Of a DNA stretch of 31,089 nt, positions 1 to 31,089 are shown in pieces; positions within the stretch are counted from its first letter, which is position 1, and each line of letters opens with the position of its first letter. Location of the stretch: positions 1 through 31,089 of IMG/VR virus record IMGVR_UViG_3300025128_000200. One strand, written 5' to 3'. Both the position numbers and the translations under genes were made by a program. The notes below the pieces were generated by a model that was not told the origin of the DNA, searched no databases, and worked only from the letters and a program-made list of their open reading frames with translations. The DNA is from a virus.

Positions 1-1
1 T

Positions 2-364
2 TTGGCCAATCAGCAACAGCGCACCCGTATGGCTGCGGCGACGATGGCACCGACGACGGCGGCAGCGGACTACGATGATATCAATCGATTGGTCGGATAC
101 GGTGCCGCCCGCGAAGCGAAGGCTGGCGAGGCGCTGCGAGATCAAATGGCGCGTCACGACTTCCTGCAAAATGAAGCGGCACAGCGTCTCGCCGAATATG
201 CCGCGCTAACGCGAGGCGGCACGATTGGCAGCACCGGCACGACACAAACGCCATACTTCTCGAACCCGACGCAGCAAGGGGTTCAAACCGCCGCGAACAT
301 TGCGGGCATTGCCAAGACAGCCAATGACCTTGGGGCCTTCAAGTGGCTTGGGAGTTTGTTCTAA
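2..364 (+). CDS. C-terminal part of a phage virion protein (5' truncated by the window edge)
   Basis: The frame is open from the first base, so the true start probably lies upstream; only about 120 C-terminal residues are visible. An Ala/Gln-rich helical stretch is followed by a Gly/Thr-rich tail containing GGTIGSTGTTQTPYFSNPTQ. A helix followed by a Gly-Thr-Asn-Pro tail is common at the end of phage head or tail structural proteins, which also fits its position ahead of two large virion-like genes. The stop codon TAA overlaps the ATG of the next gene (TAATG), so the two are co-translated. Virion role is inferred from context and composition; no enzymatic motif is visible. Confidence 0.6.
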   Translation: MANQQQRTRMAAATMAPTTAAADYDDINRLVGYGAAREAKAGEALRDQMARHDFLQNEAAQRLAEYAALTRGGTIGSTGTTQTPYFSNPTQQGVQTAANIAGIAKTANDLGAFKWLGSLF

Positions 365-1914
365 TGGATTTGAATAAAATTGCCGAACTTGGCCTGATGT
401 CGCCGCAGGCAGTCGATAAGGCAAAAAGTGATGCGCTGACGCAGATGCTTTTCAACATTGGCGGTGCCTTCGGGCGGGCTGGTGCGCCGTCTCGCGTGCC
501 CGGTGGGCAGCCACTGAACCTCGCGCCCGTGTTCCAAGGCTATCAAAATTCGCTGGCGAACAGCGTGAAGCAGGCGCTGATGCTGAAGCAGCTTGAGCGG
601 CAGGAGGCAGAGCATAAGCGGAAAGAGGCAGAGCATAAGCGGCAGGAGGCTTTGCGGGAAAATTTGCGAAACGCAATGGTTCCCACGTCAGTGACTGAAG
701 CGATGACCGGGCAGACTGCCGAAGCGCCATCGGCATTAATGTCTTCCATACCGATGAGTGCCCGCCCATTAGCGAGAGCAATGGCAGACGCTGGCGATGT
801 TACCCCTTTGGCTACGGCGCTCCTTGGGTCGGCGTTTAGGAAGAAGACCCCCGGAGTCGATGTGCCGTATTCCCCGGAGGTTTTAAGTCAACTGACAGGG
901 ATACATGGAACAAAAGCGCGAGCCGCACTAGCCGCACAGCAGGCTGCGGCGGGGCGCTGGGTTCCGCACCCCACCATGCCGGGGATGCAAGTGCATAACG
1001 TGACGGGTGAGGTAAAACACCTTCCACAAATTCAAGGGGTCGGTATAAGAAGTACACCGCCTGTTACGCCGCCTGTTACGCCATCCGCTGCACCGTCTGC
1101 TGTTACGCCGCCTGTTACGCCATCCGCTGCACCGTCTGCTGTTACGCCGCCTGTTGTGCCGCCTACTGTTTCATCCGCTGCGCCCCCTGCGGCACCCCCT
1201 GCTGCTGGGGCGTCTGCTGGCGTCTCTGCTTCTGCGCCGGGTGCGCAATATTGGCCGAGGTCGGGAATTGTGCCGAAATCTATTTCTGTTTTGCCACCAG
1301 ATAAGCAATCCCAGGCGTATGAAAAGAATCGGGAAAGGACAGAATCAAGACTAAAATTATTGAGAGAGGCGACTATCCCGCTCGCAAAGTTGGAAGACAA
1401 TTTTAGGCAGTTTGAAACTGTAATGGATAACTATATTCGCGGCGGCGGTAAAATGGGCGCAGCGTTTAAAATTCCAGGGGCTAGAGCAGCGGGCGGGCTT
1501 TCCCCGGACTTGGAAACAATGTTTAGAATCCAAGACGCCACAACCTCACTATGGCGACAAGGTATGCCGGGTGCTGCGTCAGATAGGGATGTGGCAATGT
1601 TTAAAGGCTCCAACATTGGCCCTGACAAATCGCCAGAGACAAACCGCCGCATCATTAAGGCGACTCGGGCTGCGCATCAAAATGCCCAAGACAAGTTACA
1701 TTTTATGGAAGCATGGGCCGCTTCTAACTTTAGTGATCTGGCGGGTGCGGAAGAAGCGTGGAGTCAGTATCTGAATAGTGAAGAAATATTTGTCCACGGC
1801 AAGGATGTAGAACCTTACACGCTGAATCCTAACCGTAAGACGTGGCGACAATATTTCGGTCTGGAACAAAGCGCTGCACCATCGGGCCGGGTTTTTAGGG
1901 TAAAACTAAAATGA
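364..1914 (+). CDS. Large unrecognised virion-associated protein with coiled coil and Pro/Ala repeat linker
   Basis: 516 residues. I chose the ATG at 364 because it overlaps the preceding stop and has GGAG about 9 bases upstream. A charged coiled coil rich in EAEHKR repeats lies near residues 75-105. A low-complexity Pro/Thr/Ala/Val linker around residues 230-290 is encoded by 39-bp tandem repeats. The C-terminal 200 residues are helical, mixed charge, and look folded. There is no catalytic motif and I do not recognise the family. Between a virion protein and a large ejection-type protein, it is most likely an internal virion or tail-tip component. Its stop overlaps the next start (ATGA). Confidence 0.6.
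   Translation: MDLNKIAELGLMSPQAVDKAKSDALTQMLFNIGGAFGRAGAPSRVPGGQPLNLAPVFQGYQNSLANSVKQALMLKQLERQEAEHKRKEAEHKRQEALRENLRNAMVPTSVTEAMTGQTAEAPSALMSSIPMSARPLARAMADAGDVTPLATALLGSAFRKKTPGVDVPYSPEVLSQLTGIHGTKARAALAAQQAAAGRWVPHPTMPGMQVHNVTGEVKHLPQIQGVGIRSTPPVTPPVTPSAAPSAVTPPVTPSAAPSAVTPPVVPPTVSSAAPPAAPPAAGASAGVSASAPGAQYWPRSGIVPKSISVLPPDKQSQAYEKNRERTESRLKLLREATIPLAKLEDNFRQFETVMDNYIRGGGKMGAAFKIPGARAAGGLSPDLETMFRIQDATTSLWRQGMPGAASDRDVAMFKGSNIGPDKSPETNRRIIKATRAAHQNAQDKLHFMEAWAASNFSDLAGAEEAWSQYLNSEEIFVHGKDVEPYTLNPNRKTWRQYFGLEQSAAPSGRVFRVKLK
1063..1155 (+). repeat. 39-bp tandem repeat inside a coding region
   Basis: A 39-bp unit starting GTTACGCCGCC occurs twice without mismatch (1063-1101 and 1102-1140), followed by the first 15 bases of a third copy (1141-1155). 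The length is a multiple of three, so it encodes a 13-residue Pro/Ala/Thr/Val repeat that lengthens the flexible linker of the host gene without changing frame. Slippage could change copy number between relatives. Confidence 0.9.
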
Positions 1915-4034
1915 GCGAAGAAGCTATAAAAACATACGAGGTCGATCTTTCCGATGGAAGAACGGCTGAGATAGATGGCCCTGCCGACGCCACCGAAGAA
2001 GAATTGCTGCGGGCGTTAACCGAACAGCTACCACCGGAAATTCTCAATGTAGAAAAAACAAAAAACACCCCACTGGGCATTATGCTCCGCCGGAGTTTCT
2101 TGGAATACCGCGAAGACGAGACTGCCGAAGAACGCGGCGAACGCCTTGGGGGAAAAATATCAGGCGACGAAGTAGGCACTGGCGAAGGTATATTGAGAGC
2201 CTATGGGCAGGGCAGCGCCTTCGGCTGGATGGACGAACTGACAGCCGAAGGCGCGGCTGCGTTGGCTACGTTAGCCAATAAATACCCAACGCATAGTTAC
2301 GATGAATTGCGCGACATATATTTATCGCGCGAACGCGGCAAGCTTGAACAATTCCGTGAACAAAGCCCTTGGACCGCCGGCGGCGCAGAATTTGCCGGCG
2401 CGTTGCATACCGGCCTTGCGACCCCAGGCGCGCGCCTCGCCACAATGCCGTCATCGACGCGCGGCAAAATGGCGGCTGGTGCTGGCGTGGCTGCTGGAGA
2501 GGGCGCTATATACGGGGCCGGTGCTGCGGAAAATGACATGCTCCCGCAAGCTGGAGTGACTGCGGCTATATCAACACCATTCGGTGCCGCTGCGCCTTTG
2601 GCCGGGAAAGCGGTATCCTCTATCTACGACAGGTTCGCAGGAACTGGCGCGGCGGCCAAAAAGGTAGGAATGAGCCGGCCATCGTTTGAAGTTTTGGGCG
2701 ATGTGTTAGCCTTTGACAAACTCGGCGGCAATGTGCGGTTGCCGTCTGGCGCTATTTTGGCGGAAGTTGGCCCAGCGTCTAGGGGTTTATTTGATTATTT
2801 TGGACAAAACCCAGCAACCGCCGCAATTGTTAAGCAGGCCGTAGACGCTAGAGCCGCGCAGTCGTCAAATTTAGCCAATCAAGCGCTTGATGAGAATCTT
2901 GGGCGACCCGTTGGTGTTGCCACGACGCAAAGGCAAATCAGGCAGAGAACTTCCAGCGGTAGATCGGCAGCGTATAGGGCGGCCTATGCCAAGCCTATCG
3001 ATTATACGTCAGCGAAGGGCCAAGAACTTGAGAAAATTATCAAAACACGGGTAGACGCCGACGTTATTGCTGCCGCGAATAAGTTAATGCGGTTAGACGG
3101 CGAGCCGCCATCGGCGCAAATTATTCTACGCGCAGACAATACTATCGAACGGCTCCCCGACGTGCGTCAATTGGATTATATCAAGCGCGGATTGAATGAG
3201 CGGGCAAACGTAGAGGCAGGGAAAGGCGCAATGGGCGGAACGTCTTCTGTCGGACGCGCTTACGAAAACCTTGCCCGCGAAGTCCGAAATCTTACCGGTG
3301 ATCTTGTTCCAGAATACAACGTTGCTTTGAAAACTGCTCAAGACCCTATTCAATGGGTCCAAGCCATAAAATTTGGCAATACAGTTTTGCGGCCAAGTCT
3401 AACCGTGTCAGAAGTCGCCGAAACTGTCGCTGGCATGAACAAGCTTGAGAAAAAATACGCTGCGATGGGGATTCGCTCCCAGATAGACGAAGGCATAAAA
3501 AACGTAAAACTTGCTTTTACGGATATGAACATGGACGCGCGCGAATCTTTTAAACTTTTAAAGGATATGTCAAGCACCGCTAACCGTGAAAAAGTAGAAC
3601 TTGTTATAGGAAGAAAAGCCGCCAAACGGCTATTCAAAAAACTCGATCAAGCGGCGTCTGGTTTTAGTTTAAAAGCTAGTGTTGCTCAAAATGCTAAAAC
3701 AGCAGGACGCAAGCTATACGATGAAAAATTTAAAAACGCAGTCCGAAGCGGTATAGTTGAACGGATGCGGCGTGGCGAAGGGGTGGCCGCCGCAAGGGAA
3801 GCTACGGCGACTGCTTTAGGTCGCTCTGAGGAGCAACTTCGGAAAATGGCAGACAAGGAAGCCGTGGAAATTGCAAGGATCATGGCCCGTCAGGGTGTTG
3901 ACCCGGCAAAATTCCTCGCAATGCTTACCAGCGCCTTAAAAGCATCGCGGGGGAGGACGGGCCGAATGGAAAGTCAGGCAAATTTGCTTGTGTCTAACTT
4001 TCCGGCTGGAATAGCAAGCATCCCGCAGCAATAA
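1911..4034 (+). CDS. Large virion protein, probable DNA-ejection (internal virion) protein
   Basis: 707 residues. The N-terminus (YEVDLSDGRTAEIDGPADAT, then EEELLRAL) resembles the short domain often found at the start of internal virion or ejection proteins of short-tailed phages. A Gly/Ala-rich, weakly hydrophobic region near residues 175-225 could insert into membrane, and the rest is helical and charged. There is no lysozyme or protease motif. The ATGA overlap with the upstream gene places it in the same unit, and a strong terminator follows directly. The ejection role is inferred from composition and context; a tail component is the alternative. Confidence 0.6.
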   Translation: MSEEAIKTYEVDLSDGRTAEIDGPADATEEELLRALTEQLPPEILNVEKTKNTPLGIMLRRSFLEYREDETAEERGERLGGKISGDEVGTGEGILRAYGQGSAFGWMDELTAEGAAALATLANKYPTHSYDELRDIYLSRERGKLEQFREQSPWTAGGAEFAGALHTGLATPGARLATMPSSTRGKMAAGAGVAAGEGAIYGAGAAENDMLPQAGVTAAISTPFGAAAPLAGKAVSSIYDRFAGTGAAAKKVGMSRPSFEVLGDVLAFDKLGGNVRLPSGAILAEVGPASRGLFDYFGQNPATAAIVKQAVDARAAQSSNLANQALDENLGRPVGVATTQRQIRQRTSSGRSAAYRAAYAKPIDYTSAKGQELEKIIKTRVDADVIAAANKLMRLDGEPPSAQIILRADNTIERLPDVRQLDYIKRGLNERANVEAGKGAMGGTSSVGRAYENLAREVRNLTGDLVPEYNVALKTAQDPIQWVQAIKFGNTVLRPSLTVSEVAETVAGMNKLEKKYAAMGIRSQIDEGIKNVKLAFTDMNMDARESFKLLKDMSSTANREKVELVIGRKAAKRLFKKLDQAASGFSLKASVAQNAKTAGRKLYDEKFKNAVRSGIVERMRRGEGVAAAREATATALGRSEEQLRKMADKEAVEIARIMARQGVDPAKFLAMLTSALKASRGRTGRMESQANLLVSNFPAGIASIPQQ

Positions 4035-4037
4035 CCC

Positions 4038-4062
4038 AACCCGCCCCCCGGCGGGTTTTTTT
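4038..4062 (+). terminator. Rho-independent terminator after the virion gene block
   Basis: Perfect 8-bp stem AACCCGCC/GGCGGGTT with a CCCC loop, running into seven T. It starts 4 bases after the stop of the preceding gene and ends just before the ribosome binding site of the tail fibre gene. It probably gives partial termination between the virion block and the fibre/lysis block. Confidence 0.9.
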
Positions 4063-4074
4063 ACGAGGTAAACC

Positions 4075-5328
4075 ATGGCAAAAAACAACGTAACGCAGTA
4101 CGACACGACGGCGGCCAACAACACCGATGTTGGCGGAATTTCAATCGCTGAAGGCATGAGCCCGTCAAATGTGAATAACGCGATGCGCGAGCTGATGAAG
4201 CAGACAGCGGACTGGGTCAGCGGCTCGCAGGCGGTCACAAAACTCACGACGACAGGAACAGTCGAGCCTGGGGGAGATACTGCCGCAGGTACTAATGCGG
4301 CTATTGGATATACCGCTGCGGAAGGACTGATTCTAACCGGTCAAGGATCGACCTCAGACTTAACCGTTAAAAACGATGCCGACGAAACAGTTTTTACGGT
4401 GCCTACAGGCACAGATGATGTTGTTTTCCCGGACAGCGCCCAACTGCAGTTTGGCGGTGGCTCTGATTTACGACTGACCCATGATGGCTCCAACTCTTAC
4501 ATCATCGATCAGGGGACGGGCGGCTTATACATTCAGGGCGATACCTTTGCGAATATAGGCAGTCCTAGCGGTGAAACAGGACTTGCATACACAAAAGATG
4601 GCGCTGTCACTCTCTACCACGATAATAGTGCGAAAATTGCAACTACGTCAGGCGGAGTAGAAGTTACCGGCGTAATGGATGCCGATAATTTCAAAGTCAA
4701 CGGCGCACAAGGCAGCGATGGTGAGGTCTTAACTAGTACGGGTTCGGGGGTTGCTTGGGAAGCTGCCGGTGGTGGCGGTGCGTGGACTCTTATCGGCACG
4801 CAAACGGCTAGTAGTTCCGCCAGTCTGACGCAAACCGGCATCGACGCAACCTACGCAACGTATGCCATAATTTTAGAAGATTTTCACCCAAGTGCTAATA
4901 ACGCTGCTCTTCTATTCAACTTAGGCACTGCATCTGGCATCGACAGCACTTACGGCCACTACGATTGGCTGGCGTCAAACGGCCATGACATAGCGAGCGA
5001 CGACTATAGCGGTGTTAACCGGAGTTATGTCAAGGATCAGAATGATGGAGCCATTAAGATTACCGGTGGTGCCATTAGTCTGGGGATGGAATCGGGCGAA
5101 GGCATTGCTGTTGTCGCATATTTGCAAAATGCCAGAGGAACTTCGATGTTTCCGTCACTTCATGGACGTGGATATGCTGTCGATCAATACTCCTCAACCG
5201 GGCAAGATTGCGAGTTCTTTGGACACCGAAAATCAATGATTACGACTGATCGAGTACAGGTCCAATTTGAAGGATCAATTACCATTGAAACGGGTCGAAT
5301 GACTGTTTGGGGGATCGCACATGCTTAA
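4075..5328 (+). CDS. Tail fibre / receptor-binding protein
   Basis: 417 residues, with GAGG 8 bases before the ATG. The N-terminus (NVTQYDTTAANNTDVGGISI, then a segment ending NNAMREL) is the typical virion-anchoring start of tail fibres in many environmental phages. The middle (residues about 60-220) holds short beta-strand repeats such as SDLRLTHDGSNSYIIDQGTG, as in trimeric fibre shafts. After a GGGG hinge near residue 232, the C-terminal 180 residues form a distinct beta-rich domain, probably the receptor-binding head. The following small gene overlaps its end and resembles a fibre chaperone, which supports the call. Confidence 0.85.
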   Translation: MAKNNVTQYDTTAANNTDVGGISIAEGMSPSNVNNAMRELMKQTADWVSGSQAVTKLTTTGTVEPGGDTAAGTNAAIGYTAAEGLILTGQGSTSDLTVKNDADETVFTVPTGTDDVVFPDSAQLQFGGGSDLRLTHDGSNSYIIDQGTGGLYIQGDTFANIGSPSGETGLAYTKDGAVTLYHDNSAKIATTSGGVEVTGVMDADNFKVNGAQGSDGEVLTSTGSGVAWEAAGGGGAWTLIGTQTASSSASLTQTGIDATYATYAIILEDFHPSANNAALLFNLGTASGIDSTYGHYDWLASNGHDIASDDYSGVNRSYVKDQNDGAIKITGGAISLGMESGEGIAVVAYLQNARGTSMFPSLHGRGYAVDQYSSTGQDCEFFGHRKSMITTDRVQVQFEGSITIETGRMTVWGIAHA

Positions 5329-5617
5329 TAACCACCACATGATTGACGGCGTCAAAGTGCCGTTCACGCAAGCAGAGGAAGAAGCGTTTATTGCCGAGCG
5401 AGCCGCTTGGGACGCAGCCGCAAATGACCGCGCGCTCGTTAATTTGCGTATCAAGAGAAATCAACTACTCAAAGCATGTGATTGGACGCAAGTTCCAGAC
5501 AGCGCTCTTAGCGACGAAAAGAAAGCAGAGTGGACCGCATACCGCACCGCGCTCCGCAACCTCCCGGCCAACACAGCCGATCCCGCTAATCCAACTTGGC
5601 CTGAGAAGCCTGCGTAA
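5321..5617 (+). CDS. Tail fibre assembly / chaperone-like protein
   Basis: 98 residues, starting inside the end of the fibre gene (8-bp overlap). The C-terminal half has the pattern RNQLLKACDWTQ ... WTAYRTALRNLP ... NPTWPEKP. This matches the phage tail assembly chaperone domain family, which pairs an N-terminal fibre-associated segment with a conserved DW...YR..LR...WP.KP module. Such proteins act in folding or trimerising the fibre and may remain bound to it. The stop overlaps the next start (TAATG). Confidence 0.8.
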   Translation: MLNNHHMIDGVKVPFTQAEEEAFIAERAAWDAAANDRALVNLRIKRNQLLKACDWTQVPDSALSDEKKAEWTAYRTALRNLPANTADPANPTWPEKPA

Positions 5618-5775
5618 TGACAGCGACCCGCGAGGTTGGCGACCTTGCCGCTGCGATGACGGCATTCGGCGCGGTGCTTGATTTCCTGCCCGCGATTGCG
5701 GCAGGCATCTCTATCATTTGGTATCTGGCGCGGTTCGCCGTCTGGATCGGCAAGCGCTGGAAATTTCTCGAATGA
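5617..5775 (+). CDS. Small single-membrane-span protein, holin candidate
   Basis: 52 residues. The ATG overlaps the previous stop (TAATG) and the stop overlaps the next start (ATGA), so it is translationally coupled on both sides. A hydrophobic segment covers residues 17-44, and the C-terminus is basic and aromatic (WIGKRWKFLE). Size, single span, charged tail and position at the start of the lysis cassette fit a small T7-like holin, but no family-specific motif is visible. A second candidate holin lies at 7137-7319. Confidence 0.55.
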   Translation: MTATREVGDLAAAMTAFGAVLDFLPAIAAGISIIWYLARFAVWIGKRWKFLE

Positions 5776-6077
5776 TACGCCGCCTCGCCATCGCGTTCGC
5801 CGCCGCCGTCTTGGCGGTTTTTTTATGCTTGCCGGCTGCCGCGCAAAACATCTGCGCCGCCCGCGACGATGTTGTGCAGCGTCTATGGGATCGTTGGCGC
5901 GAGGCGCAGGTCTCACGCGCGCTAATCGCTGACGGCAGGCTACTCGAAATTTTCGTGTCGGAAAGCGGAAGTTGGACCGCAGTTATCAGTGATCCAGGTG
6001 GTCGTAGCTGCGTTGCGAGCGCGGGCAAGGATTGGACCGTTTTTAACGCGCCGAAGGTGCCGGGCCGAGGCACCTGA
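5772..6077 (+). CDS. Small exported protein in the lysis cassette, unknown function
   Basis: 101 residues, with an ATG in an ATGA overlap with the previous gene. The N-terminus is a clear signal peptide: MIRR, a hydrophobic core of about 17 residues, then PAAAQ with likely cleavage after AAA. The mature part is about 78 residues with two cysteines (NICAARDD and GGRSCVASAG) that could form a disulfide in the periplasm. No catalytic motif is visible. An accessory envelope role in lysis or superinfection exclusion is possible but is only inferred from export and context. Confidence 0.65.
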   Translation: MIRRLAIAFAAAVLAVFLCLPAAAQNICAARDDVVQRLWDRWREAQVSRALIADGRLLEIFVSESGSWTAVISDPGGRSCVASAGKDWTVFNAPKVPGRGT

Positions 6078-6454
6078 TGAGTTCGCGCGTCGGTCGCGCA
6101 GGCGAGTATCTCGTCGCCTGCTGCCTGGAACAACTCGGCGCGCAGATCGCTGTCGTTCACAACGACAACTTCGATTTGTGCGCCTGGGTTGCCGATGACA
6201 TCCATCGCGTCGAGGTAAAAACGTCCGCCGATTTTGACCAGCAGAAACCGACAACTTTTCATTTTTCCACCCGCAGCGGGCGCGACAGGCGACCAATTTC
6301 GCACTGCGACGTTATTGCCTTCGCCTCTTTAAATTTGAGGCGCGTGCATTTTCGTCACGTTTCACTGGTCACCGGCACCAGCACGCGGATACCCAGCAAA
6401 CAGTTTTCGGCGCAACACGAACTCGACACATGGTTGGCGGCCACAAGGCGATGA
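6077..6454 (+). CDS. Free-standing PD-(D/E)XK endonuclease-like protein
   Basis: 125 residues, TGATG overlap with the upstream gene. The N-terminal half carries the PD-(D/E)XK core: E10 in GRAGEYLV, D33 in DNFDLCAW, and E46-V-K48 in HRVEVKTS. The pattern resembles the small endonuclease family that includes the cyanobacterial group I intron enzyme I-Ssp6803I as well as resolvase-like proteins. It would cut or nick DNA using a metal ion. Its place inside a lysis cassette is unusual for a DNA enzyme. Homing endonuclease, resolvase-like and host-DNA-degrading roles all remain possible. Confidence 0.7.
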   Translation: MSSRVGRAGEYLVACCLEQLGAQIAVVHNDNFDLCAWVADDIHRVEVKTSADFDQQKPTTFHFSTRSGRDRRPISHCDVIAFASLNLRRVHFRHVSLVTGTSTRIPSKQFSAQHELDTWLAATRR

Positions 6455-6747
6455 ATCTTTCAGACCTGATACCCTACGCGGGCATGATCGTGTCGGTGAT
6501 ATGTGCCGCCGCCGTGGCAAGGCATCAAATTAAAGGATTGGAGATCGGGGCGGACAGGAGCGCCGCGCGCCTCGACGCGCAAGACATAAGAATCGACAAG
6601 CTGGAGACGGCGGTCGAGGTGCTGGATCGACGCACGGACACGCTCGCAAAAATAAACTCCCCGGAAAACATGGAAGCACGAACGCGCGCGCTTGAGAGCA
6701 TCCGCGTCGATGTCGAATGGGTAAAACGAAAGATGGAATCGAAATGA
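6451..6747 (+). CDS. Small membrane protein with coiled coil, lysis cassette
   Basis: 98 residues from the ATG at 6451, chosen for the ATGA overlap with the nuclease gene rather than the ATG 21 bases upstream. A hydrophobic segment spans residues 7-23, followed by a charged helical region (residues 30-95) with heptad-like spacing (LDAQDIRIDKLETAVEVLD). Similar one-span plus coiled-coil proteins of phage lysis or tail regions include DUF2730-type proteins. It could be a holin regulator or a spanin-like protein. The function is not established. Confidence 0.6.
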   Translation: MNLSDLIPYAGMIVSVICAAAVARHQIKGLEIGADRSAARLDAQDIRIDKLETAVEVLDRRTDTLAKINSPENMEARTRALESIRVDVEWVKRKMESK

Positions 6748-7127
6748 ATTGGGATGATTACGCAAATTTTGGCCCCGACGAATTTCGCTGCCAGTGCGGC
6801 TGCGGTGCGGTCGAAATGGACCCGGCATTCATCGCAGCTTTACAGCGAATCCGCGATGAATTCGGGCCGATGGCAATCAGCAGCGGATACCGCTGCCCGA
6901 AGCACCCGATTGAGGCGCGCAAGAAGAAGCCGGGAGCGCACGCGACCGGACAAGCCGCCGATATTCTCGCCAGCGGATCGCGCGCGCTGCACTTGTTGCG
7001 AGTTGCGTTGAGCCACGACGATGTTCAAGGAGTCGGCGTGAATCAGCGCGGGGCGCATAGCGGGCGGTTCGTCCACCTCGACACTGTGACCGAAAATTTA
7101 CCCCGTCCATTTTTGTGGACATATTAG
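6744..7127 (+). CDS. Endolysin: peptidase M15-type (D-Ala-D-Ala carboxypeptidase-like)
   Basis: 127 residues from the ATG at 6744 (ATGA overlap). The M15_3 motifs are complete: SGYRCP at residues 47-52, HATGQAADI with zinc ligands H66 and D73, and FVHLD with H111 as third ligand. The enzyme is expected to cleave peptide cross-links in peptidoglycan. There is no signal peptide, so it needs a holin for access to the wall, consistent with the holin candidates on both sides. The N-terminal CQCGC cluster is common in this family. Confidence 0.88.
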   Translation: MNWDDYANFGPDEFRCQCGCGAVEMDPAFIAALQRIRDEFGPMAISSGYRCPKHPIEARKKKPGAHATGQAADILASGSRALHLLRVALSHDDVQGVGVNQRGAHSGRFVHLDTVTENLPRPFLWTY

Positions 7128-7136
7128 GAGATAGAC

Positions 7137-7319
7137 ATGGCTCTTTTAAAGATTCTGATTGCCCGCTTGCGTGAGCCCTCAAGCGCTGCGGGGTTGGCAT
7201 CATTGCTTTTGGCGGTAGGGATCAATTTGCCAGAATCCATGATGGTCGAAATTATGACAGCAATTGGCGCTTTGGCTGGTGTGGCTGGGATGTTGCTCAA
7301 AGAGAAGGGCGACTCTTGA
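7137..7319 (+). CDS. Holin-like small membrane protein
   Basis: 60 residues with a good ribosome binding site (AGGAG 8 bases upstream). Two hydrophobic segments, at about residues 15-30 and 36-53, flank a short polar turn with Pro (NLPES); the second is rich in Gly/Ala (AIGALAGVAG). The C-terminus is short and charged (KEKGDS). Length, two spans and position between endolysin and spanins fit a class II-type holin of Gram-negative phages. Confidence 0.65.
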   Translation: MALLKILIARLREPSSAAGLASLLLAVGINLPESMMVEIMTAIGALAGVAGMLLKEKGDS

Positions 7320-7498
7320 CCATTGTTTGGCTATGCATTCTGGGTGGCGTTGGAGCCGTCGCCTTTTTTGCCGCGCGGGCTATCCTGGCGGCGCGGCATG
7401 AAGGCGCGGTGCGCGAAGCTGAAGAAAAGATGGATGCGGTTAACGATGATCGGTCTGTCGATGACACTGTTGACCGGCTGCGTGACCGAAAGTTTTAG
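7316..7498 (+). CDS. Inner-membrane spanin candidate (Rz-like)
   Basis: 60 residues with a TTG start overlapping the previous stop (TTGA). It has an N-terminal membrane anchor at residues 3-22, then a short charged helix with AVREAEEKMDAVND and a C-terminal DRLRDRK. This is short for an i-spanin. Its 3' part overlaps, in another reading frame, a gene for a lipoprotein with a perfect lipobox. The nested arrangement is the hallmark of Rz/Rz1 pairs, and that architecture is the main evidence. Confidence 0.6.
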   Translation: MTIVWLCILGGVGAVAFFAARAILAARHEGAVREAEEKMDAVNDDRSVDDTVDRLRDRKF

Positions 7499-7754
7499 CG
7501 CTATCGGTGCTGCTGGGGCACTGGGGTCTGCCTATTTCGATTACATGGCGAAGGAAAAAGGCGAGCCGGTGATCGTCACGCCGCCGATAGTGGACTACGC
7601 CGATGCGGTGCAGGGTCTAGCAGCCGACGAATTAGAGCAACTTGGGCCGCCGTGCGCCCGCGATGTTGTTGTCGCGGACTGCTCTGCGCTCGCCCGCTTT
7701 GTCACGGACTACGGCGTGCTGCGAGATAAAATCCGGGCGTCGAAAACGAAATAA
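7434..7754 (+). CDS. Outer-membrane lipoprotein, o-spanin candidate (Rz1-like)
   Basis: 106 residues from the ATG at 7434, which gives a compact lipoprotein signal peptide (MRLTMIGLSMTLLTGC) with lipobox LTGC and lipidated Cys16. An upstream in-frame ATG at 7398 would add a basic extension and cannot be excluded. The mature part is longer than classical Rz1 and carries two further cysteines. It begins inside the upstream i-spanin candidate in a different frame. The expected role is joining inner and outer membranes with its partner at the end of lysis. Confidence 0.65.
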   Translation: MRLTMIGLSMTLLTGCVTESFSAIGAAGALGSAYFDYMAKEKGEPVIVTPPIVDYADAVQGLAADELEQLGPPCARDVVVADCSALARFVTDYGVLRDKIRASKTK

Positions 7755-7952
7755 TCAATCAAGCCCGTACTTTTCAAGCAACTCCAAAAGATCGCGGCGG
7801 AATTTATTCGCCGTCGCCGCGTCCTTAAATTCCCAACCAATTGCTGCGCCGTCCTGCACAACACTAACGTCCGCATAGTCTTCGGTTTTGCTTGGATCGG
7901 CCCCGGCTGCGGCAGGGTCGTCTTGACTTGTATATATTTTTACATCAACCAT
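7755..7952 (-). CDS. Small acidic protein, unknown, convergent to the lysis cassette
   Basis: 65 residues on the minus strand; its stop abuts the end of the lipoprotein gene. The N-terminal half is acidic with beta-like pattern (DYADVSVVQDGAAIGWEFK) and the C-terminus is a charged helix (ANKFRRDLLELLEKYGLD). I do not recognise it. No Shine-Dalgarno sequence is visible: the ATG follows directly after a hairpin and a run of seven U. It may need its own promoter or read-through from the integrase operon. Confidence 0.5.
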   Translation of the reverse strand: MVDVKIYTSQDDPAAAGADPSKTEDYADVSVVQDGAAIGWEFKDAATANKFRRDLLELLEKYGLD

Positions 7953-7984
7953 AAAAAAAGGGTAACAGACTTGTTACCCTTTTT
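7953..7984. terminator. Bidirectional terminator-like hairpin
   Basis: Perfect 8-bp stem GGGTAACA (7960-7967) and TGTTACCC (7972-7979) with a GACT loop, flanked by seven A on the left and five T on the right. It is therefore terminator-like on both strands. Rightward it would end lysis-operon transcripts after they pass through the convergent small gene. Leftward it sits directly before that gene's start codon. The stem also contains GTAAC and GTTAC half sites, 6 rather than 5 bases apart compared with the operators elsewhere in the window. Confidence 0.8.
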
Positions 7985-7990
7985 GCACGC

Positions 7991-8024
7991 CCCAAATTGA
8001 GGAGCTTTTTACCCAAATTGAGGA
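7991..8024. repeat. Two direct repeats of CCCAAATTGAGGA between two terminators
   Basis: A 13-bp sequence occurs at 7991-8003 and again, identically, at 8012-8024. It lies between the terminator of the integrase operon and the bidirectional hairpin. The flanks also contain an inverted repeat, GAGCTTTTT (8002-8010) and AAAAAGCTC (8024-8032). Protein-binding sites or a duplication of a terminator flank are both possible. Confidence 0.75.
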
Positions 8025-8047
8025 AAAAGCTCTCATAAAACGAGAGC
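8024..8047 (-). terminator. Rho-independent terminator of the integrase operon
   Basis: On the minus strand the stem GCTCTC/GAGAGC with a 7-base loop is followed by five U (8024-8028). It lies 24 bases after the stop of the 208-residue gene that follows the integrase. The base of this stem overlaps an alternative inverted repeat (8002-8032), so the two structures cannot form together. Confidence 0.8.
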
Positions 8048-8070
8048 CTCCGATTACAAAATGACTCGCG

Positions 8071-8697
8071 TTATTCGTCGTCTGCGCCTGTGTATTGGCC
8101 GGCGGCGATTGATTCGGCCAACGTCAGAGGTGTGTCGAGCGGGTGGTCGCCTTGGCGCGGGTAGCGATTGTGTTGGATGAGTTCTTCGGTCTGGTTAACG
8201 GCCAACACCATGCGCGCCCACTCCACCATGTCGGGGTGCCTCAGACCTAGAATAGCGCGGTTAAAAAGCTCATCCGCGTAGAGTTTTGTCATTGTGTACC
8301 CGTCGCCACATTTTTGGAGGAGTCCAAGTTCGACGCCCATGGCGATGCAGCGGCGGACCGTTTCGCGTTTGGCTACGTCTTCGCATTCAACAGCAAATCG
8401 CGACATTGTGGCTGACCGATGTTCGATCAATACATCCTGCACTCGCCGAGCAATGAACCGATTTGTCACTGTAGCGGAGTGCCACTTTTCGATAGTGGGC
8501 GAGTCGCCGGCGATGCGATCCCATACCAGTGCGCAGCGCGTGCCAGCCGACATCAGGTATCGCCGTTGCGACCACAAAAAAGTGTGCGTCGATGGCGTTA
8601 GCTCTAAACCGCGCTTGCGGTAAAATTCGCCCCTCCTTTTGAAAGCATTGGCGATGTATTTGATGTGTTCTTTCAGATTCTTGTACTGGATCATCAT
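8071..8697 (-). CDS. Unknown protein co-transcribed with the integrase
   Basis: 208 residues. The first ATG overlaps the integrase stop (TTATGATGATC), so the two are translationally coupled; the second ATG, one codon later, is equally possible. It is basic in the first 100 residues. The central part (RETVRRCIAMGVELGLLQKC, then a GDGYTM wing-like turn) looks like a winged-helix DNA-binding fold. No catalytic motif is visible. Coupling with the integrase suggests a role in integration or its control, but that is inference. Confidence 0.6.
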   Translation of the reverse strand: MMIQYKNLKEHIKYIANAFKRRGEFYRKRGLELTPSTHTFLWSQRRYLMSAGTRCALVWDRIAGDSPTIEKWHSATVTNRFIARRVQDVLIEHRSATMSRFAVECEDVAKRETVRRCIAMGVELGLLQKCGDGYTMTKLYADELFNRAILGLRHPDMVEWARMVLAVNQTEELIQHNRYPRQGDHPLDTPLTLAESIAAGQYTGADDE

Positions 8698-9863
8698 AAC
8701 GTCTCCCCCGTTCCAAACGCATTACCCAGCTTCTCGGCGATCTCTTTCTCCATACGAGAATCTTGGAACCACCGACCATAGAATTCAGCCGTAAAGCTAA
8801 TATTCCGATGCCCCATTAGCTCGGTAATGACAGCCTCGTTGAGGTCGGTCTTAAATATTAAGACACTCGCGTAGAAGTGACGCAAATCATGCCAGTTGCA
8901 GCGTTCCACTTGCGCGGCCTTGCAAGCCTTGTGTAATCCGCGCTTGGCCCAGTTTGCATGTTCGGCGATGTTCCCTGTGCGCGTCGGAAAGACCAAGCCG
9001 CGCCCGCGCTGTTCCAGCGGCTGCCGCAATTTCCATTCGCGCAGCATATTCAAAACCGACGGCTCCAAGGTCACACGCCGCTGCCCCGCAATTGTCTTTG
9101 TGTCTCCGATCCGGCGCGTCTTCGCTTTCCGCGCCTCGACGACGCTGACAACCCCATTTTCCAGATCGACATTTTCCCACCGCAGCGCAACCTGCTCGCC
9201 TGCCCGCAGCCCGGTATAGGCGGCGAACATGATTTGCTTTTTATATTGCTGGGGCGCGGCGGCGATGATCGCCTGCATTTCCATAGGCGAGATGCGGCGT
9301 AAATTGCGCGCCCGCTTTTCGTGCTTCACGGAAATTTTGACGTGTTCCGATGGGTCTCGTTCCAGCCACTTCATTTTTACGCAATAGCGTAGAAAACGGC
9401 GGATATTTATCAGGCCCGCCTTGGCGGTCGTCAGCGATACCGTTTTTCCAGTGCGATTGTTTTTCCGACCTTTCAAAAGCGGTAGCAAATCGTCCTCAAA
9501 AATCTCGACCGTCAGGTCGGTGGTCCGTCGCGACCCGAGACGCTTTCCCCTCCAAATCAAATCGCAAAAATGGCGCGCGACAGTGCGCTCAATGTCCGAC
9601 AACTGCATCTCGCCAATGGTGCTGCCGTCGATATCCTCCTTGAGTCGTCGCCGCTGCCGGTCCATCCAAACGTCAACCGCATCATCGATGCGAGGCGCGG
9701 TCGCCGGGTCAACAAACCGGGCCGACCGCATCAGCGAGCGCTTGGTCTCAAACTCCCTTTCTGCATCTTCTTTTGTGCCGTTAAAAAGCAGGACTTTCCT
9801 CGCGCCGTTAACGAGGCCATAATCCAAGCGATACTTTCCTGGCTTGACTTCCTTGATGGGCAT
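8694..9863 (-). CDS. int: Tyrosine recombinase integrase
   Basis: 389 residues from the ATG at 9863. I preferred it to an upstream in-frame start because a strong GGAGG lies 10 bases before it and a probable operator lies in between. The N-terminal part holds an arm-type DNA-binding region followed by a SAM-like core-binding region (about residues 55-170). The catalytic domain has all expected residues: R220 in TGLRAGE, K256, H325-x-x-R328 in HDLRH, H352 in GHRN, and Y362 in FYGRW. It should catalyse site-specific integration and excision. The AT-rich region directly upstream is the likeliest attP location. Confidence 0.95.
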   Translation of the reverse strand: MPIKEVKPGKYRLDYGLVNGARKVLLFNGTKEDAEREFETKRSLMRSARFVDPATAPRIDDAVDVWMDRQRRRLKEDIDGSTIGEMQLSDIERTVARHFCDLIWRGKRLGSRRTTDLTVEIFEDDLLPLLKGRKNNRTGKTVSLTTAKAGLINIRRFLRYCVKMKWLERDPSEHVKISVKHEKRARNLRRISPMEMQAIIAAAPQQYKKQIMFAAYTGLRAGEQVALRWENVDLENGVVSVVEARKAKTRRIGDTKTIAGQRRVTLEPSVLNMLREWKLRQPLEQRGRGLVFPTRTGNIAEHANWAKRGLHKACKAAQVERCNWHDLRHFYASVLIFKTDLNEAVITELMGHRNISFTAEFYGRWFQDSRMEKEIAEKLGNAFGTGETL

Positions 9864-9878
9864 GACTCTCTCTCCTCC

Positions 9879-9893
9879 GTAACTGATCGTTAC
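9879..9893. promoter_or_regulatory. Operator-like dyad upstream of the integrase
   Basis: Perfect inverted repeat GTAAC-TGATC-GTTAC, 15 bp, directly upstream of the integrase Shine-Dalgarno sequence. An AT-rich element (TACTAT or TATATA on the minus strand, near 9895-9904) is the likely -10, so bound protein would block the start of transcription. The same GTAAC-N5-GTTAC dyad occurs at 11863-11877 and 20840-20854. Confidence 0.7.
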
Positions 9894-9989
9894 ATATATA
9901 GTACACATTACGTCAAAAGTTATGCAAAAAAATTACAAATCTAGTTAATCCTGTAATTATTTTGTAATCGCAACCTCCGACGCTCCGGG

Positions 9990-10074
9990 TAAGTTATTGT
10001 TTTGCAACGATAATATTTATTTTAGTCAGATGTTCCTGCAACATGCTCACAAGGTAAGCAAAAACAATAACTTA
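9990..10074. repeat. Long imperfect inverted repeat in the non-coding region upstream of int; candidate attP
   Basis: TAAGTTATTGTTTTGC (9990-10005) and the inverted copy GCAAAAACAATAACTTA (10058-10074) match except for one extra A, and enclose 52 bp. Inside lies a smaller dyad, ATGTT-CCTGC-AACAT (10030-10044). The whole 9909-10170 stretch is AT-rich and shows no credible gene. Long arm repeats around a centre next to an integrase gene are what an attP with arm-type sites looks like. A protein-binding region for the leftward operon is the alternative. Confidence 0.5.
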
Positions 10075-10175
10075 TTGGATTTTCTCACCTTACAGTGGAC
10101 GGCTGTGGACGTCAATACCCCCGAAAGGACGGCAGTCCCGTAAATATCATGTAATCTCGGTCTGACCCAATGCGC

Positions 10176-10209
10176 AAAAAAAGAGGAGCGCCGAAAGACA
10201 CTCCTCTTT
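10176..10209 (-). terminator. Terminator of the leftward early operon
   Basis: Stem AAAGAGGAG (10180-10188) and CTCCTCTTT (10201-10209) with a 12-base loop. On the minus strand it is followed by a run of U (A run at 10176-10182 on the plus strand). It lies about 70 bases after the last gene of the 11073-10282 operon and insulates the candidate attP region. Confidence 0.85.
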
Positions 10210-10281
10210 GCATCAATGAAGACCTTGGCCGACTATAAACCGGGGTTACGACCGGCGAGGGGGCGGCACCGCAGGACTCCT

Positions 10282-10518
10282 CTATTTGCGCGGAGCTGAT
10301 GCCCGCCGCGCTGAAAGTCCCCCTTCTTTTTTGGGAACCGTTGCCAGTAACTCGAAATGATGCTTCCCGATGCGGCGCTGCGCGGTCAGAAACACGCCGC
10401 GCTCGACGGCCTTACGCAATTCTGCGAGCGGGTTGACAGCATCTTGGAATGGGCAATCCTTGTTGTGCTTCCAATACATGCCGTTGCGCTCAGCAACTCG
10501 GAACCATCTAGTTTTCAT
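10282..10518 (-). CDS. Small basic protein, unknown, last gene of the leftward operon
   Basis: 78 residues from the ATG at 10518 (MKTRWFRV), which overlaps the end of the preceding gene by 11 bases; longer in-frame extensions upstream run into that gene and look unreal. It is strongly basic at both ends and contains MYWKHNKDCPF, with a single cysteine. I do not recognise the family. Its position in a repressor-proximal leftward operon suggests an early regulatory or anti-host role, as inference only. Confidence 0.55.
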   Translation of the reverse strand: MKTRWFRVAERNGMYWKHNKDCPFQDAVNPLAELRKAVERGVFLTAQRRIGKHHFELLATVPKKEGGLSARRASAPRK

Positions 10519-10870
10519 ATGCGACCGCCTCTGCGCCGAGGCCAACGTAGCCGGCTGCGTCATCCCAGTTGTCAGGGTTGGTCGGATCGGCAATCCGCCG
10601 CGCCATCTTCAGCCCCTCCATCGCGCTCGCCACCTGATCGGGCCGCACCGGAATTTTGAAAATCACCGACCAAATTATCGCCGTGTTCGCGAGCGTTTCC
10701 ATTGCCTCGCCGTGAACGTGATCGGTCTGCGTGATGATGTTGTGCGCGCGCATCAGGCATTCAGAGCGACGCCGACCGTCGCGCGTAATTTTCTCGCCGC
10801 TGCCGTGGCACGCGCCGCAGCGCTTCCCCGACTTTTCATATCCGTTGCCGTGGCACGCCTCGCAAATCAT
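10508..10870 (-). CDS. DUF6378-like protein with N-terminal DnaJ-type zinc motif
   Basis: 120 residues from the ATG at 10870 (ATGA overlap with the upstream gene). The N-terminus has two CxxCxGxG motifs, CEACHGNG and CGACHGSG, able to bind one zinc ion as in DnaJ cysteine-rich domains. From about residue 45 the sequence follows the pattern of the phage DUF6378 domain: TANTAIIWSVIF ... VASAMEGLKMARRI ... DNWDDAAGYVGLGAEA. This domain is widespread in phages and has no established function. The combination in one short protein is uncommon in my experience. Confidence 0.7.
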   Translation of the reverse strand: MICEACHGNGYEKSGKRCGACHGSGEKITRDGRRRSECLMRAHNIITQTDHVHGEAMETLANTAIIWSVIFKIPVRPDQVASAMEGLKMARRIADPTNPDNWDDAAGYVGLGAEAVAYEN

Positions 10871-11073
10871 GCGACTTCTCCCTTGACCGCTTTGATGATC
10901 GCGCGCGGGATCAGATACCGCCGACCGTCGCGCAGGATCGGCTGCCCGGTGCTGGCCTCGTATGGCGCGAGCGTGTTGCGCTGGAGCCACCGGTACATTT
11001 TCTTTCGATTGCCGTGGCCGAAGTCGCCGAACAGTTCGATTGCGGCTTGCTCCGGCGATAACAAATTGTCCAT
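10867..11073 (-). CDS. Excisionase-like / AlpA-like small winged-helix DNA-binding protein
   Basis: 68 residues from the ATG at 11073; a second ATG at 11079 would add two residues, and GGGG upstream is better spaced for the downstream one. The sequence fits the MerR/Xis-type small HTH layout: LLSPEQAAIELFG, then RKKMYRWLQRNTLAPYE, then a wing with GRRYLIPRAII. Such proteins bend DNA in excision or act as transcription factors. Being first in a leftward operon near integrase and repressor fits excisionase or a regulator. Confidence 0.65.
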   Translation of the reverse strand: MDNLLSPEQAAIELFGDFGHGNRKKMYRWLQRNTLAPYEASTGQPILRDGRRYLIPRAIIKAVKGEVA

Positions 11074-11084
11074 TTCCATGCCCC

Positions 11085-11134
11085 AAAGTACATAAGGATG
11101 CATCTTCTGTATAATAATGTACTTTTATAGTCAA
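11085..11134 (-). promoter_or_regulatory. Promoter of the leftward early operon with a flanking inverted repeat
   Basis: On the minus strand a -35-like TTGACT (11129-11134) and a -10-like TATACA (11108-11113) are separated by 15 bases. A 9-bp perfect inverted repeat surrounds the start region: ATGTACTTT (11117-11125, inside the spacer) and AAAGTACAT (11085-11093). It differs from the GTAAC operator, so a different regulator, perhaps the Cro-like or Xis-like protein, may act here. Confidence 0.55.
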
Positions 11135-11145
11135 CTAGCGGGCAC

Positions 11146-11174
11146 AAAAAAAATCCGCCTGCGCGGCGGATTTT
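11146..11174 (-). terminator. Terminator of the repressor gene
   Basis: Stem AATCCGCC (11152-11159) and GGCGGATT (11165-11172) with a 5-base loop. On the minus strand it is followed by a run of U (A run 11146-11153). It lies 24 bases after the repressor stop and separates the repressor transcript from the leftward operon promoter. Confidence 0.9.
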
Positions 11175-11197
11175 CGTAACGATTATGTGCAGCCGAT

Positions 11198-11803
11198 TCA
11201 GATGGCACGCACCGCCTGTATATAGTGGACAGCGCGAACATCCTGCGACGGCAGTGTGATTTCTTCGTCTGGGTTGTGCTGATGCAGCGTCAGCGTGTCG
11301 CCAGTGCGGCGCACATATTGTTTGGCAATTGCCAGCGTATCGCTGCCGCTCTCATATTGCACAACCACATAATCACCGCGCCGAGGCGGGCGGTCTGGGT
11401 TGACGATTAGCAACTCGCCAGCGAGGAATCGCGGCTCCATCGATTCCCCGTGCATCATAATAGCGTAGACGCCATCGCCATCGGCAAGGCCAGCAATATC
11501 AAGGCGATCAATCGGGTCTTGCCCGAAATTGACAACGCCGTCGCCGCCCTCTGCCTTGCCATGCACGGGGATCGTTTTCCCCGGCTGCACGACGGCCTGC
11601 GGTATGTCGCTGCCGATGCCGTCTACATAGTCGCGCGTCACGTTAAAGCGATCCGCGATGCGCTGGGACATTTCGGGCGGCGGGTTTGTTTCACCTCTAT
11701 CCCAACGGCGGAAGGTGTGGCCGGCAACGCCTAGCTGTCGAGCCAGTGCGGCTGCTGTCAATCCGGCGTCTGTTCTCAATTTTTGTACGCGATTTTTGGT
11801 CAT
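11198..11803 (-). CDS. CI-like phage repressor: HTH plus S24 (LexA-type) self-cleaving domain
   Basis: 201 residues. An N-terminal HTH_3-type domain covers about residues 4-58 (AALARQLGVAGHTFRRWDRG). A linker with a possible cleavage segment (HGKAEGGDG, residues 81-89) leads into an S24 peptidase domain with Ser121 in HGESMEP and Lys161 in TLAIAKQYV as catalytic dyad. It should maintain lysogeny and be inactivated by RecA-stimulated self-cleavage after DNA damage. It is transcribed away from a cro-like gene. No Shine-Dalgarno sequence precedes the ATG, and a -10-like TATACA lies only 9 bases upstream, which suggests a leaderless mRNA. Confidence 0.93.
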   Translation of the reverse strand: MTKNRVQKLRTDAGLTAAALARQLGVAGHTFRRWDRGETNPPPEMSQRIADRFNVTRDYVDGIGSDIPQAVVQPGKTIPVHGKAEGGDGVVNFGQDPIDRLDIAGLADGDGVYAIMMHGESMEPRFLAGELLIVNPDRPPRRGDYVVVQYESGSDTLAIAKQYVRRTGDTLTLHQHNPDEEITLPSQDVRAVHYIQAVRAI

Positions 11804-11812
11804 GTGGACGGT

Positions 11813-11840
11813 TGTATACCGGCGGTGGACACAAACGCAA
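11813..11840 (-). promoter_or_regulatory. Candidate repressor-maintenance promoter giving a leaderless mRNA
   Basis: On the minus strand TATACA (11813-11818) lies 9 bases before the repressor ATG, so transcription would begin at or within about 3 bases of the start codon. A weak -35 (TTGCGT, 11835-11840) sits 16 bases upstream. A poor -35 would fit a promoter helped by repressor bound at 11863-11877. No wet evidence is available; the call rests on spacing alone. Confidence 0.4.
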
Positions 11841-11862
11841 CAAAAAACGTCTATACATTAGT

Positions 11863-11877
11863 GTAACATATTGTTAC
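11863..11877. promoter_or_regulatory. Operator-like dyad between repressor and cro-like gene
   Basis: Perfect inverted repeat GTAAC-ATATT-GTTAC in the divergent control region. A -10-like TATACA for the rightward promoter lies just to its left (about 11852-11857), so bound repressor would cover the rightward transcription start. This is the second of three copies of GTAAC-N5-GTTAC, and it sits in the place expected for the primary operator. Confidence 0.75.
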
Positions 11878-11892
11878 GCTCCTATCGTCTCC

Positions 11893-11964
11893 CACGCGGT
11901 GTTACTCCCTTGCGCCGCGTGACTCGCGGGCGGCGTCTGTCCCGTACGCCGCCCGCTCTTTTTT
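11893..11964 (+). terminator. Structured leader of the rightward early operon: hairpin plus terminator with a competing pairing
   Basis: Hairpin 1 pairs CACGCGG (11893-11899) with CCGCGTG (11915-11921). Hairpin 2 is an 11-bp perfect stem, GCGGGCGGCGT (11926-11936) with ACGCCGCCCGC (11946-11956), followed by TCTTTTTT: a strong terminator located before the first gene of the operon. CGCCGC (11914-11919) can alternatively pair with GCGGCG (11930-11935), which would disrupt both. This looks like an attenuator or an antitermination target 13 bases before the cro-like gene. Confidence 0.75.
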
Positions 11965-11977
11965 CCCAAGGATCAAA

Positions 11978-12172
11978 ATGGACTTATCCGCGTACCTCGA
12001 AGACGAACAGATAAGCGCCGCAGAGTTTTCGCGGCGGCTCGGCGTCAGCCACGTCGCCGTCCACCATTGGGTGACCGGCGCTCGCAGACCGAATGCGCGG
12101 CATACGCTGGCAATCGAAGAACTGACGGAAGGCCGGGTGACGGCGCGCGATCTGGCGCTGGCGGCCATATGA
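11978..12172 (+). CDS. Cro-like HTH regulator
   Basis: 64 residues; AAGGA lies 9 bases upstream of the ATG. It consists of a single HTH of the YdaS/Cro type: ISAAEFSRRLGVSHVAVHHW, followed by VTGARRPNARHTLAIEELTEG. As the first gene transcribed divergently from the repressor, it is expected to oppose it and commit the phage to lytic growth. Its expression should depend both on the operator at 11863-11877 and on passage through the leader terminator. The stop overlaps the next start (ATGA). Confidence 0.85.
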   Translation: MDLSAYLEDEQISAAEFSRRLGVSHVAVHHWVTGARRPNARHTLAIEELTEGRVTARDLALAAI

Positions 12173-12513
12173 AAACAATAAAAATAAAGCGCAACCGCAA
12201 TAAGAAACGCGGATATGAACTTGAAGCCGAGACGGTCAAGTTCTGGAAGGGCAAGGGGCTGGAATGCAACCGCGTCTTTGGCAGCGGTGCATATAAAGGC
12301 CAGCTTGGCGACGAGTACGCCGGAGATTTGCTGCTCGCCGGTTTCACCGTGGAGTGCAAGCGCAAGAAAAGCGGCTTCAAATTTTTATATCAAAGCCTCG
12401 CGCAAGACGACGCCGACATGCTGGTGCTGCGAGAGGATCGAAACGAACGCCTCTATGTGATGAGTGAGGCGACCGTCGAAACAATTTTCCGACAACTCGG
12501 CCTGATTAAATGA
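12169..12513 (+). CDS. Hjc-like Holliday junction resolvase / PD-(D/E)XK nuclease
   Basis: 114 residues from the ATG at 12169 (ATGA overlap). It has a basic N-terminus (KIKRNRNKKRGYELE), then the core residues E17 or E19, D53 in YAGDLL, and E62-C-K64 in TVECKR, spaced as in small archaeal-type Hjc resolvases and phage homologues. It should cleave branched DNA during replication and recombination, resolving intermediates before packaging. The adjacent RecB/Cas4-like gene supports a recombination role. Confidence 0.75.
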   Translation: MKTIKIKRNRNKKRGYELEAETVKFWKGKGLECNRVFGSGAYKGQLGDEYAGDLLLAGFTVECKRKKSGFKFLYQSLAQDDADMLVLREDRNERLYVMSEATVETIFRQLGLIK

Positions 12514-12641
12514 TGACCTATGGACAGTGGTGCGCCGACTTGGAGCGGCGCTACGAGCGGATGCCGCGCTGGTACTGGTCAGCGGCAAAGCGACAAGACG
12601 CATATAATAAGTATACCGAGGCGGCAAAATGTCGGCGTTGA
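12510..12641 (+). CDS. Very small protein, unknown
   Basis: 43 residues from the ATG at 12510 (ATGA overlap), or 42 from the adjacent ATG at 12513. It is aromatic and basic (TYGQWCADLERRYERMPRWY). The stop lies 13 bases inside the following gene, so the unit is overlapped on both sides. That packing suggests it is translated, but the product is not recognised. Confidence 0.45.
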   Translation: MMTYGQWCADLERRYERMPRWYWSAAKRQDAYNKYTEAAKCRR

Positions 12642-13372
12642 GCGATCACGGCATTCGCCACCTGTCGCACAGTTCGATTGATCTGGCGCGTATCTGTCTC
12701 GCCCTTTGGGTGCTGCGCTACCTTTTCGGCGTCCGCGATCCAGCAAACGCCCCAATGGCGCGCGGTCTTGCCGTCGAACTTGGTTGTCAGGTTGCCCATA
12801 CCGGCGGCGAGTTCGATGACCCTGCTGAAGAAGCGCTCAGGGAATATAACAAGCGCACGGCGCTCGGCGTCGATGGTGAGGCGCGCGACAAAGAGCGCGC
12901 GAACATCAAGCCGATGGTCGAGCAATATCTATCGCTGTTCGATGGCGATCTGCCGAAGCTGGAAGGCTACCAGCGGCGCGTCGAGATCGAAATCCCGGGC
13001 GTTGATGTTCCGTGCATTGGGTTTACCGACTTCGATTTTGAAGATGCCGTGATCGATCTGAAAACGACGATGCGGCTGCCGTCTGCGATCAGCGCATCGC
13101 ACCGCAGGCAGGGCGCTATCTATCAGCGCGCCAGCGGCAACCGCGCCGTCGATTTCATCTACCTGACGCCGAAAAAATCTGTTCGCCATCGCCTCTCCGA
13201 TAGCGATCAGGATTGGCTGGAGGTTTGCGAAACCGCGCGGCGTTTAAACGCCTTCCTTGAAAAATTCAATACGAAGGAAGAAATCGCCGCCGCCGTAATT
13301 CCGAATTTCGATCACTTCTACTGGTCGTCGCCGCAGACGCGGGCGAAGGCCAAAGAGATATTCGGGTATTAA
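12629..13372 (+). CDS. RecB/Cas4-family PD-(D/E)XK exonuclease
   Basis: 247 residues. Core motifs of the PDDEXK_1 (RecB/Cas4) family are visible: D134 in IGFTDFDF, D143-L-K145 in VIDLKTT, and QGAIYQ (Q161, Y165), the QxxxY motif of this family. Residues 1-130 are the helical substrate-binding part. It is expected to resect DNA ends for phage recombination or to degrade DNA, in the same operon as the Hjc-like resolvase. No four-cysteine Fe-S motif typical of Cas4 is present, so a RecB-like phage exonuclease is the better name. Confidence 0.8.
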   Translation: MSALSDHGIRHLSHSSIDLARICLALWVLRYLFGVRDPANAPMARGLAVELGCQVAHTGGEFDDPAEEALREYNKRTALGVDGEARDKERANIKPMVEQYLSLFDGDLPKLEGYQRRVEIEIPGVDVPCIGFTDFDFEDAVIDLKTTMRLPSAISASHRRQGAIYQRASGNRAVDFIYLTPKKSVRHRLSDSDQDWLEVCETARRLNAFLEKFNTKEEIAAAVIPNFDHFYWSSPQTRAKAKEIFGY

Positions 13373-13373
13373 A

Positions 13374-13877
13374 TTGCCGCGATTAATAAAAATTCCGATC
13401 ACGTTAGCGGAAGCAAACAAGTTTGTGGCAAGGGTCCATCGCCACCACAAACCTGTCGTCGGGCACAAATTTTCCATCGGCGCAACCTACGACAACAAAA
13501 TTGTTGGCGTAGTAATAGTGGGCAGGCCGGTATCGCGGCACCGTGACGACGGTGAAACCCTTGAGGTTACAAGACTCTGCACCGACGGCACCAGAAACGC
13601 CTGCTCATTTCTATACGGTGCGGCTGCACGGGCAACTTTCGCGCTCGGATACACGCGCGTTGGTACTTACATTTTAGCGACTGAAACAGGCGCAAGTTTA
13701 CGCGCCGCCGGGTGGCGTCTTATTGGACAAACTCCCGGAAAGTCATGGTCTTCACCATCACGACCGCGCGTTGACACTCATCCGCTAGAGCCTCGATTTC
13801 TTTTTGAATTTAGCGCTACCCGGCACCGCGCTCAAGAAACTGTGCCGAAAAAAAATGGAGAAAAAGTATGCGTTTAG
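13374..13877 (+). CDS. XF1762-like phage protein (GNAT-fold related)
   Basis: 167 residues with a TTG start directly after the previous stop. The sequence follows the conserved phage/prophage XF1762 family: PITLAEANKFV, HRHHKPVVGHKFSIGA, VVIVGRPVSR, LEVTRLCTDGTRNACSFLYG, ETGASLRAAGWR, SWSSPSRPRVDTHP. The family has an acyltransferase-like layout but no established function, and it usually lies among DNA-replication genes. The C-terminal 30 residues are basic and variable. The end overlaps the next gene by 10 bases. Confidence 0.75.
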   Translation: MPRLIKIPITLAEANKFVARVHRHHKPVVGHKFSIGATYDNKIVGVVIVGRPVSRHRDDGETLEVTRLCTDGTRNACSFLYGAAARATFALGYTRVGTYILATETGASLRAAGWRLIGQTPGKSWSSPSRPRVDTHPLEPRFLFEFSATRHRAQETVPKKNGEKVCV

Positions 13878-14182
13878 ATCAGAAAAAGCGTTTCGAGATT
13901 CAGACCCTGATGGCGTCGGTCCTCGATACCAGAGACGAATACGTTGCTTACAAAGACGGCTGGTCCGATGAGACAATCGGCAAGAAATTCGACGTGTCGG
14001 CCAGCATTATTGCCAGCACTCGGACGACGACCTTCGGCAGGCTGCGGAAAAACCGCGTCAACATCTCGACGCTTACCGCGCTTACCGACCGCGTGGAGCG
14101 CCTGGAGCGGTTAATCGCCGATCTTACGGGCGTCGAAATTACTGAACAGAAGAAGAATGGAGAAGACATACATGCCGCTTAA
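13868..14182 (+). CDS. Small HTH-like protein with C-terminal coiled coil
   Basis: 104 residues from the ATG at 13868, with GGAG upstream. Residues 25-60 (YKDGWSDETIGKKFDVSASI) look like a helix-turn-helix. Residues 68-92 form a leucine-rich helix (LTDRVERLERLIADL) suited to dimerisation. It may be a transcription factor of the replication operon. No named family is recognised. It overlaps the start of the following gene by 11 bases. Confidence 0.6.
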   Translation: MRLDQKKRFEIQTLMASVLDTRDEYVAYKDGWSDETIGKKFDVSASIIASTRTTTFGRLRKNRVNISTLTALTDRVERLERLIADLTGVEITEQKKNGEDIHAA

Positions 14183-14738
14183 TTTGGACAGCCCCAGCGA
14201 CGGCAACGGCGGCGGACAGTTTTACGACAAGTTGCGTTTCAACGCCCAAGGCGGCGTCTGGTTTATGAAAAATCAGGACGGTGAAACCCGGTTTCCGACC
14301 GGCTTCACCTGCGTCTTCGACATGGAAACGCTGCAGACGGGTTGGAGCCGATATAACGGCCAATATGTCGATTTTGTGGCAGACCCGTCACTGTCGGAAG
14401 CCGCGCCCGTCCCGCAATTGGGCGCTGAAGAAGAAGACAAGTGGAAGCGCGCTTTCAAGTTGCTCGTTTTCAGTAACGATACGTTTGGCGGCACGCTTGA
14501 GTTTATGCATCAGGCGCGCACTGTCACCAGCGCTTTCAACGCACTCTATGGCGAATTTGAGGCGAAGAAAGACGGCGACAAGCTGCCGGTCGTAAAGGTG
14601 GACGGCAACCCGGAAAAGGTCGGCGACTATTACGGGCCGTCATGGAAGGTCGCGAAGATGATCGACCGACCAGCGGTGTTGTCTGCTGCCGTTGCGCCTG
14701 CTGCTGCGCCTGACGCCGCTGATGGCGATGAATTCTAA
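14172..14738 (+). CDS. Probable single-stranded DNA-binding protein (gp2.5-like tail)
   Basis: 188 residues from the ATG at 14172, preceded by GGAGAAG at a good distance; a start at 14157 would add five residues. It is a beta-rich body (residues 1-165) followed by an Ala/Pro linker and an acidic C-terminus ending DAADGDEF. An acidic tail closing with phenylalanine is the hallmark of phage SSBs such as T7 gp2.5 and of bacterial SSBs. Position among nucleases and before the primase/helicase supports the call. The body itself is not matched to a known family, so this is inference from tail and context. Confidence 0.55.
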   Translation: MPLNLDSPSDGNGGGQFYDKLRFNAQGGVWFMKNQDGETRFPTGFTCVFDMETLQTGWSRYNGQYVDFVADPSLSEAAPVPQLGAEEEDKWKRAFKLLVFSNDTFGGTLEFMHQARTVTSAFNALYGEFEAKKDGDKLPVVKVDGNPEKVGDYYGPSWKVAKMIDRPAVLSAAVAPAAAPDAADGDEF

Positions 14739-14886
14739 CGAAAACGGGGGGCAAGATTTGCCCCCCAATTCTTTAATCAATTGCCCCTGGTGCGGCGCTG
14801 AGACGCGGCTGGAATTCGTCCGTGGACATTATGAGTGTATGGCGTGCCGCAGGCCGGTGATGGATTGCTGTGATGGTGAGCAATGA
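14728..14886 (+). CDS. Small zinc-ribbon protein
   Basis: 52 residues from the ATG at 14728; an in-frame ATG two codons earlier is also possible. It starts within the end of the preceding gene. Two cysteine pairs, CPWCG and CMAC, spaced as in a zinc ribbon, plus a CC pair near the C-terminus, indicate a metal-binding fold. A GC-rich hairpin (14746-14766) lies inside the coding sequence. A DNA- or protein-binding role is likely; the family is not recognised. Confidence 0.65.
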   Translation: MNSNENGGQDLPPNSLINCPWCGAETRLEFVRGHYECMACRRPVMDCCDGEQ

Positions 14887-15251
14887 TTGAATACCCGGAT
14901 ACGATGCCAGACCCCGAAATGGTTGTGGTTGAGTTGGAAGTCGTTGACCCGCGCTACAATTTTAACCTTATCGAAAATTTTCATGAAAAGTATGCAGACG
15001 CCCCGGTCACCATCGTTTTCGGTGAATATGACGATGACCCTCGCGAGCTTTGGCAGATTAAGGAAGTCAGGGACCACATCGCGGAGCTTATAAAAATTGG
15101 TTTAGAGTCCGGTGTTGAGCATTGGCAACCGGAACATTTTACCAGCGTTTTCTGCGAACAAACATTGTTGGTTTTCGTGCTTTGCATGAATCACGAAAAC
15201 GTAAGGCGCGGCGAGTCTGGTAAATATTATATTTTCAGAGCAGGCGCGTGA
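14883..15251 (+). CDS. Unknown acidic early protein
   Basis: 122 residues with ATGA overlap at the start and GTGA overlap at the end. It is acidic and rich in aromatics, with a central FGEYDDDPRELWQIKEV. No catalytic motif, signal peptide or membrane segment is seen. Translational coupling to the primase-helicase gene suggests a replication-related role, without direct evidence. Confidence 0.6.
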   Translation: MIEYPDTMPDPEMVVVELEVVDPRYNFNLIENFHEKYADAPVTIVFGEYDDDPRELWQIKEVRDHIAELIKIGLESGVEHWQPEHFTSVFCEQTLLVFVLCMNHENVRRGESGKYYIFRAGA

Positions 15252-17242
15252 CCGCTCGTTACGCGCAATTCGGCCCGTCTCTAGTCGAAGCCGGATACGA
15301 CATAACGCCAGTAGCGCGAGGCGGAAAGCGGCCAATCCTTGAGGCGTGGACAAAGCGGCCCGACGAGGCGCTGCAATTTGAGCGGCACGCAGATGCCAGC
15401 ATCGGCACGCTCTGCGGCGGTGACCATAACATCGTCGCCGTCGATATTGATATTATGTGTCCGTTTACCGCCGACGCTGTGGAGCGGCTGACGCAGGAGA
15501 TTCTTGGGTACGCGCCAAAGCGCATCGGTAAATCGCCGAAGTCGCTTTTCGTGTACCGCTGCGACGGCGACGCATGGCGGAAGCAGAAAACCGGCATCTA
15601 CGATTTGCCAAGCTGCAAGGAAGACGCCGCCGTCGAAATTTTAGGCGAGGGGCAACAGTTCGTCGCCAGCGGCATTCATGAGGACACGCGGCAGCCGTAT
15701 AAGTGGCCGCAGGATTCAATCGCGAACATCGCTGCCGGCGATCTGACGCTGGTGACGCATGAACAACTGCATGAGTTTCTGGAACGCAGCCGCATGGCGC
15801 TGGAAAACGCTGGCACGCTGAAGGGGCGTGTTAGTGAGCGGAAACCGGCGGCGAATTTGACGCTCAATCTGAAAGAACTCGACGGCGAGATGAAGGAGAT
15901 CGAGACCGCTCTCGCTTTTTTGCCGAATGACGATGAACACTATGACGATTGGGTTGGCACGTTGCATGCCATCAAGGGCGCGTTGGGTGAGGATGGTCGC
16001 GATCTCGCGCATCGCTGGTCGAAGCGATCGGGGAAGTATGACGAGGCCGAGACCGATCGTGCATGGAACAGTATTAAAGATGTGCGGCATATCGGTGCCG
16101 GTTCGATCTATCATTGGGCTTCGAATTATGGGTTTGATCTCAAATCTTTGCGTGAGGACCGTGAAACAGTTGCGAAAAAAGAGGCGGCAAAAGAAGAAAT
16201 AACTGGCCGCATATTTTCACTTTCTCAGCTTTCCACTTTGCCGCCGCCTATGCCATTGGTAGACGGTCTAATTTTTCAAAATACGCTTATAAATGTATTC
16301 GGACCACCGGCCAGCTTTAAGTCGTTTCTCGCGTTAGATATTGCACTTTCCGTTGCTTACAATGCGAGTTGGCACGGGAGAGATACGAAAGGTGGACCGG
16401 TCCTCTACATCGCCGGGGAGGGCGCAAGCGGGATCAGGAAGCGCGCATTTGCGTGGCTGCAAAATAATGGCGTGGAAGACAATGGAGAGCCGTTCTTCGT
16501 GCTGCCGCAAGCGGTGAATATCCGCGACACTGCTGAAGTGGCGGCGTTAATCGGGGAGATAGGCGAAACGCTGCCCAGCGACCCGGCGCTGATTGTTATC
16601 GATACCCTGGCGCGCAGCTTTGGCGGTGGCGATGAAAACAGCGGCGAGGCGATGGGCGAATTCATTGCTGGCTGCGACGAGATACGAAACGCGTTCGATG
16701 GCGCTGCCGTGATGGTGATTCACCACGCCGGAAAGGACACATCGCGCGGCGCGCGGGGGCATTCTAGCCTTTTCGGGGCGGTGGATACTGAATTGGAACT
16801 AAAGCGAAATCAGGGCAGCGATACCGTCAGCATCAGGAACAGTAAGCAAAAGGATGCCGAAGAATCCGAAACGATCCGGTTGACGGCGCGCGTGGTCCCG
16901 CTGCCGCCATCGGGGCCGCTGTCGCTGGAGGAGGAAAGCAGCATCGTGCTTGACGATGCTGAAGGCGGCGAGGAACGCGAGCGACGGATGCCGAAAGGCG
17001 CAAATCAACGAGCCGTATACGGACAAATCCAACGCGCGCTTGATGAGGTTGGGAAGTCGGAACTGGTCGATGGGAAAACGCGCACCGTTATCACTGCGCC
17101 AGCGGCGAGGACTTACGCTTACATGGTGATCGAAAAAGGCGACGGGAAGGACCGGCGGCACGAAGTGTTTAAACGCGCTATCGATGCGATGCGGGAGAAG
17201 GAAATTATCGGATTCTACAATGATTATTATTGGGTGAAATAG
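15248..17242 (+). CDS. Replicative primase-polymerase/helicase fusion
   Basis: 664 residues with a GTG start (GTGA overlap). Residues 1-185 form a bifunctional prim-pol domain, with D66 and D68 in VAVDIDI as metal ligands. A PriCT-like helical region follows (about 215-290). Residues 330-560 form a RepA-type (AAA_25) helicase: Walker A GPPASFKS (352-359), Walker B LIVIDTLAR with D452, and MVIHHAGKD as sensor-like motif. It should prime and unwind DNA at the phage origin. The repeat-rich, hairpin-forming region just downstream (17271-17374) is a candidate origin for it. Confidence 0.88.
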   Translation: MTARYAQFGPSLVEAGYDITPVARGGKRPILEAWTKRPDEALQFERHADASIGTLCGGDHNIVAVDIDIMCPFTADAVERLTQEILGYAPKRIGKSPKSLFVYRCDGDAWRKQKTGIYDLPSCKEDAAVEILGEGQQFVASGIHEDTRQPYKWPQDSIANIAAGDLTLVTHEQLHEFLERSRMALENAGTLKGRVSERKPAANLTLNLKELDGEMKEIETALAFLPNDDEHYDDWVGTLHAIKGALGEDGRDLAHRWSKRSGKYDEAETDRAWNSIKDVRHIGAGSIYHWASNYGFDLKSLREDRETVAKKEAAKEEITGRIFSLSQLSTLPPPMPLVDGLIFQNTLINVFGPPASFKSFLALDIALSVAYNASWHGRDTKGGPVLYIAGEGASGIRKRAFAWLQNNGVEDNGEPFFVLPQAVNIRDTAEVAALIGEIGETLPSDPALIVIDTLARSFGGGDENSGEAMGEFIAGCDEIRNAFDGAAVMVIHHAGKDTSRGARGHSSLFGAVDTELELKRNQGSDTVSIRNSKQKDAEESETIRLTARVVPLPPSGPLSLEEESSIVLDDAEGGEERERRMPKGANQRAVYGQIQRALDEVGKSELVDGKTRTVITAPAARTYAYMVIEKGDGKDRRHEVFKRAIDAMREKEIIGFYNDYYWVK

Positions 17243-17243
17243 C

Positions 17244-17381
17244 ATGATAGATGCAATTTTGCACTTACCACGCAAAGACGCAAAACCACGCAAATGCGGG
17301 GTTCGCGCAAATGCGTGGTTTTACCCCGCAAAACCCCGCAAAACACACTACGTGTTTGCGGGGTGCGGGGTAAACGCATGA
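17244..17381 (+). CDS. Possible 45-residue ORF across the origin-like repeats
   Basis: An ATG two bases after the primase stop opens a 45-codon frame ending at 17381. The product is basic and cysteine-containing (HLPRKDAKPRKCGVRANAW), but its sequence is dictated by the repeated CGCAAA elements and inverted repeats. The repeats may be the functional element and the frame incidental. The next gene does not depend on it. Confidence 0.2.
   Translation: MIDAILHLPRKDAKPRKCGVRANAWFYPAKPRKTHYVFAGCGVNA
17271..17374. other. Candidate replication origin: iteron-like CGCAAA repeats and two inverted repeats
   Basis: CGCAAA occurs six times on the plus strand (17271, 17279, 17289, 17306, 17327, 17337) and once inverted (TTTGCG, 17355). 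Two strong inverted repeats overlap this array: AAAACCACGCA (17282-17292) with its perfect 11-bp partner (17312-17322), and a near-perfect 23-bp pairing of 17320-17346 with 17352-17374 that has only small A bulges. The location directly after the primase-helicase gene is typical of phage and plasmid origins recognised by RepA-like systems. A complex terminator is the alternative, but no U tract follows. Confidence 0.5.
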
Positions 17382-17396
17382 TCGGAGTGCTGCGGG

Positions 17397-17966
17397 ATGG
17401 GTAGGCGGCGGCAGCGTCCTGACAAATTGACCGCGCCGGAGACGTTTTCAAATCCGATTGCTGACGGCATCTACCACGCGCTGCGACCACTCGATGCGGT
17501 GGCGTCACGGATGGAGGAAAAATGGGGGGTGGATCGGTTGCCGGATTTGGTGACGCCGGCTACGGCTTCACGGTTCGGCACGGCGAAGGCGAAACTGGAT
17601 GCTGCGTTGGAAGCTGACGACGTTGATGCGGTGGTGCATCGTGCGGCGGTGATGATACGCGGTTGGGAAGCCTTGGATGCGGAAGCTGCGGCAGCGGGGC
17701 GGAAGCCGGTCGAGGTCGAAGCGTGGCTGTGGCGCGACGACAACGACGTTCCGCACGCATTCTTGCGTGATGCGTCGGATGCGATCCGCTACGGCAAGGC
17801 GAATCCTGGGGTTAGATGCTGGACGATGAGCGAGATCGTGCGGGTCGCGGCTGCTGCAGAGGAGCGGTCGTCGCTTGTTGGCCGCGTGAAGGAAACGTGG
17901 CCGGGGGCGGAAGTTACGGCAGATCGGCCAAAATCCGGCGATCTGAATGATGAGTTGCCGTTTTGA
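17397..17966 (+). CDS. Unknown early protein ending in an SSB-like tip
   Basis: 189 residues; CGGAG lies about 12 bases before the ATG. The N-terminus is basic (MGRRRQRPDK). The middle is helical, with a conserved-looking EVEAWLWRDDNDVPHAFLRD and GVRCWTMSEIVRVAA. The C-terminus ends DLNDELPF, close to the bacterial SSB tip consensus (acidic residues, then Ile/Leu-Pro-Phe). The body does not resemble an OB fold. It may bind the same partners as SSB, but no function is established. Confidence 0.6.
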   Translation: MGRRRQRPDKLTAPETFSNPIADGIYHALRPLDAVASRMEEKWGVDRLPDLVTPATASRFGTAKAKLDAALEADDVDAVVHRAAVMIRGWEALDAEAAAAGRKPVEVEAWLWRDDNDVPHAFLRDASDAIRYGKANPGVRCWTMSEIVRVAAAAEERSSLVGRVKETWPGAEVTADRPKSGDLNDELPF

Positions 17967-18361
17967 TTTCTCGCGAGGAAATGCACCAGCACATACTCGA
18001 AGCTGGCCGCACCATTGCCCGACTGCCGCGCGAAGGCGGGCCGCGAGAATATCGGTCTGCTTGGCCCGATTGGCTGCGTGATGCGAATTTAGCCTATGGT
18101 TACAATAAGGTAGAGGTTTCCGCAGGGCCGCCGACTGCGGCGCAGATTGACCGGTTGGACCATTTGATAGACCTGATTTGGGAGGTTGACCCGCAGGATT
18201 CGCGGGTTGTGATGGCGGTCACACTGTCCGCCAATCGACGCGGCTTTGAGCGTCCGCGCGGCCCACAATGGACCCGCGTCGGGAAAATGATGGGGATCGG
18301 GCCGGAATTGCTTAAATCGCGCTACGAGGCCGCTGTGGAGCGATTCCGGCTTATTTGGTAG
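17963..18361 (+). CDS. DUF6362-like phage protein
   Basis: 132 residues with a TTG start overlapping the previous stop (TTGA). It matches the layout of the phage DUF6362 family: AGRTIARLPREG, REYRSAWPDWLRD, GPPTAAQIDRLDHLIDLIW, then a C-terminal segment resembling an HTH (WTRVGKMMGIGPELLKSRYE). Such proteins commonly lie near the end of early operons or before terminase genes. The C-terminal HTH-like part suggests DNA binding. It is the last gene of the rightward early run. Confidence 0.7.
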   Translation: MISREEMHQHILEAGRTIARLPREGGPREYRSAWPDWLRDANLAYGYNKVEVSAGPPTAAQIDRLDHLIDLIWEVDPQDSRVVMAVTLSANRRGFERPRGPQWTRVGKMMGIGPELLKSRYEAAVERFRLIW

Positions 18362-18407
18362 TCCGCCCACCGGAAAGGGATAGATGTCGCTGTACGACGC
18401 TCGTAGT

Positions 18408-18419
18408 GCGTTTAAACGC
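18408..18419. repeat. GTTTAAAC-centred palindrome at the convergent gene junction
   Basis: Perfect 12-bp palindrome GCGTTTAAACGC between the rightward early operon and the leftward accessory cluster; it contains the stop codon of the last leftward gene. Related palindromes lie at 13239-13252, 20339-20348 and 21524-21539. No classical terminator is visible in the 50-bp junction. Confidence 0.6.
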
Positions 18420-18726
18420 TATTCTGGTGTGCGACCTCCTCCTCGACGATGCTGTCGAGCATCAACAGAAATTCCTCGATGGCCCTGGTTGCTTCGGCCA
18501 TCGTTTTGCGGAAAACCTCCTCGCTCGGCGGCTCATCCGCCCATTCAAAACCATGCACCGCGATGCTGTTGGGTTCCTTGGCGTCGGAATATACGAGGTC
18601 GTCGAGGATTGCCATGTCCTCGCTCTCAATGCCCCATTTTGCGAGGAATTCCGGCGCTTTCCGGTGGATTACATACCCCTGTTCCGTTTCGGAAAACGGG
18701 TCAAAGCCTACGATCCAGGCGGTCAT
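18412..18726 (-). CDS. Small acidic protein, accessory cluster
   Basis: 104 residues from the ATG at 18726 (TAATG overlap with the upstream gene). It is strongly acidic, with an N-terminal compact part (MTAWIVGFDPFSETEQGYVI) and a C-terminal acidic helix (RAIEEFLLMLDSIVEEEV). No family is recognised. It is the last gene of a leftward cluster of eight small genes. Acidic small proteins in such clusters are often anti-host or anti-defence factors, but that is only a prior. Confidence 0.6.
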   Translation of the reverse strand: MTAWIVGFDPFSETEQGYVIHRKAPEFLAKWGIESEDMAILDDLVYSDAKEPNSIAVHGFEWADEPPSEEVFRKTMAEATRAIEEFLLMLDSIVEEEVAHQNSV

Positions 18727-18920
18727 TACGCAGCCTCGCTGATAAAGTTTTCCAGCCATTTGCTAGGATTGTGAACGGACAGATACCGGCCATATACAGC
18801 ACTAGCTTCATCGCCGCGCATGGACTCGTCCGACATAAACCTTTCCATGTCGGCCAGTGTGGCTCCGGCCCTGTCCATCTTAGCCAACTCGCTACGCATT
18901 TCCTCGACTGATAGCGCCAT
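18726..18920 (-). CDS. Small helical protein, accessory cluster
   Basis: 64 residues. AGAGGCG, which also encodes the last residues of the upstream gene, serves as ribosome binding site before the ATG. It is predicted all helical (ALSVEEMRSELAKMDRAG ... LADMERFMSDESM). No motif or family is recognised. Its stop overlaps the start of the next gene. Confidence 0.55.
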   Translation of the reverse strand: MALSVEEMRSELAKMDRAGATLADMERFMSDESMRGDEASAVYGRYLSVHNPSKWLENFISEAA

Positions 18921-18921
18921 C

Positions 18922-19239
18922 TCACGCCTCTTCCTTCGCCTTCTCTACGCACACAATTTCGTCGGAATCAAACCGATTGTCTAAGCGTAAAAAATAATCC
19001 CAGACCATTTCTGCCACATCGTGCAAATCGCCATCCGGGTTTGTTTCGGCGACTGTGAGCGGCGTGCTTTCAAGGTATTTTAATTCCTCATATTCTGGAA
19101 TTACTCCATCATCGAAGTCCGCTGCCAGCCTTGCCGTATCGTCGGCCAAACCATTTTTGCTGCAAACTACTAATCTCCACTCGTAACAAGACTCCATATA
19201 TACGTTGTAAATAACGGTATTTTCTGGCGCGTAGTCCAT
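18922..19239 (-). CDS. Small acidic protein, accessory cluster
   Basis: 105 residues, very acidic, with an N-terminal beta-like segment (TVIYNVYMESCYEWRLVVCS) and an acidic helical C-terminus (DLHDVAEMVWDYFLRLDNRF). The ATG follows the upstream stop by one base, and GGAGG is supplied by the end of the upstream gene. Function is unknown. Charge and size would fit a DNA-mimic type inhibitor, without direct evidence. Confidence 0.55.
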   Translation of the reverse strand: MDYAPENTVIYNVYMESCYEWRLVVCSKNGLADDTARLAADFDDGVIPEYEELKYLESTPLTVAETNPDGDLHDVAEMVWDYFLRLDNRFDSDEIVCVEKAKEEA

Positions 19240-19240
19240 C

Positions 19241-19555
19241 TCACGCCTCCTCGATCATGTCGGCGAAATGCTCCTCGATGATATCGTTGTCGCCGTGACG
19301 CTCCGCGAGGGACAGCGCCTCCTCTCGCGAGACAGTAACGATGCCAGAACCCCCCGTCGTACCGTTGCCCGTGTCATATGCAAACCGGGACATAGGTCCG
19401 CCCTCCCCGGCGATGAAATACGCGCCCTTCTTCGTCACATAAAGAGAACTGTCTTCATAAGCGAAATCAGAACGTGAATGGGTACGACTGCCCGCCTCAC
19501 AAATGAGTGTCGCGGTGTCGGTGTTATAGACCTTGCCGTTGATGATCTGTTTCAT
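19241..19555 (-). CDS. Conserved small phage/plasmid protein of unknown function
   Basis: 104 residues from the ATG at 19555, with AGGGAA upstream. The pattern KQIINGKVYNTDTATLI ... LYVTKKGAYFIAGEGGPMSRF ... VTVSREEALSLAERH ... EEHFADMIEEA is one I recognise from many small proteins of phages and conjugative elements, without assigned function. It is probably a single small alpha/beta domain. The stop region supplies the ribosome binding site for the next gene. Confidence 0.65.
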   Translation of the reverse strand: MKQIINGKVYNTDTATLICEAGSRTHSRSDFAYEDSSLYVTKKGAYFIAGEGGPMSRFAYDTGNGTTGGSGIVTVSREEALSLAERHGDNDIIEEHFADMIEEA

Positions 19556-19632
19556 TTTTCTATTCCCTTTTTTAATTTCCCAGACGCCCACTTTGGGGCG
19601 TTTCGCCGAAATCTCGTCGGCTCATCAGTGGG

Positions 19633-20151
19633 CTATATAATCGAGAAGTTTATGTGGTTTCCGTTCGCTTTCTTCTTCCCACCTTCGTCAAGAAAAATCC
19701 AATTGCCGCGTTTAGTTCCTTCAAAACTTCTGTAATCTACTATGCGCGGCCTCCGACGCGATCCGCCCCAGATCGGGAACGAGCCTTTAACGCGCACAGC
19801 ATCGTCGTCGCTTTTCTGTACTTTTACAAGATTCCGCAGCGCTTCGCGCTTTGTGTCGTCCGCAGCGTCCCATCCCTGCACCAGTTCGGCGGGATCATAG
19901 AAATCGACTTTGTTGTACCAGCTACCGCCCGAATGGTGCCATTCGCTCGTACGCCAAAAGCCATCTTTTGCCAGTGCGACCGCGAGTTTTTTCGTCTCGG
20001 TCCACCCGGCAAATTTGAGATCGTCGGCGGTTATTTTTGAGAGCGGCTTGCGGCCATCTTCATAGGCTCGCAGCGCGTTGACCGACATTCCGGCCTCGTA
20101 GTCGTAGCCGTTGCCACGGCCCCAATTATCGTCAAAATCGTGATATGCCAT
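19633..20151 (-). CDS. Unknown protein, largest of the accessory cluster
   Basis: 172 residues from the ATG at 20151, with GAGGG upstream; a longer reading upstream looks non-coding. The N-terminus is acidic and aromatic (YHDFDDNWGRGNGYDYEAG). The middle has RTSEWHHSGGSWYNKVDFYD and the C-terminus is basic and glycine-rich (FPIWGGSRRRPRIVDYRSFE). No known domain is recognised. The 77 bases between this gene and the next hold only a weak hairpin. Confidence 0.55.
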   Translation of the reverse strand: MAYHDFDDNWGRGNGYDYEAGMSVNALRAYEDGRKPLSKITADDLKFAGWTETKKLAVALAKDGFWRTSEWHHSGGSWYNKVDFYDPAELVQGWDAADDTKREALRNLVKVQKSDDDAVRVKGSFPIWGGSRRRPRIVDYRSFEGTKRGNWIFLDEGGKKKANGNHINFSII

Positions 20152-20215
20152 TTCAAGAGTCCCTCTCTTGGCTTGGTTAGCGTCGCTGGCGGGCTGCAAC
20201 CCGTCGGCGGCGTGC

Positions 20216-20302
20216 CTAGGCGAAGATTGCGTAGGCCGTTAGGAGCATGAGCAGAAACAGCGCCCACACGGTTGCTTCGATTGCGGTTTTTAGGATTTGC
20301 AT
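20216..20302 (-). CDS. 28-residue single-span membrane peptide
   Basis: ATG at 20302 with GAAAGGG 5 bases upstream. The peptide has a short polar start (MQILKTAIEA) and one hydrophobic segment to the end (residues 11-28). Size and composition resemble small membrane peptides of phages that modulate membrane proteins. The clear ribosome binding site and position inside a leftward operon support translation. Confidence 0.45.
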   Translation of the reverse strand: MQILKTAIEATVWALFLLMLLTAYAIFA

Positions 20303-20367
20303 TTTTCCCTTTCTAAAAATGAACACTGCAAGGCGCGCTGTTTAAACAACGCGCTATGCGGTGGTCA

Positions 20368-20523
20368 CTATTCGATCACTCGGGCGTCACAGGCTGCTGC
20401 CGCATCGGCTGCGGCCTTTTTCGTTTTGTATCCGATTTGGTTCCATTTGAACCCGTTGGGGTCCACGATGAACCACTTCCTTGTGGAAAAGAAATCGTCC
20501 TTGATGATTTTGACTTTAAGCAT
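20368..20523 (-). CDS. 51-residue basic protein, accessory cluster
   Basis: ATG at 20523 with GGGAGAGAG upstream. The sequence (KVKIIKDDFFSTRKWFIVDP, NGFKWNQIGYKTKKAAADAA) reads as a small beta-hairpin plus helix, resembling short phage proteins that carry one strand-turn-strand unit. Basic and aromatic residues would fit nucleic-acid or protein binding. No assigned function. Confidence 0.5.
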   Translation of the reverse strand: MLKVKIIKDDFFSTRKWFIVDPNGFKWNQIGYKTKKAAADAAAACDARVIE

Positions 20524-20535
20524 CTGTCTCTCTCC

Positions 20536-20811
20536 CTACTCTTCAACCACATAGCCGTCAGCGTCAGGCTCCCACTGACCATCAAGCACCGCTTCCAGGC
20601 GGCTGAAGGTCTCAACCCAGTCATAGTGAGGTATTTTCAAGCCTTTCTGATGCTGGCCAAACGGCGCGATTTCAACGTAGCCGTCATCGGCTATCTCGTA
20701 GGTTGAGCCATGTTTTTTGACCAGCCGCCGGAAACGGCTGTAGGAAGGGTCAGACTTCGGCCTGGGTTTGTGTGCGAAAATCGGACCTAGTAAATTTTCT
20801 AAGGTAGTCAT
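20536..20811 (-). CDS. First gene of the leftward accessory operon, unknown
   Basis: 91 residues from the ATG at 20811, with GGGAGAG upstream. The N-terminus is basic (AHKPRPKSDPSYSRFRRLVK) and the C-terminus acidic (DGQWEPDADGYVVEE). No motif is recognised. It is directly downstream of the operator-bearing promoter at 20834-20854, so its expression should be repressed in the lysogen. Confidence 0.55.
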   Translation of the reverse strand: MTTLENLLGPIFAHKPRPKSDPSYSRFRRLVKKHGSTYEIADDGYVEIAPFGQHQKGLKIPHYDWVETFSRLEAVLDGQWEPDADGYVVEE

Positions 20812-20833
20812 CTGTTCTCTCCCGTTGTGTATA

Positions 20834-20854
20834 TATAATGTAACAAATCGTTAC
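20834..20854. promoter_or_regulatory. Divergent control region with operator dyad and consensus -10
   Basis: GTAAC-AAATC-GTTAC (20840-20854), extended by one base to TGTAAC...GTTACA, is the third copy of the operator dyad. On the plus strand a perfect TATAAT (20834-20839) abuts it. On the minus strand TTGAAT-N17-TACATT is a candidate promoter with the dyad in its spacer. The site lies between the leftward accessory cluster and the terminase genes, so repressor bound here could silence one or both directions. Confidence 0.7.
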
Positions 20855-20953
20855 ATCATATTCAACAATAAAATACACATTGGGTCATTTATTATATAGG
20901 CGATTGCCAAATCGGCGAAAATTTGCTATCGCGGAGTATCGGTGGAACCTTTC

Positions 20954-20978
20954 GGGAGCGGCGCGAGCCGTTTTTTTT
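20954..20978 (+). promoter_or_regulatory. Hairpin plus U8 between Shine-Dalgarno and the small terminase start
   Basis: GGGAG (20954-20958) is followed by a CGGC-GCGA-GCCG hairpin (20959-20970, GNRA loop) and eight T (20971-20978), which run directly into the ATG at 20979. Linear spacing from Shine-Dalgarno to ATG is 20 bases. With the hairpin folded, the effective distance is 8, which is optimal. The same element is terminator-like, so it could control either termination or translation. Confidence 0.6.
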
Positions 20979-21437
20979 ATGCCTAACGGCTATCAGACAC
21001 TGACACTCAAGCAAGAAAAGTTTGCTAGAAAGTTTGTTCTCAATGGCGGCAACGCTTCGCAAGCCTACCGCGACAGCTACAATTGCGCGAATATGTCAGA
21101 GAAGACGATAGGACGAACCGCGCATGCGTTAGCGCGAGAGAACCACAAAGTCGCCGCAAAAATAGAAGAAATAAAACAGCAACAATCCGACTTTCAAGCG
21201 ATCACCTTTGAGGAAATCGGCGGCTATTTGCGGCGCGCGGTCGATGGCGCGACGGCTGCGGGGCAGCACGGCGCGGCCTCGCAAGCTGCCGTCGCACTTG
21301 GCAAGCTGGCCGGATTGTACGTTGAAAAACAAAAGGTTAGCGTTGACGACGCGCGCGAACACCTCGACGCAGTGCAGACCCTGGCGGACGAGCCAGACGA
21401 CGACGAGACAGAGAAAAAGGTCGTCAATTTCCGCTGA
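20979..21437 (+). CDS. terS: Terminase small subunit (Terminase_2-like)
   Basis: 152 residues from the ATG at 20979; reading frames upstream lack a ribosome binding site. The N-terminus matches the small-terminase HTH layout: LTLKQEKFARKFVLNGGNAS, then AYRDSYNCANMSEKTIGRTA. A central helical oligomerisation region and an acidic C-terminus (DEPDDDETEKK) follow. It should recognise the packaging site and regulate the large subunit. It is the first gene of the late packaging block, preceded by an unusual leader hairpin. Confidence 0.85.
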   Translation: MPNGYQTLTLKQEKFARKFVLNGGNASQAYRDSYNCANMSEKTIGRTAHALARENHKVAAKIEEIKQQQSDFQAITFEEIGGYLRRAVDGATAAGQHGAASQAAVALGKLAGLYVEKQKVSVDDAREHLDAVQTLADEPDDDETEKKVVNFR

Positions 21438-21614
21438 TATTGTAATATCTGGCGGCGTTCCGCTCGTAACCTGTTGAAAACAAACACTTGTCAAATGTTG
21501 GTTTAACATCTGGCCGTGCGTCAAGCCGTTTAAACGGCTGAATTTGGCGCAGACCCCCCCCGGTCGCGCAGCGCGGGCGGGCGCACATAAATGTATAGCC
21601 GCCGCGTATAGTTA
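21436..21614. other. Intergenic region between terminase genes with two palindromes; possible packaging site
   Basis: About 177 bases without a gene. It holds GATATT-GT-AATATC (21436-21449), the dyad ATGTT-GGTTT-AACAT (21495-21509) and a 16-bp perfect palindrome AGCCGTTTAAACGGCT (21524-21539), followed by a GC-rich stretch (21549-21585). Packaging sites of many phages lie within or beside the small terminase gene, so pac or cos is possible. No promoter or terminator is clear. Confidence 0.4.
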
Positions 21615-23039
21615 ATGAGCGAAAACGCACAAATGGCCGAAAAACAGGGTGCATGGACCGCATTCATCAAGCGGTACAAAGACGATCCGGTCGGCTACTG
21701 CAAGCGCGTCATCGGCATGGAACCGCTCCCCTGGCAAGCCGACGTTATGCGCGCCATCGCAAGCGGCGAGCGTCGGCTAAGCATCCGCAGCGGCCACGGC
21801 GTCGGAAAGTCATCCTGCGCTGCAACATTGCTGCTGTGGTACATGACAACCCGCTATCCATGTAAGGTAGTCGTCACGGCCCCCACGGCTGCCCAGCTTT
21901 ATGACGCGTTATTCGCGGAAACAAAACGCCGCCTAAAAGAACTACCCCCGGCCATCAACAAGCTATTTGAGGCCACCAGCGACAGAATTGTGCTGAAAAG
22001 CAGCCCCACTGAGGCTTTTTGCTCGGCACGCACCAGCAGCCGCGAACGCCCGGAATCTTTGGCCGGCGTCCACAGCGAAAACGTGCTTCTGATCGTCGAT
22101 GAAGCCAGCGGCGTGCCCGAAGAAGTATACGAGAGCGCGGCGGGCAGCATGAGCGGCCACAACGCCACCACCCTGCTTCTCGGCAACCCCGTGCGCGGCA
22201 ACGGATTCTTTTACAGAACGCATACGGAACTCGCTCCCGATTGGTGGACGCAAAAGGTCTCTTGCTATGACAACCCCCTGGTTAGCGATGACTTCATCCG
22301 CGACATGGGCGCGAGATATGGCGAAAGCAGCAACAGCTTCCGTGTCCGCGTGCTGGGCGAGTTTCCGCAAGCGGACGAGGATACGCTTGTGCCGCTGCAC
22401 CTCATCGAAGCGGCCTTAGTCCGCGACGTTGAAGCATCGGAGACGGCCCCCGTCATATGGGGCGTTGATTGCGCCCGGTACGGCAGCGACAGATCGGCCC
22501 TTGCAAAGCGCCGGGGAAACACGCTGATGGAGCCGCCCAAGACGTGGCGCGACAAATCAACGATGGAATTGTGCGGCATCATCCAGTCCGAATATGACTC
22601 CACCCCCATCATGGACCGCCCCGACGAGATTTGCATCGACGTGATCGGCATCGGCGCGGGCGTTGTGGACCGCTGCATCGAACTAGATTTACCGGCGCGT
22701 GGCATCAACGTCGCCGAGAGCGCCAGCATGGGGCAGAAATACATGCGGCTGCGCGACGAGCTTTGGTATCGCTGCCGCGAGTGGTTTGAGGCTAAGGACT
22801 GTCACATTCCCGACGATCAGACACTGGTCGCGGAAATCGCCGCACCGCGCTTCGCATTCACGTCATCGGGTAAAATTAAGATCGAAAGCAAGGACGAGAT
22901 GCGCAAGCGCGGCATCAAATCGCCCGACCTCGCAGATGCTTTCTGTCTAACATTTGCCAGCAACGCAGTCGTTGGCGCGCACGGCACCCGCTATGCGTGG
23001 AACCGCCACTTTGAGCCGGACACAAGTTATGTTGTTTAA
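21615..23039 (+). CDS. terL: Terminase large subunit
   Basis: 474 residues. ATPase domain: Walker A SGHGVGKSS (residues 59-67) and Walker B LLIVDEAS (D162, E163). The nuclease domain has the three acidic positions of the RNase H-like fold: D285 in WGVDCARYG, D342 in CIDVIGIG, and D438/D441 in SPDLADAF. It powers DNA translocation into the prohead and cuts the concatemer. There is no obvious Shine-Dalgarno sequence before the ATG. The next gene starts 11 bases before its stop. Confidence 0.95.
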   Translation: MSENAQMAEKQGAWTAFIKRYKDDPVGYCKRVIGMEPLPWQADVMRAIASGERRLSIRSGHGVGKSSCAATLLLWYMTTRYPCKVVVTAPTAAQLYDALFAETKRRLKELPPAINKLFEATSDRIVLKSSPTEAFCSARTSSRERPESLAGVHSENVLLIVDEASGVPEEVYESAAGSMSGHNATTLLLGNPVRGNGFFYRTHTELAPDWWTQKVSCYDNPLVSDDFIRDMGARYGESSNSFRVRVLGEFPQADEDTLVPLHLIEAALVRDVEASETAPVIWGVDCARYGSDRSALAKRRGNTLMEPPKTWRDKSTMELCGIIQSEYDSTPIMDRPDEICIDVIGIGAGVVDRCIELDLPARGINVAESASMGQKYMRLRDELWYRCREWFEAKDCHIPDDQTLVAEIAAPRFAFTSSGKIKIESKDEMRKRGIKSPDLADAFCLTFASNAVVGAHGTRYAWNRHFEPDTSYVV

Positions 23040-23871
23040 CGCTTTGCCCGACAGCCCTTTCGCGGATAGCTACGACCAGTTCGGCATTCCCGTAGCCCAA
23101 AGCTACAACCAATTCAGCCCCCCGGCAGCCCCGGACTACAGCACCGCGCCGCTCGGCAGCCCATTATTTGCTCACCCGCAAACGACCCTGCCGCGTATGA
23201 CAACCACGGACCCGGCGTTTCATCAGGCGGCTGCGGGGCAAGCAAATGCGCGAGCAGCGCAAAGTTACAATGATTGGCAGGACTTTGACGGCGACGTGGA
23301 CGACGCCCCACTGCCGACGGTAAGCAGCACCTCTTTCAACGTAGCGGACGCGATATTCACGGCGCTGGGGTTAATCAACCCAGCTTTCGGGCTCTTGTCG
23401 CTGCCGTATACGGCGGTGCGCGGTTACAACTATTTCTTCGGCGACGACGAAGCCGAGACACAGAACATGACGCCATTTGGGATCGACCCGGAGGGTCTGT
23501 TTACTGGCATCGGTGGCCGTACTGGCGCAGACGATACATCGGACGACCCAGATGTGTCTTCCGGGGCCGATGCAGCGGCAGCAGCGGTTGGGTTTGATGT
23601 TGACGATACGGAAATGGCGGCGGAAATGACCACCGACGACAGCCCCAGCGACGACGGTGCGGGCAGCCCTAGTGACTCGGGCGATGACCCGGGCGGGCCG
23701 TTTCACCACGGCGGCCTGTTAGGCGGCAGCGGCCCCAAGGACATAACGGCTGAAGGCGGCGAGTACATCATCCGCAAGTCTGCGGTCAAAAAATATGGAC
23801 GCAGCCTCTTTGACGATCTGAATGAAAGCAAGATCGGCAAGCGTCAGTTGAAAGGTTTGTTGGATGCCTAA
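23029..23871 (+). CDS. Virion structural protein with conserved C-terminal module
   Basis: 280 residues from the ATG at 23029, overlapping the terminase end. The N-terminus is low complexity (repeated SYDQF, SYNQF). A hydrophobic stretch near residues 110-135 (FTALGLINPAFGLLSLPYTA) and a long acidic Gly/Ser/Asp region follow. The C-terminus has GGLLGGSGPKDITAEGGEYI, then IRKSAVKKYG. That Gly-rich, GGEY(V/I)I-type ending is frequent in structural proteins of short-tailed phages. It may be a head or ejection component; the exact role is unknown. Confidence 0.6.
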   Translation: MLFNALPDSPFADSYDQFGIPVAQSYNQFSPPAAPDYSTAPLGSPLFAHPQTTLPRMTTTDPAFHQAAAGQANARAAQSYNDWQDFDGDVDDAPLPTVSSTSFNVADAIFTALGLINPAFGLLSLPYTAVRGYNYFFGDDEAETQNMTPFGIDPEGLFTGIGGRTGADDTSDDPDVSSGADAAAAAVGFDVDDTEMAAEMTTDDSPSDDGAGSPSDSGDDPGGPFHHGGLLGGSGPKDITAEGGEYIIRKSAVKKYGRSLFDDLNESKIGKRQLKGLLDA

Positions 23872-23977
23872 AGTCGGAAAAAAGCATTTCAGCTATAGCA
23901 AGGCAGGCCGCAAGGCAGCCCAGGCATACGCCAAGAAAACCGGCAAGAAGGTGACGAGGAAAAGGCGTGGGCGTTGA
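23864..23977 (+). CDS. 37-residue basic protein, conserved small phage type
   Basis: ATG at 23864, overlapping the end of the previous gene. The sequence starts MPKVGKKHFSYSKAGRKAAQ and ends in a run of Lys/Arg. Short MPKVG..HF.Y...G-type proteins near portal genes are common in phages and remain uncharacterised. The high positive charge (nearly half Lys/Arg) suggests DNA or acidic scaffold binding. Confidence 0.6.
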   Translation: MPKVGKKHFSYSKAGRKAAQAYAKKTGKKVTRKRRGR

Positions 23978-24116
23978 GATTCCGCGCAACGCGCAACCGT
24001 TTACGATGGTTTACACGCGCGACCGCAGCAAGCCGCCACCGCCGCCCAAGCGCGGGCGTCCTAAGAAAGTGAAAAATGACAAGTCTGCTAAACCAGCCAT
24101 CCGGCCTGTTCGCTGA
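23967..24116 (+). CDS. 49-residue AT-hook-like protein
   Basis: GTG start at 23967, overlapping the previous gene. It contains PPPPPKRGRPKK, a clear AT-hook core (GRP flanked by basic residues), in an otherwise unstructured, basic peptide. It ends inside the next gene (stop at 24114-24116). AT-hooks bind the minor groove of AT-rich DNA, so it may be packaged with or bound to phage DNA. The evidence is the motif alone. Confidence 0.5.
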   Translation: MGVEIPRNAQPFTMVYTRDRSKPPPPPKRGRPKKVKNDKSAKPAIRPVR

Positions 24117-26148
24117 TCCGCGCGAGGCGTGGCTGGCGAATTTGCTTGATCCAAGCGTAGGGAATCGGTCTGCGATCCTGCCGCTGGTTGAGGTTGGCGG
24201 CGACGATACTGGACGCGGCAGCGTTGAATTTGGCGCGCCGCAATTTCTGGTGGACATGCTGAAAAGCGCAATGCTTCCAGGCGCAGCCGCGCAGGGTTAC
24301 CAACCGGCACCGGAAGAAGTCACGCAGATGGCTATGGATACGATGCTCGGCGGCGGCTTGTTAGGCCGCGCACCTTCCGGCGCGTTGGGCATGAACCTTT
24401 GGCACGGCGGGCCTCATAAGTGGGCACCGGAGCCAGACTTCCCGCATGGACGCCCCCGCCTTGACAAGATGGGAACGGGCGAAGGCGCGCAGGCGTATGG
24501 GCATGGGTTTTATTCGGCGGCATCACCAAAGGTCGCAAAAACCTATCAATCAAAAGTGTCGGCAATGCAGGGGGGCGCGAAACCAACGATTGATGGCATT
24601 CCTATTGATTGGGATGACCCTGTTCAAACGGCAGCTTTTGAACTTGCGCGACATAACGGCGACAGAGCCGCAGCCGCTGATTTTCACGCAAAAACCTTCA
24701 AATCTGGCGAGGATAACGCTGCGGTGAAGATACTGCGGTCAAATCAAAAATTACCGAATGTTAGTTTTCCAGGCTCTCTCTACAAACTCGACATTCCCGA
24801 CGCCGATGTTGCGAAGTATCTTGATTGGGATGCGCCGGTGAGTGAGCAGCCGGAAGGCGTAAGAAAAATAATAAATGGGATGTCTGGCGGTTTGCGTCCG
24901 TTCCGCTGGCAGACTTTAAAAAATCTTAGGCGTCAAGGTTTGGACGCGCTGGGGCAAGTCTCGGACGCGGATGATTTTGTAAATATGTTTGAAGATGGCG
25001 CGCAACAGGCCCGTGCCGCTCTTGATGGTCCACGTTGGGAATTTGAGCAGGGCATTTCTAATATGGAAATGGCGCTCTCTGAATTAGGAATAGAAACGCC
25101 GCTACGCAATAGGTTGAGGGCGTTAAGGACCGGTTCCGGTAAACTGGAAACGCCTGATGGGATGACGGGCAACGAATTTTATAAACATCTAGCCATCGCA
25201 ACAGGTAGCGACGAAGCCGCCAGCGCCGCCCTCCGCAAAGCAGGCATCCCCGGCCTCAAATATTTTGATGGAAGTAGTCGCGGCAAGGGTGAAGGCACCC
25301 GCAACTATGTGACGTGGGATCAGGAAGTTTTGGATCGTTCCAAAATTCTGGAACGGGATGGCGAGTCTTTGGTCGCTAATTCAATGGCGTCAAAAGGCGT
25401 AAATCTGTATAATATAAAGCCTCGCGAGGCTCGTCCTTTCGAGGCGGATTATCCGAAGGGAGCGCCGACGAATGCCGAAGGATTACTCACCACAACCATC
25501 GACGGCGACCCCATCAATGTCGGCGGACGAGTCGTGGGCCGAGTGGAAAGCGGATTGGATCAAGCCTTCCCGGCAACGCAAAGTTCCTATGACGCCATCG
25601 CAAAGGAAGGAACGGGCAGACCTGCTGCGCTGGTGGCGCGATCGGACCTTGGACGTGGAACTCACGGGGCAACGCGAGTCGACCCGGAAACGAAGCGACC
25701 GTTAGGCGTTGCCTTATCGCGGGATTTAAATCCGGCGCAGTTGCAAAGTGTGTATGCCCATGAAATTGGGCATGTCATCGATCAGCTTGCCGGAGAAATT
25801 ACCCCCAGCGGCATCAGCAAAGAATTAAAGGCGTTATATAATTGGGCGAACAACCCCAACAGAAACGCACAGGGCGAGCCATACCAGAAAACTAAATCTG
25901 GAAATTTGAAGCTGTGGACCCCCGAACACGCTGGCTATAAAAAATCGGACGTTGAGCGCGAATATATAGCCGAGGCGATCCGCGCCTATATGTCCGACCC
26001 CAACGCGATGAAAACAGACTACCCAAAAACGGCGGCGTTTCTTCGCAAGAAAATCAACAACGACCCAAACGTCCGCGACATAATTCAATTTAACATGGGC
26101 GGGGGTCTGCCGCTTGGGTTGTTTGGTTCTTCGGAGGAAGACATTTGA
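24076..26148 (+). CDS. Polyvalent protein: ADP-ribosyltransferase (ART-PolyVal-like) plus zincin metallopeptidase
   Basis: 690 residues. Residues about 107-430 match the ART-PolyVal layout of phage and mobile-element polyvalent proteins: WHGGPHKW (H110), GTGEGAQAYGHGFYSA (136-148), and near the end GLKYFDGSSRGKGEGTRNYV, then TWD. A C-terminal domain (about 530-680) has the zinc-peptidase motif HEIGH (H562-E563-H566), followed by an EYIAEAIRAYM helix that may supply a further ligand. Known polyvalent proteins are delivered with the DNA or act early on host or defence targets. Its place between terminase and portal fits a virion-carried effector. The substrate is unknown. Confidence 0.75.
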   Translation: MTSLLNQPSGLFADPREAWLANLLDPSVGNRSAILPLVEVGGDDTGRGSVEFGAPQFLVDMLKSAMLPGAAAQGYQPAPEEVTQMAMDTMLGGGLLGRAPSGALGMNLWHGGPHKWAPEPDFPHGRPRLDKMGTGEGAQAYGHGFYSAASPKVAKTYQSKVSAMQGGAKPTIDGIPIDWDDPVQTAAFELARHNGDRAAAADFHAKTFKSGEDNAAVKILRSNQKLPNVSFPGSLYKLDIPDADVAKYLDWDAPVSEQPEGVRKIINGMSGGLRPFRWQTLKNLRRQGLDALGQVSDADDFVNMFEDGAQQARAALDGPRWEFEQGISNMEMALSELGIETPLRNRLRALRTGSGKLETPDGMTGNEFYKHLAIATGSDEAASAALRKAGIPGLKYFDGSSRGKGEGTRNYVTWDQEVLDRSKILERDGESLVANSMASKGVNLYNIKPREARPFEADYPKGAPTNAEGLLTTTIDGDPINVGGRVVGRVESGLDQAFPATQSSYDAIAKEGTGRPAALVARSDLGRGTHGATRVDPETKRPLGVALSRDLNPAQLQSVYAHEIGHVIDQLAGEITPSGISKELKALYNWANNPNRNAQGEPYQKTKSGNLKLWTPEHAGYKKSDVEREYIAEAIRAYMSDPNAMKTDYPKTAAFLRKKINNDPNVRDIIQFNMGGGLPLGLFGSSEEDI

Positions 26149-26345
26149 GCGACCTCCCCACCCGCCGCCATCAAATAAGCGAAACAGTCGGGCCGTTTAT
26201 CGTCAGCGTCGGCTTCGATCCGCGCGACGGGAAACCGTGCGAGGTTTTTATAACCAAGCGCGCAAAACCCGGCACCGACCTCGACAGGCATCTTTACGAT
26301 TTAGGCGTTGCTGCCTCGAAACTCATGCAGGGCGAACATGGCTAA
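26145..26345 (+). CDS. TSCPD-like small protein
   Basis: 66 residues with a TTG start overlapping the previous stop (TTGA) and GGAGG 7-8 bases upstream. The pattern GPFIVSVGFDPRDGKPCEVF ... GTDLDRHLYDLGVAASKLMQ resembles the small TSCPD domain found at the end of B12-dependent ribonucleotide reductases and as free-standing phage proteins next to portal genes. The function of the free form is not established. It overlaps the portal start by 8 bases. Confidence 0.55.
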   Translation: MSDLPTRRHQISETVGPFIVSVGFDPRDGKPCEVFITKRAKPGTDLDRHLYDLGVAASKLMQGEHG

Positions 26346-28392
26346 AAAAGACGATATTGAATTCCATGGAATCGTCCGCAATGAAATCGAATCTGCGGTC
26401 AACTACCACGACACGGAGTTGTCGTCAGACCGCATCGAGACGATGGATTATTATCTGGGCGAGCCGTTCGGCAATGAACTAGATGGCCGCTCTGCGGTCG
26501 TCAGCAGCGACGTTGCCGATACGATTGAGGCGATGCTGCCCAGCCTGATGAAGATTTTCACGGCATCGGGCGATTTTGTGCGTTTCGCGCCGCGCGGGCC
26601 GGAAGATGTTGAGGCTGCTGACCAGGCAACTGACTATGTCAATTTCATCCTCAACAGCGACAATAATGGCTTCGTAATTCTTCACAATTTCTTGAAGGAC
26701 GCGCTGCTATTCAAATATGGCGTTGTAAAAAGCTACTACGACGAAACGGAGACTGTTACAGAAGACAGTTATATTGGCCTCACCGAAGACGAACTAACGG
26801 CATTACTTGCCGACCCTGATATCGAAGTGGTCGAGCAGGAGATGGAGTCGATGGGCGAGGATCAGGTTTTGCCCGACGGCACCGTCCTCCCGGCACCGAT
26901 GACTTTTGACGTGCGCGTGAAGAAAACGGAACGCGACGGTCGCGTCTGCGTCGAGAACATTCCGCCAGAGGAATTCCTGTTTAATCGCCGCGCTAAGTCG
27001 ATGGACGACTGCCGCTTCGCGGCGCATCGGACACGGCTGCCAGCAAGCGATCTCATTGCGATGGGCTACGACCGCGAGTTGGTTGAAAGCAACGCCGGAT
27101 TTAACGAGGTTGACGACGAGCGGCAAGAGCGTTTCGAGGATCTAGAAAGCGGCCAGGAAGACAGCACGCTCGATCCCAGCCAGCAGAGCGTACTTTATAC
27201 AGAGGCGTATATTAAGACCGACTACGACGATGACGGCATCGCGGAACTGCGCCGCGTCTGCTGCATCGGTGCAGGGTATGAGATCGTCAAGAACGAACCG
27301 TATGGCATGATGCCGTTCAGCGTCGTGTCGCCGATCTTGATGCCGCACCGCATGGTAGGCCGCAGCATTGCGGAGTTGGTCAAGGACTTGCAGGAAATCA
27401 AGTCGTCGCTGCTTCGCCAGCAACTTGATAATGTTTATTTGACCAACAACGCGCGCATCGCAGCGGTCGAAGGTCAGGTGAATATTGACGACCTTATGAG
27501 CAACCGCCCCGGCGGCGTTGTCAGAATGCGCGCCCCCGGAATGGTGCAGCCGATTACGCCGCCGGCCATCAACCAGATGGCTTTTCCGTTGCTGCAATAT
27601 ATCGATCAGGTTAAGGAAAACCGCACGGGTATGACCAAGGCAAGCCAGGGGCTTGACCCTGACAGTTTGCAATCGTCTACCCGCGCAGCGGTTGCGGCCA
27701 CGATTAGCGCAAGTCAGCAAAAGATCGAAATGATCGCGCGCGTCTTCGCCGAAACCGGCGTGAAGCATTTGATGCAATCAATTTTGCGGCTGGTGCAGAC
27801 CTATCAGCAGGGGCCGCGCATCGTGCGGCTGCGGAATAAATTCGTTCCGATGGACCCGCAGGAGTGGGATACCGAATTTGATACGATCATCGAGGTCGGC
27901 ATCGGCACCGGGGATACGGAAAAGCGCATCGCGGTCCTTACGCAAGTGGCGCAGAAGCAGGAAGAAATTCTCACAAAGCTGGGCGTCGCCAATCCGTTAT
28001 GCACGCTGCAGCAATACCGCGACACGTTGGCGCGGATTATTGAATTGTCTGGCTTCAAGGACAGCAGCGCTTTCTTGCTCGACCCCGACAACCTGCCGCC
28101 AGAATTGCAACAGAAAATCCAGGCGCGCCATTCGGAGCAGAAATCGCCGCAGGATGAAGTCATCGAACTGGAACGTGCGAAAGCGCAGGCCGAGATCGAA
28201 AGCGACCGCATGAAGATGCAGGCCGAGATTGAAATGAAGCGTGAAAAGGCTGCTGCCGAGATGCAGTTGAAGCGCGAAGAAATGCAAATGAAGATGGAAT
28301 TGCGCGCCCAAGAGATGCAGATGGAAGCGCAGCTTCGCGGCATCGAAGCATCAACCGGCATCGACATTAGCGCCAACCTGCCGCGCGCCTGA
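26338..28392 (+). CDS. Portal protein (P22/SU10-like)
   Basis: 684 residues from the ATG at 26338. The N-terminal region has DTELSSDRIETMDYYLGEPF and GRSAVVSSDVADTIEAMLPS, typical of large P22/SU10-type portals. The central region (FVILHNFLKDALLFKYGVVK, MPHRMVGRSIAELVKDLQEI) and the stem segment with NRTGMTKASQGLDPDSLQ also match. The last 110 residues are a long charged coiled coil (repeats such as MQLKREEMQMKMEL) that could form the barrel extending into the head. It forms the dodecameric DNA channel. The order portal, small protein, scaffold, capsid is the standard module. Confidence 0.92.
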   Translation: MAKKDDIEFHGIVRNEIESAVNYHDTELSSDRIETMDYYLGEPFGNELDGRSAVVSSDVADTIEAMLPSLMKIFTASGDFVRFAPRGPEDVEAADQATDYVNFILNSDNNGFVILHNFLKDALLFKYGVVKSYYDETETVTEDSYIGLTEDELTALLADPDIEVVEQEMESMGEDQVLPDGTVLPAPMTFDVRVKKTERDGRVCVENIPPEEFLFNRRAKSMDDCRFAAHRTRLPASDLIAMGYDRELVESNAGFNEVDDERQERFEDLESGQEDSTLDPSQQSVLYTEAYIKTDYDDDGIAELRRVCCIGAGYEIVKNEPYGMMPFSVVSPILMPHRMVGRSIAELVKDLQEIKSSLLRQQLDNVYLTNNARIAAVEGQVNIDDLMSNRPGGVVRMRAPGMVQPITPPAINQMAFPLLQYIDQVKENRTGMTKASQGLDPDSLQSSTRAAVAATISASQQKIEMIARVFAETGVKHLMQSILRLVQTYQQGPRIVRLRNKFVPMDPQEWDTEFDTIIEVGIGTGDTEKRIAVLTQVAQKQEEILTKLGVANPLCTLQQYRDTLARIIELSGFKDSSAFLLDPDNLPPELQQKIQARHSEQKSPQDEVIELERAKAQAEIESDRMKMQAEIEMKREKAAAEMQLKREEMQMKMELRAQEMQMEAQLRGIEASTGIDISANLPRA

Positions 28393-28658
28393 TGGACGAA
28401 GGTAAGCGCAGAGCGGAAATCTACCGCGCCGTAAAGGCGAAGGAAGTTTTCCGCAACGAGATTTTCACCGAGGCGCTGGATTATCTGCGCGAGCGGTACA
28501 AGTCGGAATGGGCCGCGTCATCGTACAGCGATATCAGTGGTCGCGAGCGTCTGTATTTTTTGATGCAGGCGCTGGAAGAATTCCACGGCCATCTCAAAAG
28601 CGTCATTGAAACCGGCGCGATGGCCGAGGACGAGGTGCATCGTCAATCGATGCACTGA
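28392..28658 (+). CDS. Small conserved protein between portal and scaffold
   Basis: 88 residues, ATG overlapping the portal stop (TGATG). It is all helical and charged: EVFRNEIFTEALDYLRERYK ... SGRERLYFLMQALEEFHGHL, then KSVIETG. Proteins of this length and pattern follow portal genes in many phages; I know no assigned function. A head-assembly accessory role is likely by context. Confidence 0.65.
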   Translation: MDEGKRRAEIYRAVKAKEVFRNEIFTEALDYLRERYKSEWAASSYSDISGRERLYFLMQALEEFHGHLKSVIETGAMAEDEVHRQSMH

Positions 28659-28697
28659 CCAAGCCGCAAGGCAGTCACATTTAATTTTGGAGATTTT

Positions 28698-29708
28698 ATG
28701 AGCGAAGCAACCGCGCAAGCGACTCCGCTGTCTATTGCGTCTGCAGTAGACTCCCTTCTTGCCGCCGAAGCCCCCGTTGAGGAAACGCCGCCGCAGCCGG
28801 AAGTTGTTGCCGAAACCGAAGAAGAGGTTGAGGTCGAAGCCGCCGAGGAAGCCGAGGAAGCCGAGGACATCTTGCAGGCCGATGAGGCCGAAGAAGATGA
28901 AACCGAGGAAGCCGAGGAAGCCGAGGAGGTAGTCGAAGCCGTCGAACCACAAACATATCGTGTTCGCGTCGGCGACGATGAGGTCGATCTGACGCTCGAC
29001 GAGTTGCAGTCGGGCTATATGCGTCAGAGCGACTATACGCGCAAAACGCAGCAAGTCGCCGAAGGCCGAAAAAAGGCCGCAGCGGAACTGCAGGCGCTTG
29101 AGGCGCAGCGTCATAGCTACGCCGAACAACTCGCAGCCGTCGAGGCCGCGCTTCAGCAATCAGAGCCGACCCAAGAATTTTGGGAAAATCTGAATGCGGA
29201 AGACCCGCTTGAATACATTCGTCAGCGTGACGCCTATCGCGACCGAAGGGAAGCGATGGCCCAAGTGCAGGCGGAAAAGGAGCGGGTACATCAGGAGCAA
29301 ATGGCAACCCTACAAGCGCAGGCGCAGGAGAGTTTGCAGCAGGAGGGCCAACGACTTTTGCAAGCCATCCCCGAATGGCGTGACCCGGATGTGGCGCAGA
29401 AAGAGAAGACTGCGGTCTACTCGTATGCGCAACGGCATCTCGGTTACACCGCAGACGAATTACAGGCTGCGGGAGATCATCGTGCAATCAATGCGCTTCG
29501 CAAGGCGTATCTGTACGACGAGCTTATGAAGCAAAAGCCCGCCGCAACGAAAAAGGCGAAAAAGGCTCCAAAGATGGCAAAAGCCGGGCAACCTACGACG
29601 AAACGCGAGACTTCAGCGAAAAGGAAGCGGCAACAGCTTCAGAGCATCGGCAAGCAGAAAGGCTCTAAGGCCATGGATGCTGCCGTGGATTATCTTCTCA
29701 ACACATAG
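28698..29708 (+). CDS. Scaffolding protein
   Basis: 336 residues, GGAG 8 bases before the ATG. The N-terminal 80 residues are extremely acidic with repeated EEAEEAE units encoded by a short GCCGAGGAA repeat. Then comes YRVRVGDDEVDLTLDELQSG and YMRQSDYTRKTQQVAEGRK, a segment characteristic of phage scaffold-type proteins. A long coiled coil follows (about 130-230), and the C-terminus is Lys-rich, as expected for capsid binding. It should organise the capsid protein into proheads and then leave or be degraded. It is directly upstream of the major capsid gene. Confidence 0.85.
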   Translation: MSEATAQATPLSIASAVDSLLAAEAPVEETPPQPEVVAETEEEVEVEAAEEAEEAEDILQADEAEEDETEEAEEAEEVVEAVEPQTYRVRVGDDEVDLTLDELQSGYMRQSDYTRKTQQVAEGRKKAAAELQALEAQRHSYAEQLAAVEAALQQSEPTQEFWENLNAEDPLEYIRQRDAYRDRREAMAQVQAEKERVHQEQMATLQAQAQESLQQEGQRLLQAIPEWRDPDVAQKEKTAVYSYAQRHLGYTADELQAAGDHRAINALRKAYLYDELMKQKPAATKKAKKAPKMAKAGQPTTKRETSAKRKRQQLQSIGKQKGSKAMDAAVDYLLNT

Positions 29709-29717
29709 GAGGCCATA

Positions 29718-29860
29718 ATGGCTACTTATACGACCGCGAACGCGGTGGGCGAGCGGGAAGATTTGAGCAATGTGATCGCGAGAATCGACCCCGACGAAAC
29801 GCCTGTTTTCAGCAATGCCAAGAAGGAAGTCACCAAGGGCGTCTTCCATGAGTGGCAGGT
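29718..29860 (+). CDS. Major capsid protein (SU10-like, DUF5309 type), exon 1
   Basis: Starts at ATG 29718, with AGGAGG 7 bases upstream. The 47 codons plus two bases encode TTANAVGEREDLSNVIARID, then PDETPVFS and FHEWQ, the typical N-terminus of SU10/DUF5309 capsid proteins. The frame would stop at once (GTT TAA) if not spliced. Group I intron structure places the splice site after T29860, in codon 48. Joined to exons 2 and 3 it gives an open frame of at least 287 residues running out of the window. Confidence 0.88.
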
Positions 29861-30120
29861 TTAATCTTGAGCCTCGTTCGCCAGTAATGGCGAATTGCAA
29901 CTGGGTGAATTGCTGGGAAACCCTAACGGTAACGCCGAGGGCAATCAGCAGCGAAGCCGAATTCGTTCGGAACGTTCAGAGACTATCCGCAAGGAGTACA
30001 CCGTAAGCGCGGTGGAAGCGCCCAGCCCCTCGTATGAGGGTGAAGATATAGTCCGATCTTACATTAGAGTGTGAGCTGTTTCGTACAGGGCCTAACGTAG
30101 CGAATTAGGTCGAACATTTG
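29861..30120 (+). ncRNA. Group I intron 1 in the capsid gene (260 nt, no ORF)
   Basis: P1: exon AGGU pairs with GCCU (29871-29874), with the required U-G pair at the splice site, extended by UUA/UGA. P10: exon 2 start UCAA pairs with UUGA (29867-29870). P3 CUGGG (29901-29905)/CCCAG (30021-30025). P4 UGCUG (29911-29915)/CAGCA (29946-29950). P5 CCCU/AGGG. P6 CCGAA/UUCGG. P7 GACUA (29981-29985)/UAGUC (30049-30053). P8 CCCUC/GAGGG. The intron ends in G30120. Two small hairpins between P7 and P3 (UCC-GCAA-GGA and CACCG/CGGUG) suggest subgroup IA. There is no endonuclease gene, so it is a self-splicing mini-intron. Confidence 0.93.
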
Positions 30121-30703
30121 TCAAGAACTGACGGCAGCTTCTGACAGCAATGCTCAGAATGAGGGAGCTGACTTCAGCTATACGAACCCCACCGCAACGA
30201 GCCGCGTCGGAAATTATCATCAAATCAGTGTCCAAGCCGCATCGGTTAGCGGCACTTTGGACGCCGTTGACAAGGCTGGCCGCGATAAAGAAACGGCCTA
30301 TGTCAAATTGCTCAAAGGCATCGAGCAACGACGTGACATCGACAAGGCTCTGTTTAAAAACGAAGCCCGGTCGAGCAGCGACCCCCGCAAGGCGGGCAAG
30401 CTGTTAAGCTACATCACGAACATGGAACTGATTTCCGCGTCAACGACACCCACCGGTGATGGTTCAAATGTGAGTGACATGGCGGGAACCAACGCAGCAT
30501 TGACGTTGGCCAAGATCGACAGCGCCATGAAGAAGGCATATGACGATGGCGGCTCGCCCGACATGCTGGTTGTTTCGCCGGCAAACAAGGTTGCGTTCTC
30601 CGACCTGTCTAGCGGCAGTGCGGTGACGAACCAGTTGCACATGACTGCCGGGAATCCACAAGAGGCAGTAATCATCGGCAGCGTGTCGATGTATCTGACG
30701 GAT
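30121..30703 (+). CDS. Major capsid protein, exon 2
   Basis: 583 bases continue the frame from codon 48 (GT|T, then QELTAASDSNAQNEGADFSY). Family landmarks in order are NPTATSRVGNYHQISVQAAS, GTLDAVDKAGRDKETAYVKL, EQRRDIDKALFKNEA, KAGKLLSYITN and, near the end, PQEAVIIGSVSMYLTD. These fit the HK97-fold SU10-like capsid proteins. The exon ends after D242 at T30703. Without splicing of intron 2 the protein would end three codons later (QLN, stop). It contributes most of the shell-forming domain. Confidence 0.9.
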
Positions 30704-30953
30704 CAACTCAACTAGCCGAGGTCCGTCTAAAACCGCGTGAACTGCTGGAAGCCTAAACCGAAAGGCAGGGTAATCAGCAACCAAGCGTCTTGGAAACAAG
30801 GCGAAGGCCCAGAGACTAGGCGATGGAGTCCTAACGGGTAACGCCGAGGATGGTAAACGCCCACGAGCGCGCGGCACCAATTTGGTGATGATATAGTCCG
30901 CTACCCAATGAAAGTTGGGAGTGAGGATAAAGAGCCTCACAAAGAACAAAAGG
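30704..30953 (+). ncRNA. Group I intron 2 in the capsid gene (250 nt, no ORF)
   Basis: P1: exon GACGGAU pairs fully with GUCCGUC (30721-30727), including the splice-site U-G pair. P10: exon 3 start UUCGGC pairs with GCCGAG (30715-30720). P3 CCGCG (30733-30737)/CGCGG (30870-30874). P4 UGCUG (30743-30747)/CAGCA (30775-30779). P5 GCCU/AGGC. P7 GACUA (30814-30818)/UAGUC (30894-30898). P8 CACCA/UGGUG. The intron ends in G30953. Extra sequence between P7 and P3 again suggests subgroup IA. No endonuclease gene is present. Confidence 0.93.
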
Positions 30954-31089
30954 TTCGGCACCTTGAACGTGGTCATCGACAGGCAGGCGGCTAACACCGA
31001 GATTTTCCTGCTTGACGCCGACCATTACAGCATCGGCCATTTGCCGGGACGCCTGTTCTCGGCAAGCGACGTTGCCCCCGTGGGTGACG
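30954..31089 (+). CDS. Major capsid protein, exon 3 (3' truncated by the window edge)
   Basis: Splicing at 30703/30954 joins ...MYLTD to FGTLNVVIDRQAANTEIFLL, then DADHYSIGHLPGRLFSASDV, matching the DFGTLxVV segment expected in this capsid family. 45 codons and one base are visible before the window ends, so about the last 20-40 residues are missing. The match across the junction independently confirms the splice sites derived from P1 and P10. Confidence 0.9.

Follow-up and report, generated by a model that had tools for sequence, protein, structure and literature searches.

Two predicted ORF-less group I introns in the major capsid gene of a metagenomic phage and the patchy distribution of their relatives across a capsid lineage

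The stretch of DNA analyzed here (the window; 31,089 bases) is an IMG/VR virus record, a metagenome fragment whose right end cuts a capsid gene at codon 287; the window covers 287 of about 316 codons and the last 29 lie beyond the end of the record. The gene is encoded on the plus strand in three exons, of which exon 1 (29718–29860; codons 1–47 and 2 nt) was delimited by tblastn and spliced alignment to the intron-free allele L004 and others, and exon 2 (30121–30703; 583 nt) and exon 3 (30954–31089; codons 243–287, ending with the record) by spliced alignment to intron-free relatives. The exons are separated by two predicted group I introns on the same strand, both lacking an ORF, i.e., intron 1 (29861–30120; 260 nt) and intron 2 (30704–30953; 250 nt). 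Upstream, also on the plus strand, the context is given by an SU10-type portal protein (26308–28392; Pfam PF23899, E 9e-213) and a probable head scaffolding protein (28698–29708), which was without match in a Pfam search and is assigned by its position and by synteny with the scaffolding gene of phage C72C1. The capsid family was identified with L004, the protein of which is 97% identical to the spliced window protein and which matches the profile PF17236 SU10_MCP (SU10 major capsid protein) over its length (E 7.3e-70). PF17236 is the former DUF5309, which agrees with an annotation found in the search and with the DUF5309-type capsid protein named in the original prediction. Elsewhere in the window a Mom-like DNA modification protein is encoded (13374–13877; phrog_1384, E 2e-39), and the minus strand carries an integrase and a phage repressor-like protein at 8694–9908 and 11198–11803, owing to which the phage is probably temperate.

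Joining the three exons yields a reading frame that contains …HEWQVQELTAAS… and …YLTDFGTLNVV…, in which the junction of intron 2 reads MYLTD|FGTLNVV. The spliced protein shows 95–97% identity to the products of the uninterrupted genes L003 and L004, and the spliced frame aligns gap-free to uninterrupted capsid genes including L003–L007, L009, L012, and L063. Comparison of the spliced exons with L004 resulted in a dN of 0.033 and a dS of 0.29, values indicating that the split capsid gene is under purifying selection.

Intron 2 is matched by the Rfam family RF00028 with 65.1 bits (E 1.5e-14), above the gathering score. Splice sites were scored exhaustively, requiring a U before the intron and a G at the intron end, and this returned one best solution per intron, 29861–30120 and 30704–30953. 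The best-scoring pair of intron 2, which is preceded by U30703 and has G30953 as its last base, also restores the exact capsid frame. P1 is predicted to form between the last seven bases of exon 2 (30697–30703; GACGGAU) and the internal guide (30721–30727; GUCCGUC) with seven pairs, including the terminal U30703-G30721, and P10 between a second guide (30715–30720; GCCGAG) and the start of exon 3 (30954–30959; UUCGGC) with six pairs, one of them G-U. The original prediction had placed a 250-nt group I intron at 30704–30953, with a P1 of seven pairs including U-G, a P10 of six and a joined protein reading MYLTD-FGTLNVV; the coordinates turned out to be exact, both helices were recovered as described, and the protein junction is the one at which intron-free capsid genes align without a gap. 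The remaining core comprises P3 (30733–30739/30868–30874; three pairs changed on both sides), the P4-P5-P6-P6a domain (30743–30807; RF00028 match and covariation) with P4 at 30743–30748/30774–30779 and P6a at 30786–30792/30797–30803, the guanosine-binding helix P7 (30814–30818/30894–30898; invariant in 6/6 introns of the site), and the P8 hairpin (30875–30887) and P9 and P9.1 hairpins (30904–30940), which were assigned by covariation. Subgroup IA2, the usual type in phages, would be marked by extra P7.1/P7.2 stems between P7 and P3; in intron 2 the 5′ strand of P7 is separated from the 3′ strand of P3 by 49 nt, which are predicted to fold into stems. The longest stop-free frame within the 250 nt encodes 83 amino acids, and a homing endonuclease ORF was looked for and not found there.

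The structure was examined further in a set of six sequences, comprising intron 2 of the window and its counterparts at this codon in five further distinct alleles. In this set 99.7% of the cells are paired, a value favorable to the structure because the window sequence itself served to draw the helices, and pairing falls to 36–38% if the partners are slid by one base. Free of this bias are the two-sided pair changes, of which 16 were observed compared to a mean of 6.5 in shuffled data, with 0/500 shuffles reaching 16. The most telling pair is the outermost one of P1 (30697–30727), which is present as five pair types in the six sequences (G-C, U-A, A-U, C-G, and U-G): on the exon side it is the third base of a Leu codon (CTG, CTT, CTA, CTC), on the intron side it belongs to the guide, and the two change together. 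Taken with the conserved P7, these data support the assignment of intron 2 as a group I intron with an intact and covarying core from P3 to P9.

The support for intron 1 is as good as that for intron 2, and it is also matched by RF00028, with 83.3 bits (E 5e-20) and above the gathering score. Its predicted P1 (AGGU, 29857–29860, with GCCU, 29871–29874) has only four contiguous pairs, beside a P10 of six (29865–29870/30121–30126). The two introns of the window have only short core motifs in common. For intron 1 the nearest relative, with 98.5% identity, is found at intron 1's own codon in L043, and the nearest relatives of intron 2, 76–79% identical, are found at intron 2's own codon in other phages, which shows that the two belong to different, independent intron lineages. 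Each guide pairs poorly with the exons of the other intron, and joining of exon 1 to exon 3 would shift the frame and lead to a stop after VSAP (…WQVSAP*). These results accord with the earlier description of a second, independent intron, of introns of 260 and 250 nt lying 583 bases apart (splice-site scoring yields an exon 2 of exactly this length), of guides specific for their own exons, and of a frameshift upon deletion of the 583 bases.

To place the gene in its lineage, 150 distinct capsid alleles were collected from four viral-contig scans, one genome scan, and phage C72C1. Exon fragments were added to the full-length capsid as queries, since full-length queries favor uninterrupted genes, and introns were mapped by ungapped chaining with explicit splice-site scoring, as gapped tblastn extends into the introns and failed to recover L185 and part of the first introns; a gap in L213 was left out of the intron counts. 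Since alleles entered the sample through the capsid gene, and in part through exon fragments, percentages derived from it are not population frequencies. Interrupted are 34/150 alleles, with 57 introns of 208–285 nt at ten codons (22.67, 47.67, 58.33, 76.67, 79.33, 101, 107.33, 114.67, 235.67, and 242) and at most three per gene. All 43 distinct introns contain an early in-frame stop, and the spliced frame is open in 34/34 interrupted alleles. The insertion codons lie in unusually conserved stretches of the gene (0.906 versus a gene mean of 0.811, p 0.0014). The 135 essentially full-length alleles comprise 103 without an intron, 14 with one, 14 with two, and 4 with three; two or more are present in 18 alleles versus 7.6 expected from independent sites, a comparison confounded by shared ancestry. 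Two introns in one virion gene had been called unusual in the original prediction, which is partly right, but within the lineage two or three introns in the capsid gene are common (18/32 interrupted near-full-length alleles). Introns outside the capsid gene were not found in 50 full records (approximately 0.83 Mb of virus sequence and one 2.6-Mb genome bin), in which the RF00028 matches of each record equal its mapped capsid introns. Three mini group I introns in one capsid gene are observed in L195, L198, L199, and L196 (codons 23, 101, and 242, or 77, 101, and 115), and an internal exon of 41 nt lies between two group I introns in L176 (636–676) and in L196 (between codons 101 and 115). An intron-bearing phage capsid copy, L159 (PBOZ01000018.1), is found in a bin titled Rickettsiales (Tara Red Sea), reflecting either the host or a binning contamination.

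The distribution of the introns on the capsid tree requires a minimum of 8 state changes for the codon-23 site, 8 for the 236 site, 6 for the 108 site, and 5 for the 242 site, the last being occupied in 8 alleles. In 94/103 pairs of introns at the same site the introns are more alike than the 300 nt of flanking exon, e.g., 97.1% versus 74.3% for the codon-108 pair of L219 and L233, with the reservation that flanking exons were compared ungapped, which makes some exon values too low and exaggerates the difference near codon 236 owing to an upstream indel. Intron 1 of the window and its counterpart in L043 are 98.5% identical, compared to 82–83% in the adjoining 60-nt exon stretches. Since the similarity between introns often far exceeds that between the exons around them, the capsid introns have very probably moved horizontally between related phages. 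Searches for HNH, HNH_3, GIY-YIG, and LAGLIDADG_2 yielded no nuclease gene in the records searched, each of these families being matched in control genomes; the search for Endonuclease_7, without a match anywhere including the controls, is uninformative. Elsewhere in phages, relatives of these introns lie within or close to genes for DNA polymerase, primase/helicase, and nucleotide reductase, and some adjoin HNH genes. The capsid introns therefore resemble ORF-less offshoots of a phage intron family that is widespread. The most similar introns at different codons, in L010 at codon 59 and in L043 at codon 80, are 82% identical, and the last five 5′ exon bases read by their guides are GAACU in both, which is what reverse splicing would lead one to expect and represents a single case of possible transposition by this route. 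Across sites, intron similarity is weakly related to shared 5′ exon bases (rho 0.29, permutation p 0.04), largely due to one pair. The reverse-splicing route has been described, with direct proof lacking (PMC3984707). A tentative and rather doubtful extension of these findings is that the SU10-type capsid gene of this lineage acts as a hotspot for introns (ten codons, with a maximum of three mini-introns in one gene and none seen in the rest of the genomes) and that its introns spread without an identifiable endonuclease, perhaps to new codons through reverse splicing, for which the capsid mRNA would be an abundant target.

We are highly confident that intron 2 is a complete ORF-less group I intron which would be spliced together with intron 1 from the capsid pre-mRNA, and that such introns are gained, lost, and passed horizontally at fixed codons. 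The sequence comparisons support the anatomy, the splice sites, the covariation, and the horizontal transfer; from them we infer the splicing reaction and the way in which the introns move. Intron 2 is proposed to fold in the pre-mRNA and to bind the last seven bases of exon 2 via P1 and the first six bases of exon 3 via P10. The standard two-step, guanosine-initiated reaction would then cut after U30703 and subsequently join U30703 to U30954, releasing the 250 nt, and 583 nt upstream the ribozyme of another intron lineage, intron 1, would do likewise. The capsid protein can be made only if both introns splice, as each holds an early in-frame stop. Such introns are gained and lost repeatedly in the capsid gene, and related phages acquire them from one another by horizontal transfer, at codons that stay fixed.

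The inserts might instead be group I remnants that no longer splice, leaving a pseudogene or a gene that makes fragments. A group I structure alone is no proof of catalysis, the evidence presented here is drawn from sequences only, and some predicted phage introns failed to splice in the assay of PMC11878797. However, every core helix is intact and covarying, the joined exons form an open frame that is under purifying selection, the P1 guide changes in step with the exon, and the same introns recur in independent samples, and we consider loss of splicing very improbable. The recurrence argues strongly against an assembly artefact or a chimera of mixed phage populations, for which the origin of the window from a metagenome record could speak: a 98.5% identical intron 1 occupies the same codon in L043, codon-242 introns are shared by several contigs that derive from different samples, and an intron also interrupts this gene in phage C72C1, the record of which is complete and circular, leaving a practically negligible probability. 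A further explanation views the introns as a regulatory or splice-variant device, serving exon skipping or a timed capsid switch, rather than as near-neutral mobile elements. For Twort orf142 and SIOphi, skipping of an exon that lies between two group I introns has been documented, as reported in PMC11878797, and the introns are limited to one late gene in the 50 records. Yet skipping of exon 2 would result in the frameshift and the stop after VSAP, cross-pairing of the guides is poor, and presence is patchy, with 103/135 alleles devoid of introns, which makes such a device unlikely, albeit somewhat less so than the two preceding explanations.

With splicing and horizontal passage of ORF-less introns as the preferred interpretation, the lineage represents a group of small phages in which introns occur only in the major capsid gene, in more than one fifth of the alleles examined, often as two or three and without a resident nuclease. 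With numerous versions of the ten sites, some occupied and some empty, it offers a compact natural system in which the spread of ORF-less introns, and the cost of several ribozymes to a highly expressed gene, can be tested. In viral metagenomes, annotation may also miss or split such capsid genes. Phage genes with more than one intron and interrupted capsid genes are already known, separately; what is of interest here is the concentration in the capsid gene, and a literature search of open-licence papers returned no report of this capsid hotspot. In Staphylococcus phage Twort, orf142 was described to contain several group I introns and to undergo exon skipping (Landthaler and Shub 1999, cited in PMC11878797). 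As far as can be judged from this citation, Twort likewise has several group I introns in one structural gene, that of the tail tube, but it belongs to another phage group, whereas here the capsid gene is affected, at ten codons across the lineage and by introns that are all ORF-less and 208–285 nt long. The Bastillevirinae resemble the present lineage in having two or three group I introns per gene, a small exon between introns, and a patchy distribution, but there the introns have a mean length of 802 nt, frequently encode nucleases, and reside in DNA polymerase, terminase, and nucleotide-metabolism genes rather than only in the capsid gene; the location of phage introns mostly in these gene classes is stressed by the authors (PMC11878797). 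The major capsid gene of mycobacteriophage LittleE is also interrupted, with splicing proven by RT-PCR and N-terminal sequencing, but by only one intron, which measures 819 bp and contains a homing-nuclease ORF, the type being given as "most likely a group I" (PMC3706429), where a capsid intron of Tuc2009 is cited as well. Collaborative homing shares with our case ORF-less group I introns that spread between phages, but it uses a free-standing nuclease (PMC3984707), of which the records contain no candidate of the tested families. Phage C72C1 (L083; OQ984150) has a member of the same capsid family and likewise a group I intron without ORF, of 251 nt, but at codon 108. In its GenBank record the split capsid gene (L083 3357–4558) is annotated as two "major head proteins" with the intron unrecognized, and three small antisense ORFs are annotated in and around the intron.
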